Below are positions 1 to 64,000 of a stretch of 64,000 nt of DNA, one piece after another. Below the pieces are notes generated by a model. The model worked only from the letters and a program-made list of their open reading frames with translations. It did not search any database and was not told the origin of the DNA. The position numbers and the translations under genes are program-made. Position 1 is the stretch's first letter; the number at the start of each line of letters is the position of its first letter. Source of the stretch: an uncultured Flavobacteriales bacterium (GTDB lineage Bacteria; Bacteroidota; Bacteroidia; Flavobacteriales_G; Salibacteraceae). The DNA is taken from contig CAKZKD010000034.1 in NCBI GenBank assembly GCA_937121175.1, positions 1 through 64,000 on the forward strand, in the 5' to 3' direction.

Positions 1-306
1 GCAGGCATTTACAACATCGGTGGCATAAGTAGTCTTGTTTATGGTCAAATTCAGTGTAACTATAGAATCACAACCCGGGGCATTTACGAGGGTGTCTTTT
101 GCTGTGGAGTTGCTGCTGGTGTACGTTTTACTATTGATCCAAGTATAGCTATCGCAGGCATTTACAACATCGGTGGCATAAGTAGTCTTGTTTATGGTCA
201 AATTCAGTGTAACTATAGAATCACAACCCGCGGCATTTACGAGTGTGTCTTTTGCGGTGGAGTTACTGCTGGTGTACGTTTTACTGTTGATCCAAGTATA
301 GCTATC
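1..306. repeat. Two tandem 153-bp direct repeats within the CDS
   Basis: Bases 1-153 and 154-306 are almost identical; I count five mismatches. Each unit encodes one 51-residue CDSIVTLNLTI module. A third, diverged unit starts at 307. The array probably continues past the left edge. Confidence 0.9.
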
Positions 307-1698
307 GCAGGCTACAACTGAATCTATGGAACTGGTACTTCTTTTTATAGTAAGATGAAGCGTGACAATGGAGTCGCAACCTTCAGCATTGATTAGGCTG
401 TATTTTGAGATTGTATCATTTTTCGCGTAAGTGTTTCCATCAATCCAAGTAATGCTATCGCAAGCGACAACAGTATCTGTTGCGAAGGTGACGCACAAGG
501 AATACACACGAACATGGCCAGCACCCCTTCCGTTCCCATTGTTATTAAATGCTCCAATTGAAACGGTATTCATGTTCGGCATACTTACGGAATACCCCGA
601 TTGATCTGCAATATTTTCGCCGTCAATATCTCCTCCTTTTTTTTCCCATGAGGATCCATTCCATGTGTAAATGCGAACGTGTCCAGAAGAAGATCCATTT
701 CCGTCATTTTTTGGGACTCCAATGGCAATCGTATTGCTATCTGGCATACTTACCGAATGACCGGCTTGATCATTACTAGCTTCTCCATCGATATCTCCTC
801 CTTTTTGAATCCAATTCGAACCATTCCAACTATAAATTCGTGTATGTCCTGATAAGTATCCATTTCCACCATTCCGAATAGCACCAATGGCAATCGTATT
901 GGCGTTGGGCATATTAATTGAATGCCCTGATTGATCTCCAGCTGCTTCGCCATCAATGTCTCCGCCCTTTCTACTCCATGAGGTTCCATTCCATTTGTAG
1001 ATGCGAACGTGTCCCGATAAATTCCCGTTCCCATCGTTTTTAGGAGCACCAATAGCGACCGTATTGCTATCTGGCATACTTACAGAATGCCCCGCTTGGT
1101 CGTAATTCACGTCCCCATCAATCGAAACACCTTTTTGTGCCCATAGAGAACCCGTCCATCTATAAACCTTCACTTGCCCTTGCAGAGAGCCTCTAATAGC
1201 GCCAATGGCGATAGTGTTGCTATCCGGCATTGAAACACTACGGCCAAAACCGTTGAACCCTCCGGTAGAATCTCCTTTTATGTTTAGTCCTTTCTGACTC
1301 CATGAACTCCCATTCCACCTATAAATACGGACGTAACCTGTATCGCTACTGTAACCTTGTGGAGCACCAACTGCAACAGTATTACTATCGGGCATACTAA
1401 CGCAATACCCAAAATAGTCGTTTGTGTCTACCCCAGTAATGTCGATCCCTTTTTGCACCCATGAAGAATTGGTCCATTTATAAACACGTAATTTCCCAGA
1501 ACGATTTGCAAATGAATGTCCACCTGCTGCTCCTATTGCAACAGTCCTTGTATCTGGCATACTTACCGATTGGCCAGAATAATCAAGACTGTCTTTACCA
1601 TCTATATCACCACCTAACTGGACTTGGGCAATTAAACCCGTTGAAATGAGGGATAGGTTGATAATAATTAAAAAGATATTAAGAATGAGTTGCTTCAT
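1..1698 (-). CDS. Repetitive secreted protein, partial (3' end beyond left edge)
   Basis: The reverse strand is open from an ATG at 1698 to base 1 (566 codons, in frame, no stop), so the C-terminus lies outside the window. The N-terminus is a signal peptide ending near LIAQ. About seven repeats of roughly 55-60 residues follow, each built on GHSVSMPDSNTVAIGAP, GHVRIYKWNGSSW and KGGDIDGE, which suggests a beta-propeller or FG-GAP-like fold. From about position 500 downward come 51-residue repeats with CDSIVTLNLTI, CDSYTW and KTYTSSNS, a module typical of large T9SS-secreted Bacteroidota surface proteins. A C-terminal sorting domain is expected but not visible. The role is unknown; adhesion or a structural surface role is an inference. 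Confidence 0.85.
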   Translation of the reverse strand, partial: MKQLILNIFLIIINLSLISTGLIAQVQLGGDIDGKDSLDYSGQSVSMPDTRTVAIGAAGGHSFANRSGKLRVYKWTNSSWVQKGIDITGVDTNDYFGYCVSMPDSNTVAVGAPQGYSSDTGYVRIYRWNGSSWSQKGLNIKGDSTGGFNGFGRSVSMPDSNTIAIGAIRGSLQGQVKVYRWTGSLWAQKGVSIDGDVNYDQAGHSVSMPDSNTVAIGAPKNDGNGNLSGHVRIYKWNGTSWSRKGGDIDGEAAGDQSGHSINMPNANTIAIGAIRNGGNGYLSGHTRIYSWNGSNWIQKGGDIDGEASNDQAGHSVSMPDSNTIAIGVPKNDGNGSSSGHVRIYTWNGSSWEKKGGDIDGENIADQSGYSVSMPNMNTVSIGAFNNNGNGRGAGHVRVYSLCVTFATDTVVACDSITWIDGNTYAKNDTISKYSLINAEGCDSIVTLHLTIKRSTSSIDSVVACDSYTWINSKTYTSSNSTAKDTLVNAAGCDSIVTLNLTINKTTYATDVVNACDSYTWINSKTYTSSNSTAKDTLVNAPGCDSIVTLNLTINKTTYATDVVNAC

Positions 1699-1996
1699 TG
1701 TACGTTTCGGTTTAACATGAATATAAAAGCTAGCAAATGAATAGCATGAGTTATCTAGTTTGAATTAATTGCTATAGAAAAAATATAGATGCCTAATTCT
1801 AATGAGAAATTGAAAATTACAAAGTAATAATTTAATTGAAATAGATTAATATACTGATTATCATATCAGTAAATCTACAAATAATCTATCGACTTACCGT
1901 GGTACTCCAACAGCATCTATAATTTGTCTACATGCATAAAAGCGAATAGTTGACATAAAACCATGTGGTCAACGCAGAAATCATTTAATTCGATTT

Positions 1997-4006
1997 ATGA
2001 AAATAACTAAGTGGTTTTTCTTGGGTGCCTTAACTCTGTTCATAATTACCGTCCATGCAAATGGGAATCCTGGCTCCTTCAAAGAGCTAAATAAATTACC
2101 CTTAACTGCTGTAGATAGCATTCTAATCCAACTGAGAACTCAATCTCCTGATTCTGCTACTTTAATTTTTGATCAATGGATGCGAAGACCTGATTTTTCG
2201 GCCTCTGTTATAGCGCCCGCCATTCTTTACAACAGAGCGGTTCTTGCTAGAAAGAAGCATCAATTGAATTTTGCAGATTCTTTGGTTACTCAAATTATTT
2301 ACAAATACGGTTTGTCAGCTTCAGGATTTTACAAGGCTCAGGCGTATACTATTTTGGGAACAAGTGCCAGAATCAAAGGAAATACTAGAATGTCTGTATC
2401 CTATCTGGACAGTGCATTATCTATATACTCAAGACTAGACAAGTCTTTCTACACTGCAAACTGCTACTTAAATCTAGGTAATACTTACTTGATTCAAGGG
2501 AACTATGTTGAAAGTCTTAAAAACTTACATCTATCTCAAAACATAGCGGACAGTATGGCTAGCATAAAAGGTGGCATATTGGTTCGTACCTCAATTATTG
2601 GGGTTTACCGAAATCTAGGTTTGTTCGATCAAGCAGTTGATGTGGTGCATGAAGTTCAAGAAATGGTGACACAATTACATGGAAATGATTCACTAAAAAA
2701 CACAATGTTAGTCAATCACCACCTAGGCTTGCTGCATAAAGAGTTAAACAACTATGACAAAGCTTTAAAACATACCAAATCTGCTTTGGAAGTGGCGGGG
2801 AGATTATCGATTAAAAATCATGTAGTCGCGTATGGAAATAATCTTTCTGGGATTTATCTCAAATTGAATAAGCCAGATTCAGCGTTGTATTATTTAAATC
2901 GGTCGCAGTTAATCTTAACTGAATTGTCTTTGACCGATTTTCGTGTCGACATTAATAAAGCGGAAGCCTATCTCCAACTTAAGAACTATAAGAAGGCGAT
3001 TAAAATTATTCGAGGTAAAGAGTACTCTTTTATCCAAAAGGGCAGGTACAATGACTTTCTGAACTGGGTCAATTTAGAAGCTAAGATTAATGTAGCAATG
3101 GGACAGCCTAAAAAAGCACTTAAGATACTCCTACCCCATTATAAAGATTCATTGGCAAGTAAGTACCCAAGAACTGAAATAGAAATATTAAAAACTTTGT
3201 CGATGGCAGCAGCGCAGGATAGACAGTTTAAAAGTGCCTATCGGTTTCAGAAAAGTTATTCCGAACTTTTTGAACAACAGGAAAAAGACAATCGAAGAAA
3301 AGCCGACCTTAAATTAAATGTAGCTAGACAGTTGAAAGATTGGCAAGATGAACGGGTTCTTATTCAGCAAAAAATGAGTCAATTTGAAAATGAACTGAGT
3401 ACGAGAAAGGAAAGAAATAGACTGTACTTATACTCGGGAACAATGTTGTTTATTTTATTGAGTTTAGCAACATTTTTCTGGAATAAATCGGTTAAAAAGG
3501 ATAACGAGCTGTTACAGAGCAAGGCAATGTTAGCAGAGCAAAAGATATACAGTCTTGCTATTGAAAAAAACCAATTAAATGAAACGCTATCAACCCAAAC
3601 AAAAATTATTGCTGGAAAGAACGAAATCATTGCGGAGATTAAATCTCAAGTAGGAAAGGTCTTAGCTGAAGGGGCGAACGAAAACGAAAGATTGGTCGAA
3701 AAAATGGTAGCGGCAATTGATCAAAAAGCTAACGGCGAAAAGGATTGGGAGACCTTTTTACTCTACTTTGATAAGCTATACTCCGGATTTATATTTAATT
3801 TGAAAACGCAGTATCAGAACTTAACCACCGGAGAGATTCGATTATGCACATTGCTCATTATTAACCTTTCTACTAAGGAAATCGCTCACGTTCTAGGCGT
3901 TAGCCCTTCAAGCGCCAATTCTGCTAGGTATCGATTGCGCAAAAAATTAGGACTTAATAAAAATGATGATTTAATTCAAAAATTAAATTCCATTTGGAAA
4001 GTCTAA
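1997..4006 (+). CDS. TPR-transmembrane-HTH transcriptional regulator
   Basis: The 669-residue protein has a signal peptide (about 1-22), helical TPR-type repeats (about 75-400), a long helix (about 420-470), one membrane segment (about 476-496), a coiled coil (about 498-550) and a C-terminal LuxR-like winged/HTH domain (about 609-652; LTTGEIRLCTLL, STKEIAHVLGV, SARYRLRKKLGL). This Bacteroidota architecture puts the TPRs in the periplasm and the DNA-binding domain in the cytoplasm. It is usually read as a one-component envelope sensor, but its ligand and targets cannot be told from sequence. It is divergent from the repeat protein at 1-1698, which could be a target. A homologous architecture occurs at 24530-26200. 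Confidence 0.88.
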   Translation: MKITKWFFLGALTLFIITVHANGNPGSFKELNKLPLTAVDSILIQLRTQSPDSATLIFDQWMRRPDFSASVIAPAILYNRAVLARKKHQLNFADSLVTQIIYKYGLSASGFYKAQAYTILGTSARIKGNTRMSVSYLDSALSIYSRLDKSFYTANCYLNLGNTYLIQGNYVESLKNLHLSQNIADSMASIKGGILVRTSIIGVYRNLGLFDQAVDVVHEVQEMVTQLHGNDSLKNTMLVNHHLGLLHKELNNYDKALKHTKSALEVAGRLSIKNHVVAYGNNLSGIYLKLNKPDSALYYLNRSQLILTELSLTDFRVDINKAEAYLQLKNYKKAIKIIRGKEYSFIQKGRYNDFLNWVNLEAKINVAMGQPKKALKILLPHYKDSLASKYPRTEIEILKTLSMAAAQDRQFKSAYRFQKSYSELFEQQEKDNRRKADLKLNVARQLKDWQDERVLIQQKMSQFENELSTRKERNRLYLYSGTMLFILLSLATFFWNKSVKKDNELLQSKAMLAEQKIYSLAIEKNQLNETLSTQTKIIAGKNEIIAEIKSQVGKVLAEGANENERLVEKMVAAIDQKANGEKDWETFLLYFDKLYSGFIFNLKTQYQNLTTGEIRLCTLLIINLSTKEIAHVLGVSPSSANSARYRLRKKLGLNKNDDLIQKLNSIWKV

Positions 4007-4307
4007 ATGTTATTATAAATTGCCCTCATGAAACAATAAAAATAGTACTGATAGTACGTCATAAAGCAGTCTTATCCATACAGGAGATATTTCTCAAAAC
4101 TGTTTGCATGATCACACAACTCTACCCTTCCAGATCTTTTCGCTAATTATTTCGCTCTGGGTAATAAGAGAGATAATTTTGAATCAAAGCCGGTAGGTTG
4201 GAATAAAAACCTTTTACTATCCTCTTTGTGTTAAAGCAGAATCGACGGAACCAAAGTCTAGATTAACATAGTGCTAGTCAATTATGGGACATTCAATACC
4301 AACAAAG
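4007..4307. other. Convergent intergenic region, no gene seen
   Basis: About 300 bases between the 3' ends of the TPR-HTH gene and the MOSC gene. I find no convincing ORF, RNA gene or clear terminator hairpin. Confidence 0.5.
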
Positions 4308-4946
4308 TTACAACGTATACTTCTTACGAATGTAGCTTTTACATCCCTCGGCTAAAAACTCTTCGGCAAGTACTTTGTCCAATAAATCCTTCTCATAAGG
4401 TTTATGATAAAGCACTTTAAATACTTCAGATACTGAAATGCCCTGAGGATTGTTACTTACCAACCGAAAATCATCACCTACCCGTACCTCTCCCGATTTT
4501 AGAACACGAACGTAAATTCCGGGATAAGGCTGATTGATGAAGTCTTTTAAAACAGTTTGGTCATTAAACCGAACGCCCAGTTTAAAACAAGGTTGTCTTG
4601 GTTGCGAAACCTGAATAGTTGCAGTGCCAACTTCGTAAACGTCTCCAATATTTACGTTGGTTTCATCGCAATTCTTGACCGTTAAGTTCTCGCCAAACAT
4701 GCCGTAATTCCAGTTTAAATCAGGATACCTTTCCTTCCAAAATGGATAATGATCCGCCGAGAACAGGTAGCAGGCTTTGTCTATTCCGCCGTGATACTTT
4801 CTGTCAACAACGACATCTCCTAGAACATCGGTTTTTTCAAGAATTAGAGGTTGCTTAACAGGTTCCTTAAAAATTCCGGTTTGAACTTCCTTACCCTGCC
4901 AAACAATTGTTTTAGCCGCTGAAATATTGGTGGATATGACTCTCAT
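4308..4946 (-). CDS. MOSC domain protein (YiiM-like)
   Basis: From the ATG at 4946 the protein has 212 residues. It carries the MOSC hallmarks YHGGIDKACY (about 51-60), GENLTV (about 85-90), GDVYEVG and the conserved cysteine in QPRQPCFKLG (Cys120). MOSC proteins act on molybdenum-cofactor-bound sulfur or use Mo-bis-MGD/Moco to reduce N-hydroxylated compounds; YiiM is the closest type by length and motif. An upstream in-frame ATG at 4976 exists, but 4946 is preferred because its ATG overlaps the MarR stop codon by one base (TAATG), a translational coupling signature. It is the last gene of the leftward redox cluster. Confidence 0.9.
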   Translation of the reverse strand: MRVISTNISAAKTIVWQGKEVQTGIFKEPVKQPLILEKTDVLGDVVVDRKYHGGIDKACYLFSADHYPFWKERYPDLNWNYGMFGENLTVKNCDETNVNIGDVYEVGTATIQVSQPRQPCFKLGVRFNDQTVLKDFINQPYPGIYVRVLKSGEVRVGDDFRLVSNNPQGISVSEVFKVLYHKPYEKDLLDKVLAEEFLAEGCKSYIRKKYTL

Positions 4947-5566
4947 TATTTCACTACTTCCAAATGCTCGGGGCAATCCATTCTTAGCGCGTTTTTAGTA
5001 AGCTCAGTTTTCATCAGTTTACAATAATGGGCTGCGTTTTTATCGCCTTCGTAATTGGTGCAGGTAAAACACATGCGCTGAACATCAATAATTCCGTTGC
5101 GCTGCAGTTTGTAGATCAACTCAGTTAAGCTATCAAAAAGCACCTCTTTTTTAGATGCGTCCAAATCCAACAAGGGCGCTTTAAGTTCGTGCGTATAATG
5201 CTCCACTTTTGAAGCCAATTTTTCACCTTCTGAAGTTAGGGATAAGGTAAAACTTCTGGTATCTGAGGTATCCACCACTTTGTTCAGGTATCCCTTGCTT
5301 AGCAGGGTTTTTACTGAATCGCTGATAGTGGCTTTGGTAATATTAAAATCCCTGGCCATATACCCCACTTTGCACTTCTCGGGCGTATGGTATTTAATGA
5401 ATACAAGGATTTGTAATTGGATAGGGCTGATTTTGTTTTCCTGCGCCTGACTCCATTGCAACACGCGATAAACCTCCGATATTTTTTCGAAGGCCACAAT
5501 AATTTTACTATCAAGGTTGTGGTGCTGCTTTTCCGTATCAAATACCGATTCCTTTTTTAGAGCCAT
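4946..5566 (-). CDS. MarR-family regulator with C-terminal four-cysteine tail
   Basis: The 206-residue protein has a winged-helix MarR core (about 20-155): helix-turn-helix at KVGYMARDFNITKATISDSVKTL and wing at DTSDTRSFTLSLTSEG. Beyond the core is a cysteine tail with C166, C169, C182 and C198 (CFTC, HYC, DCPEH), suited to bind zinc or an iron-sulfur cluster, or to act as a thiol switch. Its start overlaps the thioredoxin-fold gene by 10 bp and its stop overlaps the MOSC start by one base. The 21-bp palindrome at 7000-7020 at the head of the cluster is its probable operator. That the tail is a redox or metal sensor is inference. Confidence 0.88.
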   Translation of the reverse strand: MALKKESVFDTEKQHHNLDSKIIVAFEKISEVYRVLQWSQAQENKISPIQLQILVFIKYHTPEKCKVGYMARDFNITKATISDSVKTLLSKGYLNKVVDTSDTRSFTLSLTSEGEKLASKVEHYTHELKAPLLDLDASKKEVLFDSLTELIYKLQRNGIIDVQRMCFTCTNYEGDKNAAHYCKLMKTELTKNALRMDCPEHLEVVK

Positions 5567-6168
5567 TTGTTTAGTATTTCGTTTATTTCTTGTGGTGTTT
5601 TATGACCGAACCAGTGTTCCAAAACGCTGTATTCTTCATTAAACACAACAAATGTAGGCGTTCCTCTAAATTGGTTTAAGGTAAATGTACTAGGGATGTT
5701 GGATTGCTGTTCTAAATACTTTTCAATGTTTTCGTGCAGTTGTTTTTGCTCAAAATCGGGCCAAATATCGTAGTTCGGATTTAGTCTGCAAATGCTTTCA
5801 ATGTTTTCATCCGATATAAAATCTGCTTTGTTTTGCATGCGATCCATTGCTATAGGAAAATCAATGTTTTGAGGATATACTTGATAACCTTGCTCGTTCA
5901 ATGCTTTTTTGGTCTCACCGACCAGCTTTTTATCGTTCAATAACAGCGTGGTATTTTCACGGGTGTTGAATTCAAAATCTTCAAACGCAGTGGAAAGCCC
6001 TAAGAAGTTGATTGCGCCGTTATGCTTATGGTACAACTCATTAACAACCGGAAAGCCATAAAAAAAGCACCCGGGACAATTGACCTGAAAGGCAAACAAA
6101 AAGTTGAGTTTTCCTACCTTAAAATCACCTTGTAATAGTGCGTCGTATTCGAGTTTTAGTCTATTCAT
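5557..6168 (-). CDS. Thioredoxin-fold protein with CPGC motif
   Basis: The 203-residue protein has a thioredoxin-type active site CPGC at residues 31-34 and a cis-proline region RGTPTFVVF near residue 168. Between them is a helical insertion like that of DsbA-type folds. No signal peptide is seen, so a cytoplasmic thiol oxidoreductase is most likely; its substrate is unknown. It overlaps the downstream MarR gene by 10 bp, implying co-expression, and a CSVC thioredoxin-like protein is encoded upstream in the same cluster. Confidence 0.82.
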   Translation of the reverse strand: MNRLKLEYDALLQGDFKVGKLNFLFAFQVNCPGCFFYGFPVVNELYHKHNGAINFLGLSTAFEDFEFNTRENTTLLLNDKKLVGETKKALNEQGYQVYPQNIDFPIAMDRMQNKADFISDENIESICRLNPNYDIWPDFEQKQLHENIEKYLEQQSNIPSTFTLNQFRGTPTFVVFNEEYSVLEHWFGHKTPQEINEILNKWL

Positions 6169-6204
6169 ATATTTCAGAATATCTTTATTTCGTAAGCAAA
6201 AAAC

Positions 6205-6246
6205 TGTCAGTTTGAGTGAAACCCGTGAGGGTTTTGTATCGAAAAC
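6205..6246. repeat. Short intergenic palindromic repeat (Flavobacteria-type)
   Basis: The segment reads GTCAGTTTGAGTG, then AAACCC-GTGA-GGGTTT, then GTATCGAAAAC. The core can form a hairpin. The flanks match, from memory, a dispersed intergenic element of flavobacterial genomes (GTTCGAGTG ... GTATCGAGAAC). It lies between two leftward genes of the redox cluster and may act as a terminator or mRNA-stability hairpin. Only one copy was noticed in this window. Confidence 0.5.
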
Positions 6247-6274
6247 AAAGTATTTTGCTTATTCATTATTCACT

Positions 6275-6637
6275 CTAATTGCAATTCTCCATTTCAATAA
6301 TGTAATAACCTTTTTTCTCAATATCTGCTTCCCAGGCGGGTTTCATCGTTTCCACATGACACCTCCTGCACTCTTTGGCTGAGAGCAATTGTCCCTCCTG
6401 CCCTTTTTCCGCCAAATATTGCTTGCCGTATTCATGAATGGTGGCTTCATCTACGATAGTTATTGGAGCCAAAATATCGAAATGCATAATGACTCCATCT
6501 TTCTTTTTTACATAAGTATCCCAAACCACTACTTTCATTTTTTCTTGTTTTTGCTGAGTCCAGTTGGATGTGCCAAGCACCACCAAGGAAACCGTTATCA
6601 TTCCGACTACTAAAACCCAATATTTTTTTAATTGCAT
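6275..6637 (-). CDS. DUF2024 family protein, possibly with N-terminal membrane anchor
   Basis: The C-terminal 87 residues match DUF2024: MKVVVWDTYVKKKDGVIMHF, YGKQYLAEKGQEGQ, KECRRCHVE. DUF2024 proteins are small and of unknown function. In this gene the family core is preceded in frame by a hydrophobic segment (KKYWVLVVGMITVSLVVLGT). An ATG at 6637, preceded by an AAAAGAAG ribosome-binding-like sequence, gives 120 residues with that anchor; an ATG at 6538 gives the standard 87-residue protein with a weak upstream site. I favour 6637 but am not certain. The CRRC cysteines fit the thiol theme of the cluster. Confidence 0.75.
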   Translation of the reverse strand: MQLKKYWVLVVGMITVSLVVLGTSNWTQQKQEKMKVVVWDTYVKKKDGVIMHFDILAPITIVDEATIHEYGKQYLAEKGQEGQLLSAKECRRCHVETMKPAWEADIEKKGYYIIEMENCN

Positions 6638-6704
6638 GACTTCTTTTAAAACATAAACTTCTGGTACGCTCAAGTACCAGAAGTTTAGTAAATGATTTGA
6701 ATAA

Positions 6705-6938
6705 TTACCCTTTTACGTCTGCCATGCTTGCACCGTAATTTATGTGCAATACGTTTCCGTTTGGTGTAACTAATGCCGGAACTGATTTAAGTCCCGCATT
6801 TTCTGCCTCTGCTATTCTGTTTCGGTCTTCACCTATGTTTACAACTTCAACGGTTGAAGAATCCATTAAATTTAAAATGTCTTGTTCTGCACTCACACAT
6901 ACTGAACATCCTGCGTGATAAAAAACTGATTTACTCAT
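6705..6938 (-). CDS. Small thioredoxin/glutaredoxin-like protein
   Basis: This 77-residue protein has a redox motif CSVC (residues 11-14) right after the first strand and a cis-proline motif SVPALV (Pro54), the minimal glutaredoxin/thioredoxin-like layout. It is cytoplasmic, with no signal peptide. It is the first gene of the leftward redox cluster, directly behind a promoter whose -7 box overlaps a 21-bp palindrome. Its partner may be the larger CPGC protein encoded downstream, but that is inference. Confidence 0.8.
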   Translation of the reverse strand: MSKSVFYHAGCSVCVSAEQDILNLMDSSTVEVVNIGEDRNRIAEAENAGLKSVPALVTPNGNVLHINYGASMADVKG

Positions 6939-6994
6939 CTTGTTTAAAATTTTGAGATTATTAAAAAATTTGATTGAATCGCGAATTCATAACG

Positions 6995-7020
6995 CAAATA
7001 TAGTAAGGAATCCTTACTAT
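6995..7020 (-). promoter_or_regulatory. Promoter -7 box overlapped by 21-bp perfect palindrome (likely MarR operator)
   Basis: Bases 7000-7020 are a perfect inverted repeat of half-site ATAGTAAGGA around a single central base. On the reverse strand TATATTTG (6995-7002) matches the Bacteroidota -7 consensus TAnnTTTG and overlaps the palindrome. Repressor binding there would block RNA polymerase at the redox cluster. The MarR protein encoded at 4946-5566 is the obvious candidate. No clear -33 TTG was found at the ideal distance. Confidence 0.72.
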
Positions 7021-7105
7021 GTGAATTTTGATAGAAATTTATCGAAACAATTTTTGATTTAATAGTATTGAAAGTTGAGCGAACCCCCTCCTCTGGTTAA
7101 GTAAA

Positions 7106-7867
7106 TTACATTATATCAACATATTGAAAACTATAATTTAATTTAGTTTTCAACTTGTTACTTGATACAATTTTCCAATTATTTGCTGAGTTTTCATCAA
7201 ATTTGGGAGCGGATTGACCCTCTTTTTTAGCAACTTCGGTATAAAATTCCCTCCTAGCTGGATGCGAATCGGCGCAGGCATTAAACGTTTCTCCCCAGCA
7301 ATTTTGACGAATGATTTCTTCAATTATTCCAATACAATCGTCTCTATGAACAAGGTTTACAAACCCTATAGGGTTTTGCATGGGTTTGGTCTTGGGGATA
7401 AAATTTACAGGTTTTCTATCGTAGCCAAACAAACCAGCAAAACGGATTACGGTTGTTTCAAAACGGGTCTTATTTCTAAACAGCTCTTCTATCCTTGAAA
7501 GTGGACAATCCTTAACCGGTGTGGCTTCGGTAACTTCTTCGTTACTGTTTTCATAAACCGAAGTTGAGCTAATGTAGATAACCTTTTTGATGTTCGATTT
7601 TTCAATTTGTTCAATCAAATTAGCAAAACCAGCAACTTCTTTTTCGGGTACGGCTATGATTAGAATCTCCGAATCACAGAAAGCTAAATAGTCATTCTGT
7701 GCCGAACCCAAATTGATTAGAAATGGGTTGATTCCTTTCTTTTCAAGCTTTTGCACCCTCTCTTGTGAACGAACTGAACCTTTTACCTGAAATCCTTTAT
7801 AGATTAAGGATTCCGCTAACGGAAATCCCAACCAACCACATCCCAATATGCTAATTTTAATCCCCAC
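7106..7867 (-). CDS. NAD(P)-dependent epimerase/SDR-type protein (YeeZ-like)
   Basis: An extended-SDR-like protein with an N-terminal Rossmann motif ILGCGWLGFPLA (GxGxxG), a strand ending in IIAVPEKEV, the IYISSTSVYE segment containing the Ser/Tyr region, and VNLVHRDDCIGII, typical of nucleoside-diphosphate-sugar epimerase-like proteins such as YeeZ. Substrate unknown. Start choice is open: homologues would begin MKISILG, and here the Met position is ATT (codon 7859-7861) preceded by AAGG at good spacing. GTG at 7867 and TTG at 7930 are the only other in-frame choices, and neither has a good ribosome-binding site. It stands alone, leftward. Confidence 0.78.
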   Translation of the reverse strand: MGIKISILGCGWLGFPLAESLIYKGFQVKGSVRSQERVQKLEKKGINPFLINLGSAQNDYLAFCDSEILIIAVPEKEVAGFANLIEQIEKSNIKKVIYISSTSVYENSNEEVTEATPVKDCPLSRIEELFRNKTRFETTVIRFAGLFGYDRKPVNFIPKTKPMQNPIGFVNLVHRDDCIGIIEEIIRQNCWGETFNACADSHPARREFYTEVAKKEGQSAPKFDENSANNWKIVSSNKLKTKLNYSFQYVDIM

Positions 7868-7930
7868 CTTAGTTTTAGTGTATTGTCTCGCAAGTATAGT
7901 ATGGAAACCTAATAAATATTGTGGGTTCAA

Positions 7931-8301
7931 TTATCTATTTTCTAAAGAGCTGATTTTTTATTAATAGTTCTGATTTTAAGAGTAAAGTTTGTCATACCAT
8001 AACTCTACAAAGGTCAGTGCTTCATTGGAGCTCTGAGCCAACCTAAGCCGAGGGTTCGGACCGCTCTGGTTATTTAGTGTTCTATCCAGTAAAGACAACG
8101 TGAGAGAACTGCCAAGCCCTCGCCCTCGCGCCAGTATTTTTGAACTAAATATGAGCTAATCGGTTGTCACTTCACTACTTTCGAAGTATTCGAATTAAGG
8201 AAGGTCAATGGACATGGCCTATCCGCTCCACGTACTAGTGTGGGCAAGCACGCCAGTATGGTGCTAGGCCTTTAAGAGCATATAAAATCTTGAAAATTCA
8301 A
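7931..8301. other. Intergenic region, relatively GC-rich, possible structured RNA
   Basis: No ORF is supported here. Part of it (about 8030-8140 and 8210-8275) looks richer in G+C than neighbouring spacers. Near 8216-8270 inverted segments GGCCTA/TAGGCC enclose CCAC/GTGG and GCAC/GTGC, which could form a three-way-junction RNA. No tRNA, tmRNA, SRP or RNase P signature was recognised. Confidence 0.4.
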
Positions 8302-9567
8302 TTAATGTTTGACGACTCTTAATCTCTGTTCATGAGATTCCGACCTAAATCGAACGAGATAAATTGAGTTTGCTAATGAATTGGTTGTGATTTCTTCTTG
8401 TTGTTCGCCTTCCATTATTGTAAAATTCATGTTTTGAACTTCTTTTCCATTCAAATCTAAGAGTTGGATTTGACCACTTGCATGAACATGAGATTCAATT
8501 TTAAAAAACAATTGATTACTCGAAAAGTACACCTGTTTTATCTCAAATCCGGAATTAGTGTTTTTGATTTTATCGCAATCTAGGAGCGCCATATCATAAG
8601 TTTCGCTTTTTCCGTTAAAGTCAAATTGCTTTAATCTGTAATACACGTTACCAGAAGAAAAGTAATCGTCAGTCACTTGATACGCTTTCACCGAATTGGA
8701 ATAATACGAACTGTTTACTCTGGCAATCTGAACGGGTTCTTTATCGAGTTCAATGCGTTCGACAATGAAATGACTGCTATTGATTTCTGAAGCCGTTTCC
8801 CAACTTATAATTACCTCTGATTCAGCGCATTCCACTTCAAAGTTCAATAATTCGACGGGTAACGGCGCGCCCCCGTCCACTAGAATCCAGTTGGCGTGGA
8901 ATGAATTGGACGGAATAGAAATTCCGCTGACGGTATTTGAGGACGTATTTACAGTACCAAACGTTAAGCCTTCCCAACTATCATTGCTGGCGTTGTATCT
9001 TTGGGCAATCATAGTACCTTCTGTAATAGAGTTGCCCCCGCCTATTTCATTTTCATCGTATCCAAAACTAGCTGTACCCGCTGGGTTGGTTCCTGTAAAA
9101 CTTGGTGTGACACACCAAAATCGGTCAATTGCTCCCATGCTACCGTCCATTCCGTCCGAACTGCGCATCATGTTGGTTACGACTGAAGGATAGGGAACAT
9201 TAGAATTGTTAGTTTGCCAGGTTGAAAAACGAATGCTTCCTGTTGCATCTGCCGCAGCGGTATCAATGGAAAGGGTAAATGGGATTTCTACTCCCGTTCC
9301 ACCTTGAATAATGGGTTTGGTTGAAAAAGGAACAGTATAGGTACCCGTTGAATTTCCTACGTTCCAAATAACGTCGTTTTGCTCGTTTTCAGAAACCAGT
9401 TTCCCTCCAGTACCCAATGTTATTATTCCAGAAGTATCGCTGTTATTGATAAGCAATTTTGCTGAATCGTTCATAACTACATATCCGCCGTCGTTGAACA
9501 CCAGCTGGGCGCTACTTGGCACTCCGTACAGGAATAATACTATCAGAATTTCAATTGTTTTTTTCAT
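8302..9567 (-). CDS. T9SS-secreted surface protein with C-terminal sorting domain
   Basis: The 421-residue protein has a signal peptide ending in SSAQ, a beta-rich domain (about 25-230), and a PLPVELLNFEVEC segment (about 236-248) leading into an Ig/FN3-like region (VIISWETASEINSSHFIVER) common before T9SS tails. The last about 80 residues form a type A sorting domain (QIQLLDLNGKEV, SIYLVRF). It overlaps the upstream S74 repeat protein by 4 bp (ATGA), so the two are translationally coupled. It is probably exported by T9SS and displayed or released together with that partner. No enzymatic motif is seen. Confidence 0.85.
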   Translation of the reverse strand: MKKTIEILIVLFLYGVPSSAQLVFNDGGYVVMNDSAKLLINNSDTSGIITLGTGGKLVSENEQNDVIWNVGNSTGTYTVPFSTKPIIQGGTGVEIPFTLSIDTAAADATGSIRFSTWQTNNSNVPYPSVVTNMMRSSDGMDGSMGAIDRFWCVTPSFTGTNPAGTASFGYDENEIGGGNSITEGTMIAQRYNASNDSWEGLTFGTVNTSSNTVSGISIPSNSFHANWILVDGGAPLPVELLNFEVECAESEVIISWETASEINSSHFIVERIELDKEPVQIARVNSSYYSNSVKAYQVTDDYFSSGNVYYRLKQFDFNGKSETYDMALLDCDKIKNTNSGFEIKQVYFSSNQLFFKIESHVHASGQIQLLDLNGKEVQNMNFTIMEGEQQEEITTNSLANSIYLVRFRSESHEQRLRVVKH

Positions 9568-12428
9568 AATCCTGTTGTTGAATTTGTTACTTGAATTTGA
9601 GCTTCACTTTTAAGGGCATTTAATTGCCGTTTTACCTCTAACGTTTCTTGCGTGTTCTTTTCTAGTTTATCGGTTAATTCCTGAATTGCCTTTACCAAAA
9701 CAGGCACCAGCTCTGCGTAATTCACTCCTTTGGTTTGCAAGCTATCTTCACCAGTAAGCACAACCTCTGGAATTACTTTTTCTAGCTCTTGGGCTATAAA
9801 GCCTATTTTCTTGGTTGCTGTGGAGTCGTTTTTCCATTCGTAACGAACCGGTCGCAAAGACATAACCTCGGATAAACCGTATTCTACATTTTTGATTTTC
9901 TTTTTAAATCGAACGTCAGAGGTTTGAATGGTGCCGTTGACAGCATAAACCACAGTCCAGCGATTGGAAACGGCTCCACACGTATAAGTATTATCTGTAA
10001 TAGGTTTTAGGTTTCCATTTACCGAAAAGTGCCCATAAATATCCACTTGTTTTGCTGAGAAATTGCCTTTTATTAATGGAGTTGTTGTGTTGGAATTGTC
10101 AATGTACAAGGTATTGCTACCCGTTTCAGCTGAACCGGCTTCATGACCTATAAATATATTTCCATTTCCGGTGGTAGAAGCACCAGCATTAAACCCTAAT
10201 GCTGTATTCCTGTCACCTGTTAAAGTAGAACTTAAAGAAGAAACGCCAAATGCACAATTCTTTTCACCGTTTATGCTTTTATTGAGTGCATCTTGCCCAA
10301 CGGCAGAATTATTAAACCCCGTTGTATTACTCTCAAGAGCATTTGCTCCAAGTGATGTGTTTTGGTTTCCCGTCGTATTGGCGCTTAGCGCTTTGGTTCC
10401 AACCGAGACATTATATCCCCCTGTTGTATTATTTTCCAAGGTTTCGGAGCCTACAGCGACGTTATGTGTACCCGAAGTATTACTGTAATGAGAACGATAT
10501 CCTATGGCTGTAGAATTGGATGCACCTGTGCAAGAAGTCATGGAGTTTGTTCCTATAGAGGTGTTTCTATTTCCAACTTCGTTATTATACAAGGCGTAAG
10601 TTCCTTGAGCTACGTTTTCAATTCCTGTAGTGTTTTTGTAAAGTGCGTATCCACCAACTGCTACATTGTTGTGACCCACAGTATTGAAGTGCAATGCATA
10701 CGCACCGTCCGAAACGTTTCTATAACCAGTTGTATTTGTGTAAAGTGCCCTGTAGCCAGAACCTGTATTGCTATGCCCAGTAGAAGTATTAAACAAAGAA
10801 GCATAACCTATCGACGTATTGTAATAACCTGTTTTATTACTAATAAGTGCTTCACCCCCAATTGCAACATTACTATGACCGGTTGTATTTCCATATAAGG
10901 ACCGATATCCTGCTGCAGTATTAGAATGTCCTGTAGAATTAAGATACATAGATTCAAATCCATTAGCCACGTTATTATTTCCGGTTGTGTTCGTATAAAA
11001 TGCTTTATATCCCGAAGCAGAGTTGCTTCCACCTGTAGTATTCCCGTACATTGAATAAGCTCCGTTAGCTACGTTATTTTCTCCGGTGCTGTTTGAGTAC
11101 ATTGACCTATATCCAAAAGCGGAGTTGTTTAACCCAGTCGTGTTTTGATACAAAGAATATGAACCAACCGCGGCATTTTGATTCCCTGAAGTGTTAAAAA
11201 ACATAGCATAAGAACCAGATACAGCATTGTCATCGCCTCCAGTATTCGAATACAAGGAATACGCGCCATTCGCCGCATTTCTAAACCCATTTGTGTTCGA
11301 AAACAAGGATTGGTAACCCAAGGCAGAGTTTCTATGTCCAGAGGTATTTGCAGAAAGGGCACTGTTTCCAATTGCAGAATTATTGTATCCTGAAGTGTTT
11401 TTGTTTAATGTATAACTACCCACAGCAACATTATTAGAACCAGTTGTGTTCGATAATAAAGATGAATAACCAATTGCAACTAAATCAGAAACTGTTTGTG
11501 TGTTTGATAGCGCTAATCCACCCATTGCCACATTTCTATTTCCTGTGGTTAAATTTTGTAATGCCCCATCACCAAAAGCATTATTAGAGCTGCCAGTAGT
11601 GTTAGAGTACAGAGCAGAATCGCCTACTGCCACAGAACCTGAGGCGGAAGTATTGGAATATAAAGCGTGGTTACCAATAGCTACAGAATTATTACCCGTA
11701 GTATTTTTCGAGAGTGCATTATACCCTGCAGCTACATTATAGTCGCCAGTTGTGTTTTTTTGAAGCGCTTGTGAACCTAGAGCTGTGTTTCTAAACCCAG
11801 TAGTGTTGTCATTTAATGCCACTGAACCTACTGCGGTATTGCGATACCCTGTAGTATTTGACGATAAAGACTGGCTCCCTACAGCCATGTTAAATGTACC
11901 TGTAGTAGTTACCTTTCCGGATTGATAGCCTACAAAAACGTTTTCATTATCACTCAAATCATCGCTTTCGCCGGCTTCTTCTCCTAAAAAGATTGATTTT
12001 CCTGTGTTTAACATTTCTAACCTGCCGTTGGCTGTAAGGCGCACGTAAACCGTGTTATTTGCCCTGAAATCCAAGTCCACATTATCTGAGGTTCCGATAA
12101 AGTTTGTTCCGGAAGCAGTTCCTGAATTGCCATCGAGTTTCCAACCTCCAGAAGTCATTTCTGACCATGCACTCCCCGACCAAACCCAAAACGAGTTGGT
12201 GGTTTCGTCGTACAACAGCATTCCTTCTTCCGAAGCTCCCAGTGTCATAGCTGTGCGTTGTGTGGTAGTTAAACGAGGCAGCAAAACACCCTTGTCGTTA
12301 GTGCTGACATCAACATCTAAAATTGCTTTGGTATTTGGAGTTGAACCCGTATCGTTTATGCCAATGTTTTGAGCAAACATTTGAGTTGAACCAAATGCAA
12401 GAATGACTGCTAATAATTTATATTTCAT
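9564..12428 (-). CDS. Long repeat fibre-like protein with C-terminal S74 chaperone domain
   Basis: The 954-residue protein has a signal peptide (1-20), a conserved head (21-170), then 34 uninterrupted repeats of exactly 17 residues (about 174-751; consensus NTTGxxNxAxGxxALxx), a beta-strand linker, and a C-terminal peptidase S74/intramolecular chaperone domain (TSDVRFKKKI, SLRPVRYEWK, IGFIAQELEKVIPEV) ending in a coiled coil. S74 domains trimerise beta-helical fibres and cut themselves off at the Ser of TSDxR. The repeat resembles YadA-head-like collagen-free adhesin repeats. A trimeric surface fibre is inferred. A shorter paralogue lies just upstream at 12473. Confidence 0.88.
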   Translation of the reverse strand: MKYKLLAVILAFGSTQMFAQNIGINDTGSTPNTKAILDVDVSTNDKGVLLPRLTTTQRTAMTLGASEEGMLLYDETTNSFWVWSGSAWSEMTSGGWKLDGNSGTASGTNFIGTSDNVDLDFRANNTVYVRLTANGRLEMLNTGKSIFLGEEAGESDDLSDNENVFVGYQSGKVTTTGTFNMAVGSQSLSSNTTGYRNTAVGSVALNDNTTGFRNTALGSQALQKNTTGDYNVAAGYNALSKNTTGNNSVAIGNHALYSNTSASGSVAVGDSALYSNTTGSSNNAFGDGALQNLTTGNRNVAMGGLALSNTQTVSDLVAIGYSSLLSNTTGSNNVAVGSYTLNKNTSGYNNSAIGNSALSANTSGHRNSALGYQSLFSNTNGFRNAANGAYSLYSNTGGDDNAVSGSYAMFFNTSGNQNAAVGSYSLYQNTTGLNNSAFGYRSMYSNSTGENNVANGAYSMYGNTTGGSNSASGYKAFYTNTTGNNNVANGFESMYLNSTGHSNTAAGYRSLYGNTTGHSNVAIGGEALISNKTGYYNTSIGYASLFNTSTGHSNTGSGYRALYTNTTGYRNVSDGAYALHFNTVGHNNVAVGGYALYKNTTGIENVAQGTYALYNNEVGNRNTSIGTNSMTSCTGASNSTAIGYRSHYSNTSGTHNVAVGSETLENNTTGGYNVSVGTKALSANTTGNQNTSLGANALESNTTGFNNSAVGQDALNKSINGEKNCAFGVSSLSSTLTGDRNTALGFNAGASTTGNGNIFIGHEAGSAETGSNTLYIDNSNTTTPLIKGNFSAKQVDIYGHFSVNGNLKPITDNTYTCGAVSNRWTVVYAVNGTIQTSDVRFKKKIKNVEYGLSEVMSLRPVRYEWKNDSTATKKIGFIAQELEKVIPEVVLTGEDSLQTKGVNYAELVPVLVKAIQELTDKLEKNTQETLEVKRQLNALKSEAQIQVTNSTTGL
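10176..11909. repeat. Array of 34 in-frame 51-bp repeats
   Basis: The coding repeat region translates on the reverse strand into 34 consecutive 17-residue units with no change of length. Conserved positions are the NTTG turn and the central xAxG step. DNA identity between units is modest, so selection for protein period rather than recent expansion is likely. Confidence 0.9.
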
Positions 12429-12472
12429 AACTCTATCGTTTTTAATTTTTGAATGACTGCGTAAGAATTCAA

Positions 12473-14542
12473 TTAGAGTTTGACTTCATCCGTTCGGAAT
12501 TGCAATCTTTCAACTTGTTCTTGCAATCCTTCAATTTCACTTTTGAATTTCAAGTTCTCCTTTTCTAATGTATTTGTTTTGGAAGATGTTGCCTCTAACT
12601 CGCCCTTTAACTCTTGAACTGCCTTAACTAAAACGGAAACGAGTTCGGCGTAATTCACTCCTTTGGTTTGTAGGCTATCGTCCCCAGTGTGAACAACTTC
12701 AGGAATTACTTTTTCAAGTTCTTGGGCTATAAAGCCTATTTTTCGGGAAGCTGTAGAATCGTTTTTCCAATCATAACTAACTGGACGTAAAGACATAACA
12801 TCTAATAATCCATACTGAAGATTCTTGATATTCTTCTTAAATCGAATATCAGAGGTTTGAACTACTCCGAACCTTGAATACAAAACACGCCATCGCTTAG
12901 ATGAACTTCCCAAATTTCCTGTTTCATCAGTTAACGGCATCAAATCATCGCGCACTAATAAATCACCATGAATAAAAACAGAGTCCAAGTCGAAATCTCC
13001 TTTAATTAAAGGTGTTGTAGTGTTCGAATTGTCAATATAAAGGTTGTTTGAACCTGTTTCGTGTAATCCTGCTGAGTGCCCAAGGAAGACATTTCCGCTT
13101 CCTCTACATCGATACCCTGCATAATAACCAAAAGCAACATTTTTTTCTCCAGAGGTGTTTTTATTCATTGAAAAATACCCACAAGCAACATTTCTATCAC
13201 CGGTAGATAAATCTTCCAACACCTTATAACCGATTGCCACATTTTTAGCACCCGATGTCTGATTCATTAAAGTCTCAAAACCGATTGCAACATTGCTACT
13301 AGTGGTACTATTTCTCAAAGCGCTGGCGCCAAGAGCAACATTGTAACTTCCTACGATATTGCTCAGTAATGCATGTGAGCCAACAGCCAAATTCCCCTTA
13401 CCAGTGGTGTTATTTTTTAATCCAAAAGGACTTATTGCAACATTATCATAGCCATAAGAATTAGAAAATAAAGCAGAATCCCCGATAGCTATTAAACCGG
13501 AAGAAGTAGTAGCAGAAAATAGAGCGTGGTTGCCAATGGCAACTAAATTATCGCCAGTAGTATTCGAAGAAAGAGCCTTATATCCGAATGCCAAATTGTT
13601 ATTCCCAACTGTATTGGATTTTAAACTTTCTTTTCCTAATGCAGTATTGTAATATCCAGTTGTATTGCTTTGTAATGCTAATGAACCGATAGCCACGTTG
13701 TTAGAACCACTAGTGTTGGCGAAAAGAGCAGAGTCACCAACAGCCAAAGAACTTGACATTGTACTAGTAGAAAATAGCGCATGATTTCCAATAGCAACTG
13801 AATTATTTCCTTCTGTATTCGAGGCCAATGCATTATACCCAGCAGCAATATTGTAGGAACCTGTTGTGTTTGCTTTTAACGATTGAGCGCCTAAAGCAGT
13901 ATTTCTAAAGCCATTAAGATTGGCATTTAACGCATCGGAACCAACAGCGGTGTTTCGATACCCCGATGTATTCGATAGCATAGCCTGACTTCCCATAGCC
14001 AAGTTCAAAGTTCCTGTTGTAGTTGCACGGCCTGTTCTGTATCCTATGAATACATTTTGATTATTGGTTAAATCATCATTTTCACCCGCACTTTCTCCTA
14101 CAAATACGGAGTTGCCAGTATTAACTGTTTCCAGCCTGCCATTAGCAGTAAGGCGAACATAAACCGTGTTATTTGCCCTAAAATCCAAGTCCACATTATC
14201 TGAAGTACCAATAAAGTTTGTACCTGAAGAAGTTCCTGAATTGCCATCAAGTTTCCAACCTCCAGAGGTCATTTCTGACCAAGCACTACCCGACCAAACC
14301 CAAAAAGAGTTGGTAGTTTCGTCGTACAACAACATTCCTTCTTCTGAAGCTCCTAGTGTCATTGCAGTGCGTTGCGTGGTAGTTAAACGAGGCAGTAAAA
14401 CACCTTTGTCGTTTGTACTAACATCTACATCCAATATTGCCTTCGCGTTAGGCGTTGAACCCGTGTCGTTTATGCCAATGTTTTGTCCAATTACTTGAAT
14501 TGAAGTCAGAATCAGAATTGAAAAAAATACGTGTCGTTTCAT
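12473..14542 (-). CDS. Shorter paralogue of the S74 repeat fibre-like protein
   Basis: The 689-residue protein has the same plan as the neighbour at 9564: signal peptide, head region nearly identical from about residue 20 to 138, 18 repeats of the 17-residue type (about 174-478, one of them 16 residues), and an S74 domain (TSDIRFKKNI, SLRPVSYDWK, IGFIAQELEKVIPEV) with a C-terminal coiled coil. The heads are almost identical while the repeats differ, indicating tandem duplication with length divergence or gene conversion. It lies 44 bp upstream of the longer paralogue and 25 bp downstream of a TPR gene, all leftward. A heterotypic fibre is possible but unproven. Confidence 0.88.
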   Translation of the reverse strand: MKRHVFFSILILTSIQVIGQNIGINDTGSTPNAKAILDVDVSTNDKGVLLPRLTTTQRTAMTLGASEEGMLLYDETTNSFWVWSGSAWSEMTSGGWKLDGNSGTSSGTNFIGTSDNVDLDFRANNTVYVRLTANGRLETVNTGNSVFVGESAGENDDLTNNQNVFIGYRTGRATTTGTLNLAMGSQAMLSNTSGYRNTAVGSDALNANLNGFRNTALGAQSLKANTTGSYNIAAGYNALASNTEGNNSVAIGNHALFSTSTMSSSLAVGDSALFANTSGSNNVAIGSLALQSNTTGYYNTALGKESLKSNTVGNNNLAFGYKALSSNTTGDNLVAIGNHALFSATTSSGLIAIGDSALFSNSYGYDNVAISPFGLKNNTTGKGNLAVGSHALLSNIVGSYNVALGASALRNSTTSSNVAIGFETLMNQTSGAKNVAIGYKVLEDLSTGDRNVACGYFSMNKNTSGEKNVAFGYYAGYRCRGSGNVFLGHSAGLHETGSNNLYIDNSNTTTPLIKGDFDLDSVFIHGDLLVRDDLMPLTDETGNLGSSSKRWRVLYSRFGVVQTSDIRFKKNIKNLQYGLLDVMSLRPVSYDWKNDSTASRKIGFIAQELEKVIPEVVHTGDDSLQTKGVNYAELVSVLVKAVQELKGELEATSSKTNTLEKENLKFKSEIEGLQEQVERLQFRTDEVKL

Positions 14543-14567
14543 ATTTATTTTTTTAATTAATGTCAGA

Positions 14568-15920
14568 TTAGGCCAGCTCGCTGGTTGCCATTTTAGTAAT
14601 GGTCCATTTTTCGAGTTTGTGATGCATTGGAACTAATACAGCAGCCATACTTGCTAATCCAAGCAACATTAATATTGGGGAATGGTGCGTTAGTTCTCCT
14701 AAAAAGGAGTGAAAAAGAAGGTTGAAAAACTCGAAAACGATTAGTAACGTTCCTACCCCAAAGAGCTTAATAAATTTAGGGTTGGTGTACGCCATTTTCG
14801 TCAGAAGCATTAATACTATTATGATTACAGCAATTGCGATACTTATGAGGACATACTGAATGGTCTTCTTTTGTTCTTCTGCAAGTTGTAGCTCAAGCAT
14901 TCGAGATTCTTCTGCCCTTGTTTCTTCTTCAAAAGTTAAAAATTGGGTTTGCTGAATAACTTGGGTATTGAAGTATTGCTCATTGGCGGTGTGATAGATT
15001 TCAGCGTATTTATACGCACTATCTACATTACTATTTTGATATAAGTCCTTTAAGATTTTAGCTGGTTCTCTTTGGTAGACTGCAAACGAAGTGTTTTCAA
15101 CGGCCCAAATAGCACTTTTTGCAGAATAAATTGCCGAATCTTTAGCTCCTAATTTTTGAAAGTATTCGGCTTGTGCCTTGTAAGCCCAGTTGATTTGTTT
15201 CGGTGACTTCTCTTCAACCCCAGCCTTAATCGCCAAATTGAAATATCCTTTAGCCAAATCGGCATGATTCAACTTCCCATGAATATCTCCTAAACTTATA
15301 TAGGTATAACCTTGCATCCTCTTTTTATTGGTGTAAATGGAAAGTTCAAATGATTTTTGAGCACACTTTAACGCGGAATCAACCTTATTTTCAGCCAAGA
15401 AGACATCAGATAAGTTTTGAAGTCCCCAAGTCTTAACTTCTTGACATTTATCTGCATCACACAATGCGATAAGTTCATTAAAATATTTCTTGGCCCGGGG
15501 ATAATCCTTCAAGTCTTTATAACATACCCCTACGATATTGCAGGATATAGCCAACACCTTATCGTTTCTTGATTCCTGAGCTAGCGTTCGCCCTTTCAAT
15601 GCTGTTTCTAGGCTTTTTTTGTTTTGTCCTACTCCTCTATAACCGTAGGCTAAACAGGACGTGCTTAGGGCCTCAACTAGTTTGTCTTCTTTGTTTTTGG
15701 CTATTGTATTTATACTTTGTAGCTGCCTTAAAGTTTTTATTGGGTCAGTATCCGAAGTTTTGAAAAAGGTATTCAGAACTTTTTCAATTCTTTGGTTGGT
15801 ATCTGGTGTTTCAAAAATATCTTGAATCGACTTTTTAGTATTTTCTTCTGCAAAGCCGGTTATACCAAATAGCATACAAGTTACTGCCGTTAAAATGGTT
15901 TTAGAATGTATCATAATCAT
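14568..15920 (-). CDS. TPR protein with three C-terminal membrane segments
   Basis: The 450-residue protein has a signal peptide (FGITGFAEE), tetratricopeptide-type helices (about 60-330), a coiled segment (about 325-350) and three hydrophobic segments (about 355-375, 385-405, 412-432). Unlike the TPR regulators at 1997 and 24530 it has no HTH, so it is more likely a scaffold or assembly factor in the membrane than a transcription factor. It sits 16 bp downstream of the MBOAT gene and 25 bp upstream of the S74 paralogue, which places it between the acylation and fibre genes. Its exact role is unknown. Confidence 0.78.
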   Translation of the reverse strand: MIMIHSKTILTAVTCMLFGITGFAEENTKKSIQDIFETPDTNQRIEKVLNTFFKTSDTDPIKTLRQLQSINTIAKNKEDKLVEALSTSCLAYGYRGVGQNKKSLETALKGRTLAQESRNDKVLAISCNIVGVCYKDLKDYPRAKKYFNELIALCDADKCQEVKTWGLQNLSDVFLAENKVDSALKCAQKSFELSIYTNKKRMQGYTYISLGDIHGKLNHADLAKGYFNLAIKAGVEEKSPKQINWAYKAQAEYFQKLGAKDSAIYSAKSAIWAVENTSFAVYQREPAKILKDLYQNSNVDSAYKYAEIYHTANEQYFNTQVIQQTQFLTFEEETRAEESRMLELQLAEEQKKTIQYVLISIAIAVIIIVLMLLTKMAYTNPKFIKLFGVGTLLIVFEFFNLLFHSFLGELTHHSPILMLLGLASMAAVLVPMHHKLEKWTITKMATSELA

Positions 15921-15936
15921 TTGATTTTAAGTCTCA

Positions 15937-17346
15937 TTAAAATTGAAAATAAACGAATTGCTCACCAGCCGATTGAGCCACTATTATTAGAATTAGCATA
16001 ACTGCCCAGATCACACCAATGCTGCTTTTTCTGATGTATTTTAACTGTGCTAAAGTTTGGTTTCGCATAAACCAATGGGCCGTAAAAAGAAGGGCAATCA
16101 CTACAAGGGTGGTGTAAATATCAAAGTATTCCAAAACTTGAATCCCATTAGGAACTCTCGAAAACATGGAAGTAAGAATAGAGACTGCACCAGAGAAGTT
16201 TTCGGCCCTAAAAAACACCCAAGTAATGTTTACGCAAGTAAAGGTCAGCAGAGCTAGAAAAACGCCTTGAATCCCCGTTGTCTTCATGGAGAACTTGCCT
16301 TTTAGCAATCGTTCAACAACCAAATAAGTACCATGCAATCCGCCCCAAATAACAAAGTTCCAAGAAGCACCGTGCCACAAGCCGCCCAGCAACATGGTAA
16401 TCATTAAGTAGATATAGGTTTTTACGATTCCATTTTTGTTACCGCCTAGTGAAATGTATAGGTAGTCACGTAACCAAGAAGAAAGCGAAATGTGCCACCG
16501 TCTCCACAAATCCGAGAAGCCAATGGAAGCATATGGGTATAGAAAGTTATGAGGGAGTACAATGCCTAACATAAGTGCAATTCCTATTGCGCAAGTTGAA
16601 TATCCAGCAAAATCAAAAAAGATTTGACCTGAAAATGCAAGCACACCGCACCAAGCGTCAATGCTTGCCAGCCCTGCATGGGCATTAAACACCGCATCGG
16701 CCGAAGGAGCAAGCAATGTATCGGCAAGTACTACCTTCTGAAATAGACCAACGGTAAGCAAAAATGCTCCCCAAATTAGCTGCTCCATTGTTGCCTTTTT
16801 GGGCTTTATAAATTGTCCTAAAAGGCCTTCTGCACGTACTATTGGCCCTGCAACCAATTGCGGAAAGAAGGTTACATAAAGGGCAAAGTCAAGAAACGAT
16901 TTAGAGGGTTCTGCTTTTCGGTTGTACACGTCTATGGTATAAGACATGGTCTGGAAGGTGTAAAACGAAATACCCATGGGTAAGATAATGTTGGGCTGGG
17001 CCGGGTTAAATTCCATTCCCAAGGCATTCACAATAAGAGTGAAGTTTTCCAGTAGAAATCCACCGTATTTGAAAAACGCCAAAAAGCCCAAGTTTACCGT
17101 CATGCTTAGCATTAACCACATTTTTCTTTTATTGGGCTCGGTTATTTTTTGCAGCATGTTGGCTGCCTTCCAATCCACCATGGTTGATATCCATAACAAA
17201 GCAATTAATGGTGGATTCCATAGTCCGTAAAACACATAACTCGCCAATAAAAGCATGAGCTTTTTGTGTTTCCAAGCAAGTGGTAAGTTGTAGAACACCA
17301 GAACTACAGCCAGAAACAGAATGAATGATATGGAGTTGAATAACAT
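15937..17346 (-). CDS. MBOAT-family membrane O-acyltransferase (AlgI/DltB-like)
   Basis: The 469-residue polytopic membrane protein has MBOAT landmarks: ILPMGISFYTFQTMSY, FPQLVAGPIVRAE, FSDLWRRWHISLSSWLRDY (His285) and GGLWHGASWNFVIWGGLHG (His325, the likely catalytic His). AlgI-type enzymes move acyl groups across the membrane to a periplasmic partner that acetylates a polysaccharide. The SGNH-like protein encoded 21 bp upstream is that expected partner, as AlgJ/AlgX or DltD are for AlgI/DltB. The acceptor is unknown; an exopolysaccharide or surface glycan is most likely. Confidence 0.93.
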   Translation of the reverse strand: MLFNSISFILFLAVVLVFYNLPLAWKHKKLMLLLASYVFYGLWNPPLIALLWISTMVDWKAANMLQKITEPNKRKMWLMLSMTVNLGFLAFFKYGGFLLENFTLIVNALGMEFNPAQPNIILPMGISFYTFQTMSYTIDVYNRKAEPSKSFLDFALYVTFFPQLVAGPIVRAEGLLGQFIKPKKATMEQLIWGAFLLTVGLFQKVVLADTLLAPSADAVFNAHAGLASIDAWCGVLAFSGQIFFDFAGYSTCAIGIALMLGIVLPHNFLYPYASIGFSDLWRRWHISLSSWLRDYLYISLGGNKNGIVKTYIYLMITMLLGGLWHGASWNFVIWGGLHGTYLVVERLLKGKFSMKTTGIQGVFLALLTFTCVNITWVFFRAENFSGAVSILTSMFSRVPNGIQVLEYFDIYTTLVVIALLFTAHWFMRNQTLAQLKYIRKSSIGVIWAVMLILIIVAQSAGEQFVYFQF

Positions 17347-17367
17347 GGTGTTCTCTAGTTCAATGGA

Positions 17368-18432
17368 TTATAATTGATTGTCTTTTTTCAGTTGAGCAAT
17401 AAAATCTGCTGTGAAATTTCGGGCGTCCTCCCCTTTCATGTGTGACATTTCAGGTAGCTCATATTTGTTCATAAAGTTGTAATCCCTAAAGTAATATGAC
17501 GGTACACCTAATTTTTTACTTAAAGAATTCCAATACTGATTTCTTGGGTAAAGCTCCTCTTCTATTTTCAGCACATTATCTTGCGAAGGGCATCTTACCA
17601 AAATGACTTTTCCTCCACGTTTTTCAAATGCCTGAACCAACTCCACCGATTCGGTTATTATTTTATTTTTTATCTCTAGTTGCTCTTCTTCAGAAGGAAT
17701 ATCTTCTGATTTTGGAGTAAACACAGTATTCCAAAAAGTTTTAATCTGGTCTTGATATAGCCCTGCTTCGGCTACCTGTGGCATTAGGTTTACGTTTCTA
17801 TCTTCATTTACTTGATATAAAATTGGGAATGGCGGTAAAGCTGGTAGTCTCTGTCCCAGCGGAATGCGCTTGAGCAAGGTTCTTAAATCGAGTTCGTTAT
17901 AAAAATCACCTTCGGTACTGGTAAGGAAAGTGAACAATTTTTGAGGACCGTTTACAGCTAAAAAATGCCCCAATCGGTCGGCATAGGTTCTATTGTGATA
18001 ATGGTCAATCCATTTCTGAATTTTATTATACCCGTGCTGCTCTTTGGTTAATGGCGCGAAATACAAGCTTGGTGAAACTCCGAGTATCAAAGTTCCAGCG
18101 AAATCGCTATTGTGCACTACATCTCTTAAAACTGGCATTGCAGGACTACCGGCTACGGCTAACATTACAGGCTTTCGGCCTTCTAACTCCTCCCAAGTAT
18201 CCAATTGGATATCAAACATGATTCTAGAGGAACCAACCACCACCACGTCTTCCGAAGATAAATCTGTAAGCTTATGGCGTTGTTCTGCCCACAAGTGTTT
18301 ATCGTCGTTGGGTTTGAGTTGATATCGCTCCGAACGACAATACCCTTCCCAAGCGCCAATCGCTGTAACAGCGAGCAAAACTGCAATAAGCACTGCTTGT
18401 AATGATATATGTCCTGTTTCTTGAGTATTCAT
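17368..18432 (-). CDS. SGNH-like membrane-anchored partner of the MBOAT protein
   Basis: From ATG 18432 the protein has 354 residues: one N-terminal membrane segment (about 10-30) and a periplasmic domain with SGNH-hydrolase-like blocks (VVVVGSSRIMFDIQ near 63-76, VAGSPAMPVLRD, LILGVSPSLYF, and His in SHMKGEDARN near the C-terminus). The GSSR block replaces the usual GDS. Such proteins complete O-acylation with MBOAT enzymes (AlgJ, AlgX, DltD roles). A longer reading from TTG at 18471 is possible, but the ATG gives a normal signal anchor. It is 21 bp upstream of the MBOAT gene. Confidence 0.8.
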   Translation of the reverse strand: MNTQETGHISLQAVLIAVLLAVTAIGAWEGYCRSERYQLKPNDDKHLWAEQRHKLTDLSSEDVVVVGSSRIMFDIQLDTWEELEGRKPVMLAVAGSPAMPVLRDVVHNSDFAGTLILGVSPSLYFAPLTKEQHGYNKIQKWIDHYHNRTYADRLGHFLAVNGPQKLFTFLTSTEGDFYNELDLRTLLKRIPLGQRLPALPPFPILYQVNEDRNVNLMPQVAEAGLYQDQIKTFWNTVFTPKSEDIPSEEEQLEIKNKIITESVELVQAFEKRGGKVILVRCPSQDNVLKIEEELYPRNQYWNSLSKKLGVPSYYFRDYNFMNKYELPEMSHMKGEDARNFTADFIAQLKKDNQL

Positions 18433-18540
18433 GAAAAATTTAACTTTTGAAGGGATATAAGGGTTCCGCAAAAGCGCAGTAATTCAATGATTCGGGTGAG
18501 AATCACTAATTAGCGCAATTGAAAAAATGAGTGGGTAAAT

Positions 18541-18583
18541 GGTTGGGGCTAAGCCGAGAGATGTTCAGCTCATGGCCCCAACC
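18541..18583 (-). terminator. Stem-loop downstream of the cupin lipoprotein gene
   Basis: GGTTGGGGC (18541-18549) pairs with GCCCCAACC (18575-18583), a 9-bp GC-rich stem. It lies just after the leftward stop at 18602. The following reverse-strand sequence has a T-run only about 12 bases further on, so termination efficiency is uncertain. Confidence 0.5.
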
Positions 18584-18601
18584 TATTACAACAGAACTTC
18601 T

Positions 18602-19363
18602 TTAGTTTTCTTCTTCTATTTTGTTCCCTTTGGCGTCGTAGCCTTCAAAAGGGAAATAGTCTAGCACATCGTATTCCCAAACGTTAGTTGGAAAAATAAC
18701 TACCAAGTTGGCTGTTTTATCGCCAATGTTCTTGAATGCGTGAGGTACCATTGGTGGAATATTCACAATATAAGGGCCTGTAATGGTAAACATGGTATCG
18801 CCCAAAGCGTACAATATTTCACCTTCTAACAATACGTGAGACTCTTCACCTTTGTGCGTATGCATTGGTGGTGCTCCACCCGGAAAAGTTTCTGTAATTC
18901 CAATCACCAAGTTTTGGTAGCTGTGTTTGTGACCTTCCATTACGTGAACATATTCTCCTGGGCCTGGGTTAATTACTGGTAAGTCTTCAACCTGTGCAGC
19001 GTAGTTTTTCCAATATTTCAAATCTTTGGTTTCATAACCTGCAGGAACAGTTCTTCTTTCCAATACCTTATGATTGTGATGTTGGGCGTGCAAGTAATTG
19101 ATAATCGAGTCTGGAGCGGTTTTCACTTCGTCCATTAACTTGTCAATAGAAAAGGTTTCTTTAACGACATTATCATGCGTATGTCCATGTCCATGGTCGT
19201 GCGAATGCGCTCCGGCTCCATGGTCGTGTGAATGTGCGTGCGCAGCTTCAGCCTCTATTTGTTTTTCTACTTTTTCTTGTCCGCAAGAAATTACCGCTAA
19301 CGAAACCAATCCGGCTAGCCCAATTTGAATTAATCTCTTAGTCTTTGTTTTTTTTGTTTTCAT
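18602..19363 (-). CDS. Cupin lipoprotein with histidine-rich N-terminal stretch
   Basis: The 253-residue protein has a lipoprotein signal (lipobox VISC, Cys27), then a His-rich stretch (about 41-63, HSHDHG and HGHTHD repeats) likely to bind divalent metal, and a C-terminal cupin_2 domain: motif 1 PPMHTHKGEESHVLLEG (His168, His170, Glu174, His176) and motif 2 PPMVPHAF (His208). A metal-binding cupin anchored in the envelope is well supported; its enzymatic activity is unknown. It is divergent from the hybrid sensor at 19501. Zinc, nickel or copper binding is inference from the His stretch. Confidence 0.88.
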   Translation of the reverse strand: MKTKKTKTKRLIQIGLAGLVSLAVISCGQEKVEKQIEAEAAHAHSHDHGAGAHSHDHGHGHTHDNVVKETFSIDKLMDEVKTAPDSIINYLHAQHHNHKVLERRTVPAGYETKDLKYWKNYAAQVEDLPVINPGPGEYVHVMEGHKHSYQNLVIGITETFPGGAPPMHTHKGEESHVLLEGEILYALGDTMFTITGPYIVNIPPMVPHAFKNIGDKTANLVVIFPTNVWEYDVLDYFPFEGYDAKGNKIEEEN

Positions 19364-19500
19364 GTTCTGCTGTTTTTAGTGTTATTCTTAATTTGTATTC
19401 CCTTCTCTCTATTTATAAAATCCAATATTTTTACGATTCATTAATTGAACAAGACAAAAGTGAGACAGAGCCTCCAAAAACCACTGTGCGAAAAGCAGCA

Positions 19501-22419
19501 ATGAATATGCGAAAATCGTCAAGCGCAATAAAATCGGACACTTCAGGCAGGTCGATAATTAAAAAAACCATTAGAATTTGTTTTGCAATTTGTCTTTTTG
19601 CCAGTTTTCAAACTTTCCTTTTTGCTCAAGGTTCGAATAAAACTGACAGCCTTAAAACTGCTTTATCAAACACCCAAAATTCAAAAGATAGCATTCCGCT
19701 ATTATTAGGTTTAAGCAATGCTTTGTCCGGAAACGAATTTGAAGCTTCTCGAAAATTTGCATTTCAGGCTATCGAAAACACAAACCAATGTACAGAGGAG
19801 CAACTTGAAGAAGGTCATAACCTAATCGCTTTTTCCTATTTCGACGAGAAAAACTATTCGAAGGCTGCCGAGGAATTTTTAATAGCAGGTGAAGTTGCTT
19901 TACTTCGGAACAACCCAAAGCAGCAAATAAAAATTGAAATATGGGCAGTGGAAAGTTATCGCAGAATTGATAACGTTGATAAAGCTCTTGATGTAGCTTT
20001 TAGGCTACTTAGATTGGCAAATGAAATTGAAGACCACGAAGAAAAAGGACGATTAAACAGCCGAATTGGAGAGTTGTATCGAGAACAAGATGAAACTAAA
20101 CTTGCCATAAAACACCTTAGCAATTCGTATCAAAATTTTGAAAACGCCCAAATAGAACGCGGTATGCTGTCGTCTAAAGTTAACTTGGCATTGGCTTACA
20201 AACAACAGGACCCTGAAAAAGCATTACTCCTTTACCTAGAGACTTTAGAGCAATTCAAACACCTTTTCAACGCTTGGGATTCAGCCCGAATTTATTCCAA
20301 TTTGGCCAACATAAATCTAGACCTAAATGAATATGTGAAAAGTGAATCGTACCTACTACAGGCTTTAGCTTGCCACAAAAGAATTGACAAACCCATATCT
20401 CGGGCCTTTTGCTACAAAGAATTAGCAGAGTTAAAAGTTAGAGATAATAAGCCAAAAAAAGCAATTGAATACGGACGAAAAGCCTACACCATTGCTAAAT
20501 CAGAAAAACACAATGAGTTATTGAATCAAACCTCAAAACAAATCTCCGACGGGTATGCTATGCTTAAAAAATTCGATTCCTCCTACTTCTACCTTTCTAT
20601 TCACCAACAGTTTAAAGATTCTTCTTTAGCGAAAGAAAAAGTTGCCATTAGTAAAGAACTGTCTGTGAAATATGCTGCGGAACAGCAGCAACAACAAATT
20701 CAATTGCAAGACGAGCAACTGGCCAGACAAGAAGCTGAGATTGATTCGGCAAGAACATTTCGATTTGCGCTATTTATTGGAATTGCCCTTATCCTAATTA
20801 TCGCAGGAATCCTTTACTACTATTCTAGAATACAAGTAAGAAAAAACAAAGAAATTGAAGCCTATGCTGATAAATTGGCTGACCTGCAAGCCACTCAATC
20901 GCGCTGGTTTACCAACATTGCCCATGAGCTAAGAACTCCGCTTACTCTGATCTTAGGGCCCATTCAAAAGCTTATCAATCAGAACAAACTACCCAATAAT
21001 GCGCTTGAAGAGGTGAAAATGGCACAGAAATACGGCGACCAGTTGGTGAATCGGGTCAATGAAATTCTTGAAATATCGAGGTTGGAATCTGGTAAACTCT
21101 CTTTAAAACCACAGCCCTCAAATATTAATGCATTGATAGAATCTGTGGTATCTGCACACGTTACCTATGCTAAAGACAAAGGCGTAGAACTTAAATTCAA
21201 CCTAAAAAACGAGTCTGTTTACTTAAATGTTGATGCGGAAAAAATTAAAACCATAATCACCAACTTGGTGTTTAATGCAGTAAAATTCACGCCAGAAGGC
21301 GGAACCGTCAAGGTGGGATTTATAAAAGCCTCGGTCAATCAGGAACACTACAAAATTGTGGTAGAAGATTCAGGAATTGGAATCCCAGAAGTAGACATTT
21401 CGCACGTGTTTGACCGATTTCACCAATCTTCGAGCTCAAATCAAAGCCAATATGGAGGTTCGGGTGTCGGATTGACTTTATCGCAAGAATTAGCAAAACT
21501 ACACGGCGGAGAAATCTCGGTTATCAGTACCATGGATAAAGGAAGCTGCTTCACTTTGGTGTTGCCCAGCACTTTGGAAATAGAAAGTGTTTCTGAAAAT
21601 GAATCATTCGAAGAACTAAGCATTGAATCGGAACTAGAATCCATTATCCCTATTAAAACCCCTTCAGGCAATAAACCTTCTATTCTGCTTGTTGAAGACC
21701 ATTCGGATATGCGGAAGTACATCAAAAGCCTATTGGTGGATAATTACGAAGTAACAGAAGCTTTTGACGGTCAACAAGCTCTGGATAAACTTACCGATTT
21801 TAAACCAGACTTAATCGTATCTGACGTAAAAATGCCCGGCATGGACGGCTTGACCTTTGCCAAACATGTAAAAGAGGACGAGATACTGCGTTTTATCCCT
21901 TTTATCACCCTAACTGCTCACGCCAACGAAAAGGACCGGATATCAGCTCTTAGAACAGGCGTGGACGATTATTTGGTAAAGCCATTTATTGAAACTGAGC
22001 TTTTGGCAAGGGTTCAAAACCTAATTAGCAACGCCTTTGAGCGTCAAAAGCAATTGAAAGAAGACAATGAGGATATTGAAGAAAAGGAGCCATCGTATAC
22101 GGAGCAACAAATCAACAAACTAGAGGAAATTGTACGAAAGAATCTTTCAGACAGTTCGTTTACAGTTACTGAATTGGCCAAAAAAGCAGCGGTTAGCTCT
22201 GCAACTTTGTCCAGACAAATCAAAGGGTCAACAGGACTCACTTCGGGTCAGTTTATTAGAGACATTCGCCTGCAACAAGCCATACAATATCTCGAAGCCA
22301 AACAATTTGCCACAATTTCAGAAGTGGTGTATGAAGTTGGCTTTGAAAACACTTCTAGTTTTTCTAGGTTGTTTAAATCAAGATACGGAAGAAGTCCTTC
22401 TGATTATCTAATTTCATAG
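19501..22419 (+). CDS. Hybrid two-component regulator: TPR-TM-HisKA-HATPase-REC-AraC
   Basis: Numbered from the ATG at 19501 (972 residues): signal/anchor (about 22-43), TPR sensor region (about 60-370), TM (about 419-441), HisKA with His475 (IAHELRTPLTLI), HATPase_c with Asn592 (NLVFNAVKFTP) and GGSGVGL, receiver with Asp775 (IVSDVKMPGMDG), and a C-terminal AraC HTH (about 876-968). Sensor, kinase, receiver and DNA-binding output are in one chain, as in Bacteroidota hybrid systems. All catalytic residues are present. In-frame codons reach back to 19345, but they overlap the divergent lipoprotein gene and lack a sensible start. Its ligand is unknown; the neighbouring metal-binding lipoprotein may be a target. 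Confidence 0.93.
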   Translation: MNMRKSSSAIKSDTSGRSIIKKTIRICFAICLFASFQTFLFAQGSNKTDSLKTALSNTQNSKDSIPLLLGLSNALSGNEFEASRKFAFQAIENTNQCTEEQLEEGHNLIAFSYFDEKNYSKAAEEFLIAGEVALLRNNPKQQIKIEIWAVESYRRIDNVDKALDVAFRLLRLANEIEDHEEKGRLNSRIGELYREQDETKLAIKHLSNSYQNFENAQIERGMLSSKVNLALAYKQQDPEKALLLYLETLEQFKHLFNAWDSARIYSNLANINLDLNEYVKSESYLLQALACHKRIDKPISRAFCYKELAELKVRDNKPKKAIEYGRKAYTIAKSEKHNELLNQTSKQISDGYAMLKKFDSSYFYLSIHQQFKDSSLAKEKVAISKELSVKYAAEQQQQQIQLQDEQLARQEAEIDSARTFRFALFIGIALILIIAGILYYYSRIQVRKNKEIEAYADKLADLQATQSRWFTNIAHELRTPLTLILGPIQKLINQNKLPNNALEEVKMAQKYGDQLVNRVNEILEISRLESGKLSLKPQPSNINALIESVVSAHVTYAKDKGVELKFNLKNESVYLNVDAEKIKTIITNLVFNAVKFTPEGGTVKVGFIKASVNQEHYKIVVEDSGIGIPEVDISHVFDRFHQSSSSNQSQYGGSGVGLTLSQELAKLHGGEISVISTMDKGSCFTLVLPSTLEIESVSENESFEELSIESELESIIPIKTPSGNKPSILLVEDHSDMRKYIKSLLVDNYEVTEAFDGQQALDKLTDFKPDLIVSDVKMPGMDGLTFAKHVKEDEILRFIPFITLTAHANEKDRISALRTGVDDYLVKPFIETELLARVQNLISNAFERQKQLKEDNEDIEEKEPSYTEQQINKLEEIVRKNLSDSSFTVTELAKKAAVSSATLSRQIKGSTGLTSGQFIRDIRLQQAIQYLEAKQFATISEVVYEVGFENTSSFSRLFKSRYGRSPSDYLIS

Positions 22420-22748
22420 AGGTCTGGACAAAAATGAATGATTTTGCCAGATAATTAAAGATATTCCCTTACATCAAACCTAATTTTTTCTGGTATCCTT
22501 AAAGGCATCAATCTAACCATTGCTCCAACCGGAGATTAATTCAAAATCTTATTCAAATCGCCTCAATTATTAAGGATAAATCTTAATGACAACAACTAGG
22601 TTACTCCGATTCTACCCCCCTTACAAGTTTATAATGTTAGCTTAATCAGTTAGAAATATTGGGAATTTCAATTGTCCCTCATTGTCATAGCCATTTCTTT
22701 TCAAATTGGATTTCGTACACCTTTCTTTGAACCCTAAATTTGAATCTC
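22420..22748. other. Intergenic region with hairpin and putative promoter region
   Basis: A 329-base spacer. It begins with a hairpin just after the hybrid regulator stop (see terminator) and contains TTGTCATAGC at 22682-22691, also found at 26219-26228 upstream of another T9SS gene. No other gene is supported. Confidence 0.5.
22423..22451 (+). terminator. Stem-loop after hybrid regulator gene
   Basis: TCTGG-A-CAAAA pairs with TTTTG-CCAGA, a 10-bp stem with one bulged A and a loop of eight bases, four bases after the stop codon at 22419. There is no U-run behind it, so it may be an mRNA 3' end or stability hairpin rather than a strong intrinsic terminator. Confidence 0.5.
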
Positions 22749-23462
22749 ATGAAAACATGTTTTGCGTTGTTCCTAATTATTTGGATGAATACTTTAAATG
22801 CTCAAATTTCCATTAATCAGGATAGTGTTGCTGGTGAGCACGTGTCAGGTAAAGTAATTCAGGTAGAAAGCAGGGATAATACCTATAGCCAGGAACTTGA
22901 CGCTTTGTATGTCTCTAATAATGCAAGCTCCAATAAGAGTTGGAAAATTACCCGAAAAGTAATCAACCAACCAGAAGGATGGACGAATTACTTGTGCTGG
23001 GGTGAGCAGTGTTACGGTGCCAATGAAGACAGAATTTGGTCAACCGATTTGTATGTAGTTCCTCACGATTCGAATAGCGTTATCGATATTTACTTTTCTG
23101 CAAGCAGTTCAGGAAATGCCCACCTTCGCTATTACGTGTCTTCAGACGGAATTAATTATCTGGATTCAGTTGACGTTAAGATTCAATCGACTCTTACTTC
23201 AATTAAAGAACCGTCATTTCAACACTTGAGGATATATCCAAACCCGGCAAAGAATATTGTTAACGTGTTGAATAACACCAATAATGCAGTCCAATTGAGT
23301 ATTTATAACGTTAATGGGCAAAATGTTTTACCTGAAAGGAACATTCAACAAAACCAAACCTCTATTGACATTTCCACTTTGCCGAATGGTATGTACTATT
23401 TCAATTTTCTAAACATGTCGGATAATTCCACCTCTGTTCAGAAAATAATTGTTCAGCCTTAA
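22749..23462 (+). CDS. Small T9SS-secreted protein
   Basis: From the ATG at 22749 the protein has 237 residues: signal peptide ending in LNAQ, a compact beta-rich domain (about 20-150) with a single WGEQCYG segment, and a type A T9SS sorting domain (LRIYPNPAKNIVNV, LPNGMYYFNF, KIIVQP). The central domain is not recognised. A TTG three codons earlier is also possible. The next gene begins 6 bp after its stop. Confidence 0.8.
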   Translation: MKTCFALFLIIWMNTLNAQISINQDSVAGEHVSGKVIQVESRDNTYSQELDALYVSNNASSNKSWKITRKVINQPEGWTNYLCWGEQCYGANEDRIWSTDLYVVPHDSNSVIDIYFSASSSGNAHLRYYVSSDGINYLDSVDVKIQSTLTSIKEPSFQHLRIYPNPAKNIVNVLNNTNNAVQLSIYNVNGQNVLPERNIQQNQTSIDISTLPNGMYYFNFLNMSDNSTSVQKIIVQP

Positions 23463-23468
23463 CAGCGA

Positions 23469-24527
23469 ATGGTGTTCCCCTATTTGTATTACCTTTTCTT
23501 AATTATTCCATTATGTGCAAGTTGTACCAACAAAACAGCTTCGGAATCAAATCAACCAACGATAGAGTTTTTATCTGTAGAAAATGGCCGTAAAGCAATT
23601 TTGGACGAAAGCTATGAGCCTTATTTTGATATCCTACAACCGAGAGAGATTCAGGCGTTTACCGGAAAAAAGCCTCCTTTCACTAACATAGATTCCGTGA
23701 GAAACTTTGCACGCAATGAATTTTCTGCGGCCGTAACCAACTTTAATACTCATGAAAAGGAATGTCTTAGTTACGTGATTCAAAGGATATCTAAATTAAT
23801 GACAATCAATGGTCTTTCAAGCGTAGCTAATCAGCCGTGGATATTTATAAAAATTGAAGATTGGTTATGTGGTGGCTTTGCACATACTCGCGGCAATTAT
23901 ATCATTTTAAGCCAACGACATATCGATCATTACATGACTAACTGGACCGCTAACCGAACGCCAGAACAAGAACGGGTTTTATTGGCTAATCTAGGAGGAC
24001 TACTGGTACATGAACAGTTTCATTCGTTACAACGCACCCACAAAACCAAGTTCGACACATTGTATTCCAAGTATTGGTCGTTTGCCAAAGTCGATGTTCG
24101 TAGCGAGCCTTTTATTACCACAAATCAAGTTTCGAATCCAGATGCGCCAACTACCGAATGGGCTTTTAGAGATTCGAACAAGTATTATTGGATTAGGACT
24201 TTGTTAAATCCAAGAAGTGAAGAGCCAAAAATGGGAAAAGACTTTTATGCCTTAGCCTTTGAATTGGAAAAACATCAAATGGGTTATCGTGTTAGTAAAA
24301 CTTCAGAAAACACCCTTAAAAGCATTGATTTACAGGATTTTGAATCCTACTACAACCTCTTTCCTGTTGACAAGGGACTTGATCATCCAAATGAAATTTC
24401 TGCCTATATGTTTGCCGAATACTATCGAGCATTGTTGGAAAATCAAGTTCCATTTGTAGAAGCACCACCGACGTCTGAAAACACGGCTCGAAATTTTATA
24501 TTGTGGGTTGAAAAATACTTGAGTTAG
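23469..24527 (+). CDS. Lipoprotein with HExxH zinc-metallopeptidase motif
   Basis: The 352-residue protein has a lipoprotein signal (LCASC, Cys19) and a central LLVHEQFHSLQRTH motif (His181, Glu182, His185), the HExxH zinc site. A downstream NEISAYMFAEYY helix could give the third Glu ligand of gluzincin enzymes. The whole protein is not assigned to a named family. It is envelope-anchored, and its substrate is unknown. Gene order (22749, 23469, 24530) with 6 and 2 bp spacing suggests one transcript with the regulator that follows. Confidence 0.78.
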   Translation: MVFPYLYYLFLIIPLCASCTNKTASESNQPTIEFLSVENGRKAILDESYEPYFDILQPREIQAFTGKKPPFTNIDSVRNFARNEFSAAVTNFNTHEKECLSYVIQRISKLMTINGLSSVANQPWIFIKIEDWLCGGFAHTRGNYIILSQRHIDHYMTNWTANRTPEQERVLLANLGGLLVHEQFHSLQRTHKTKFDTLYSKYWSFAKVDVRSEPFITTNQVSNPDAPTTEWAFRDSNKYYWIRTLLNPRSEEPKMGKDFYALAFELEKHQMGYRVSKTSENTLKSIDLQDFESYYNLFPVDKGLDHPNEISAYMFAEYYRALLENQVPFVEAPPTSENTARNFILWVEKYLS

Positions 24528-24529
24528 AA

Positions 24530-26200
24530 TTGAAATACGTAATTGCATTTTTCTTTTTGGTTTCCTCCCTTCTTGGGATAGCCAATCAAGCATCAATAGA
24601 GGATTCGTTGTTTTCTTCAGCGGCAAGTTTATTGGCAAAAGACGACTACAAAAAAGCGGACCAAATATTCACAAAATTAGTAGGAGATAAACCAGACTGT
24701 ATTCAATTCCGAGAGCTTTGCTGCGAAATAGCTAAAGAATACAATAACAAATTATTTTATGATTTGTCCATTAATTATGCGTCACGGGGCTTAAGTATAT
24801 GCGATTCAATTACAGATAAATTCAAGCAGGAACTAATTGAAGTAATTATTGTCAATCACCTTGACATGGGCAACTATACTTTGGCACAAGACTTTTATAC
24901 CAGACTCAATGAAATTCCGAATAAGAGTGATGCAAAAACGGCATCCTATCTTAATTTGAAAGGCGAAATCGAACGACTTAGTGGAAACTCTATTCAAGCA
25001 ATCAGTTCTTTTAATAGCGCCATTGTACTGAATAAGCGAATTGGCAACACGCATTCGCTGGTCATCAATTTCAACAATATTGGACTCTGCTATCTTGAAC
25101 TTAACAAATTTGATAGTTCCATTCACTTCTTAAATGCCTCTCAATTTTTGATAGATTCCATTGGCCTTGAGGTTAGAAAACAAGCAATTGGCGTAAGTTT
25201 CGGGAAACATTACCAAAAACTTGGAGATTATGCCAAGGCTCTGAAATACTTTACAAGTGTTTTGAATTATGATGTTGGAAACCACCCAGATGGAGTCGAA
25301 TTATTGAGAGATGCTTATCGTGGAATTGCCCAGTGCAACGAGCAACTTAGCAATTATCGGCAAGCATTCACAGCACAAGAAAAAGAACAGTTCTACACCA
25401 CCAAAATTGTAAATTACAACATGCAGGCGGCTATTTATCAAGAACAGATATTGAGCGACAGAACTGAACATCAGCAAGAATTGAATTCATTAAAAAAAGA
25501 AATTGCTCTTGAAAAAAAATACAATCAAGCTGTTTTGGTAATACTCATTACCATTTTGCTAATCATTGCTCTCCTACTCTATTCGTTGTGGTTAAGACAC
25601 CGATCAACTAAGCAACGCGTAGAGTTGGAAATGAACAAGAACAAAATTCAGGAATTAGAACTCGAAAAACTGAATGTTAAAAAGGAACAACTCGAACTTG
25701 AAATCAACAAAAAAGAACAATTGGAACTGATTAGTAAATTGGAACGTGAACGCTTACAAGAAAAAATTGATTCTAAAAACCGAGAATTGACTACCACAGC
25801 CATCCATATTTCTAATAAAAATGAGGCACTAGCTGAGATACAAACAAGAATAATAGAAATTGAAAAAAATGCTCCCGATGCGTTGAATTTATACTTAAAA
25901 AAGGTGCAACATCTCATTAAAGATAATTTGCAGCTAGACAGTGACTGGGTAGTTTTTAGAAAACATTTTACAGAGGTCCACCCTATGTTTTTTAACAAGC
26001 TTACCGCTAAATACCCTGAATTAACAAGTGATGAACTGAAACTGTGTGCGTACCTCAAAATTCAATTATCCTCTAAAGAAATTGCTCGGATTTTAAATAT
26101 TACAACCGCCGCAGTTAATAAGCGCAGAAACAGAGTGCGTAAGAAATTCGATTTATCTCCTGAAGTAGATCTCTACGAGTTTTTGATTAAAATCAACTAA
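24530..26200 (+). CDS. TPR-transmembrane-HTH regulator (TTG start)
   Basis: The 556-residue protein has a signal peptide (1-19), TPR-type repeats (about 60-290), TM (about 332-354), an unusually long coiled coil (about 357-450), then a C-terminal LuxR-like HTH (about 495-545; LTSDELKLCAYL, SSKEIARILNI, VNKRRNRVRKKF). The only sensible start is TTG at 24530, two bases after the stop of the metallopeptidase-like gene, since the signal peptide begins exactly there. Same architecture as 1997-4006. It probably senses an envelope signal and regulates adjacent secreted-protein genes; this is inference. Confidence 0.85.
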   Translation: MKYVIAFFFLVSSLLGIANQASIEDSLFSSAASLLAKDDYKKADQIFTKLVGDKPDCIQFRELCCEIAKEYNNKLFYDLSINYASRGLSICDSITDKFKQELIEVIIVNHLDMGNYTLAQDFYTRLNEIPNKSDAKTASYLNLKGEIERLSGNSIQAISSFNSAIVLNKRIGNTHSLVINFNNIGLCYLELNKFDSSIHFLNASQFLIDSIGLEVRKQAIGVSFGKHYQKLGDYAKALKYFTSVLNYDVGNHPDGVELLRDAYRGIAQCNEQLSNYRQAFTAQEKEQFYTTKIVNYNMQAAIYQEQILSDRTEHQQELNSLKKEIALEKKYNQAVLVILITILLIIALLLYSLWLRHRSTKQRVELEMNKNKIQELELEKLNVKKEQLELEINKKEQLELISKLERERLQEKIDSKNRELTTTAIHISNKNEALAEIQTRIIEIEKNAPDALNLYLKKVQHLIKDNLQLDSDWVVFRKHFTEVHPMFFNKLTAKYPELTSDELKLCAYLKIQLSSKEIARILNITTAAVNKRRNRVRKKFDLSPEVDLYEFLIKIN

Positions 26201-26295
26201 TTTTTTTGGCGTCCTCGGTTGTCATAGCAGATTTATTGGCGCTCATCTAACTCGAAGGTAGTTTTGGTTTCTAAAATCTAAAATAACATTCTACT

Positions 26296-27480
26296 ATGAA
26301 AACAACATCTACCCCTTTGGCAGGAATCATTCTTTTGGTCATTTTATTTTTGACCACTGAAAGTCAAGCTCAAAGCACAAATGCCTCTCCTGTAAAACGT
26401 CCTCTTATTGAAGAATACACAGGTGCATGGTGTGCCTCATGTGCATTCGGAAGTGTATATGCTGAGCATTTAGAAAAAAACTACCCTAATGCTATTATGG
26501 TGGCTATACATAGCGGCGATAGTATGATGGTGGATTACATAAGAAAGTACATGTTTTCATATTACGGCGCGTTGCCTCGATTTCTTATGGATAGAACTGA
26601 TTTTCCAGATAATCCAAAAACTACCCCCGGAGTTAGTGCTTATCCTTGGGCGACTTCCCTAGATTCTTTAGATTATTTTTTAGATAAAATATACAATCAA
26701 ACACCTATTGCTTCGGTAGGCATAGAACAAGAATATGACGAAACCAAGCGCGAAATAACAGCTACTGTAACGGCAACTTTTGTAGAAAATGCAAGCGGTG
26801 AGTTTCGCCTTAATTGTTTCCTAATTGAGGATTCTGTAACCGGCGGTACGCCATATGACCAAGCCAATAGTAATTTCAGTGGCTGGACGGGTGCTCCAAG
26901 TTTTTTGCAAGACTTGGTAAACAAGCCAACTATTATTAAAGGATATGTACATAATCATGTTGTACGGGAAATGCTTGGTTCTCCAGAAGGAATTTCAGCT
27001 TCAAACCCTACAACCGTTACAAAAGGAAGCACGTACAGCCACACCTTTACGTACAAAGTACCGCAAGATTATAGAGCTAAAAACATGTCAATGGTTGGAG
27101 TGATTCAGCGCTTTGGGCCTTCGAAAGAAACAGACCGACAAATCGTAAATTCCCTTTACCAACATCTTGAAGTCGAGGAAGCGCCTACTGCAGTTGCATC
27201 AACTTTTGATGAAAAAATTGTTGAATTATCTGTTTATCCAAATCCAGTTTCTTCAACAGTTACGTCCAAACTAGAATTTTATGTGCGAGAAGCTGGGAGT
27301 ATTTCGGCAACCATAGTGGACATGCAAGGTGAAGAAGTCTCTCAAGTTTTTAGTCAGGAATTTAATCAAGGGGAATATCGAGTTGACTTGAAAAGTCTTC
27401 ATTTGGAAAATGGATTGTATGTTATCCTTTTGGATAAGGATGGTCAAATCCAATCAAAAAGAATTCTTATTAAAGATTAA
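26296..27480 (+). CDS. Omp28-like T9SS-secreted protein with thioredoxin-like CxxC
   Basis: The 394-residue protein has a signal peptide ending in SQAQ, an N-terminal thioredoxin-like region (EEYTGAWCASCAFGSVYAE, CxxC at about 49-52, and IHSGDSMM) as in Omp28-related proteins, a C-terminal Ig-like region, and a T9SS tail (LSVYPNPVSSTV, KSLHLENGLYVI, SKRILIK). Omp28 proteins of Bacteroidota are surface lipoproteins or secreted proteins of unclear function; redox activity is suggested by the CxxC. It begins about 95 bp after the regulator gene. Confidence 0.85.
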   Translation: MKTTSTPLAGIILLVILFLTTESQAQSTNASPVKRPLIEEYTGAWCASCAFGSVYAEHLEKNYPNAIMVAIHSGDSMMVDYIRKYMFSYYGALPRFLMDRTDFPDNPKTTPGVSAYPWATSLDSLDYFLDKIYNQTPIASVGIEQEYDETKREITATVTATFVENASGEFRLNCFLIEDSVTGGTPYDQANSNFSGWTGAPSFLQDLVNKPTIIKGYVHNHVVREMLGSPEGISASNPTTVTKGSTYSHTFTYKVPQDYRAKNMSMVGVIQRFGPSKETDRQIVNSLYQHLEVEEAPTAVASTFDEKIVELSVYPNPVSSTVTSKLEFYVREAGSISATIVDMQGEEVSQVFSQEFNQGEYRVDLKSLHLENGLYVILLDKDGQIQSKRILIKD

Positions 27481-27506
27481 TAGTAGTTACGTATCAATTT
27501 AGAGGT

Positions 27507-28364
27507 TTGAAAAATTACATCGTCCTATTGCTCGCGATTTTATTGTTCTTGTGCTCTTCTTGTAAAAAAGAGTATTTGAATCATGTAACAGTTGAAACTA
27601 ACTTAGTTCATTCCGCCTTAGTTAATGACGACTACCAATTGTATCATTTACTACCAAGTGACTATTCTGCAAGCAACTCCTATCCGTTGGTCGTTTTTCT
27701 TGATGGAAACTGGTATAACAAGTTTTTCCAAAAAGAAATGGCAAGTCTAATTGAGTCTGGAGAAATTCCTCCTTGCATTTTGGTTGGTGTAGGTTATCCA
27801 CTTGATGGTGGATACAAAGAACTTTGTCCGCATTGCAAAGATGAAGAAGATGATATTCTGATACCCCGATTCAGAGACTACACCTTCCCCACTGTGGTTA
27901 CTTGGACAATTCCAACAGGAGAAGGTGATAAATATGCTTCGTTTTTGAATGAAGAACTTGTTCCCAAAATTGCAAGCGAGTATTCCATAGATACCAACAT
28001 GATATATTTAATGGGACACTCTTTGGGTGGATTAAGCATGTTTTACAATATGTTCGAATATGTAAATCCAAAATTTGATGGATATGCCTCGGTTAGCCCT
28101 TCTCTCTACTGGGCCGAAGGACACAATTTTTCGTTGGAGGAAAATTACCATCAAAATCATTCAGATTTAAACACTAAACTGTACATAGCCTATGGTTCAG
28201 CAGAGTCAGGGAGCTTGGCTGCCCATAACGCTGAAATGATTGAACGCATAGAAAGTCGAAACTACCCTTCGCTTAAATTTAAGTCAGACGTTTTTGTTGG
28301 GTCAAGTCATCGACAGGCCGCATGGGAAGGATTTAGGAAAGGATTGATCTTCTGTTTAAACTAA
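27507..28364 (+). CDS. Putative esterase lipoprotein (alpha/beta hydrolase, TTG start)
   Basis: The 285-residue protein has a lipoprotein signal (LCSSC, Cys19) and the nucleophile elbow GHSLGG (Ser172) within an alpha/beta-hydrolase fold of the esterase D/siderophore-esterase type (VVFLDGNWY, ILVGVGYP, and His in SSHRQAAWEG near the end). The only start that yields a signal peptide is TTG at 27507, preceded by AGAGG. Its substrate is unknown; the family includes trilactone esterases and antigen 85-like enzymes. Confidence 0.82.
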   Translation: MKNYIVLLLAILLFLCSSCKKEYLNHVTVETNLVHSALVNDDYQLYHLLPSDYSASNSYPLVVFLDGNWYNKFFQKEMASLIESGEIPPCILVGVGYPLDGGYKELCPHCKDEEDDILIPRFRDYTFPTVVTWTIPTGEGDKYASFLNEELVPKIASEYSIDTNMIYLMGHSLGGLSMFYNMFEYVNPKFDGYASVSPSLYWAEGHNFSLEENYHQNHSDLNTKLYIAYGSAESGSLAAHNAEMIERIESRNYPSLKFKSDVFVGSSHRQAAWEGFRKGLIFCLN

Positions 28365-28370
28365 TTAATA

Positions 28371-28967
28371 ATGAAAAAGATATTAGTAATTACAGTGGCT
28401 GTATTATTCGCCGTAAAGGCATTTGCCCAAGACACCATAACCCCCACTTCAATTATTGAGGCTAATTTCATTATAGAACCTCAGGAGCCTTCTTTTGGGT
28501 TTCAATTTGGCTATCAACACCAGATTCTTAGTGCTACTAACTGGTTCACTTTTTATGCTGGTGCATTTAATTCGTTTCTTCGAACTAATGAAACCGTAGA
28601 AGATGAAGGTACTACAGGACAGACCATTGAAAATTGTTTGGGTGGGTCTGCAACTGGAGAGTTTCGATTCCTGAAGAAAAGAAATTTGTTTTTTAATGTC
28701 TCTGTTATTTCAGGTTGGGGGTTTAGAAAAACAAGTGTCAATTTAAAATACCCACTGTATAACATCGACAGGGATTATGTGGAGGATTATCATTTTCTAA
28801 AATTGGGTGTAGATTCTAGAGTTGGTTACCGTTTTAATAACAATTGGGGAATCCAATTTATTGCTAAGTATGATTTTTCTAGAATGGCAGATAAATACAG
28901 GAATATTCTTGGAGAAAAACCAGGGTTTATCTACGGATTCGGGTTGACTTATAATTGGACTAAGTAA
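28371..28967 (+). CDS. Small outer-membrane-type beta-barrel protein
   Basis: The 198-residue protein has a signal peptide (ending KAFAQ) and alternating aromatic and polar residues with terminal motifs (GYQHQI, FYGFGLTYNW) of an 8-stranded outer-membrane barrel or similar. The family is not recognised. It is 6 bp after the esterase gene, so probably co-transcribed. Confidence 0.7.
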   Translation: MKKILVITVAVLFAVKAFAQDTITPTSIIEANFIIEPQEPSFGFQFGYQHQILSATNWFTFYAGAFNSFLRTNETVEDEGTTGQTIENCLGGSATGEFRFLKKRNLFFNVSVISGWGFRKTSVNLKYPLYNIDRDYVEDYHFLKLGVDSRVGYRFNNNWGIQFIAKYDFSRMADKYRNILGEKPGFIYGFGLTYNWTK

Positions 28968-29090
28968 GTCTTCATTTTCCAAACCTCTTTTAAATTGAGT
29001 TACAAAAACTAATTAAGGGCCACTCCACAATCCATGTGCTGGTAAAGCACCACAAGTCACCTATTTACAACTCCTTTCCACATTGAACAC

Positions 29091-30485
29091 CTAATAAAGG
29101 ATTCTAGGAGCTTTTAAAAAGCTTCGGTTAGATTTTAGAAATTTCAGAGTATCGAAAACCCCATTTACTTCGCCACTAAATTCAATATCAAATTCTAATT
29201 TTTCTGTATCAAAATAATGGGTTTCAAAACAGAACAATTCATGCTTTTCCTGGCCGGTTTCTTTTATGAACAGCAATTCATCTTCAACAAAAACAGAAAG
29301 GGAATCTCCTGGTTTAATAAGGTAATCACCAACATATTGGGTCCTCTCTAGTGGATTGAAATTTCGATATTTCTTTTTTGGTGGAATCGTGATTGGCTTA
29401 CCCAAAGCCCAAGTCGTTAAATCATTGCTCAATTGACTCCTTGGTGTATTATCGTCGTTGGTCAAGAAGCCAATAAACAAATCTTGTTCGGGTAAATAAT
29501 TAACAGCCCCAACAAAACCATTCATCGCTCCAAGGTGGCCATATAACCGTAGAGAATCGTATGCCCTAATTCCCCAACCGAAGCCATAAGTACCCGAATT
29601 CATAAATTTCAACTGTTGCACTAATTCTTTTGAAAACAACTCAGCGCTGAACACGGCTTTTGTAAACCGTCTGAGGTCGTGTAAGTTAGAATACATATTC
29701 CCAGAACTGAACGGTTGATTAAGATTGATGTACTCGGCTACGGCCTTTTCTCTGGGACTCGTTCTGTAACCTTTCACCAATTTTTGAGGTCCAATTTCAT
29801 TCACACAAACACCGGTGCTGGTCAATTCCAAGGGTTTGCAAATCTGTTGGTCGATATATTCAGCAAATGAAAGCCCACTCACCTGCTCTATTATTAAACC
29901 AAGAAACACATATCCAGTATTGGTATAATAAAAACGTTCACCGGGTTCGTAGTGAAAGGCATCTCGTTTTACGGTTTCGATTACGTCCTTTGGCACAAGA
30001 CTTTTCCGACGACTTTCCCATTTCCAATTTTCGAACTCATGGTAATCGCGAATTCCAGAATAGTGCGTTAAAAGCTGTTGAATGGTTACTTCTTCACTTC
30101 TCGGGAAATCTGGAAAAAAGTGATTTAACTTGTCGCTTAAAGACAATTTGTTTTGTTCAACCAGTTGCAAAATTGCCGCCGCTGTGAACGTTTTAGTAAT
30201 TGACCCAATCAAAAATATCGAGGAATCTGTAAAACCTTCATTTCCCTCAACACTCGTTAAACCTAGTGACTTTTTAAAAACAATCGTATCTTTTTTAGTA
30301 ATGAGTACTGACCCATTAAAGCGCTTATTAGCGGCCATGGCTTCGATGTATTCATCTAGCAAGGCGGTTGACTCCAGATTCGACTCTTGTACCTTATTTG
30401 GCTCCACAGAGCCGCAACCGAAAAGTGTTATAACACCAATTATTAGGATTTTTGTTCTACTTACCTTCAATTCTTGTGGGAGCAT
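29091..30485 (-). CDS. Serine hydrolase, beta-lactamase class C family, lipoprotein
   Basis: The 464-residue protein has a lipoprotein signal (LFGC, Cys24) and class C/penicillin-binding-like motifs: SITK (Ser95, Lys98), YTN (Tyr187-Thr-Asn189) and HLG near 327. In Bacteroidota such proteins are usually envelope esterases or D-peptidases, not true AmpC lactamases. Its start overlaps the 3' end of the erythromycin-esterase-like gene by 29 bp. No substrate prediction is possible. Confidence 0.9.
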   Translation of the reverse strand: MLPQELKVSRTKILIIGVITLFGCGSVEPNKVQESNLESTALLDEYIEAMAANKRFNGSVLITKKDTIVFKKSLGLTSVEGNEGFTDSSIFLIGSITKTFTAAAILQLVEQNKLSLSDKLNHFFPDFPRSEEVTIQQLLTHYSGIRDYHEFENWKWESRRKSLVPKDVIETVKRDAFHYEPGERFYYTNTGYVFLGLIIEQVSGLSFAEYIDQQICKPLELTSTGVCVNEIGPQKLVKGYRTSPREKAVAEYINLNQPFSSGNMYSNLHDLRRFTKAVFSAELFSKELVQQLKFMNSGTYGFGWGIRAYDSLRLYGHLGAMNGFVGAVNYLPEQDLFIGFLTNDDNTPRSQLSNDLTTWALGKPITIPPKKKYRNFNPLERTQYVGDYLIKPGDSLSVFVEDELLFIKETGQEKHELFCFETHYFDTEKLEFDIEFSGEVNGVFDTLKFLKSNRSFLKAPRILY

Positions 30486-31695
30486 TTACACGGTCATAAA
30501 ATAACACCGCGTCAAACAACATTGAATAAGGAGCTTTAATCTCACCAGAAGGTTTCCAATTATTAAAATCATTAAAGAACATATAAAATGGTTCTTTCTG
30601 CTGTTCCAAATTGAAGTAAGCATACGCTAAGCCTTGATTGTGCAATTTCGATTCGAGGCTTTCAGTATGAGGTTTAGGAACGGAAATGGGCTTAAAGTCC
30701 CACTTAGAGTGGGTGCCCGAATAGGCAGTTGTAGCTATAATTTTACTCTCTTCATCGTATTTTTTGAATACAATATCCCCAACTGTTATATTCTGCTCTC
30801 CCGTTGGGTCATTCGTGTATTCTTGAAACAAACGGATATTCTTGGCTGCATGACCATTATGCATGTGTACTATGATCTTTTCGTTTGGATAGACACTATC
30901 AATCAACCAAATCAAATTTTCAGCCATTTGTCGTTCGCGATGATGATAACGGCGAATGTCTTTATCGGAATACTTCTCAATATTCCAAGCATTCTTGGCA
31001 AAGGCACGTAAACTTCTTAATTGCTGAACTTCTCGATTTACTCCCCTAATTGATGTTTTATAATCGATTAGATAATCAAGATATTGCAGAACTTCTGTTT
31101 TCTCAGTTAACGTGCTTAAACTGTCTCTATATTCTAGATCTATGACTTGGTGCAACACTGCCAAGAATTGACTTCGCTTTTTCGAATCGCTGTAATAACT
31201 TGGCGTTTCTGTTACCAATTTTTCTATCCAACTTTTAAGTTTCGTTTGATTAGCAATACGGCTATCAAATCCTTCCACCCGAATTGGAGCCTGTGTTTCT
31301 TTTTGAAGGTCGAGGTAACCGAAGAGTTTATTGTACTCGTTTGTCTTTCCCTGTGGCCAATACATGGCTTTTCTATATTCTTGAGAAGACTGTTCCTGCT
31401 CAACTTTTTTGTCAATTTGGTGCATGCTAAAAAAGCAATACTCTTGAATCAATACATTGAAGTTTAGTTCCTCGTGTAGGAATTTTACGAGATGCGCGAA
31501 AGCCTCGTATTCTGTACCGATTCCGTGTGTTTGTTCACCAAGAATTACTATTCGGGCATCGATAAACTGCTCCTTGAAATCAGTTTTTGTCTCTGAGTTT
31601 AATTCCTTTAGGTTGATGTTTCTTAAATCCAGTGTTTGACTGAATATTGAACCAGAACACAGCATCCAAGTCAAAACAATGATTGTAAATTTCAT
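30457..31695 (-). CDS. Erythromycin esterase-like protein
   Basis: The 412-residue protein has a signal peptide and the family motif VILGEQTHGIGTEYEAF (Glu and His of the EreA/EreB-like catalytic site), VLIQEY, and HMHNGHAAK in the C-terminal half. EreB-type enzymes hydrolyse macrolide lactones, but the wider family is diverse and most members do not confer resistance. Export and co-expression with the serine hydrolase (29-bp overlap) suggest an envelope lipid or natural-product ester hydrolysis unit. Confidence 0.85.
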   Translation of the reverse strand: MKFTIIVLTWMLCSGSIFSQTLDLRNINLKELNSETKTDFKEQFIDARIVILGEQTHGIGTEYEAFAHLVKFLHEELNFNVLIQEYCFFSMHQIDKKVEQEQSSQEYRKAMYWPQGKTNEYNKLFGYLDLQKETQAPIRVEGFDSRIANQTKLKSWIEKLVTETPSYYSDSKKRSQFLAVLHQVIDLEYRDSLSTLTEKTEVLQYLDYLIDYKTSIRGVNREVQQLRSLRAFAKNAWNIEKYSDKDIRRYHHRERQMAENLIWLIDSVYPNEKIIVHMHNGHAAKNIRLFQEYTNDPTGEQNITVGDIVFKKYDEESKIIATTAYSGTHSKWDFKPISVPKPHTESLESKLHNQGLAYAYFNLEQQKEPFYMFFNDFNNWKPSGEIKAPYSMLFDAVLFYDRVNAPTRIEGK

Positions 31696-31837
31696 AAAAC
31701 AACAATAGTCATTAGCGGCAACAAACTCAAATACAACAGTTTGGTTATTTGGTTCAATTCAACAAAGAAAATTATAGGCGATAACAGATCAAGCAGAACA
31801 TTCAAGTTTAAGAAGAACTATGTAGCCAAAAAATTAA

Positions 31838-31871
31838 TTTGCACTACGTCTAAATCGGACTGCTATATTAG
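31838..31871 (+). promoter_or_regulatory. Putative promoter of the sigma/MbnP-MbnH operon
   Basis: TTTG at 31838-31841 and TATATTAG at 31864-31871 resemble Bacteroidota TTTG/TAnnTTTG boxes, with a spacing of 22 bases and one mismatch in the -7 element. It lies just upstream of the sigma-factor reading frame, so transcription would begin about 10 bases before the first usable codon. This is a guess from consensus. Confidence 0.35.
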
Positions 31872-31937
31872 CGGCCTATTTAATTCCGTATCAAAACACC
31901 CCAAACATTTCATTCTATCTATACCGAACATTGCGAT

Positions 31938-32414
31938 TTGGTGTATAACCTCGCGTTGAACTACCTGCATTCTACTGAGGATGCAGAAGAATTAACGCAG
32001 GATGTGTTTGTGAAGGTGCACAAGGAAATGGACAAGTTTAGAGGTGAATCAAAAGTTAAAACTTGGATTTATCGAATTACAATCAATGCTTGCCTAGACA
32101 AAATCAAGTCTAAACAACGCAGACAACGATTTAACTTTTTACGTTACTTGAGTGATGATTTTGTAACGTTTCAGCCGGCAGAATTTAACCATCCTGGAAT
32201 TCAATTAGAACAGAAAGAATCCACAGAACGCATAATGAAAGCAATTAAAACCTTGCCGCCAAACCAACAAACGGCCCTCATATTGAAGTCCATAGAAGGT
32301 CAATCTCAGAAGGAAATTGCAGAAATAATGCAGCTAAACGAAAAGGCTGTAGAGTCTCTTCTTACAAGAGCTAGAGCTAAATTGAAAGGTATTTTGAATA
32401 ACTACGAAGGATAA
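31938..32414 (+). CDS. ECF-type RNA polymerase sigma factor
   Basis: 158 residues from TTG at 31938. It has sigma2 (AEELTQDVFVKVHKEM, VKTWIYRITINACLDKIKS) and sigma4 (LPPNQQTALILKSIEGQSQKEIAEIM, VESLLTRARAKL). Homologues start about 16 residues earlier; here the frame is open back to 31884 (after TAA at 31881), reading ...IKTPQTFHSIYTEHCD, but contains no ATG/GTG/TTG before 31938, only ATC at 31890. The start is therefore unsettled. It heads a rightward operon (29 bp to the next gene) and is the likely activator of that operon. Confidence 0.88.
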   Translation: MVYNLALNYLHSTEDAEELTQDVFVKVHKEMDKFRGESKVKTWIYRITINACLDKIKSKQRRQRFNFLRYLSDDFVTFQPAEFNHPGIQLEQKESTERIMKAIKTLPPNQQTALILKSIEGQSQKEIAEIMQLNEKAVESLLTRARAKLKGILNNYEG

Positions 32415-32443
32415 AAAAAGATTTCTCGTCTTAGAATTAGAAC

Positions 32444-32725
32444 ATGAAAAAAGAGGATTTATATATTGAAGACTTACTAGGCCAAATAGAGCGTGTGGAT
32501 ACTCCTCCGTTTTTATTCACTAGAATTGAAGCTAAAATTGACGCAGAGGCGCAACCTATTCATTCGCAATGGTCAATGGCTCTTGTTGCAATGGGCGTTC
32601 TGACAATAATGCTAAACATTTTTGTTGTGCTAAATTCAAATGACACCGATTTAGAGAACTCAAATGCATCCTCTATTGCAATGAGTTTGGACATTAACCC
32701 TTCTTATCAACTGTACAATGACTAA
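32444..32725 (+). CDS. Small membrane protein, candidate anti-sigma factor
   Basis: The 93-residue protein has an N-terminal cytoplasmic segment with LLGQIERVDTPPFLFTRIEAKI, a TM helix (about 43-63) and a short periplasmic tail. It sits between a sigma factor and a CpxP/CnrX-like sensor, the position of CnrY-type anti-sigma factors. No classical zinc-binding anti-sigma motif is seen, so the assignment rests on topology and gene order. Its stop overlaps the next start by 8 bp. Confidence 0.6.
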   Translation: MKKEDLYIEDLLGQIERVDTPPFLFTRIEAKIDAEAQPIHSQWSMALVAMGVLTIMLNIFVVLNSNDTDLENSNASSIAMSLDINPSYQLYND

Positions 32726-33200
32726 AATAAAAGCGCTTTATTTAGTCGTCGGGCTGTTAATTGCCACCAATATTGGCCTGTTGATTTGGACAACCAAAGC
32801 TCCAATGCATAAGCATGGCCATAAAAAACACACAAGACACGAAGGACCGAAAAAATTAGTTGCGAAAAAACTGAATTTTTCTGAGGAACAGATTCAGGCC
32901 TACGAGCGCATTATCAAAGAACACCAAACAGCTGTGAAAGAAACCCACGATAAAATTCGTTTGAAGAAGAATGAATTGTACGGGCAGTTGAATGCAGATA
33001 GCACCAGCACAAACTCCCTATTGATTGGTGAAATAAGTGACCTATTCTCGGAAATGGAAACGATACACTACAACCATTTTGAAGATATAAAAGCAATTTG
33101 TACTCAAGAGCAGTTGCCGCTTTTTGAGGAACTCACGACAGAGTTAAGTACACTATTTGCGCCCCACCCAAAAAATCAAAGACGTTCTACTCGCAAATGA
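32718..33200 (+). CDS. CpxP/CnrX-like periplasmic metal-sensor protein
   Basis: The 160-residue protein has an N-terminal TM/signal anchor (about 5-25), a His-rich stretch (HKHGHKKHTRH, residues 31-41) and a helical domain with LTxxQ-family features (LNFSEEQIQAYERIIKEHQ, CTQEQLPLFEEL), as in CpxP, ZraP and CnrX. CnrX senses nickel/cobalt and releases the sigma factor CnrH through CnrY. This order (sigma, membrane protein, sensor) matches that logic. The metal is probably copper, given the MbnP and MbnH genes next to it. It overlaps its downstream neighbour by 4 bp. Confidence 0.75.
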   Translation: MTKIKALYLVVGLLIATNIGLLIWTTKAPMHKHGHKKHTRHEGPKKLVAKKLNFSEEQIQAYERIIKEHQTAVKETHDKIRLKKNELYGQLNADSTSTNSLLIGEISDLFSEMETIHYNHFEDIKAICTQEQLPLFEELTTELSTLFAPHPKNQRRSTRK

Positions 33201-33865
33201 AAAGGGTAAAGACTTTCGTTCTTTGCACGCTTGTTTCCTTTTCAATTCATGCGCAATCGAGTCTGGAAATCAAATCCATAGTTCATAACACCTCCTTAAA
33301 GACTAATAAGCAATATAGTTCTGAAAATCATAACTTTAAAATAGATAATCTAAAGTTTTACATTTCGAATATTGTTTATTTAAACCAAGGTGATACTGTA
33401 CTTGAATTCCAGAAAAAACATCACTTGATTGATATAGCAGACACGAACAGTTTGAAGCTCTTATCTGCATTAGAAACAAGCTTCGATGAAGTCCGATTTC
33501 AAATTGGAATTGATAGCTCAACCAACGTTTCTGGTGCGTTAGACGGTGACCTTGACCCTACAAAAGGAATGTATTGGACTTGGCAAAGTGGCTATATAAA
33601 CTTCAAATTAGAAGGAACTTCCTCTTACTCTCAACAAAGAAATGGGGCGTTTGAATACCATCTTGGAGGCTACCTTCCTCCTTTTCAGACCATTCAAAGC
33701 GTTTCCTTAAAAACAAAATCCACGAATCAAGTTAAGATTGAACTGGATATTGGGAAATTTCTCGAACTGACTAATATCGAAACAACCCCAAAAGTGATGT
33801 CTCCTAGCCCTGAAGCTAAACGCCTGTCTGAGGTTCTTTCAACTTGTTTTAATATAAATGAGTAA
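33197..33865 (+). CDS. MbnP-family periplasmic protein
   Basis: The 222-residue protein has a signal peptide (ending IHAQ) and the MbnP core DPTKGMYWTWQSGYINFKLEG (Trp127, Trp129), FKIDNLKFYISNIVY and YHLGGYLPPF. MbnP proteins bind copper after a Trp is oxidised to kynurenine by the dihaem partner MbnH. Here the MbnH-like gene follows with an 8-bp overlap, so the pair is complete. Which Trp is modified cannot be told from sequence; Trp127 and Trp129 are conserved candidates. No methanobactin biosynthesis genes are in the window. Confidence 0.85.
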   Translation: MKRVKTFVLCTLVSFSIHAQSSLEIKSIVHNTSLKTNKQYSSENHNFKIDNLKFYISNIVYLNQGDTVLEFQKKHHLIDIADTNSLKLLSALETSFDEVRFQIGIDSSTNVSGALDGDLDPTKGMYWTWQSGYINFKLEGTSSYSQQRNGAFEYHLGGYLPPFQTIQSVSLKTKSTNQVKIELDIGKFLELTNIETTPKVMSPSPEAKRLSEVLSTCFNINE

Positions 33866-34886
33866 GCCTGCAAACGTCATCTGGTTATTGTGTTCAGCTG
33901 CTGTGCTTTTTGGGTTTTCAGCGGTTAATGATGGATTTATTCCGAAGTACCCACATAATTGGCCCAAACCCCAGTATAATTTCGAATCAAACCCACTAAA
34001 ACCGGAGCAAATAGCTTTAGGGCGCAAATTGTTTTACGACCCTATTTTATCGGCAAACAATACCATTTCTTGTGCAAGTTGCCATCTATCCTATACAGCT
34101 TTTACGCATGTTGACCATGCTTTAAGTCATGGTATTCGAGACAGTATTGGCACGCGCAACTCACCAGTACTGATTAACCTTGCTTGGAACAAACATTTTA
34201 TGTGGGACGGAGCGGTAAATAACATTGAAGTACAGGCGCTCGCTCCTATTTCGCATCCAGCAGAAATGGGTAGTTCCATTACTGAGGCACTAGTCAAACT
34301 GAATGCGGATAGCACGTACCAATCCATGTTTGAATCGTGTTTTCAAACTAAAGAGATTTCGAGTAAGCAAATACTAATATCTCTTGCCCAGTTTCAACTT
34401 ACGTTAATTTCATCCAATGCCAAATACGATCAAGTACAAGCTGGAAAAGCTGAATTTTCAATTCAAGAGAATAAAGGGTACAAACTGTTTAAGCAACATT
34501 GCAACAGCTGTCACACTGAACCATTGTTCACCAATGGCAAATTCTCAAGCAACGGACTGCCAGTCGATACTACATTAAACGATGTTGGAAGGTATGGAGT
34601 CTCTAAGCGCCCAGCAGATTCTTTGCAATTTAAAATTCCTACATTGCGTAATATTGAATTCTCGCAGCCTTATATGCACGATGGCCGTTTTAAGACGATT
34701 GCCGAAGCTTTGAAGCATTACAGCTATGGAATTGATAGTTCCGGTAACTTTAAGAGCAAAATCAACGGGAACATACAGTTAAGCAGTAACGATAGAGTCG
34801 ATTTACTCGCGTTTCTACTCACACTTACTGATAAATCCTTTTTATTTAACCCTGATTACGCTTATCCGCGTGCTTTACAAAATTGA
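33858..34886 (+). CDS. Dihaem cytochrome c peroxidase / MauG family (MbnH-like)
   Basis: The 342-residue protein has an N-terminal signal, two haem-binding CxxCH motifs (CASCH 72-76, CNSCH 215-219) and PYMHDGRF (272-279) typical of bacterial dihaem peroxidases. MauG/MbnH relatives use high-valent haem iron to oxidise a Trp in a partner protein. Its gene overlaps mbnP by 8 bp, so MbnP is the expected substrate. The signal peptide makes it periplasmic. Plain hydrogen peroxide detoxification is the alternative, less favoured because of gene coupling. Confidence 0.88.
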   Translation: MSKPANVIWLLCSAAVLFGFSAVNDGFIPKYPHNWPKPQYNFESNPLKPEQIALGRKLFYDPILSANNTISCASCHLSYTAFTHVDHALSHGIRDSIGTRNSPVLINLAWNKHFMWDGAVNNIEVQALAPISHPAEMGSSITEALVKLNADSTYQSMFESCFQTKEISSKQILISLAQFQLTLISSNAKYDQVQAGKAEFSIQENKGYKLFKQHCNSCHTEPLFTNGKFSSNGLPVDTTLNDVGRYGVSKRPADSLQFKIPTLRNIEFSQPYMHDGRFKTIAEALKHYSYGIDSSGNFKSKINGNIQLSSNDRVDLLAFLLTLTDKSFLFNPDYAYPRALQN

Positions 34887-34940
34887 GCAAAGGATAATGA
34901 ACATAAATTCGTCAAATAACAAAACTTAAAGAATCGTATC

Positions 34941-36281
34941 ATGAAAAAAGCCCTACTCTCTATCTCCACATTGATTATCAGCTCTGGTCTAGTAGCACAA
35001 ACTGACCCGGCAATCACATCTTGGCTACAGAATAACACCATCAAAGGCAGTCACTACGTAAGCGGCAATTCTACTGTTATTGACGACGATGTACTAGCAA
35101 ATGTTCAACAGGTGCAGTTCTCGGCGAATTTCGTTTATGTGAGTACAAACGGTATTCCCGCTTATCCTACCGGACCTTTTTTAGACGGTAATCCATCGCT
35201 TGCAACGGAACAAAATGCCATCTATAAAATTCCATTAAGCCCAACTCAAAATACGGGAACCCCCACAAATACTACTGCTGGTACCATTGCCATATTTATA
35301 AATGGTGTATCTCTCTACGATTATAGAGATGGAGTGTCTTACAGCTTAACGGCTTCTGCTGACCAAGGAGGGCCAACTGGTGGAAGTGGCGATGGCGTCT
35401 GGAATAGAGATGCCATTCCAGCAGAAATGGACGGTTTTGACTGTTCAAAAGGACATCCAGCAATGGGCGACTATCATCATCATCAAAATCCTTCAGCATT
35501 CAAATTGGACAAAACAGTGGTTTCAACTATCTGCAATATGTACGATGCAGAAGGACTATATACGATTAATGCAAGCGCTCATTCTCCATTAATTGGATTT
35601 GCTTACGATGGATTTCCAATATATGGAGCCTACGGATACGATAATACTGATGGAACTGGCGGTATTGTTAGAATAAAATCTTCGTACAAACTAAGAAACA
35701 TAACAGTGAGAACTGAATATGCGGACGGTACTGACGTCACTGATGGACCTGCAGTGGGCACCAATTTCCCACTAGGTCATTACCGAGAAGATTACGAATA
35801 CAATGCTACCAACGGCCATTTAGACGAGCATAACGGAAGATTTTGTGTTACTCCGGAGTACCCAAATGGTATCTACGCTTACTTCTGTACTGTTGATGAA
35901 AATTGGAACTCCGCGTACCCTTATGCAGTAGGTCCTACATTTTACGGAAATTATGCTGACCGCTCCGTGAGTTCAGTTTCTGAAACCGTTGAGCCTTATT
36001 ACGCTACAAGTATTTCTGAGGTCCAGTCTAGCGTGCTAGATTTTAGTGTATTCCCTAACCCAGCAAATGATTTTATAGCCGTGCAAGTCAATGGTTTGGT
36101 GAAAAACACGATTCAATTGGAATTAATTTCCATGAAAGGCGATGTGGTAAGAAGCTCTGAAATTGCACAAGGAACCACGATTTGGTATTTAGACACCAAA
36201 ACACTTTACAATGGCCACTACGTACTTCGAGTTATCGACCAAGAATCTGTGACTACTCAGAAGGTTGTGCTTTCGAAATAG
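34941..36281 (+). CDS. YHYH-domain T9SS-secreted protein
   Basis: The 446-residue protein has a signal peptide (ending LVAQ), a YHYH-type domain with DCSKGHPAMGDYHHHQNPSAF (about 168-186), SPLIGFAYDGFPIYGAYGY and GHLDEHNGRFCVTPEYPNGIYAYF, and a T9SS sorting tail (FSVFPNPANDFIAV, LYNGHYVLRVI, QKVVLSK). YHYH domains are His-rich, with proposed metal-binding roles. It lies 54 bp downstream of the MbnH gene in the same direction, before a good terminator. It is plausibly a copper-binding, surface-exposed member of the same system. Confidence 0.85.
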   Translation: MKKALLSISTLIISSGLVAQTDPAITSWLQNNTIKGSHYVSGNSTVIDDDVLANVQQVQFSANFVYVSTNGIPAYPTGPFLDGNPSLATEQNAIYKIPLSPTQNTGTPTNTTAGTIAIFINGVSLYDYRDGVSYSLTASADQGGPTGGSGDGVWNRDAIPAEMDGFDCSKGHPAMGDYHHHQNPSAFKLDKTVVSTICNMYDAEGLYTINASAHSPLIGFAYDGFPIYGAYGYDNTDGTGGIVRIKSSYKLRNITVRTEYADGTDVTDGPAVGTNFPLGHYREDYEYNATNGHLDEHNGRFCVTPEYPNGIYAYFCTVDENWNSAYPYAVGPTFYGNYADRSVSSVSETVEPYYATSISEVQSSVLDFSVFPNPANDFIAVQVNGLVKNTIQLELISMKGDVVRSSEIAQGTTIWYLDTKTLYNGHYVLRVIDQESVTTQKVVLSK

Positions 36282-36302
36282 GATTTATTTTCAGTTTGTT
36301 TG

Positions 36303-36334
36303 AAAGGCTCGATTTGCAATAATCGGGCTTTTTT
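36303..36334 (+). terminator. Rho-independent terminator after YHYH gene
   Basis: GCTCGATT pairs with AATCGGGC around loop TGCAAT (one G-T wobble), with outer A-T pairs and a run of six T at 36329-36334. It closes the sigma/MbnP-MbnH/YHYH region; its T-run touches the stop codon of the convergent DUF418 gene. Confidence 0.8.
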
Positions 36335-37475
36335 ATTGCTTTTTTCCAGCTAATATCCGCCAGCATAACTCCAAAGGCCCTTGCCGTAATCGAGAGAGCC
36401 AAACATGCGATAGTAAGGTTTGAATGAAAAATATTATGACAGAGATGTATAGCAATTCCATTGGATTTAATGAGCCATAAAGACCAAATCCGAAGCCGTA
36501 GAACAAAACGACGCAAACCAGCGATTGAAAGAAATAATTTGTCAGCGACATTCGACCCACAGGTGAAAATATTCGGATTAGGTACACTCCTACTCTGAGT
36601 CTGCATAAATGAATAAAACCAAAAATATAAACCGCACCAAGAACGATTTCAAAAACAATGTTTTGGACTATCAATACTGGAATCAATAACGGATTTTCAT
36701 CAGGCTGGTAAAGGGCAAAATATTCTCCTCTATACAGATACCATAGAATCGCCATACTGAAACCTAGAAGTAAATAAGGAGTTTTAGGCAGGTAGGATTC
36801 AATCAGTTTCAATTTTCCTGCTGCTATTCCAAAGCAAAACAAGGCAAGTTCTTTTGGTAGATAAAAAACTAATTTTTCATTTCTCAATGACCAAAACTCC
36901 TCCAGTCTATATGGCAGTAGTTCCATGTACGAAGAACTTGAATAAAGACGAATAAACGCGTCTAATTTCATCTCAGAAGCAATACCGGGGTCTGGAAGTT
37001 CGAACAGCTTCACGATTAGTACTGCAAATGCAGAAGACAAATACAACCCCAAGCCTATTATAAATAGTTTTCGGGGATTGAATCTGAGCAAATACGGAAT
37101 CAAAAAACCCAATATAGCATAGGGCAGTAAAATATCACCAAACCAAAAGAATATTAAGTGGGCCAAACCAAATACAGCCAACACAAACATTCGCCGATTC
37201 CAATAATTGGTAAATAGACCTAAATCAGATATTTTTTGTGATTGAAGCTGTGCACCATAGCCGAATAAAAAGGCAAAAATGAACATGAATTTCCCAGCAA
37301 CGAATGAGGATGAGAAGAAAACCAAACTGCTATTCACTCCTTCAAATGCGCCATAGAATACGGAATAATGAGCATAAGGTGCATTGAACACATATATGTT
37401 TACCCAAAGAATACCCAGTAAGGCAAAGCCACGAAGGGCGTCTATAGCATGTATCCTGTTTGCAGGTAAAAGCAA
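36333..37475 (-). CDS. DUF418 membrane protein
   Basis: The 380-residue polytopic membrane protein opens with the DUF418 signature RIHAIDALRGFALLGILWVNIYV and ends with LTNYFFQSLVCVVLFYGFGFGLYG and QGPLELCWR. About eight to ten membrane helices are visible. DUF418 proteins resemble acyltransferase_3-type membrane proteins and are of unknown function. It stands alone and is convergent with the YHYH gene. Confidence 0.88.
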   Translation of the reverse strand: MLLPANRIHAIDALRGFALLGILWVNIYVFNAPYAHYSVFYGAFEGVNSSLVFFSSSFVAGKFMFIFAFLFGYGAQLQSQKISDLGLFTNYWNRRMFVLAVFGLAHLIFFWFGDILLPYAILGFLIPYLLRFNPRKLFIIGLGLYLSSAFAVLIVKLFELPDPGIASEMKLDAFIRLYSSSSYMELLPYRLEEFWSLRNEKLVFYLPKELALFCFGIAAGKLKLIESYLPKTPYLLLGFSMAILWYLYRGEYFALYQPDENPLLIPVLIVQNIVFEIVLGAVYIFGFIHLCRLRVGVYLIRIFSPVGRMSLTNYFFQSLVCVVLFYGFGFGLYGSLNPMELLYISVIIFFIQTLLSHVWLSRLRQGPLELCWRILAGKKQ

Positions 37476-37584
37476 TTGACTAATTAATTTAGAGGATTAT
37501 TATTAATCAATCAAAAGTAATTTTTAGAGAATGATAAGTGATTGGTAGCTCTCAGGAATAATTGATTGACTTACTACCAACTAC

Positions 37585-38520
37585 TTAAGCCTTTACCACT
37601 CTAATCGTTTGCACTTCGAGGTCGTTTACCTTTATTGCCAATAGATAAATGCCAGAAGAATTCAAGTTTTTAGGAATCCACTCTATTTCGTATTTGTCTT
37701 GTACTAAGCCTCCTTTATTTACAGAATCCAGCAAACTTCCAGAAACATCGTAAAGATTCAATGCAATATTGGCATTCTTAAAAACGCCTATTTTTATGGT
37801 CATCCTATCCACAAAAGGATTTGGATAAACGCTGTAAATCATTCCCTTGTCAATATGCTCTGAATGAACTCCTGTTTCTATTGTTTTTCCAATTGCGTCC
37901 AATGCAATATCCCACGTCCCCTTGAAGATTCCATTTTCTTTTGAAAGCGGAATTATACGGTCTGTAGCATCATAAGTACCGGATTCAATGGAAGCCGCCG
38001 CATCATTTTTGATGCTGGTGTCCCCTTCAAAATAGAGTTGTGTGGTTAATGTTGATTTTCCCGGAGCAGTAATTTTAAAGTGAATGTGCGATGGCCTGTA
38101 TTCATTTCCATTGAGGTATTTCCCGGGTTTTATGGTTTCAAAACTGTAATATCCTTGGTTATCGGATTTAGTTTTCCCTCTTAACTTATACCCCGTATTG
38201 TCATAAGCCCCCGAATCGTCAGCGTGCCAAACATCAATCACAGCATTCTCGATATATTCGGTGCAATCATTATTGGTTACTCGGCCACTAATTATTAGAC
38301 GTTCTCCTGCTTCATTACTATCCGCCAATTGTCCATTTTTTATCTCAGGTGGATTTTTTGTATAAAACGGTCCTTCTCCGTAATAATCTAATGTGCAAGG
38401 TGCACAAGAATTCGCTCCAGCTTCAGCGGCATAATTACCCGCAGCGCTAACAGGAAACAGGCTTACACCAGCCGAGAATACTCCAAGTTGTTTTAAAAAT
38501 TTCCTTCGTTCTTGTTTCAT
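37585..38520 (-). CDS. Intradiol ring-cleavage dioxygenase-like protein with T9SS tail
   Basis: The 311-residue protein opens with a twin-arginine-like signal (RRKFLKQLGVFSAGVSLFP), followed by an intradiol dioxygenase domain with iron ligands Tyr106 (DDSGAYDNTGY), Tyr135 (IKPGKY), His145 and His147 (YRPSHIHFKI), and ends with a T9SS sorting domain (YSVYPNPFVDRMTI, LNSSGIYLLAI). The complete Tyr/Tyr/His/His set indicates a mononuclear iron enzyme, possibly acting on aromatic substrates outside the cell. Co-occurrence of a Tat-like and a T9SS signal is unusual. Confidence 0.85.
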   Translation of the reverse strand: MKQERRKFLKQLGVFSAGVSLFPVSAAGNYAAEAGANSCAPCTLDYYGEGPFYTKNPPEIKNGQLADSNEAGERLIISGRVTNNDCTEYIENAVIDVWHADDSGAYDNTGYKLRGKTKSDNQGYYSFETIKPGKYLNGNEYRPSHIHFKITAPGKSTLTTQLYFEGDTSIKNDAAASIESGTYDATDRIIPLSKENGIFKGTWDIALDAIGKTIETGVHSEHIDKGMIYSVYPNPFVDRMTIKIGVFKNANIALNLYDVSGSLLDSVNKGGLVQDKYEIEWIPKNLNSSGIYLLAIKVNDLEVQTIRVVKA

Positions 38521-38537
38521 GTTTTTATTCGCAATTA

Positions 38538-39869
38538 TTAGTATTTAATTATTCTCTTCTGAACCGTCTTGTCGTACATTCTAAAATCAATGATATACTC
38601 GCCTTTTGGGAAACTAGACAAGTCAATTTTATCCACCATATTGTCGTATTCTCTCAACTTCTGACCAGAAGTATTGTAAACCGAAACGGCAGGTAAAACA
38701 CCCAAGTCTTTGGTTAGAATTTTAATATTAACTTTTCCATCGGTAGGATTTGGAAAAATAACAAATTCGGATTCGAATTGGAGAAAGTTAACCCCTTTAA
38801 TCACAGTAGTATCTCCTTTCGAGGTGTCTTTTGCAGGGAGCGCTCCAGTTCGCATCATCAGCCCACCTTCTCCTATTACATACCCTACTCCATTTTCAAA
38901 CAACTTTGCTTTATTGAGGGGTTTATCAGCTAGTTTATGAAACCAACTATTCGATGAATCTTTAATAATAATTACTCCATTTCTGATATTACTAGATCCT
39001 ACCATAATGCCGCAATTCTGATTAAGAAACTCCATGTCTTCAATTATTGGATAGTAAAAAGTAGGCTCATAAGTACTATCAACAGAAAAGGTCTTTCCGG
39101 AATCCACCGATTTATACAATTGATAAAAACCTCTTTTTGTAGCGGCGTACCAAGCGCCACCATTTAATGCTGCAACAGATGTAACGCCATGTGTATCCAA
39201 TAAGGTGCTGTCATAAGCTCCTGTTACCCATTGTTTAGAGCGCAAGTATCCATCAGAGTTTGCGAAAATGGTAAGTGAACTGTCCTTATCTACATCCGTT
39301 ATTTTGTGCGCTTTTTGAGGGTTTGTAAACGTTTCATCATGATTAAACGAAAACGGGCCGTTGTAAAAGTTTTGAAAAACTCCATTGCCCGAGCAAGACT
39401 CACCGTATGTAATAAGATTCACATATCCATTTCCCTTGTTTTCTTCTAAAGCGGTAAAGCCCGAGATATTGCAAAACATAGTTGAATCGGAGTACAGAAA
39501 TTTGCTGTAACTCTGTCCTTCGTCCGGCGTTATTGAACCGTGAAAGCCTTTTTGCCAGGTAATAAACAAACCTGAATCAATATGGCTAAAAGAAAAACCT
39601 GGATGATAATCAATCCCAACGATATTTCCATTATTACCGGGTTTCTCACCTGTAGTTGGAGGCGTCAAATCCTTCCATGTTTGGCCTCCATCAGTGGTCT
39701 TTTTGAATAAATAATTATCCCCAACAATGTATCCTACATTCGGAGTATGCCAGTACATATCGTTAATATTCTCGGTGGTTTTGGTATCGACAACCTTCCA
39801 GTCGAATTTGGTTTGAGAAAATGCAGAACAACTGCACAACAGTGCAATAAAGATGTGTAATATTTTCAT
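38538..39869 (-). CDS. BNR/YCF48-like T9SS-secreted protein
   Basis: The 443-residue protein has a signal peptide (ending AFSQ), beta-propeller-like repeats of the photosystem II stability/BNR type (DMYWHTPNVGYIVGDNYLFK, TTDGGQTWKDL, KSVDSGKTFSVD, NQNCGIMVGSS), and a T9SS tail (FVIFPNPTDGKVNI, FPKGEYIIDF). A carbohydrate- or protein-binding surface propeller is likely. It is 17 bp upstream of the dioxygenase gene, so the two may be co-transcribed. Confidence 0.85.
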   Translation of the reverse strand: MKILHIFIALLCSCSAFSQTKFDWKVVDTKTTENINDMYWHTPNVGYIVGDNYLFKKTTDGGQTWKDLTPPTTGEKPGNNGNIVGIDYHPGFSFSHIDSGLFITWQKGFHGSITPDEGQSYSKFLYSDSTMFCNISGFTALEENKGNGYVNLITYGESCSGNGVFQNFYNGPFSFNHDETFTNPQKAHKITDVDKDSSLTIFANSDGYLRSKQWVTGAYDSTLLDTHGVTSVAALNGGAWYAATKRGFYQLYKSVDSGKTFSVDSTYEPTFYYPIIEDMEFLNQNCGIMVGSSNIRNGVIIIKDSSNSWFHKLADKPLNKAKLFENGVGYVIGEGGLMMRTGALPAKDTSKGDTTVIKGVNFLQFESEFVIFPNPTDGKVNIKILTKDLGVLPAVSVYNTSGQKLREYDNMVDKIDLSSFPKGEYIIDFRMYDKTVQKRIIKY

Positions 39870-39988
39870 GGTAACTTATTTAATACAAAGGACTTGAATT
39901 AAAAACGTTCTATGACGTACAATTTCGTTAATTCATTGCACAATTGGTGAAATGACTGGAAGGTACACGTAACATTAAAGAATATCTG

Positions 39989-41905
39989 CTATTCTGATTT
40001 CACCAACTTTACTCTATTGATAACAGTACCTTTTGTGTACTGTAACGTGTAAACCCCAGTAGCCAAATGGCCAAGCTTTAAAACACCGGACTCTGATACT
40101 GATACTTGAAATACAATTTGCCCACTAGCACTTCGTATTAGAATGTTCTCGATGTTATCATCCTCAGGTTCAATTGTCAAAATATCAGAAAATGGATTTG
40201 GGAAAACTGCTCTTTCAATTTGGGTTTCAAATTCGTCATTGCCCAACTTGTATCCACAATTGAACTGGATTTTTGCAGTTTCTAATACTTCATCTCTTCC
40301 ATCAATAACACCCTGAATAGTTGGCTTAACTTTAATATCGGGTACAATTCCTATTTGCTGAGTTTGCCTGTGGTCTGGATAAAAGATTTCTACAGCACCA
40401 AATCGAATGGTCACCTGGCCGGGTAAAAACAGTTTGGTAGTACTCCCATCTGAACCAGCTGTTTGACTGCCTATTTTTAAGGCATCAGGAAATTGCTCCA
40501 ATCCCATGACTGTGTATTCCGCTTGACTCTGAGTTTGTTCGTTCATTAAGATTGCTATGTTCCCACGGTAAGGTGTGGGAGTCCCCTGTCCAATGAACTC
40601 TTTCCAGCCAAACAAAGTTCCAGGGTGAAACACATCAGATTCTTTCATAAACGCAGTCTGAATAGAATCCGGATAAAGGTGGTTCACAATTCCCCACAGG
40701 GTTCCGTTAGGGTAATTTCTACAGTCAAAAATGATGACGTCGATGTCATTTATGGAATTAAAAATTGAATCTATGTCAGCAAATTCTAATTGTCCCATAT
40801 CAATAATTGCTTGAGTACAACCCAATTCGCTGGTGTCAATGTTTAAGGTTGGCGTAGTTGCACTATCCAAAAAATACCTGAAATTATGAAACCGTTCTTC
40901 TTGATGTTTTGCAAACCCAGATGCTTTGCGCACTTCCACATCAAAATTGCCTGCCTCACCATATAATATATTGTCAGCCAATGAACGGTTTAGCACAGAA
41001 GGATTTGAATGTGGCGTGTATTGAGTCAGGCTATCTCTGTATTCTTGAATGGTTAATCCGTCAATCTTTACGATCACATCGCCAATCTTAAGGTTTGTTT
41101 TAGTTGGTAATGTGGAAGTGACCACCAACTCATTTTCAATGAATTTTGCATGAAAAGGCGTGTAATTTGCCCCATACCACTCTGTTCGATATCTCGAACT
41201 AAGGTAGGTGTGTGAATCGTTGGTTTTGGTTGCCAAGCGCAGCAAGGCAAGTAAGTACGTGTGTTCAGTATTTGCGTAATAAAATTCTGGAATTGCACTC
41301 AAAAGGTTTTCATCCCAAGTTCCGCTCATATATTTTTTGAATGGAGAGAAATACTCAATGGCATTCCAAAATCGAAACAGCGCTAGCAAACGCAATTCTT
41401 TAGTGATTTGGTTGGTTCTATTGTAATACGCATTGTCTTTATCAAACTGAGGTACCCGAACATATTGGTTAAAAGGATAAACATAGGCGTTCGTATCTGG
41501 CCGATACTCAGAAATAACCGTGTCTAAAAACAGTTGTTGGGCATTTGAGAATAAAGGGCTGTCTGTCCAATCTACATCTCCGCTAATCCGATTCGAATCC
41601 GGAACTAAAACAGGAGACGTGGTTGCCTTTTCCATTCTTCCGGCCAGAGAAAAAAGGTGGTCAATGGCGATTGGAAAACCGTTACCAGAAACTGAGGTAT
41701 CAATAATAGTAATTGCCTCTTCCAAGGCATTGTCCCATGAAAGATTTCCTTTAGCAACTTCAGTATGAAAATATTTGAGATGCCCCCATGACTTACAGAG
41801 TAAGTAATACTCCTGAGTCCTCATTGAGTCTAATTGAGCATTTGCTGGGTTTCCGAGAAATACTAAAACTGTGAGCGTAAGAACTGTATAAAGGCGAAGT
41901 ATCAT
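39989..41905 (-). CDS. S41-family peptidase with T9SS sorting domain
   Basis: The 638-residue protein has a signal peptide (ending ANAQ), an N-terminal helical segment, a PDZ-like domain (LKIGDVIVKIDGLTIQEY), a S41 protease core with the nucleophile in TQSQAEYTVMGLEQF (Ser about 460), and a following TAGSDGSTTK stretch (catalytic Lys region not confirmed). The tail is type A sorting (RAVFPNPFSDIL, LATGVYTLQY). S41 enzymes cleave from C-termini or trim exported proteins. The T9SS tail places it outside the cell. It stands alone. Confidence 0.85.
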   Translation of the reverse strand: MILRLYTVLTLTVLVFLGNPANAQLDSMRTQEYYLLCKSWGHLKYFHTEVAKGNLSWDNALEEAITIIDTSVSGNGFPIAIDHLFSLAGRMEKATTSPVLVPDSNRISGDVDWTDSPLFSNAQQLFLDTVISEYRPDTNAYVYPFNQYVRVPQFDKDNAYYNRTNQITKELRLLALFRFWNAIEYFSPFKKYMSGTWDENLLSAIPEFYYANTEHTYLLALLRLATKTNDSHTYLSSRYRTEWYGANYTPFHAKFIENELVVTSTLPTKTNLKIGDVIVKIDGLTIQEYRDSLTQYTPHSNPSVLNRSLADNILYGEAGNFDVEVRKASGFAKHQEERFHNFRYFLDSATTPTLNIDTSELGCTQAIIDMGQLEFADIDSIFNSINDIDVIIFDCRNYPNGTLWGIVNHLYPDSIQTAFMKESDVFHPGTLFGWKEFIGQGTPTPYRGNIAILMNEQTQSQAEYTVMGLEQFPDALKIGSQTAGSDGSTTKLFLPGQVTIRFGAVEIFYPDHRQTQQIGIVPDIKVKPTIQGVIDGRDEVLETAKIQFNCGYKLGNDEFETQIERAVFPNPFSDILTIEPEDDNIENILIRSASGQIVFQVSVSESGVLKLGHLATGVYTLQYTKGTVINRVKLVKSE

Positions 41906-42076
41906 TAACGAATAAAGGTATTATTTATCTACAAATACTTAACTAACAGTATTTAAGCGGTTGTTCAACGAATGCAATGCATGAATAAACCGTTCCTCAT
42001 TTAATCATGGATTTAAAGCCAATCTATTCTCACTTCAGATATTTTTGAACTCATGTTGGATTATTCCTCTTCTCCT

Positions 42077-42880
42077 ATGAAAATTGCAGTTGTCATTCTT
42101 AGTTTGTTTTGTTTGTCATTTTTGGTAAAGCAACGCGATTGGATACTCCGTTTCGACGGTAAACAATTGAACCCAAAGAACATTATTAAGGAAGTAAAAA
42201 AGAACCCGCAAGCTTCAGATGTAAGTCTTACCAACGGAACTATTGATTTTATCCCTGAAGAGTTATTAGACTTGCGCAGTCTTCGAGACTTACTTATTGG
42301 TAATATTCAATTTGGAAGCCCTGAAAAACTAAATGGTTGCCTTTGCACCATTAAACACCTAACCAAATTACACATCACAAATTCTAATATTACCGAATTG
42401 AATCTAGCAGATTCATGTGAAGTGATTTATCTGCGTGAATTGACTTTGGTTAACCTGCAATTAACCCAACTAAAAATTAGACCTTGGAATCCTTCCATCA
42501 AAAGAGTCACGATTTTCAATACTTCGTTAGACGCATTACCAGAAAAATTTGAGACCATAGACCATATCGAGTCGTTGACCATTGGCATGAATAAAAATAT
42601 GGATTTGGCGAATGAACTACGTAAATTGACTTCTCAGAAGAAAATAAAGATTATTGCCCTATCCTACAGTGAATTGAACGAATTTCCAGCGGAACTTTTT
42701 AGTCTTAAAACCCTAGAAGAAATTCAGTTGCATGGTAATGATCTTTTGGCTTTTGACCAACGCCTAAAACAATTGCCAAATTTGAAAAAACTCAAACTGA
42801 GTCAGAATAAAACAACGCTTAGCGAGGCCGTAAAAGCGGAATTTAAAAGCGAATTACCCAATTGCGAGATTACGTTTTAG
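42077..42880 (+). CDS. Leucine-rich-repeat protein
   Basis: The 267-residue protein begins with a signal-like hydrophobic segment (MKIAVVILSLFCLSFLV) and continues as loosely repeated LRR units (LTKLHITNSNITELNL, LEEIQLHGNDLLAFDQRL, LKKLKLSQNKTTL). A binding role is likely, ligand unknown. An upstream ATG at 42053 in the same frame is possible. It is convergent, 10 bp from the next gene on the reverse strand. Confidence 0.75.
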   Translation: MKIAVVILSLFCLSFLVKQRDWILRFDGKQLNPKNIIKEVKKNPQASDVSLTNGTIDFIPEELLDLRSLRDLLIGNIQFGSPEKLNGCLCTIKHLTKLHITNSNITELNLADSCEVIYLRELTLVNLQLTQLKIRPWNPSIKRVTIFNTSLDALPEKFETIDHIESLTIGMNKNMDLANELRKLTSQKKIKIIALSYSELNEFPAELFSLKTLEEIQLHGNDLLAFDQRLKQLPNLKKLKLSQNKTTLSEAVKAEFKSELPNCEITF

Positions 42881-42890
42881 TGTTCTTTTA

Positions 42891-44192
42891 CTATTCTCTA
42901 TCCAAAAACACTCTTAATTCAATTCCAGTCTGGGCATCGGGCGCATTATCTACCAAAAAATCTTCTCGCAAATAGCAAGAAATTGAATAATTGCTTTTGC
43001 TGTACGTGAACATGAAATTAGAAGCTGTAACGGTTCTGTATAAGTGTTTCATCGTTTGAAACCAATGTGGAGATTCTCGCGACCAATTGGGTGAATCCTC
43101 TGGCCCTGGAACAGTAAGGACAATATCATCAAAGTCTTCTTTTCGATTGTAAGCACTCTGACCCCACCAGTCTATTCCTATGAATATTTCTGCGTTTTTT
43201 TTGGAAATAAACCCTACACCGGTCATTAAGTCAAAACTGTACAACCAAGGGCTAGAACTTATACTGTACCCCTCACCTGCTCGCACAAAGGATTGATTAA
43301 GTGCAGCGAGACTAAATCCCATGTTCCATTCGAACCTTTTCCTGAAAGGAATTTTTTTTAGAATACTTCCGCTGAATCCGGCATCTGCTCCTGGATTAAT
43401 TGGGTTGGTATTTAATCCTAGATGAACTCCAAGGTTAGTAAAAAACAATCGTTCTTCTAAGAAGTCTAATCCAGGGTAATACGTGTAATCTGCCTCAATA
43501 CCAGTGAACATCGAACTCCCCTGATTCAACTCAAAGGACTTTCCATCAAAACTAGTGTACTGTGTGTAGGCTTCATTAATTCCGTAAAATTTGCGTTTGA
43601 AGGCATCTTCTCCGCCAGCTACATTGGAATGAAACCATTCTATAAAATCATCGCTTGTAAATAGAGAGTATGGCGTATTGCCTTTATCAAATAGATAGGC
43701 GCGCGCATTCAGCGTTAGTTCTTGCTGTTTACCTAATGGAACTGCAAATTGCATTCGAAAAACTCGATATACGCCATCTGAATAAAAGGTGGATGTTTTG
43801 GCGGGTAAAGACAAATCGTAAAGTCGTTGTCTATCGTCCCAAGATGTTGTTTTAATAAGTTCTTGTTGATCCGCTGAAGTTGGCTTATATGCCTTGTTCT
43901 GTGGCAACCAAACGTTGCCATTTGAATAATTAAATCCAATTGAAGCTTTTGGATTCGGTCTGGTTTGGAAGTTATGACTAATTCTAGATATGTAGATGCC
44001 AAACGGGTGTGTGCTTAGCGTATTTGGCAAGATTAAATCTGTGATTATTGGCTCTTTAAGTAAATGGCTGTCCTGAGCCTTGATTGCATGTATACTTAAA
44101 ATACTAAAAGCAAAAAGGAATGCTTTATACACAAGTCCAGACGAACGACTATGTTTTCTTTGACATTCATTTTTTCTTTTAGCGACTTCCAT
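42891..44192 (-). CDS. Outer-membrane-like beta-barrel protein, possibly DUF3187
   Basis: The 433-residue protein has an extended N-terminus, a signal-like segment (FLFAFSILSIHAIKAQ), then a long beta-strand-rich body with aromatic-belt features (MQFAVPLGKQQELTL, FEWNMGFSLAALNQSF, PWLYSFDLMTGVGF) and a C-terminal IELRVFLDRE strand. It resembles DUF3187-type outer-membrane proteins of unknown function, from memory only. It shares direction with the bestrophin gene but is separated by 46 bp. Confidence 0.65.
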   Translation of the reverse strand: MEVAKRKNECQRKHSRSSGLVYKAFLFAFSILSIHAIKAQDSHLLKEPIITDLILPNTLSTHPFGIYISRISHNFQTRPNPKASIGFNYSNGNVWLPQNKAYKPTSADQQELIKTTSWDDRQRLYDLSLPAKTSTFYSDGVYRVFRMQFAVPLGKQQELTLNARAYLFDKGNTPYSLFTSDDFIEWFHSNVAGGEDAFKRKFYGINEAYTQYTSFDGKSFELNQGSSMFTGIEADYTYYPGLDFLEERLFFTNLGVHLGLNTNPINPGADAGFSGSILKKIPFRKRFEWNMGFSLAALNQSFVRAGEGYSISSSPWLYSFDLMTGVGFISKKNAEIFIGIDWWGQSAYNRKEDFDDIVLTVPGPEDSPNWSRESPHWFQTMKHLYRTVTASNFMFTYSKSNYSISCYLREDFLVDNAPDAQTGIELRVFLDRE

Positions 44193-44238
44193 GGTTCGTT
44201 ACGAAAGTAGTTTTTCTGAGCTGAGCTTAGAGTAAATG

Positions 44239-45273
44239 TCACATCAAGACTCCATTCTTCGATTGAATTGCAGGTGGTAATTCAGTTTCTTCTAACATTT
44301 CGCGCATATCAATCTCGATGGTTCGCACCAAGGACATCATCGGAATATCATTGGCCATACCGGAAAACGGATTTTCGGTGTAATCCCCTACGATTTCCAT
44401 CATAATATAAATCCACCCTACCAAAGCTGTAATAGGAATAGATAGGAAAATCCCCCAAGACCCTTCGCCTATTATGCTAGGAATCATACTGAATGGTAAT
44501 AGACAGATAAATATTCCGACAAAATATCGGCTCAAGTTGGCATACTGTCTAGGAAGTGGAAATTTTTTTATACGCTCATTTTTACCTTGTAAGGTGTAAA
44601 AAGACTTCAATACGTTTTCCATTTCCATGTGTCTGAAATCATCGATAACATTTTCCTGTCTAAGCGCCGCTAAATCCCGTGATTGCTCATTAATAATCTG
44701 TGATGCTGAATTTGCTTTAGCAGTGATACGCTTCGCCTCTTCTTCATCTAGGAATTGTGCAAATCCGCCAAGATGTACTTGATCATCAATTAATCCCAGA
44801 CCAAACCGCTCTTGATACATTTTGGCCGTTTTACCTGTGAAACCGCCTTGGTTAGCATGTTCCCAAGGTGTAGAAACCAACAATTGGCCTCGGTGAGCGT
44901 ACAACCATGCCACATGCCGGTACACCAATCGCCTTTTAATCTCTTTTAGTTGGGTCAAGGATAACTTGCCGTTATTGAACGTATTCGTGATAAATCCATC
45001 CACCATCATGCCCCAAGTACGACTATCGTTTACGATACCGCCCCAAATTTTACGGGCTTCCCACATTCTATCGTAAGCCTGATTGTTCTTAAAACCGGCA
45101 TAAAAAGCAACAGCAGTGCCGATAACAGAAACCGGAAGCCACGGAATTACCAAGGAAATAATATTGTAGTAGTAGAGCGCAGCAATCGAGCTCATAAGTA
45201 CAGAAAGCCAAACAACGTGATGCAGCGACCAACCGATTAAACTTTTCAACTTAATTCCTTTTGTTACAATCAT
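44239..45273 (-). CDS. Bestrophin-family ion channel
   Basis: The 344-residue protein has the bestrophin fold: four membrane helices, SVIGTAVAFYAGFKNNQAYDRMWEARKIW, a short intracellular helical region, and ENPFSGMANDIPMMSLVRTIE near the C-terminus. Bacterial bestrophins are pentameric ion channels, cation- or anion-selective. It is 6 bp downstream of the MBL hydrolase gene, so the two are probably in one operon. Confidence 0.92.
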   Translation of the reverse strand: MIVTKGIKLKSLIGWSLHHVVWLSVLMSSIAALYYYNIISLVIPWLPVSVIGTAVAFYAGFKNNQAYDRMWEARKIWGGIVNDSRTWGMMVDGFITNTFNNGKLSLTQLKEIKRRLVYRHVAWLYAHRGQLLVSTPWEHANQGGFTGKTAKMYQERFGLGLIDDQVHLGGFAQFLDEEEAKRITAKANSASQIINEQSRDLAALRQENVIDDFRHMEMENVLKSFYTLQGKNERIKKFPLPRQYANLSRYFVGIFICLLPFSMIPSIIGEGSWGIFLSIPITALVGWIYIMMEIVGDYTENPFSGMANDIPMMSLVRTIEIDMREMLEETELPPAIQSKNGVLM

Positions 45274-45279
45274 CTTCTT

Positions 45280-46323
45280 TTAGTTATAATTCTCCCACCA
45301 ATCTTCACTCGCCATATCCACGTGACCAAGTTCACCGATTTTAGGTGTAATGTACTTTAGCTTGGCTGATTTGGCATAATGGCTAAATTGCTCAATAGGG
45401 TCTCTCCAATCGTGCAATGCCAGAGTAAATCCACCCCAATGTACAGGCATCGCAACATTAACTTTTGCATCTAAAGCTGCCTGAACCGTTTCCTCTGGGA
45501 ACATGTGAATCTGACGCCACAGCTCGTTGTATTGGCCACATTCCATAAAACCTAAGCTAAACGGACCGAATTTCTCCCCTATTTCTTTAAAATGCGTATC
45601 GTAACCACCGTCACCCGACCAATAGACTTTGTCTTCTTTAGAGATAAAAACCCAACCACCCCAAAGCGATTGTGCCCTATCCACTAATCCTCTTCCGGAA
45701 AAATGACGGGAAGGTGTGTACACTATTTTTAGTTCGTCTATTTCCAGTTCTTGCCACCAATCGAACTCAGTGATGTGTTCTTCAGGAATCCCCCATTTTA
45801 CCAAATGTCGTTTGATGCCCAATCCTACATACCATGTTGATACTTTGTTTGCTAAAAGCTCGATACTGGCCATGTCTAGATGGTCGTAGTGGTCATGAGT
45901 CATCAACACAGCATCTATCTCAGGCAAATAATCTATTACTCCCAGCGAACCAGCGGTGTACCTTTTAGTTCGCACCGGACCTATTGGTGACGCATCTGGC
46001 CCCAACATGGGGTCAATCAAAAAGTTTTTATTGGCTGTTTGCAGCAGAACTGCGGAGTGACCAAACCAGGCAAACTTGGTTTTTCCATCTTTTTCAAATG
46101 CATTTCTATCCAATGGAGTCATTGGAAGGTTTTCTTTAGGGGCTCGGTCTTTTCTACCTTTAAAGTTCTCCTGAATTAAACCGGGTAGCGTTTTTAGGTT
46201 AATGTCCATCTCCGTTTTGGACAGGTTCTCAAACACTTTTCCGTTCCAATGTTTGGAGCGGGAATACTGCTCTTTGTGTTCTTTTTTAACCGAAGCTCCG
46301 AGTTGTTTTAATAGAGATTTCAT
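45280..46323 (-). CDS. MBL-fold metallo-hydrolase (UlaG/NAPE-PLD-like)
   Basis: From the ATG at 46323 the protein has 347 residues, with the zinc motif THDHYDHLD (His143, His145, Asp147, His148), a leading FLIDPML strand, and later ligand regions SGDGGYD and PVHWGGFTL. It looks like UlaG/NAPE-PLD lactonase or phospholipase relatives. The upstream TTG at 46353 gives ten more residues without benefit. It is 6 bp from the bestrophin gene. Confidence 0.9.
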   Translation of the reverse strand: MKSLLKQLGASVKKEHKEQYSRSKHWNGKVFENLSKTEMDINLKTLPGLIQENFKGRKDRAPKENLPMTPLDRNAFEKDGKTKFAWFGHSAVLLQTANKNFLIDPMLGPDASPIGPVRTKRYTAGSLGVIDYLPEIDAVLMTHDHYDHLDMASIELLANKVSTWYVGLGIKRHLVKWGIPEEHITEFDWWQELEIDELKIVYTPSRHFSGRGLVDRAQSLWGGWVFISKEDKVYWSGDGGYDTHFKEIGEKFGPFSLGFMECGQYNELWRQIHMFPEETVQAALDAKVNVAMPVHWGGFTLALHDWRDPIEQFSHYAKSAKLKYITPKIGELGHVDMASEDWWENYN

Positions 46324-46632
46324 GTAATTTTTGTCATTTGCAATGAACCACAAATATTATCTAAAATCTACTATCGTAGAAAACAGATATTACGGTTTGG
46401 ATAACACAAAATGAAGATGATATTTTTGTGCATACCAAATTTCGTATTCCACTCGCTACTTTTGAGACTCAGCAATTACAAAACTGACATGCGATTTGCA
46501 TATGGAGTTTCCCCATTTGTATTCCAGAAGCGATGAAAGATACTAATGACAATAACTCACTGCTTCAGTTTTTTCTTCCGCTAGATGTCTATTAAATATC
46601 GATGTATGAAACAGAGGCATAGCTTGACTCGT

Positions 46633-47505
46633 CTATTTGGCAGGAATAATATCGGTTGGAAAGGCGATGTATTCATTTCCTTTATAATTCTTCATTACTA
46701 ATCCTCTAGCAAAACCTGCATCAGTGATGGTACCTTCTTTTACTAGTCCAAGCTCTTCAACTTTTAGTCTAAATTCAGAATTTAGTATACCTAACTGTTT
46801 ACTGATTTGAGAGGCCGATTTCGTTTCTTTTTTTGAACTTTTAATAACAGAAGGTTTTTGGTTTGTCTGAGTAGAAATAAAATCGTGTAGTACTTTTTGT
46901 GCAATCATTTTTTCATTTCCTAATGCTCCTGCAATTCCACCTTTCTTTACCATTTCAGGTTCACGACAATATTTTGGATTCGCATCTTGAAATAGTTGTT
47001 TAAACCTTAGGATAGGATTGACCTCCTTTTCACTAATACCAAATACTCCTTCCTTCAATTTATCTACCCCATCGTTTACAAATGCATCTGTTTTATCTGA
47101 TATTTTACCAACGAAACCTGTTGAAGCATATTTGGCAATCACACCTACTTCAAAATTGTTTGCTAAAGAATAATCGTACAAATTCATACTGGTCATAATA
47201 AAATGACTCTCGTTTTGATAGAACTTTGCATGCAGAATTTCTTCATGTTTTATCTCAATGTTAGGGAATTGCATTAAAAATTCAAAAGAATCTTTCTTGA
47301 CACTCTTATACGGATAAGCCCGGTTTTTCCCGTATAAAACCTCTAATTTGAAATGAGGGTCTTCTATTTTTTCCTTCAAAGCAGCTCTAATTCTATCATC
47401 CAAATCAATGTAGGGTGAAACTAGTAATAAATACTTTTTTGAACTCCGAATTAGTTTTTCTAATTCGTGCACTAATTCGTTGCTAAACAGAAAATTTACT
47501 TCCAT
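46633..47505 (-). CDS. Phospholipase D-like domain protein, single HKD-type motif
   Basis: The 290-residue protein begins with the PLD-like fold (LEKLIRSSKKYLLLVSPYIDLDDR) and has one HxK-type motif (HAKFY about 92-96) followed by SMNLYDYS. The C-terminal part (about 190-290) is Lys-rich and unassigned. Single-HKD proteins usually dimerise and may be nucleases or phosphodiesterases. No obvious partner gene is adjacent. Confidence 0.8.
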   Translation of the reverse strand: MEVNFLFSNELVHELEKLIRSSKKYLLLVSPYIDLDDRIRAALKEKIEDPHFKLEVLYGKNRAYPYKSVKKDSFEFLMQFPNIEIKHEEILHAKFYQNESHFIMTSMNLYDYSLANNFEVGVIAKYASTGFVGKISDKTDAFVNDGVDKLKEGVFGISEKEVNPILRFKQLFQDANPKYCREPEMVKKGGIAGALGNEKMIAQKVLHDFISTQTNQKPSVIKSSKKETKSASQISKQLGILNSEFRLKVEELGLVKEGTITDAGFARGLVMKNYKGNEYIAFPTDIIPAK

Positions 47506-47639
47506 TATTATTATGGTTTAGATGCACCAAAATAAGTTTTATTCCTTGACGAAAAAAACTACAAAGTCCAATTATTATGGTCTTTGATAAATTCTGGATA
47601 GAATAACAATTCAGAGATAAACTAGAAATTTAGGAATCA

Positions 47640-49025
47640 TTATTCCGCGCCAGCAAAAAACTCATAGAAATACGGAATGGTCTCAATGCCTTTCAAGTAA
47701 TTAAAAACTCCATAATGCTCGTTTGGAGAGTGAATGGCATCGCTATCCAACCCAAATCCCATAAGAATGGACTTTGAACCTAATTCCTGCTCAAAGAGTG
47801 CAACAATTGGAATACTACCACCCGAACGAACCGGAATAGGCTTTTTACCAAACGTAGTTTCATAAGCCTTGCTAGCCGACTGATAAGCATGGTCGTTGGT
47901 GTGCGTAACGTATCCATGACCTCCGTGATGTGGAGTTATTTTCACTTTTACACTCTTTGGTGCAATGGATGTAAAGTGCTTTGTAAATAAATCAGAAATC
48001 TCGTCTGGCGTTTGGCCTGGAACCAATCGCATTGAGATTTTTGCATAAGCTTTACTCGCAATCACCGTTTTTGCACCTTCACCAGTATAGCCGCCCCAAA
48101 TACCATTAACATCAAGTGTAGGTCTTATAGAATTCCTTTCCATTGTCGAATATCCAGTCTCTCCGTGCACATCGTCAATATTTAAAGCTGCTTTGTATGC
48201 GTCTAAGCTAAACGGTGCTTTTGCCATTTCTGCACGTTCTTCAGCGCTTAACTCTTCTACTTTATCGTAAAACCCAGGAATGGTAATTCTGTTGTCTTCA
48301 TCTTGCAACGAGGCAATCATTTTGGTTAGAATGTTAATTGGGTTCGCCACCGCTCCACCATACAATCCTGAATGCAAGTCACGGTTTGGCCCTGTCAGTT
48401 CAACTTCCATATAAGCCAAGCCTCTCAGTCCAGTCGTTATTGAAGGAATATCATTAGCCAGCATACCTGTATCGGAAATTAGAATAACATCGTTCGCCAG
48501 TTTGTCGTGGTTACGTTTTACATACCATTCCAGATTTTTCGAACCTACTTCTTCTTCCCCTTCTATCATAAACTTTACGTTGCAAGGCAAGGTGTCGTGT
48601 TGCATCATCAATTCAAATGCCTTTACATGCATGTACATCTGTCCTTTATCGTCACATGCTCCACGTGCGAAAATGGCACCTTCAGGATGTTTGTCTGTAA
48701 CTTTTATTACCGGCTCAAAAGGCCCTGAAGTCCATAATTCAATTGGGTCTGCTGGCTGCACATCATAATGCCCGTAAACCAGCACCGTTGGTTTTGATTC
48801 GTCAATAATTTTATCGGCATATACCACTGGGTATCCAGGAGTTTCGCATACTTCAACGTTTTCAGCGCCTGCTTCGGTCAGTCGTTTAGCTACTTCTTCT
48901 GCTGTTCTAAAAACATCTTCCTTGTACGCTGGATCTGCACTTACTGACGGAATACGCAGTAAATCAAATAGTTCGTCTAGGTAGCGTTGTTTATTTTCTT
49001 GAATTGAAGCTGAATATATTGACAT
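47640..49025 (-). CDS. M20-family dipeptidase
   Basis: The 461-residue protein carries the M20 di-zinc set: VLVYGHYDVQPADP (His86, Asp88), ARGACDDKGQ, EGEEEVGS and RSGGSIPIV toward the end, plus a dimerisation domain in the middle. It belongs to the CPG2/carnosinase-like dipeptidases. Cytoplasmic, no signal peptide. It stands alone on the reverse strand. Confidence 0.93.
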   Translation of the reverse strand: MSIYSASIQENKQRYLDELFDLLRIPSVSADPAYKEDVFRTAEEVAKRLTEAGAENVEVCETPGYPVVYADKIIDESKPTVLVYGHYDVQPADPIELWTSGPFEPVIKVTDKHPEGAIFARGACDDKGQMYMHVKAFELMMQHDTLPCNVKFMIEGEEEVGSKNLEWYVKRNHDKLANDVILISDTGMLANDIPSITTGLRGLAYMEVELTGPNRDLHSGLYGGAVANPINILTKMIASLQDEDNRITIPGFYDKVEELSAEERAEMAKAPFSLDAYKAALNIDDVHGETGYSTMERNSIRPTLDVNGIWGGYTGEGAKTVIASKAYAKISMRLVPGQTPDEISDLFTKHFTSIAPKSVKVKITPHHGGHGYVTHTNDHAYQSASKAYETTFGKKPIPVRSGGSIPIVALFEQELGSKSILMGFGLDSDAIHSPNEHYGVFNYLKGIETIPYFYEFFAGAE

Positions 49026-49132
49026 GACTTGCTTTTAAAATTAGGCTCGTGAAATTAGAGTAATTCTTTTAGAAGAGTATAAAGTAGGCTAGTATTCGAA
49101 CAAGAAATTGTTAACCTAAATGTTTCAAATTC

Positions 49133-50842
49133 CTACTTCTTTATGATTTCATGTTCGAAGCACCAACCGTCGTAACAATCCTCGCTCAAAAAGTACTTAT
49201 ACCGCACAGAGTATTTGAAGGAGTTTTTACCATCATATCCGACAAAGGAATCGAAATAAGTCAGTGATTTAAAGAATTCAAGTTGGGTATTATTAAATGT
49301 AATATTATAGTCCCAATTGCCTGAAATAATCCCGTTTTCAAATTTCCCTTGCTCTAACAATTGTCCGTTTCTATAAAAGCGCTTTAGACTCTGAATTTCC
49401 TCAAAAGTTACCTTGTATTTACTGTATAGACTTCCGTTTTCCCAATAATTTATTTGAGTTCCATTTAGCAATCCATTTTCAAAATAACGAACTGCTTTTT
49501 TTTCGCCATTTGAGTAGAAAAACTGAAACTTGCCATGACTTTTATTATCGAGCATATTGCCCTTGGCAATAAGTGTCCCATTAAGCAGGAATTGTCTTAC
49601 CTCTCCATTGGCTTTACCTCCTGCGTAATTTAAAACCGTAGTAATGCCATTATCAGCATTCGTATAAGAAACCTTCTCTTTCAATAGAAGCGTATCTCTT
49701 TGTTGTTCATTGAGCAACTTCACCACTAGGTCAATATCCAGCTTAACTAGAAACTGCGTGTCATCATATGTCGCATTTGTATATTTAAAACACCCATGCT
49801 TTTCAGTTTTTTCAATTTCACTTGTATATATATGATTGTCGAGCAGATATTCGTAATCGAAAACCTGATTTTTATAAATTCCGTAATTTCCAGTTAAAGC
49901 GTAAAGCAGCTCTGGATAATATATCCAAAATAACTCTTTTCCCAAATTTTGATTTTCTCCAATTATACCAATCCCTATGATTCTTGAAGTTAATTTTCCG
50001 GTTTTAAAGTCCTTGAAATAATCTTCCTTTATCCTAAGGCCTTTAACGGCTAATAAAATTTGTTTCGTGGTTTTTTTTAGTAAAGAATCATAGAGTTGCT
50101 CAATATCCGTGTAACTAAAAATTCCACTGTAGTTTAAATCTTTGTAGGCGGTTATATTTCCATCCATGATTATTGACTTAAAGATTAAATCCGTAAAGTT
50201 TATTAAACTGAAACTATCCGGATAAAATACTTCGCGAACATTTAGCTTTCCTAGACTATCTACAAAACACGCATTTATATCTATTGATTCTTTTATTAAT
50301 TTTCGAAAATGATAGAACCTCGACTGTTGATTGGCGTAATCTGATGTTTGATATAAAGAGTCTAAATTTAGGTTATGATGCATATTTAACCAGTGAGTTG
50401 GGTGAATTTTCAGGTCTTTCTTTGAAATACAATTATCGCTTTGACCACACCACAAATCGCCCTCGTTATTTTTAATGTATTCAGTTTTATTTACAGCATG
50501 GAATTGAATATTTGTCTTAAAATCCACTTTTCTGTACACGCTTATCCTCGCCTTTTCTGGTTCAGCGTATAAATGACTTCTTAAATATAAAGGCTCATCG
50601 GTCAAAAGCTTGTATTTAGATGGTTTAATTTGATTTCTTGCATCCAACCATTCTAATGCATCCAAAAACTTTTGTGGCTCAGGCTTGAATTTAAATTGCT
50701 TAGTGTACAAAAATGGTCTATCAAGAACCATAGATTGAGCGCTGGTTTTAACTGCAATGGATACTAGAAACAATGACAGAAAAATATAAATCGGTTTTAA
50801 TACTGGGTCCAGTTCAAGCATATTTACCCAATTACGTTTCAA
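49133..50842 (-). CDS. Secreted protein with MORN-like repeats
   Basis: The 569-residue protein has a signal-like segment (IYIFLSLFLVSIAVKTSAQ) after an N-terminal extension; the ATG at 50821 gives a shorter start. C-terminal units GEVRQFLLNGTLIAKGN, HGKFQFFYSNGEKKAVRYF, GTQINYWENGSLYSKY and FYRNGQLLEQGKFENGIISG are MORN_2-type repeats. The rest is not recognised. It is likely an envelope protein. Confidence 0.75.
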   Translation of the reverse strand: MKRNWVNMLELDPVLKPIYIFLSLFLVSIAVKTSAQSMVLDRPFLYTKQFKFKPEPQKFLDALEWLDARNQIKPSKYKLLTDEPLYLRSHLYAEPEKARISVYRKVDFKTNIQFHAVNKTEYIKNNEGDLWCGQSDNCISKKDLKIHPTHWLNMHHNLNLDSLYQTSDYANQQSRFYHFRKLIKESIDINACFVDSLGKLNVREVFYPDSFSLINFTDLIFKSIIMDGNITAYKDLNYSGIFSYTDIEQLYDSLLKKTTKQILLAVKGLRIKEDYFKDFKTGKLTSRIIGIGIIGENQNLGKELFWIYYPELLYALTGNYGIYKNQVFDYEYLLDNHIYTSEIEKTEKHGCFKYTNATYDDTQFLVKLDIDLVVKLLNEQQRDTLLLKEKVSYTNADNGITTVLNYAGGKANGEVRQFLLNGTLIAKGNMLDNKSHGKFQFFYSNGEKKAVRYFENGLLNGTQINYWENGSLYSKYKVTFEEIQSLKRFYRNGQLLEQGKFENGIISGNWDYNITFNNTQLEFFKSLTYFDSFVGYDGKNSFKYSVRYKYFLSEDCYDGWCFEHEIIKK

Positions 50843-51056
50843 TAAAAGATAACAGACAGTCTAGCAAAGTTAACTTCGGTTTTATTGTTGTCGAATCTAA
50901 GAAATTTTCCTGTCTTGTTTCAAATCAGTCTGTTCTTATATGTCAGTGATTGTTATAAGCTTTGAACAAAGGTCAAGGTATCTTTATCCTATACTTTGGA
51001 CATTCTAGAGTTTCACTTATATTACAAAACAGGCCAATGGAGCTCCCCACAAAAGT

Positions 51057-52379
51057 TTAACTATATGTATAAGCAAACCTCCATAACGGACCAAAGTCTG
51101 TAAAAAACTCATCAAAGGATATCTCCCCATCCCCGTCCGAATTGTACTTCTTTAAGTAAGTTATGGCTTCGTTTTTAGGTAATCCATATTCTAACAAGAG
51201 CAACTCTAATTCTACACAATCCAAATGACCGCTATTATCCATATCCAACTCATTAAAAACGAGTTTTGCTTTTTCCTCATCAGTATGCTCCTCTCCTTTC
51301 GATAAATTTTTGATGGAACGGATAGAAATGCCAATATACTTAACGATTTCATAGAAATTTTCGAATGTAATATCCTGATTCATATACTTTTCTAGTGATT
51401 CTCGTGCACCAGATGTCATACCCCATGTGACCAGGAACACATCCATTTCTTCAGGTTCAAGAATCCCATTCCCGTTATCATCTAGCTTATCGAAAATTGT
51501 GCGAGCGGTTTTTTCATCAATTGCAGTTAATTCACCCGTAGATCCAATATTGTCTCTTAACCACTTGTCTTTTAAATCCGGGTCAACCAATTTCTCACGG
51601 TCGTGTTCTTTCCACATAAATGCCTTTAGTTGGCTCCAACTAAATCCAAATACGAGTTTCATTGCTATGTACGTTATTGCAATAAACACCACGAAATACA
51701 CTGCCGTTGCTGGGCCCATTAAAGCTGGACCTACAAATAAACCCGCTAATAAAACTCCTAACGAATAATGATATCCATTAAAAATATTCACCTTTTCGCA
51801 CGCCACCATGATAATTCGGACATAGGCGTAAATATTTAGAGTCAAATAAGTATTCATAATCCAAAAGAAGGAAGTAGGCTCATTAAAAACTCGATACCCT
51901 ACATACAAATGCAACGCCCCAGCAAAAATGTAACTCGGTAGCATAATGCCTTTTGCTCCAAATACAGTTGGAGTTTGGTTAAGCGCCGTCAATGCATGTA
52001 AAATGGCTAGAACTCCGAAAATCATCCCTCCTATTTCACTTTGATGAAACAGGCATACCGTGCCTGCCAAAACCTCGGTAATTCCAAAAAATGCATGAAG
52101 GCGAATGTTTATTTTTCTTTTGGTAACCAAAAGAAATTTTGGATGCGGTGGCACCGTCATGTGGTGGTACACGATACCAAAATTTGCTAGAAAACCAATT
52201 CCGGCAATCACCCAACGCTGAAATTCTAATGTATCGGATTGGTATTCAACAACTCCATTGTGACTAAGGAAGATGGCGAGTGACACAAGAATGCCATAAA
52301 ACACTATTGACCTTGGATTATAAGAGTATAATTTGTCCGTGATATCCATGAGCTTCCAATTTTTGGCGAAACTAAACAT
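51057..52379 (-). CDS. Polytopic membrane protein with three canonical EF-hands
   Basis: The 440-residue protein has several membrane helices (about 25-245) followed by a cytoplasmic C-terminal domain carrying three EF-hand loops fitting the 12-residue rule: 300-311 (DDNGNGILEPEE), 379-390 (DMDNSGHLDCVE) and 413-424 (NSDGDGEISFDE). A degenerate loop (about 333-344) probably pairs with the first, giving two lobes as in calmodulin. Calcium-controlled transport or signalling is inferred. The membrane part is not recognised. Confidence 0.85.
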   Translation of the reverse strand: MFSFAKNWKLMDITDKLYSYNPRSIVFYGILVSLAIFLSHNGVVEYQSDTLEFQRWVIAGIGFLANFGIVYHHMTVPPHPKFLLVTKRKINIRLHAFFGITEVLAGTVCLFHQSEIGGMIFGVLAILHALTALNQTPTVFGAKGIMLPSYIFAGALHLYVGYRVFNEPTSFFWIMNTYLTLNIYAYVRIIMVACEKVNIFNGYHYSLGVLLAGLFVGPALMGPATAVYFVVFIAITYIAMKLVFGFSWSQLKAFMWKEHDREKLVDPDLKDKWLRDNIGSTGELTAIDEKTARTIFDKLDDNGNGILEPEEMDVFLVTWGMTSGARESLEKYMNQDITFENFYEIVKYIGISIRSIKNLSKGEEHTDEEKAKLVFNELDMDNSGHLDCVELELLLLEYGLPKNEAITYLKKYNSDGDGEISFDEFFTDFGPLWRFAYTYS

Positions 52380-52491
52380 TCGAATAAGTGAACCACTTTA
52401 AAATGAAATAACTTCGCTTTTATTCGTCATGAAACATGGTAATAAAATAAGGGTCGAAATCCTAAGTACATTTACGTTTTAAAACCTACAA

Positions 52492-53112
52492 ATGTCTCGA
52501 TTCCAACTAGACCTTTCTAACGAACAGATGCTAGCCCAAAAGCTAGACGAAATCTATGATGAATTGGGGTTTCAATGTGTACGCATTGATAATCTGGAGC
52601 AACAATACCAAGGTATCGACATAATTTTGAAGCACGATGGAATTAATTACGCGATTGATGAAAAAGCACAATTACATTATTTGAACAAAGACTTACCTAC
52701 GTTCACATTCGAGTTATCCTACAAGAATCAGAACCGTGATTTGCGTTCTGGATGGCTCTTCGATGAGCACAAATTGACCGAATATTACTTTTTGATTACT
52801 GGTATTGAAGCGCGTACCCCTATTACCACTTCAACTGATTTTAAGTCCCTGAAGATTACATCGGTCAATCGACAGAAACTGATTGACCTATTGGAGTCTG
52901 ATTGCGACTTAAACGAAAGCAAGTTGGCCAAATATGACTCCGAACTTAGAAGTAATCGCGCGTTTGGGAAAGAGCCAATTAATGAGCTTAATGCAAGTAC
53001 TGAAGGTGCATTATACCACACCGAGCATTTGGCCGAGCAGCCAATTAATATTCAATTACGACTTGAGTTTTTAATTCGCTCTGGGGTCGGAAAGCGAATT
53101 TGGCCTGTTTAG
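52492..53112 (+). CDS. Small PD-(D/E)xK-like protein
   Basis: The 206-residue protein has a PD-(D/E)xK-like signature: Asp43 in GIDIIL and Glu57-Lys58 in YAIDEKAQ, with a conserved Gln60. This suggests a nuclease fold, but the family is not identified and the match is motif-level. No partner gene is adjacent, so a restriction role is not supported. Confidence 0.55.
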   Translation: MSRFQLDLSNEQMLAQKLDEIYDELGFQCVRIDNLEQQYQGIDIILKHDGINYAIDEKAQLHYLNKDLPTFTFELSYKNQNRDLRSGWLFDEHKLTEYYFLITGIEARTPITTSTDFKSLKITSVNRQKLIDLLESDCDLNESKLAKYDSELRSNRAFGKEPINELNASTEGALYHTEHLAEQPINIQLRLEFLIRSGVGKRIWPV

Positions 53113-53190
53113 TTGTATTATTTAAATAAGCATGTACCATAAATTCCCGCACTCAGCATAATTCAATTCTCAGTAATCATAACCCAAAAA

Positions 53191-53222
53191 AAAGCCCCAT
53201 TCCATTTAAGGAACAGGGCTTT
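53191..53222 (-). terminator. Rho-independent terminator shared by convergent genes
   Basis: AAAGCCC and TTCC (53191-53203) pair with GGAA and GGGCTTT (53210-53222) around loop ATTTAA, with a 2x2 CA/CA internal loop. A run of A on the plus strand before it gives a T-run on the minus strand, so it best serves the leftward TPR gene ending at 53243, but also ends the rightward gene. Confidence 0.85.
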
Positions 53223-53242
53223 CAAATTAAGTTCTAAATAAA

Positions 53243-54394
53243 CTATTGACCCGCCGCAGCAGCTTCAATTTTTTTGTTCATTTCAATCGCCTTTGGCGTT
53301 TGTCCAACTAGCGTGTAAACCGTTTTTAAAGAGTTCATTGTACTCGCATCAGTTGGATTAATTTCATGTGCTCGTTCCAAATGAGGTAAGCCTTTTTCAA
53401 GAATAGCAACTGCTTCCCCTTTTTTCTTATTGTACTCATCCACCTTACTTGGAGGTACATTGTTAGCTTCAGTCAACTTCTCTGCACCTTGGTTATAATA
53501 CAAAGCACCTAAGTTGTAAAAACTATCGAAATGATCAGGCTTTAACTCACCTGCTTTAATGTAGTTAGCAGTAGCGTTGTCCATGTCGCCTTTGTTGTCA
53601 TAAATAGTTCCTCTTGCAAAATAGAAAATATGATTTGTTGGGTCATTTTCAATAGCCACATTTAAGTTGGCTAAAGCTTCATCCATTTTACCATTTTTCA
53701 GATAGATGTTCAACTCTTGAGTCAACATTGCTTGGTCGTTCGGATATTTTTCTCTCCCAATCTTAAGTGTTGCCAAAGCACCATCTTCGTCTCCTGACTC
53801 AGCTTGCAATTTAGCTTTACTTGCGTAGGGAGAAGAACCTTTAATTCCGCCTTCAATACACTTATTTAAATACTCCATGGCAACATCATTCTTATTACCA
53901 TCCAATGCCACCAGAACTATGTTATAGGTTAGACCAGTATCGATGATACCATTTGCAACATTGATTTTCTCAGCTATTTTAAATGACTTAATAGAGGCAT
54001 CAAATTCTTTTGCATTGTATTTAGTCACGCCATCAGAAAATGCAACGTTTACCAAGGAACGGTATTTTCCTTTTATTTCGGCTTTATCCATACGCTTGTC
54101 TTCATAGGTAAGCGTTTTTTCGAAACCGTCAACTGCTTTCGAAAGAGCCTCAGTATCTAATCCCGAAACAGCTGGGTCCGTAGATTTTGCAATTGCAGAA
54201 TACACTTGACCTTTTATATAATGCGTTTTCCACCAATCTGACGTAGTTGCGTTACCCGAAGCCGCATCGATAGCTTCTTTTGCTTCCGCATAATTCTCAT
54301 ATCTTAAATAATTCACTGCACTAGTAACTTTGGCTTTCTGCGCAAACGCACCAGTACTTACAATCAATAATCCAGCTATAATTAACTTTTTCAT
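53243..54394 (-). CDS. TPR repeat protein, secreted
   Basis: 383 residues from the ATG at 54394, with signal peptide MKKLIIAGLLIVSTGAFAQ, then TPR repeats along the chain (WKTHYIKGQVYSAIAK, AIENDPTNHIFYFARGTIY, PDHFDSFYNLGALYYNQG, AHEINPTDASTMNSL). Periplasmic scaffold or binding protein of unknown partner. The longer reading from 54448 (MPLFGSF...) would put the signal peptide internal, so it is rejected. Ends at a strong terminator. Confidence 0.88.
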   Translation of the reverse strand: MKKLIIAGLLIVSTGAFAQKAKVTSAVNYLRYENYAEAKEAIDAASGNATTSDWWKTHYIKGQVYSAIAKSTDPAVSGLDTEALSKAVDGFEKTLTYEDKRMDKAEIKGKYRSLVNVAFSDGVTKYNAKEFDASIKSFKIAEKINVANGIIDTGLTYNIVLVALDGNKNDVAMEYLNKCIEGGIKGSSPYASKAKLQAESGDEDGALATLKIGREKYPNDQAMLTQELNIYLKNGKMDEALANLNVAIENDPTNHIFYFARGTIYDNKGDMDNATANYIKAGELKPDHFDSFYNLGALYYNQGAEKLTEANNVPPSKVDEYNKKKGEAVAILEKGLPHLERAHEINPTDASTMNSLKTVYTLVGQTPKAIEMNKKIEAAAAGQ

Positions 54395-54423
54395 TTCTAA
54401 GTGTTTAATTTTTTGCAAATAAA

Positions 54424-54456
54424 AAGCGAAGCTACCAAATAGAGGCAACTTCGCTT
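54424..54456 (-). terminator. Rho-independent terminator of gyrA
   Basis: AAGCGAAG (54424-54431) pairs with CTTCGCTT (54449-54456). Reading leftward, a T-run (from 54425 down to 54421) follows the stem. It lies just after the gyrA stop codon at 54478 and before the TPR gene. Confidence 0.8.
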
Positions 54457-54477
54457 CAAAATAATTGTTAGACGTTT

Positions 54478-57051
54478 TTATTCTTCTGATTTTTCATCAG
54501 CTTCATCATTAGCAAGGTCTGTGCCATCTGCACTAGCTTCTGGAGTTTCGCCTTCTTCAGGAACAATTAAGTTTCCTTCTTCGTCGTATTCTCCTTCAAC
54601 ATCTTCTTCCTTATCAACCTTAGCTACAGAAGCGATTTCGTCATTACCTTTTAGGTTAATCAAACGAACTCCTTGAGTGGCCCTACCCATGACCCTTAAA
54701 TCAGAACACGCCATTCTAATAGCAATTCCCGATTTATTGATAATCATAAGGTCATTATCGTCTGTCACTACTTTAAGCGCGATTAACTTACCTGTTTTAT
54801 CCGTAATGTTCAGTGTTTTAACTCCTTTACCGCCACGGTTAGTAATTCTATAATCATCAACAGCAGAACGTTTTCCGTATCCTTTTTCAGAAACAACCAA
54901 AACAGATTCTTCTTCGCTGTTTACCGTAATCATTCCAACAACCTTATCGTCATCACTTCCTAAAGTAATACCACGAACACCCATTGAGTTTCTTCCAACT
55001 GGACGAACCTTCTCTTCCGGGAAATGAATCGTTTTACCTGATTCAAGTGCCATCATAATGTGACTTTCACCATTGGTAAGTCTAGCTTCCAACAATTGGT
55101 CATCATCACGAACATTAATTGCAATAATTCCATTTGTTCTTGGGCGAGAATATTGCTCTAATGAAGTCTTTTTAATGATACCCTTCTCAGTACACATTAC
55201 AATGTAGTTGTTATTTACGAACTCTTCGTCCTTCAAGTCAGCTACATTTATATATGCTAATACCTTATCATTTAACTCAATGTTAATCAAGTTTTGAATA
55301 GCCCTACCTTTAGCTGTTTTGGAACCTTCAGGCACTTCATACACACGCATCCAGAAACACTTTCCACTTGCCGTAAAAATCAACAAGTAGTTATGGGTGT
55401 TGGTCACAAAAATCTCTTCTAAGAAATCCTCATCACGTGTAGTGCTTCCTTTTGAGCCTACACCACCCCTAGCCTGCGATTTGTATTCAGAAAGCTTAGT
55501 ACGCTTTATATAACCCAAGTGAGAAATGGTAATTACTACTCGCTCGTTAGGAATCATGTCCTCGATACTTAGATCTGCAGATGAATACTCAATCTGAGAT
55601 CTTCTTTCGTCTCCATACTTTTCTTTTACTTCGAGTGTTTCATCCTTAATGATACCCATTCGCATATCCTCATTGTCCAAAATAGACTTCAAGTGCTCAA
55701 TGGTTTTCATTAGTTCGTCATACTCAGCTCTTAGCTTGTCTTGCTCTAAGCCTGTTAACTGACGCAGTCGCATTTCTACAATAGCTCGAGCTTGAATGTC
55801 AGACAAGTCAAAAGTCGTAATTAACTTTTCTCTAGCTTCATCAGGGCTTTTAGAAGCTCTAATCAATTTGATTACTTCGTCAATATTATCAGAAGCAATG
55901 ATTAATCCTTCAAGAATATGAGCGCGCTCTTCAGCTTTTCTTAATTCGTATTTTGTTCTACGAACAACTACTTCATGCCTGTGTTCAACAAACTTGGCAA
56001 TCATGCCTTTTAAGTCTAACACTTCTGGACGACCATTAACTAAGGCAATGTTATTAACTGAAAATGAAGACTGTAAAGCCGTGTACTTATACAAGTTGTT
56101 TAATACCACGTTTGGAATCGAATCGCGTTTCAATTCATAAACCACACGCATTCCTTGTCTATCAGATTCATCTCTAACATCAGAAATCCCTTCAATCTTT
56201 TTGTCATTGATGAGTTCCGCCGTTTTAGCAATCATTTCCGCTTTGTTTACCATGTATGGTATTTCGGTAACAATGATTTGCTCGCGACCAGTTTTAGTTT
56301 CTTCGAAAATTGCTTTTCCACGAATCACAATTCTACCCTTACCAGTTTCAAAAGCAGAACGAACGCCTTCGTAACCATAGATTACTCCTCCAGTAGGAAA
56401 ATCAGGTGCTTTTACGTGCGTCATTAACTCTTCTACAGTAATGTCTTTGTTCTCGATGTAGGCCACAATACCATCAGATACCTCAGTTAAGTTGTGAGGT
56501 GCCATATTGGTTGCCATACCTACCGCAATTCCACTTGCTCCGTTCAGCAACAAGTTTGGAATTCGAGTTGGAAGAACTGTTGGTTCTTCTAAAGAGTCGT
56601 CAAAGTTTAAGCTGGTATCAACGGTATCTTTATCAATATCGGCTAACATTTCCTCAGCAATCTTACGCAAACGAGCTTCTGTATAACGCATTGCAGCAGG
56701 ACTATCGCCATCTACAGAACCAAAGTTACCTTGTCCATCTACCAAAGGGTAACGTAAACTCCAATCCTGAGCCATACGCACCATACTATCATAAACAGAG
56801 GTATCTCCATGTGGGTGATACTTACCCAAAACTTCCCCAACAATTCTTGCCGATTTTTTATAAGGACGATTAGACATTACGCCCAACTCTTGCATACCAA
56901 AAAGTACACGTCGGTGAACTGGTTTAAATCCATCGCGAACATCAGGTAAAGCACGAGAAACAATTACCGACATCGAATAATCGATGTAGGCCGATTTCAT
57001 TTCCTCTTCAATGTTTACCCTTATTATCTTTTCTCCTTCGCCTTCAGCCAT
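54478..57051 (-). CDS. gyrA: DNA gyrase subunit A
   Basis: The 857-residue protein has the GyrA breakage-reunion core with catalytic Tyr123 in MRYTEARL, the [10 protein letters not shown] quinolone-determining region (Thr84 at the E. coli Ser83 position, Asp88 at the Asp87 position), and the C-terminal beta-pinwheel with QARGGVGS as its GyrA-box-like motif. The last about 40 residues form an acidic tail. GyrA makes the transient double-strand break that lets gyrase introduce negative supercoils. It ends at its own terminator and is divergent from clpC. Confidence 0.97.
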
Positions 57052-57312
57052 ATTTTAGAGCTTAAATTATCATTTTTTAATAGCGCATATCAAGAGGTAT
57101 GCGAACGTTCGAAAATACGCTTGTAAACCAGTATTTATGGTTAATTACGATAGGCTTTTATTAACAAAAACGGGTGTATAAAAAGGAGTTTTTCAACAAG
57201 TGTAGCCAATGTGTCAGAAAGTACCTTTGGGCATGCTGAAATTATGACTACTTTTCGGCTGCTGGAACTTTTTTTGAAGTGCCGGGTTTAAACAAAAGAG
57301 ACTCAAAAGATT

Positions 57313-59931
57313 ATGGATTCAAATTTTTCTCCTCGAGTAAAAGACGTTATCACTTTCAGTCGTGAAGAAGCCCTTAGGCTTGGAAACGATTATATAGGAA
57401 CGGAGCATTTTTTACTTGGTTTAATTCGTGAAGGCGAAGGTGTAGCTATTAAAATGCTAAACAACTTAAACGTGGACCTTGCCACGTTGCGCAAGTCTAT
57501 CGAGGATTCTATTACCCCTTCTACTAATAAGGGGTCTGGCGCATCTTCAGGAAACATTCCTTTAGTAAAACAAGCAGAAAAGACACTTAAGATTACCTAT
57601 TTGGTGGCTAAAACGTTCAAAAGTTCCATTATCGGAACAGAGCATTTGTTGTTGAGTATTCTTAAAGATGAAAACAACTTAGCAACTCAAACTCTTGGGG
57701 AGTATCATGTGGATTACAGCGTTGCGCATGAAGAATTAGAAATGATTTTATCGGAAAAAAGCAGAACCCCGAAAGCAGACTTCCCCGGTGGTACAGCAGA
57801 TGGTGATGAAGACGAAGGGCCTTCACGATTTAAAGGTGGTTCTGGAAGTTCAGGTGCAGCTAAAGGTAATACAAAGTCAAAAACCCCTGTTCTAGACAAT
57901 TTTGGGCGCGATTTGACCAAGATGGCTGAAGAAGATAAGCTTGATCCTATTGTGGGTCGAGAAAAGGAGATAGAGCGTGTTTCTCAAATCTTGAGTCGAA
58001 GAAAGAAAAATAATCCTATGCTTATTGGAGAACCTGGTGTAGGTAAATCTGCAATAGCTGAAGGTTTGGCTTTAAGAATTGTGCAACGAAAAGTTTCTAG
58101 AGTGCTCTTCAATAAGCGTGTGGTAACTCTCGATCTTGCTTCATTAGTTGCTGGAACGAAATATCGCGGCCAGTTCGAGGAGCGCATGAAGGCGGTGATG
58201 AATGAATTGGAAAAGTCGAGAGACGTTATACTTTTCATTGACGAAATTCACACCATTGTGGGCGCTGGTGGAGCAAGCGGAAGTTTGGATGCTAGTAATA
58301 TGTTCAAGCCGGCTTTAGCACGTGGAGAAATTCAATGCATTGGTGCGACAACACTAGACGAATACAGAACGAATATTGAAAAAGATGGAGCATTAGAACG
58401 TCGTTTTCAAAAGGTAATAGTTGAGCCAACTTCGATTGAAGAAACGGTTCAAATCCTGAATAACATTAAAGGAAAATACGAAGATCATCACTCTGTGTCC
58501 TATACGGATGAAGCTATTCAAGCATGTGTAAATCTTACAGAACGATATATTTCAGACCGCTTTTTGCCAGACAAGGCAATTGACGCACTAGATGAATCGG
58601 GGTCTCGGGTTCACATTACCAATATCAATGTACCTAAAGCAATCATTGAATTAGAAAAGAAGGTTGAGCAAGCTAAGGACGATAAAAACCGAGTGGTTCG
58701 TTCTCAGAAATATGAGGAAGCAGCTCAGTTAAGAGACGTTGAACGTAAATTGCAAGAAGAGCTTGAAGCCGCTAAAACCAAATGGGAAGAAGACTCCAAG
58801 AATCTCAGAGAAAAAGTATCGGAAGATAATGTAGCCGAAGTCGTTGCCATGATGACCGGTGTACCTGTTCAACGAATTGCTCAAAAAGAAAGCACCAAAC
58901 TTTCTGGAATGAACGATCAGCTCAAGGGTTCTGTTATTGGTCAGGAAGATGCGATTATGAAAGTTACTAAAGCTATTCAACGTAATCGCGCTGGACTTAA
59001 AGACCCAGCAAAGCCGATTGGTTCGTTTATTTTTTTAGGACCTACTGGAGTTGGTAAAACTCAATTGGCAAAAGAACTTACGAAGTTTTTGTTCGACAAA
59101 GAAGAGAACTTGATTCGCATCGATATGAGTGAATACATGGAGAAATTTGCCATCTCAAGATTAGTTGGAGCGCCTCCAGGATACGTAGGATACGAAGAAG
59201 GAGGTCAGCTTACTGAAAAAGTGAGAAGACGCCCCTACTCTGTTGTGTTGCTTGATGAAATTGAAAAAGCACATCCAGATGTATTCAATTTACTACTTCA
59301 AGTTCTAGATGACGGAATTGTTACGGACTCATTAGGAAGACGAATTGACTTCAGGAACACTATTATCATTATGACGTCCAATATAGGAACGCGGCAGTTG
59401 AAAGATTTTGGACAAGGTGTTGGTTTTAGCACCGCTACCAAAAAGGAAAATGCCAACGACCACAACAAAGGGGTCATTCAAAATGCATTGAAAAAAGCAT
59501 TTGCACCGGAATTCTTAAATAGAATTGACGATGTTATCTTGTTCAATAGCCTTGAAAAGAAAGATATTTTCGAAATAATCGATATCGAATTGGCGCACTT
59601 GTATGCGCGAATCGAGAAAATGGGCTATAAAATCGAGTTAACTGTTCCTGCTAAGGATTTCATTGCAGAAAAAGGATACGACGCTCAGTACGGCGCTAGA
59701 CCTCTTAAAAGAGCGATTCAGAAGTATTTGGAAGACCCAATGGCAGAAGAAATCATTAATGCTACCATGAGCGAAGGTGATACCTTATTGGTTGACTTTG
59801 ACAAAAAAGCTGATAATGTTGTGGTGAATGTAAAAAAAGGTAAGAAGCCAAAGGCTGCGGCAAAGCCTAAAAAGGAATCGAAAAAGAAAGACGATGGGGA
59901 TAAAGGAGCGAATAGTGGCATTGAAGACTAG
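57313..59931 (+). CDS. clpC: ATP-dependent Clp protease ATP-binding subunit ClpC
   Basis: The 872-residue protein has a double Clp N-domain (about 1-145), AAA+ module 1 with Walker A GEPGVGKS (about 239-246), a UVR-like middle region (about 465-490, KYEEAAQLRDVERKLQEEL), AAA+ module 2 with Walker A GPTGVGKT (about 576-583), a Clp D2 C-terminal domain (GARPLKRAIQ) and a Lys-rich tail. The middle domain identifies it as ClpC rather than ClpA or ClpB. It unfolds substrates for ClpP. Confidence 0.96.
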   Translation: MDSNFSPRVKDVITFSREEALRLGNDYIGTEHFLLGLIREGEGVAIKMLNNLNVDLATLRKSIEDSITPSTNKGSGASSGNIPLVKQAEKTLKITYLVAKTFKSSIIGTEHLLLSILKDENNLATQTLGEYHVDYSVAHEELEMILSEKSRTPKADFPGGTADGDEDEGPSRFKGGSGSSGAAKGNTKSKTPVLDNFGRDLTKMAEEDKLDPIVGREKEIERVSQILSRRKKNNPMLIGEPGVGKSAIAEGLALRIVQRKVSRVLFNKRVVTLDLASLVAGTKYRGQFEERMKAVMNELEKSRDVILFIDEIHTIVGAGGASGSLDASNMFKPALARGEIQCIGATTLDEYRTNIEKDGALERRFQKVIVEPTSIEETVQILNNIKGKYEDHHSVSYTDEAIQACVNLTERYISDRFLPDKAIDALDESGSRVHITNINVPKAIIELEKKVEQAKDDKNRVVRSQKYEEAAQLRDVERKLQEELEAAKTKWEEDSKNLREKVSEDNVAEVVAMMTGVPVQRIAQKESTKLSGMNDQLKGSVIGQEDAIMKVTKAIQRNRAGLKDPAKPIGSFIFLGPTGVGKTQLAKELTKFLFDKEENLIRIDMSEYMEKFAISRLVGAPPGYVGYEEGGQLTEKVRRRPYSVVLLDEIEKAHPDVFNLLLQVLDDGIVTDSLGRRIDFRNTIIIMTSNIGTRQLKDFGQGVGFSTATKKENANDHNKGVIQNALKKAFAPEFLNRIDDVILFNSLEKKDIFEIIDIELAHLYARIEKMGYKIELTVPAKDFIAEKGYDAQYGARPLKRAIQKYLEDPMAEEIINATMSEGDTLLVDFDKKADNVVVNVKKGKKPKAAAKPKKESKKKDDGDKGANSGIED

Positions 59932-60008
59932 TTCCCAACCCTTAATGCGTTTCGAATGTAAAAAGCTATGTTTTTGTTAATTTTGAATTCAATTAATTAA
60001 AGAACGTT

Positions 60009-60482
60009 ATGAAAAATCAATTCAAGTTACTAGTCACATTTCTAATTGTAATAGTATTTACAGGATGTAAAAAAGAAGAGCCCGAAGAAATTTCTGCTCC
60101 AATTAGTTGCTTTACCTACACTGTTGATGAATTAAAAGTCACTTTTAATGCTGACTGCTCAGAAAACGCTGTTGATTTTTTCTGGGATTTTGGTGACAAT
60201 GAAACGACCCAAGTTGGAAGCCCTGTTCATACCTATGAAAAATTTGGTGCGTATAAAGTGGTTCTAAAAGTTGATAATGAATCTGGAACAAACTCAGTAA
60301 CAGAAACGATAGACCTAGAAGCAAAATGTGTACGGTGTACCTGTTATAATGATGGAGTTCCCGAATCCAGTCAAGATTTTTGTGGCTCGGATGAAGACAA
60401 GAAAAACTTCGAAGCTTCAACCCAAACCCTTTGCAGCGTTTCCGCAGGGAATTCAGGTACAGTAATTTGCCAAGAGATTTAA
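60009..60482 (+). CDS. PKD-domain lipoprotein
   Basis: The 157-residue protein has a lipoprotein signal (lipobox FTGC, Cys20) and a single PKD domain (VDFFWDFGDNETTQVGSPVHTY, YKVVLKVDN), followed by a Cys-rich tail (CVRCTC and three more Cys) that may form disulfides. PKD folds mediate binding at the cell surface. Its stop overlaps by 4 bp the stop of the convergent gene. Confidence 0.85.
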   Translation: MKNQFKLLVTFLIVIVFTGCKKEEPEEISAPISCFTYTVDELKVTFNADCSENAVDFFWDFGDNETTQVGSPVHTYEKFGAYKVVLKVDNESGTNSVTETIDLEAKCVRCTCYNDGVPESSQDFCGSDEDKKNFEASTQTLCSVSAGNSGTVICQEI

Positions 60483-61270
60483 TGGATTATTGGCAATTTT
60501 AATTTTATTGTTGAAATCTTCTTAAGCCGTTTACTGCTATGAAATGTTAATAAATCCTCCAACTTAGTTCCCAAGCTATCCGTCTTATAATTCACATAAT
60601 CTTGTAAAACATAGCCAGAAGGCAATTTATGTTCTTTTTCAACGGAACGAAACCGAATACCGCCACCGTTGGTTTCATAAGAATAGGCTAAGAAGGTCAT
60701 TTGAAAGGTTTGAGCATCAAACCAATACATGAACTTGTCTTGAAAGTCATCGCCTCCACCATCTTGCTTAAAACTCACAGCCACTTTGTGGTAACTTCCG
60801 GTATTGCTGTTTTCTATTCCAAGGTACTCAGAGACTACAGCAGGGTCTTTGAGTTTACTTGGAAGCATCACAAAATAGAAAACCGAATTGACTGCATTTA
60901 CAATTGCGCTGTTTTTCTTTTCAGAAAGGTCAACGTTCTGATTCTGTAAGGTTCTAATAGCCTTGTCATTCGAAATGCTGTCAACATAACTGGAATCGTT
61001 TTTAGTGAACGATCTAACCATCAACGTTTCTTTCTTTGAAAAGATGCCCTTATACCGCTTCTCTCTAAATTCGAATTGGAGTGTTTTTCCGGTAAAATTA
61101 CCTCCGTGATAATCAATACTTTTTTGGATTACCCAATGGGCAGAATCTACTTCTGATTCCGATGCTTTGGCCATAACTGTTGGCGGTGTCCCTTGCTCGC
61201 AACTGCTGAGTAGCAAAAGAAAAAGGGCTGCTGAAATCAGCAACCCCTCAATTCTAAACTTAAAAACCAT
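60479..61270 (-). CDS. Lipoprotein, possibly DUF6503 family
   Basis: The 263-residue protein has a lipoprotein signal (LLSSC) and a body with YHGGNFTGKTLQFEFREKRY, DKFMYWFDAQTFQMTFLAY and GYVLQDYVNY, typical of outer-membrane lipoprotein carrier-like Bacteroidota lipoproteins. It resembles DUF6503 from memory, not verified. It follows the DUF2911 gene by 5 bp, so the two are probably co-transcribed. Confidence 0.75.
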   Translation of the reverse strand: MVFKFRIEGLLISAALFLLLLSSCEQGTPPTVMAKASESEVDSAHWVIQKSIDYHGGNFTGKTLQFEFREKRYKGIFSKKETLMVRSFTKNDSSYVDSISNDKAIRTLQNQNVDLSEKKNSAIVNAVNSVFYFVMLPSKLKDPAVVSEYLGIENSNTGSYHKVAVSFKQDGGGDDFQDKFMYWFDAQTFQMTFLAYSYETNGGGIRFRSVEKEHKLPSGYVLQDYVNYKTDSLGTKLEDLLTFHSSKRLKKISTIKLKLPIIH

Positions 61271-61275
61271 ACTCT

Positions 61276-61788
61276 TTATTTGATAGAAACTGAAACTTTA
61301 GTTGTAGCCCAAACAAACGACAACATACCGTTATCAATCATTATTTCAAATTGTTCCTTATTATCAATCATTTCAATTTTATCCGTATCAACCCTTAAGA
61401 CATCTTTGTCTTCGCTGTACTTGTAAGCACCCCATTGGTCTGATACAGAGTTAATTATTACAGTCCAACCGTCTTTTCCTGGAATACTAAACAAACTGTA
61501 CTTGCCAGCTTTCAGGTTTTCTCCACCAATAGTAATATCAGCACTAGTTTCAATGGTTGTTGCTTCATTCGCTCCCGTTCTCCATACTTTACCAAAAGGA
61601 ACTAACTCACCATAAATAGTACGCCCTCGAACTGACGGAGCGCTGTAGCTAATTGTAACCTTTGCGTCACCAACATTAGCCTCGGTAGTTTGCATCGGAC
61701 TCTTCTTAGCCATTTTGTCTTGAGCATTTACCCCAATTGAACTTCCTATTAATAATGCAAACGCTGTAGTTATTGTAAATAATCTCAT
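61276..61788 (-). CDS. DUF2911 domain secreted protein
   Basis: The 170-residue protein has a signal peptide (ending VNAQ) and the DUF2911 core VTISYSAPSVRGRTIYGELVPFGKVWRTGANEATTIE and KAGKYSLFSIPG. Function unknown. It diverges from the TetR gene; the ACCAATCGGTC element at 61917 lies in the shared intergenic region and could control both. Confidence 0.92.
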   Translation of the reverse strand: MRLFTITTAFALLIGSSIGVNAQDKMAKKSPMQTTEANVGDAKVTISYSAPSVRGRTIYGELVPFGKVWRTGANEATTIETSADITIGGENLKAGKYSLFSIPGKDGWTVIINSVSDQWGAYKYSEDKDVLRVDTDKIEMIDNKEQFEIMIDNGMLSFVWATTKVSVSIK

Positions 61789-61916
61789 ATATCTTCCTTT
61801 GTTTAAATTTCCCCAAACGTATTATTAAATCAACACGAAAACTGTGTTTTAGATTACATTAATGCGAAGAACCACTTTGGATAGTACAATTAAATCTGAT
61901 TAAAACGACAATAAAT

Positions 61917-62059
61917 ACCAATCGGTCTTTTTGTATAAAAACACTGTATAACAACTAATTACAGGTTAATATAAACCAGTAATTCTTTTGTACGTAAAAT
62001 AAAAAGACCGATTGGTTTGCACGGTTAGAAAATCTCTTTAGATTTGCGACCGATTGGTC
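61917..62059. promoter_or_regulatory. Three copies of a palindromic TetR-type operator
   Basis: The core ACCGATTGGT or its reverse complement occurs at 61917-61927, 62006-62016 and 62048-62059; the last copy has full symmetry GACC-GATT-GGTC. The gene at 62077 encodes a NemR-like TetR repressor, whose boxes have the same GACC-N4-GGTC type from memory. The copy at 62048 sits 17 bp ahead of the ATG, supporting 62077 over the upstream TTG at 62044. Autoregulation is inferred. Confidence 0.75.
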
Positions 62060-62076
62060 TTAAACCCCATCTTGAT

Positions 62077-62670
62077 ATGCAAAAAGGAGAGAACACAAAA
62101 GAGTTGATTGTAAAAACTTCAGCTACGTTATTTAATACGCGTGGCTATATTGGAACCTCAATGAGCGATATTATGGATGCCACTAATCTGAAAAAAGGCG
62201 GTATTTACAATCATTTCAAAAACAAAGACGAAATAGCCTTTGCTGCGTTTGAGTATTCTTATGGATTAGTGCTTCATCGATTCAAAACTGAATTAGCCTC
62301 TTGCGCTAACAGTGAAGAAAAACTTAGGGCTGTTATTGAAGTATTTACGTCATTGCTTATAAACCCCATTGTAGAGGGTGGTTGCCCAATTTTCAATACG
62401 GCTGTTGATTCTGTAGATGTGCATGAATCGCTGCACAAAAAAGCAAAAAACGCTGTAAACACTCTATTAAAGTATGTTGAGATAAAAGTGGAAGAAGGAA
62501 AAATTGAAAATGAATTCAAAGAAGAAATCAATGCCTCGGACTTTGCGCTCCTGCTTGTGTCATCAATGGAAGGCGCAATGATGGTATCTAGAGTCAATGG
62601 AAACCATGCGGCTGTTAAAAATACTGCTGAATTAATGAACACCTACATAACCACTCAACTACTTAAATAA
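62077..62670 (+). CDS. TetR-family repressor (NemR-like)
   Basis: 197 residues from the ATG at 62077, with an N-terminal HTH (about 5-55; LFNTRGYIGTSMSDIMDATNLKKGGIYNHFKNKDEI) and the ligand-binding half with GGCPIFNTAVDSVDVHESL, the motif of TetR regulators annotated as nem operon repressors. The conserved Cys in that motif may sense electrophiles, as in NemR, but this is inference. Its stop and the next ATG overlap by one base (TAATG), so the hydrolase is coupled to it. Confidence 0.9.
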   Translation: MQKGENTKELIVKTSATLFNTRGYIGTSMSDIMDATNLKKGGIYNHFKNKDEIAFAAFEYSYGLVLHRFKTELASCANSEEKLRAVIEVFTSLLINPIVEGGCPIFNTAVDSVDVHESLHKKAKNAVNTLLKYVEIKVEEGKIENEFKEEINASDFALLLVSSMEGAMMVSRVNGNHAAVKNTAELMNTYITTQLLK

Positions 62671-63548
62671 TGGCCCAGTCAACTCCCCTACCCTTTTTAA
62701 TTATTCAAAAGGCTTTCCCGATATTAGAAAAAATTGCTCCAAAATTGGCTGGTAAATTGGGGTATTATTTATTCTTTAGACCAATTCCCACACCTCTCAG
62801 ACAGGAAGAAAAATCCATCTTGCAAAAAGCAGAACGCTTTTCCCTTCATCTGGATTCAAGAACTATACAGGGATACTCATGGAAAAATCCTAAGGCAACC
62901 AAAACGGCTGTTTTTATGCACGGTTGGTCTGGAAACGCAGGTCAGCCCAATCATTTGATAGAACGACTTTCAGAACAAGGATTTAACGTTTTTGCTTTTG
63001 ATGGACCCGGTCATGGCTCTTCGGAAGGAAACCGAACTCATGTTTTCGAGTTTAAAGATTTACTGCTACAATTACAGAAAAAAGTTGGGGTTTTTGATGT
63101 ACTTGTTGGCCATTCATTCGGTTCCATAGCTTCATGCAACGCCATGAGTTACGGCCTTGATGTTCATCAATACGTTTCGCTTAGCGCTCCTGTAATTGCT
63201 TCAGATATTTTAAATGAATTTTCGAAAATTGTAAACTGCAGCGGACAAACAACAAAAATTATGGAACAAATGGTTTACGATGAAATAAATCGCGAATTTG
63301 AAACGGTATCTATTGAATACATTGCTTCGAAACTACCGAAGATTCCGATGTTATTGATGCATGATGTTAACGACAAACGGGTTGGTTGTTTCAACTCAGA
63401 GCGTATGCATGAATTATTGCCGCATTCCACCTTTATAAAAACGGAAGGATTAGGTCATAATCGGATTATGAATGACACTGATGTCGTAAATAAAATTGTT
63501 GAATTCATCAAATTGGAAGAGCTTCAGCTTCCACGCACGAACAAGTAG
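62670..63548 (+). CDS. Alpha/beta hydrolase
   Basis: The 292-residue protein has an alpha/beta-hydrolase core: VFMHGWSGNAG (oxyanion-hole region), FDGPGHGSSEG, nucleophile elbow GHSFGS (about 147-152), LLMHDVNDKRV (Asp) and LGHNRIM (His). Cytoplasmic or with weak membrane association at the N-terminus. Coupled by TAATG to the TetR gene, so it is probably a repressed detoxification-type esterase; the substrate is unknown. Confidence 0.9.
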   Translation: MAQSTPLPFLIIQKAFPILEKIAPKLAGKLGYYLFFRPIPTPLRQEEKSILQKAERFSLHLDSRTIQGYSWKNPKATKTAVFMHGWSGNAGQPNHLIERLSEQGFNVFAFDGPGHGSSEGNRTHVFEFKDLLLQLQKKVGVFDVLVGHSFGSIASCNAMSYGLDVHQYVSLSAPVIASDILNEFSKIVNCSGQTTKIMEQMVYDEINREFETVSIEYIASKLPKIPMLLMHDVNDKRVGCFNSERMHELLPHSTFIKTEGLGHNRIMNDTDVVNKIVEFIKLEELQLPRTNK

Positions 63549-63551
63549 GTA

Positions 63552-64000
63552 CTATTTCTCCCCTTTGTCCTTTAAGGATAAACCAAGTGAAAAGGTTGCT
63601 ACATGATCTGGTTTTGTTGGATAATTGCAATACGCCTTCACTGGAACAGCAAAGGTTTCTCTTTCACCCGATTCTTGAATTCTACCCAGCATTTTCTGAA
63701 CCTCGTCGCCATAATTTGCAACGAAGTAAACCGCAGTATCTGGTCTGGAATGAAAATCCGCACTAAAATTTTTGAAAGCTAGTGACACTTTTCGTCCACT
63801 TTTTTCGGATAAGTGAAAAGCGTGAAATCCTGCAGCTAAATCAGCACCGACAGCCAACACACCAAGATACATGCTACCCAAGTGATTACTTGTTAACCGA
63901 TTGAGTTTTATTCTAATTACGATTTTATTATCCGATAACTCCGTGATTACCGGATTGCAAAATGCAATCATTGGTATTTTGAACCAAGCAAAAAGTTTAA
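63552..64000 (-). CDS. DUF4442/hotdog-fold thioesterase-like protein, partial (5' end beyond right edge)
   Basis: The C-terminal 139 residues after an internal Met at 63971 carry LTSNHLGSMYLGVLAVGADLAAG and the following DUF4442 hotdog strands. Upstream bases 63972-64000 continue the same frame without a stop as KLFAWFKIP, which matches the normal family N-terminus, so 63971 is not the start and the true start is off the window. Proteins of this family are PaaI-like thioesterase relatives; substrate unknown. Confidence 0.82.
   Translation of the reverse strand, partial: KLFAWFKIPMIAFCNPVITELSDNKIVIRIKLNRLTSNHLGSMYLGVLAVGADLAAGFHAFHLSEKSGRKVSLAFKNFSADFHSRPDTAVYFVANYGDEVQKMLGRIQESGERETFAVPVKAYCNYPTKPDHVATFSLGLSLKDKGEK

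Follow-up and report, generated by a model that had tools for sequence, protein, structure and literature searches.

The DNA analyzed here is a 64,000-nt window of contig CAKZKD010000034.1 from an uncultured Flavobacteriales bacterium (Bacteroidota). Five ORFs lie on its minus strand at 4308-6938, and all five leftward genes of the initial annotation were thus recovered. From right to left, they encode a thioredoxin-like protein of 77 aa, hereafter GRX (6705..6938; FYHAGCSVC motif; PDB 2k8s, E 9.3e-25), a DUF2024 protein of 87 aa with a CRRCH motif (6275..6538; PDB 2hfq; PF09630, E 3.4e-31, 107.4 bits against a cut-off of 27), a CPGC thioredoxin-fold protein of 203 aa that is DsbA/TlpA-like (5557..6168; 3eyt, E 1.9e-06), a MarR-family regulator (4946..5566) and a YiiM-like MOSC protein of 212 aa with Cys120 in the sequence QPRQPC (4308..4946; MOSC 7.4e-34, YiiM_3-alpha 3.4e-05, PDB 5yhh E 7.2e-35). 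An alternative start for DUF2024, an upstream ATG at 6637, would yield a 120-aa product with a hydrophobic N-terminus. The CxxC motifs previously reported in three products are present as CSVC (GRX), CRRC (DUF2024) and in the CPGC protein, and the latter locally resembles the TlpA proteins found next to related regulators in Defluviimonas (E 6e-08) and Novosphingobium (E 1.7e-04). The description of the genes as tightly packed holds for the CPGC, MarR and MOSC genes, which overlap by 10 nt (CPGC/MarR) and by 1 nt (MarR end/MOSC start, TAATG), but not for GRX and DUF2024, given gaps of 106 and 166 bp ahead of the overlapping trio (67 bp for the latter with the ATG at 6637). A terminator-like hairpin lies between the GRX and DUF2024 genes (6654..6687, minus strand), with 14 pairs followed by TGTTTTAAAA. 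An Rfam scan of window positions 1-14000 gave no match at the gathering threshold.

The regulator matched Pfam MarR_2 (E 3.8e-07; 30.6 bits, cut-off 27) and MarR (29.3 bits, cut-off 24.6), both above cut-off, with no NCBIfam model at cut-off among the matches listed for it. Its predicted structure aligned to 3vod with a Z score of 13.6 and an rmsd of 3.0 over 134 residues, and the top VIA-align matches of the model were MarR, ST1710 and MepR, as for a typical MarR core. Beyond this core lies a C-terminal tail in which four cysteines are spaced as C166-x2-C169-x12-C182-x15-C198, exactly the CX2C-X12-C-X15-C arrangement claimed earlier, and which was modelled as a small beta module (predicted strands at 172-174, 180-182 and 187-189). 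Conservation of these cysteines among relatives had been set beforehand as one of two checks that could overturn the proposal; all four were kept in 33 of 33 aligned sequences, i.e., the window MarR and 32 relatives of 28-50% identity. They were likewise invariant in the 78 sequences of a second alignment, and a permissive Cys4 motif was present in 129 of 129 cases. Since the relatives in the second alignment were retrieved by two peptide patterns, one of which includes the first two tail cysteines, conservation is more fairly judged from the first alignment. The invariance of the four cysteines indicates that the tail is not a chance feature. No convincing Pfam match was obtained for the tail. 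A likeness to high-potential iron-sulfur proteins (HiPIP, PF01355), first suggested by eye, gave a probability of 0.26% and an E value of 0.15 in a profile comparison with ten HiPIP sequences, with 2 of 55 shuffles scoring as high; three of the four Cys columns were clear in this alignment and the fourth Cys lay beside a gap. Four tails searched individually gave no HIPIP hit.

Upstream of the first gene we identified a 19-bp palindrome that is new relative to the initial annotation, the candidate operator TAGTAAGGATTCCTTACTA (7001..7019, minus strand; 21 bp at 7000-7020 with the flanking pair). It is the sole such site in the window at up to three mismatches, where 0.11 were expected. Its right arm is overlapped by TATATTTG (TAnnTTTG; 6995..7002, minus strand), which we take to be a -7 promoter element. 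The palindrome was found with up to two mismatches in 98/112 MarR loci, as against no reversed-pattern sites. The -7 element overlapped the operator in a single register at 72 of the 88 sites evaluated (90 found), compared with 18 of 1760 random stretches in which a wider range was allowed. At up to one mismatch, the operator occurred in 16/28 MarR-carrying genomes and in 0/367 others (Fisher 2.5e-21), whereas the reversed-pattern control occurred in nine genomes, two with and seven without the MarR. Exact sites in the bacterium's own genome are confined to its two MarR operons. Taken together, the recurrence of the operator, its overlap with the promoter and its restriction to MarR-carrying genomes argue, from sequence comparison, that MarR most likely acts as a repressor that controls its own expression and a small local regulon. 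The regulatory part of the earlier proposal of a cysteine-sensed response to thiol or electrophile stress stands, in that the genes form a genuine regulatory unit behind a conserved operator, the tail cysteines are conserved and thiol proteins recur with the regulator.

The candidate operator was also found before other partner genes. It precedes seven of nine protoglobin genes and two of five cytochrome P460 genes, namely the two close homologues, one of which lies on another contig than its MarR; the remaining three P460 genes have none. Among unlinked partner genes, one P460 and one MOSC gene bear the operator. Eight unlinked sites with up to two mismatches were opened in other genomes: two precede a partner gene, five fall within ORFs (three in genome G277 and one each in G212 and G382), and the one in G115 (C4) could not be assigned to a clear gene. 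Given that the reversed pattern yielded 17 sites in 26 genomes at up to two mismatches, a lone 2-mismatch site means little. A wide regulon in the own genome is unsupported, with nine sites at up to three mismatches versus four for the reversed pattern. Seven of these nine were placed: the two exact sites at the MarR operons, two 3-mismatch sites in the stretch from GRX to MarR in the second of these operons, and C2:378188, C5:40473 and C39:2279 within ORFs; the other two are C5:43240 and C6:55873.

The genes that accompany the Cys4-tailed MarR vary but recur: thioredoxin-like, DUF2024, an unnamed 245-aa protein, protoglobin, truncated globin, cytochrome P460, TlpA and MOSC. GRX is near MarR in 85/111 loci, and labelled haem proteins of three kinds in only 23/111. 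The haem partners (protoglobin, truncated globin, cytochrome P460 and HTHP) all lie outside the window, and none was seen in either MarR operon of the own genome; in some loci protoglobin or P460 replaces GRX as first gene. Partner genes also adjoin the regulator on Thermus, alphaproteobacterial and Nostoc plasmids, and known partner types were present in 15 of the 16 plasmid loci opened, bringing the distribution to four phyla. Examples are a P460-MarR pair in Thermus and the order MarR-thioredoxin-TlpA-2OG-MOSC in Novosphingobium, with TlpA-like proteins in 6/16 plasmid loci overall. The Defluviimonas copy has an annotated NnrS gene and a nitronate monooxygenase close by, and no NO reductase or flavohaemoglobin was seen among the neighbours examined. 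The 245-aa partner (C3) has a signal-like N-terminus; its structure model was poor (pLDDT 61.6) and matched nothing in the PDB with E ≤0.001. Also annotated near some plasmid copies are thiol peroxidase (Nostoc), peroxidase-related enzymes (Rhizobium, Deinococcus), catalase (Hymenobacter, Rhizobium) and MsrA (Thermus), all of which fit oxidants equally well and to that extent count against the full model given below.

MOSC had been put forward as a possible N-hydroxyl-reducing effector of the cluster, and its link to the regulator was borne out in part. The closest orthologue of the window protein (63% identical) is unlinked to its MarR and carries its own operator copy (two mismatches), and MOSC genes adjoin the regulator in 5/16 plasmid loci, so that the link exceeds a neighbour effect. 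Yet among the 17 MOSC places in 74 MarR-carrying genomes, 15 have no operator and lie outside the operon. As a core member MOSC was rejected, being in the operon or operator-bearing in 2/17 places.

We propose the following model, to which we assign a probability of about 0.42: a Cys4 MarR repressor senses reactive nitrogen and controls a detoxification and repair set. The DNA-binding step is the firmest, and judging from the operator data a MarR dimer very probably binds the palindrome TAGTWAGGANTCCTWACTA over the -7 element before the first gene and thereby silences its own operon, together with an unlinked gene in some species. We somewhat favour the view that the Cys4 module is the sensor, holding zinc or, as we judge likelier, an iron-sulfur cluster, and that attack on it would release MarR from DNA. 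We propose tentatively that reactive nitrogen (NO, HNO, hydroxylamine), or something chemically close to it, is the signal; the haem partners, the most telling of those outside the window, implicate NO, hydroxylamine or similar species no less than the electrophiles first suspected. The derepressed genes would supply thioredoxin-fold reductases (GRX and the CPGC protein) and DUF2024, together with, in the own genome, MOSC as a putative reductase of N-hydroxylated compounds; other species would add, or use in their place, protoglobin, truncated globin or cytochrome P460. The co-occurrence across phyla of thiol, haem and molybdenum-type neighbours points to a sensor, not yet described, for reactive nitrogen or stress of a similar kind. 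Counting against the model are the low frequency of haem proteins near MarR and their absence from both operons of the own genome, the MOSC and P460 genes that have no operator, the unlinked sites inside ORFs, the neighbours examined being free of NO reductase and flavohaemoglobin, and the T. oshimai P460-MarR pair, which has no annotated denitrification genes around it in the 192 kb of plasmid read.

Oxidants and electrophiles (HOCl, peroxides, quinones, methylglyoxal), in line with the earlier proposal, are the next candidates, although we regard them as a less likely signal: tail cysteines, whether or not they hold zinc, would be oxidised or alkylated, and the thioredoxin-fold products would carry out repair. 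The prevalence of GRX, the plasmid-borne TlpA-like proteins and the peroxidases, catalase and MsrA are consistent with such a thiol switch, which on its own leaves unexplained both the operator on protoglobin and P460 genes and their place as first gene. It is unlikely that the tail is merely a structural zinc site and that the MarR core binds a small ligand (aromatic, haem or porphyrin) whose chemistry the enzymes serve; the typical core and the predicted beta module would suit this, but no single recurrent ligand-degrading enzyme was seen among MarR neighbours, the recurrent partners being redox and haem proteins. An ordinary local autoregulator whose neighbours are cargo without common purpose would agree with the confinement of exact operators in the own genome to two MarR operons, but is highly improbable given the operator-bearing partners, among them an unlinked P460 and an unlinked MOSC gene, and a set of partner genes that recurs in four phyla.

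Enough is now defined of the regulator, its likely site on DNA and the varying cargo for a test with a single purified protein and a single reporter. NsrR, HcpR and NorR are families of reactive-nitrogen stress regulators, and if the signal is indeed reactive nitrogen, the Cys4-tailed MarR would be an added stress regulator beside them in Bacteroidota, Thermus and alphaproteobacteria. Protoglobin, P460-type cytochromes outside nitrifiers, DUF2024, YiiM-type MOSC proteins and the unnamed 245-aa family would then also be placed in a physiological context. The broadest form of the proposal, which we consider doubtful, is an undescribed MarR class with a Cys4 Fe-S sensor of NO, HNO or hydroxylamine, spread over at least four phyla and at times plasmid-borne, that commands a set of exchangeable partners, comprising haem proteins (protoglobin, P460/c'-beta, truncated globin), DUF2024, the 245-aa protein, thioredoxin-fold reductases and a Moco MOSC reductase acting on N-hydroxylated damage; if true, it would provide a function for several orphan families at once.

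In the open-access library searched, no paper listed describes a Cys4-tailed MarR regulator in its title, the start of its abstract or the sections consulted, and the consulted sections of PMC9478400, PMC9136411 and PMC9268430 contain nothing on one. Like MarR-family proteins of the MarR, MepR, OhrR and MexR type, the window protein has a winged-helix fold, Pfam MarR/MarR_2 matches and an operon under a palindrome, but it adds the Cys4 tail of approximately 40 residues beyond the MarR domain. The MOSC protein shares with YiiM (6-hydroxyaminopurine reductase) the MOSC and YiiM_3-alpha domains, the match to 5yhh and the cysteine in QPRQPC; its 118.2 bits against the YiiM equivalog NF008577 (cut-off 294) make it a YiiM relative rather than an equivalog. 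NsrR and the Thermus NsrRTh are Fe-S regulators of NO-related genes that belong to the Rrf2 family, NsrRTh being described as a 141-aa Rrf2 protein in the consulted sections of PMC5748679; the window protein, by contrast, carries a MarR domain. The consulted part of PMC9270275 assigns Thermus NorR to the MarR family and to denitrification clusters, and that of PMC7694296 presents it as an NO-responsive factor, where the main-text sections do not use the term MarR. The T. oshimai tail-MarR (185 aa) sits beside a P460 gene, and the parts of its plasmid that were read (1-141.8 and 221.8-271.7 kb, 192 kb out of 272) have no nar, nir, nor or other denitrification genes annotated; on this gene context it and NorR are probably distinct, while identity of the two would directly support NO as the signal. 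A precedent is ArnR of Corynebacterium, which according to the consulted sections of PMC12343034 is almost confined to Actinobacteria and is a wHTH repressor of hmp and narK that has a C-terminal [4Fe-4S] site and loses DNA binding upon exposure to NO. The two are alike in their wHTH, dimerisation helix, C-terminal Cys site and haem-protein target, and differ in that the tail described here has four cysteines where ArnR, in the same sections, has three conserved ones.

All five open reading frames of the initial annotation were found as described, on the minus strand. The lead gene (GRX, 6705-6938) encodes a 77-aa thioredoxin-like CSVC protein whose nearest solved chain is 2k8s, and is followed by DUF2024 (6275-6538; PF09630, solved relative 2hfq), a 203-aa thioredoxin-fold CPGC protein (5557-6168; nearest solved chains 3eyt and 3lor), the MarR protein (4946-5566) and a YiiM-like MOSC protein (4308-4946; 5yhh, E 7.2e-35). 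The earlier description of the genes as tightly packed held for the last three only, which overlap by 10 nt (CPGC/MarR) and 1 nt (MarR/MOSC), because both gaps further upstream are wider, and that between GRX and DUF2024 contains a terminator-like hairpin of 14 pairs (6654-6687, minus strand). Given this hairpin, GRX may mostly be made alone, with read-through reaching the MarR genes. If read from an upstream ATG, DUF2024 would be 120 aa long and begin with a hydrophobic stretch (6275-6637, minus strand), and signal-like extensions occur on some relatives (loci L081, L089 and L095), from which we predict that the protein may be exported in some species. Nearby, a TPR protein (1997-4006, plus strand), whose C-terminus weakly matches GerE (LuxR-like), is convergent with the MOSC gene, and a 954-aa protein (9564-12428, minus strand) with many TG-N repeats and a C-terminal Peptidase_S74 (chaperone of endosialidase) domain adjoins a Por-secretion-tail protein (8302-9567).

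The tail cysteines of the MarR protein (Cys166, 169, 182 and 198), on whose conservation the initial annotation depended, were invariant in 33/33 aligned sequences, i.e., the window's own and 32 relatives from the same order and phylum (28-50% identity). They were also invariant in 78/78 sequences of a second alignment, for which relatives had been retrieved by two search patterns, one of them including the first two cysteines. Among 129 collected MarR proteins (16 from plasmids; two are duplicates), all contained the permissive motif C-x2-C-x9-22-C-x11-24-C within the last 90 residues, with a C3-C4 spacing of 15 in 127. In the AlphaFold model (mean pLDDT 81.6) the MarR core is confidently predicted, and the tail is modelled with less certainty as a small beta module, with strands at 172-174, 180-182 and 187-189. 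The structural neighbours of the model were ordinary MarR proteins, matched over residues 10-161, a comparison that hardly bears on the tail.

Upstream of GRX lies a candidate operator, the perfect palindrome TAGTAAGGATTCCTTACTA (7001-7019), which is the window's only site within three mismatches of TAGTWAGGANTCCTWACTA (0.11 expected). The same palindrome precedes the lead gene in many relatives, and a site with at most two mismatches was present in 98/112 MarR loci, compared with none for the reversed control pattern. At 111 sites, the closest gene on the downstream side, up to 300 nt away, was GRX (80), protoglobin (7), MarR (5), a 245-aa protein (5), DUF2024 (2), P460 (1) or another or unlabelled gene (7); four had no gene within that distance. 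The operator overlaps the motif TAnnTTTG, which we take to be the Bacteroidota -7 promoter element. Sites before GRX, protoglobin or P460 numbered 90, of which two were too near an end; in the 88 evaluated, the motif started at operator position 17 in 72, and within positions 10-24 in 73, versus 18/1760 random stretches. Since a protein bound at the operator would cover the promoter, this arrangement points to repression.

In 395 genomes drawn evenly across the phylum, for which the MarR and operator searches were taken as one draw (same size and handles), MarR was detected in 28 at E 1e-12 or better. The operator, at one mismatch or fewer, was found in 16/28 genomes with MarR and 0/367 without (Fisher 2.5e-21), leaving 12 MarR-bearing genomes with no such site. 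The raw number of operator sites is not far above chance, whereas their placement is, because the reversed pattern matched 9/395 genomes, two with and seven without MarR. Among 48 genomes reached via named MarR loci, 41 had a site and one the reversed pattern; a single genome had a second site (G436:C101). The exact operator occurs at two places in the window's own genome, in front of the GRX genes of this operon and of a second one (G000:C28:170644-172250; L019:7645-9251). The second operon encodes a GRX (72% identical), a tail-MarR (43%) and a distinct MOSC protein of 181 aa, and the stretch that separates its GRX and MarR genes holds two weak operator copies. GRX was present in 16/395 genomes, 12 with and four without MarR. 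The latter four loci lacked the operator (best 4-7 mismatches), and two had a DUF2024-type gene, recognised by sequence, beside GRX, one of them with a truncated globin as well. At L289 (genome G341), a truncated globin accompanies GRX and the DUF2024-type gene in a genome with no detected tail-MarR or operator; the association of these three seems independent of the regulator.

Within five genes of MarR in 111 loci (BLAST E 1e-4), we identified GRX in 85, DUF2024 in 51, the 245-aa protein in 34, protoglobin in 10, truncated globin in 8 and P460 in 5, with at least one of the last three in 23. The iron-sulfur repair protein RIC (cluster c11) was near MarR in a few loci, the one member tested scoring 250.8 bits against TIGR03652 (cut-off 204.7). 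In a Hymenobacter locus from the plasmid records, MarR is accompanied by DUF2024, protoglobin, HTHP and the 245-aa protein, and a MOSC gene converges on the group. In L052 (5868-6500), DUF2024 is fused in one reading frame, directly before MarR, to a bacterial-like globin just below the Pfam cut-off. The 245-aa protein (L077:3931-4668 and relatives) has a signal-like N-terminal segment, matches nothing in Pfam or NCBIfam and has no convincing counterpart in the PDB; its gene is split over two frames in L060 (5456-6181) and single-framed in the relative L062.

Across 74 MarR-bearing genomes, protoglobin was represented by nine genes in eight genomes. Seven of these genes have an operator at two mismatches or fewer; the remaining two are the second member of a tandem and a gene whose site has 7 mismatches. 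Of the five P460 genes, two close homologues (77-100%) had an operator and three distant ones (32-52%) did not. The unlinked sites that matter most are a 1-mismatch site 35 nt upstream of a cytochrome P460 gene (PF16694) in G115, on a contig other than MarR's, and a site with two mismatches in G016, which precedes the closest MOSC orthologue (63% identical) by about 20-30 nt; this orthologue and its MarR are some 156 kb apart. Sites with two mismatches are not rare in themselves, the reversed pattern giving 17 in 26 genomes, and the G016 site counts because of its place rather than its mismatch number; 0/200 shuffles of that upstream stretch reached as good a match. Six further unlinked sites that were opened preceded no partner gene. 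MOSC was rejected as a core member, 15 of its 17 places in the 74 genomes being without operator or MarR linkage.

Tail-MarR relatives were also found in plasmid records from Thermus, Deinococcus, Paraburkholderia, rhizobia, sphingomonads and Nostoc, among others. From overlapping lists of 33, 80 and 61 matching records, 16 loci were chosen for taxonomic spread. BLAST (1e-3) detected one or more partner proteins in 15/16, with queries that include Novosphingobium proteins and T. oshimai P460, themselves among the 16 loci; the Paraburkholderia sabiae locus had none. The partners were the 245-aa protein (7), TlpA (6), MOSC (5), GRX (3) and DUF2024 (2); the 245-aa protein on Deinococcus and alphaproteobacterial plasmids has 41-44% identity. 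Novosphingobium p3 carries consecutively MarR, a thioredoxin sharing 56% identity with GRX of the window, a CPGC-containing TlpA protein, a 2OG-Fe dioxygenase and MOSC (39% over 149 residues), a series that comes close to the set of the window in a different phylum. On three Thermus plasmids, P460 immediately precedes MarR. The T. oshimai plasmid also has a protoglobin gene (NC_019387.1:110253-110852; L295), which lies among cobalamin genes at a distance of about 73 kb from the P460-MarR pair.

At the level of sequence, therefore, the Cys4 tail and the palindrome are conserved, the palindrome lies over the promoter element and is restricted to MarR carriers, and the cargo recurs. In the proposed mechanism, MarR would bind the palindrome and repress, and attack on the Cys4 module would release it from DNA. 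Our tentative reading, at a probability of about 0.4, is that the signal is reactive nitrogen, because cytochromes P460 and c'-beta bind NO, a Thermus c'-beta being known (excerpts of PMC11928373), because ArnR offers a precedent, because YiiM, a relative of the window's MOSC protein, is named 6-hydroxyaminopurine reductase in NCBIfam, and because NnrS and nitronate monooxygenase genes lie near a Defluviimonas tail-MarR copy. Against this reading, the T. oshimai P460-MarR pair was not among denitrification genes in the plasmid parts read, and some MarR copies have catalase, MsrA, thiol peroxidase or peroxidase-related enzymes nearby, which indicate oxidants instead. General thiol-reactive stress is a somewhat less likely signal than reactive nitrogen.

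The MarR protein is of a known kind, whereas its Cys4 tail with operator and regulon appears to be new, no description of the combination having been found in the portions of the open-access literature covered. With regard to reactive nitrogen, the precedent is ArnR, a repressor of the wHTH type that carries an Fe-S site at its C-terminus and whose DNA binding is lost with NO (excerpts of PMC12343034).

Follow-up and report, generated by a model that had tools for sequence, protein, structure and literature searches.

The pairing of MbnP with MbnH is already known. In Methylosinus and other organisms, the two genes are adjacent, and the first Trp of the WxW motif of MbnP, close to a Met and a His, is reportedly converted to kynurenine (as described in a structure study of 2021). 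MopE-SACCP and CorA-CorB of methanotrophs likewise combine a kynurenine copper protein with a dihaem partner, at the surface or in the periplasm; MbnP has no marked sequence similarity to MopE or CorA (PMC3621798). The accounts of MopE-SACCP and CorA-CorB compared here mention neither a sigma factor cassette nor a YHYH protein. The methanobactin operons of Methylosinus also contain an ECF sigma system (MbnI-MbnR) near mbnP-mbnH, but it is of the FecIRA type and works with a TonB-dependent transporter (PMC3621798) rather than with a CnrX-type sensor. The latter belongs to CnrYXH of Cupriavidus metallidurans, which comprises an ECF sigma factor, a short anti-sigma factor with one transmembrane (TM) segment, and a membrane-anchored periplasmic metal sensor. 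The YHYH domain (PF14240) was earlier proposed to be a tail-associated metal-dependent hydrolase of jumbo phages (PMC7824862).

The window analyzed here (64,000 nucleotides of contig CAKZKD010000034.1 from an uncultured Flavobacteriales bacterium) contains six genes which together look like an undescribed copper-responsive surface system. In the open-access literature, no description of MbnP-MbnH coupled to such a sigma switch and to YHYH was found; the 2021 structure study of MbnP may mention some of the genes.

Organization of the operon

Six consecutive frames on the plus strand, together with a terminator, span positions 31884–36333 (Table 1) and form a bounded unit, because both flanking genes are located on the opposite strand. 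The overlaps of 8, 4, and 8 bp claimed by a first-pass annotation of the sequence matched exactly (one-TM protein/sensor, sensor/MbnP, and MbnP/MbnH, respectively), and the terminator it had proposed was recovered as well. Its family assignments for the sigma factor, MbnP, MbnH/MauG, and the YHYH protein with its T9SS domain were borne out by Pfam.

Table 1. Features of the operon and the evidence on which each assignment is based.
Feature	Position	Strand	Evidence
ECF sigma factor	open frame 31884–32414	+	Pfam, NCBIfam
93-aa anti-sigma-like protein	32444–32725	+	alignment of 32 sequences, hydropathy
Membrane-anchored periplasmic sensor with a weak match to CpxP/CnrX-type helical domains	32718–33200	+	PF13801, below cut-off
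MbnP-family protein with signal peptide	33197–33865	+	PF20243, fold match
MbnH/MauG-type dihaem enzyme	33858–34886	+	PF03150, TIGR04039, 6e1c
YHYH-domain protein with T9SS sorting domain	34941–36281	+	PF14240, PF18962
Rho-independent terminator	36302–36333	+	13-pair stem, T tail

MbnP, MbnH, and the YHYH protein

MbnP matched PF20243 well above the gathering threshold (4.9e-41; 141.1 bits versus 27), and its structural model (pLDDT 89.1) had a single strong fold match in the PDB, MbnP of Methylosinus (7l6g; Z 17.2, 3.0 Å, 205 residues), unlike a sequence search of solved structures, which returned nothing. M125, the W127xW129 motif, and H155 are invariant in the alignments, even among distant paralogues. 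The dihaem enzyme matched PF03150 (CCP_MauG; 4.7e-53; 180 bits versus 25.6) and the solved structure 6e1c (1.6e-39); its two CxxCH motifs (residues 72–76 and 215–219) are both invariant. Y288 of MbnH aligns with a Tyr in 6e1c and with Tyr294 of MauG, which we take to be the axial position. Thus, gene adjacency, MbnP fold, the WxW, Met, and His positions, and a dihaem enzyme with the MauG-type Tyr are common to this pair and the one from Methylosinus. In contrast to the latter, both proteins remain below the equivalog cut-offs (41 bits versus 140 for TIGR04052, 208.8 bits versus 362.85 for TIGR04039), methanobactin genes are absent, and the pair is tied to YHYH and to a sigma-sensor cassette.

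The last protein of the operon contains a full YHYH domain with the conserved histidines (PF14240; 1.6e-56; 191.8 bits versus 25), here, in contrast to jumbo phages, encoded next to genes for a copper site. Its C-terminus matched Por_Secre_tail (PF18962; 1.6e-10; 41.5 bits versus 27), TIGR04183 (37.3 bits versus 23), and the fold of T9SS cargo domains, which places the protein among the predicted type A cargo of the T9SS and predicts export to the surface. In the PDB, only this tail was matched, the core having been searched barely; as the model was also moderate (pLDDT 77), no new fold is claimed.

The sigma-sensor cassette

The sigma factor matched Sigma70_r2/r4_2 (∼1e-17) and TIGR02937 (113 bits versus 42.9). 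A start at 31838, the first position of the region given in the first-pass annotation, is ruled out because a stop codon (31881–31883) directly precedes the opening of the frame at 31884 and because no ATG, GTG, or TTG lies upstream of the conserved first helix of region 2. The likely start is the non-canonical ATC at 31890, which aligns with the ATG of the sigma genes at two other loci (L015 and L053); TTG at 31938 is a less likely candidate, as its use would remove that helix. The designation of the operon as self-regulated found no motif support: the regions upstream of 32 sigma genes shared no promoter motif exceeding those of shuffled sequences, and footprinting of close relatives revealed conservation only at the start-codon context.

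The short membrane protein predicted to follow the sigma factor is indeed short (93 aa) and contains one TM segment (about residues 45–63). Across 32 aligned sequences, it has a cytosolic N-terminal PPFLFTRI motif and a periplasmic tail, which ends with NxLY in most relatives and with YQLYND in this strain. No Pfam match was obtained; its small size and single TM segment fit an anti-sigma factor.

The sensor can only loosely be called CnrX-like, as the first-pass annotation had done. Its score against PF13801 (Metal_resist; 7.7e-5; 23.3 bits) is below the curated cut-off of 29.2, its resemblance to the chaperone Spy is weak, and a search of its profile against the sequences of solved structures retrieved no relative. 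The protein is not His-rich as a family either: the HKHGHKKHTRH stretch, found only in this strain, was dropped as a metal site because relatives lack it. Conserved instead are H69 (82 of 86 sensors), H120 (79 of 86), and C128, the latter nearly invariant among 32 aligned sensors and replaced by Leu in some cassettes of the wider set. H117 occurs in 25 of the 32 MbnP-linked sensors versus 7 of the 54 others. The ligands of CnrX include Met123; in the 32-sequence alignment of the sensor, a comparison by sequence only, no Met is conserved.

The arrangement of the cassette, which recurs, is that of a CnrYXH-type switch: the ECF sigma factor adjoins a short protein with one TM segment and a sensor anchored in the membrane. 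The cassette differs from CnrYXH in gene order (sigma-anti-sigma-sensor), in a sensor scoring below PF13801, in the candidate ligands (H69, H117, H120, and C128), and in its output, MbnP-MbnH-YHYH, with no gene for a metal efflux (RND) pump in the operon.

Distribution in Bacteroidota

Judged from gene order, the sigma factor, the anti-sigma-like protein, and the His/Cys sensor constitute one cassette, which in many Bacteroidota immediately precedes MbnP-MbnH-YHYH. Of the 65 named loci for which 1.8 kb or more of upstream sequence was available, 30 have the same order, from Flavobacteriales and Saprospiraceae through Ignavibacteria/Kapaibacteria; the cultivable Flavobacterium cyanobacteriorum (L076) is among the carriers of the complete order. 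YHYH adjoins the MbnP-MbnH pair in 57 of the 65 loci with at least 4 kb downstream. The coupling that had been proposed from a single locus is therefore strongly conserved in synteny and, as the order is shared by many distantly related genomes, far beyond chance. Among 395 genomes of the class, 63 encode this type of MbnP, 82 the sensor, and 39 both proteins; the odds ratio of their co-occurrence is 10.9 (p 2e-15, with no correction for relatedness). The two are unlinked in nine of these 39, as is also the case in the genus of the window, where free-standing sigma cassettes were seen. The distances of sigma factor, sensor, MbnP, and MbnH correlate (Mantel r 0.28–0.81); those of sensor and YHYH do not significantly (81 of 999 permutations equally high).

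With a sensor profile built from operon members, and hence biased toward operon-type sensors, 86 sensor loci were collected. A sigma gene is located upstream in 84 and the short protein directly upstream in 76; the latter nearly always sits between sigma factor and sensor. Where at least 5 kb downstream was available (68 loci), YHYH was present in 44 and MbnP in 36, and 18 contained no copper-linked gene. The outputs include MbnP-MbnH-YHYH, YHYH-MbnP-MbnH with a multicopper oxidase, ASST, or CotH, and YHYH-MORN-SCO1. Away from MbnP, related cassettes often adjoin sets of YHYH lipoprotein, MORN, and SCO1/SenC, or a multicopper oxidase. These copper-linked neighbors, together with the fold and site residues of MbnP, uphold the earlier suggestion of a metal-responsive system and point to copper as the metal. 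The cassette is absent from approximately half of the MbnP-MbnH-YHYH loci, and its occurrences are scattered over the MbnP tree, with about 20 changes; upstream of the loci without a sigma gene, the neighbors are mixed and no alternative regulator was found.

Proposed function and alternatives

We consider it probable (roughly 60%) that the operon encodes a copper-responsive envelope system combining a sigma switch, a kynurenine-copper pair, and YHYH. If the cassette works like CnrH-CnrY-CnrX, the short protein would hold the sigma factor at the membrane, and the periplasmic domain of the sensor would bind copper via H69, H120, and C128 (plus H117 in MbnP-linked sensors) and relay the metal state to the periplasmic tail of the anti-sigma factor; the freed sigma factor would then direct transcription of the operon. 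As in the known pair, MbnH would oxidize W127, the first Trp of WxW, to kynurenine, and the modified MbnP would bind Cu(I), with M125 and H155 among the residues of the site. YHYH, exported to the surface via the T9SS, may be a further metal-handling partner. That the copper-loaded sensor is the "on" state has close to an even chance; the copper-poor sensor as the "on" state is a serious contender at less than even odds, and the remaining probability falls to sigma release by a signal other than copper load or shortage.

If the polarity were opposite to that of CnrX, the empty sensor would free the sigma factor, MbnH-matured MbnP would take up scarce Cu(I) for oxidases, and YHYH and SCO1 would deliver it. 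Such scavenging, possible but not the reading we favor, would agree with known kynurenine-copper proteins, which are made when copper is low (copper represses CorA/CorB and MopE; PMC3912023), with SCO1 in related cassettes, and with a TonB receptor in one of them (L149). However, the sigma factor of CnrYXH is released by metal binding to the sensor (PMC7689651), and the multicopper oxidases of some cassettes equally fit detoxification.

Sensing of a different envelope signal by the cassette (peroxide via C128, another metal, or misfolding), with MbnH acting mainly as a peroxidase, is unlikely. The weak match to Spy, the near invariance of C128, and a CCP-like gene without MbnP behind five cassettes would be in line with this, but the output seen most often contains a protein with the fold and site residues of MbnP, and the SCO1 and multicopper oxidase alternatives also indicate copper. 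More improbable still is a cassette that is a mere frequent neighbor and does not regulate MbnP-MbnH-YHYH. Its scattering on the MbnP tree, the lack of a promoter motif, and its free-standing occurrence point in this direction; overlapping frames, the fixed order in distant groups, and co-occurrence in genomes even when unlinked argue against it.

Beyond the proposed copper-responsive operon itself, we tentatively suggest, at somewhat less than even confidence, a Bacteroidota-wide copper regulatory module in which one sigma/anti-sigma/His-Cys sensor cassette serves interchangeable outputs, with YHYH as the common copper partner. Kynurenine copper sites would then be directly controlled by a sigma factor and be widespread well outside the methanotrophs. 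If true, many free-living Bacteroidota would make protein-derived kynurenine copper sites under a dedicated sigma switch, the YHYH family, whose function is unknown, would gain a testable physiological setting, and H69, H117, H120, and C128 would be the candidate metal-sensing residues of a new type of sensor.

Results

Loci were retrieved by MbnP searches over the family, order, class and named GTDB genomes and were annotated with profiles built from the window family's own operons. At least 1.8 kb of upstream sequence was available for 65 of the 80 named loci, and in 30 of these 65 the sigma factor and the sensor lay directly upstream of MbnP, in identical orientation and order. Thus, the order sigma–sensor–MbnP–MbnH, for which the first-pass annotation had suggested a synteny search, does recur in Bacteroidota. 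YHYH adjoined the MbnP-MbnH pair in 57 of the 65 loci with at least 4 kb downstream. Carriers were found among Flavobacteriaceae, Crocinitomicaceae, Saprospiraceae, Chitinophagaceae and Ignavibacteria/Kapaibacteria records; no common alternative neighbour was found at loci without the sigma factor. On the MbnP tree the sigma label changed ∼20 times (shuffled mean, 27.7), which indicates that the cassette (sigma factor, short protein and sensor) was often gained or lost. Within the operon, distances correlated most strongly between sigma and sensor (r 0.81) and between MbnP and MbnH (r 0.76). A Bacteroidota-type MbnP-MbnH-YHYH was also present in a record titled Streptomyces griseus MAG (L092), which is probably mislabelled.

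Irrespective of MbnP, the sensor was preceded by the sigma factor in 84 and by the short protein in 76 of 86 sensor loci. Downstream, counted on the 68 loci with at least 5 kb there, YHYH (44), MbnP (36), an MbnH-like gene (41), SCO1 (6) and multicopper oxidase (5) were encountered, and 18 loci contained none of these. Because both SCO1 and the multicopper oxidases belong to the established copper proteins, arrangements B and C (see table) point to copper independently of MbnP. Five loci (L130, L131, L133, L136, L144) carried T9SS-tailed CotH kinase-like and arylsulfotransferase proteins inside the YHYH-MbnP-MbnH arrangement; six others (L185, L194, L195, L199, L201, L127) lacked MbnP and had a CCP/MauG-like gene after the cassette. 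Two further YHYH genes of the window's own genome each adjoin a gene that is sulfatase-like by sequence appearance only; YHYH is therefore not tied solely to copper genes.

Arrangements downstream of the sensor and additional genes of the window genome
Feature	Location	Content
Arrangement A		MbnP-MbnH-YHYH
Arrangement B		YHYH-MbnP-MbnH with CotH, multicopper oxidase, AhpC/TSA or arylsulfotransferase
Arrangement C		YHYH lipoprotein-MORN-SCO1/SenC; TonB receptor straight after the sensor in one case
Second, distant MbnP (L023)	C12:168811	off operon
SCO1 gene (L218)	C27:56092	off operon
Additional YHYH gene	L216:4288-7391	other contig
Additional YHYH gene	L217:4562-6899	other contig

Among 395 genomes of the class, MbnP of the window type (at least 190 bits) occurred in 63, the sensor (E ≤1e-12) in 82 and both in 39 (odds ratio 10.9, p 2e-15, with genomes counted as unrelated and the sensor profile made from operon members). 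The two were unlinked in nine genomes. G032 and G034, two species of the window's genus, carry the sigma–short protein–sensor cassette as a stand-alone cluster, with MbnP-MbnH-YHYH elsewhere.

The six frames of the window operon, their 8, 4 and 8 bp overlaps and the terminator were as first described, and the operon is flanked on either side by genes of opposite orientation. Pfam and NCBIfam assigned the ECF sigma factor, MbnP (PF20243), CCP_MauG and YHYH with a T9SS sorting domain, and returned no family match for the 93-aa short protein; the sensor matched PF13801 (Metal_resist) below the Pfam family cut-off. The sigma start proposed at 31838 is wrong because the frame opens only at 31884, without ATG, GTG or TTG ahead of the conserved first helix. 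Cassette sigma genes favour weak start codons (TTG 23, GTG 9 and ATG 6 of 110, two codons before a conserved Phe); in 107 of 110 sensor genes, by contrast, an ATG lies close to where the start is expected. None of the three codons occupies this position in the window gene (31884-31940), where ATC at 31890 aligns with the ATG of the related loci L015 and L053.

The MbnP model (pLDDT 89.1) had Methylosinus MbnP (7l6g) as its sole strong match (Foldseek 1e-8; Z 17.2, 205 residues). The latter reportedly binds Cu(I) near His, Met and a kynurenine formed, with MbnH, from the first Trp of WxW. M125, W127, W129 and H155 were invariant in 14 diverse MbnPs, including the same-genome paralogue. The window MbnH retains two CxxCH motifs, and its Y288 aligns with MauG residue 294. 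Both proteins score below the NCBIfam equivalog cut-offs and are, therefore, divergent members of wider families.

Nearly invariant in 40 aligned sensors were N18, Q58, H69, H120, F121, C128 and Q132, but the stretch for which the window sensor had been called His-rich is missing from them. Over 86 cassettes, H69 was kept in 82, H120 in 79 and C128 in 72. H117 was present in 25 of 32 arrangement-A sensors versus 7 of 54 others (p 1.6e-9, sensors counted as unrelated). In the short protein, a single TM separates a PPFLFTRI motif on the cytosolic side from an NxLY-type end in the periplasm; by its sequence it fits an anti-sigma factor that would touch sigma inside and the sensor outside.

Discussion

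In the CnrYXH switch, CnrY loosens its hold on the sigma factor CnrH once metal occupies CnrX, and CnrH is released (PMC7689651); by analogy, copper on a window-type sensor would free its sigma factor. Known kynurenine-copper proteins are, however, copper-repressed (PMC3912023), which makes the opposite polarity almost as likely, with the metal-loaded sensor as the on state slightly favoured. Of the self-regulation initially claimed, what stands is that sigma is the operon's first gene, which makes autoregulation plausible; a search for a promoter motif common to the cassette sigma genes found none.

The MbnP-MbnH pairing was already known and is conserved far outside methanobactin producers (PMC3621798), and for jumbo phages a role of YHYH as a metal-dependent hydrolase has been proposed (PMC7824862). 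MbnP and MbnH appear together in only three open-access papers, and none of the consulted papers that name YHYH deals with it in an MbnP-MbnH/sigma context. Thus, the parts of the operon are known, and within the literature searched, which is largely open access, their coupling and its breadth appear to be new.
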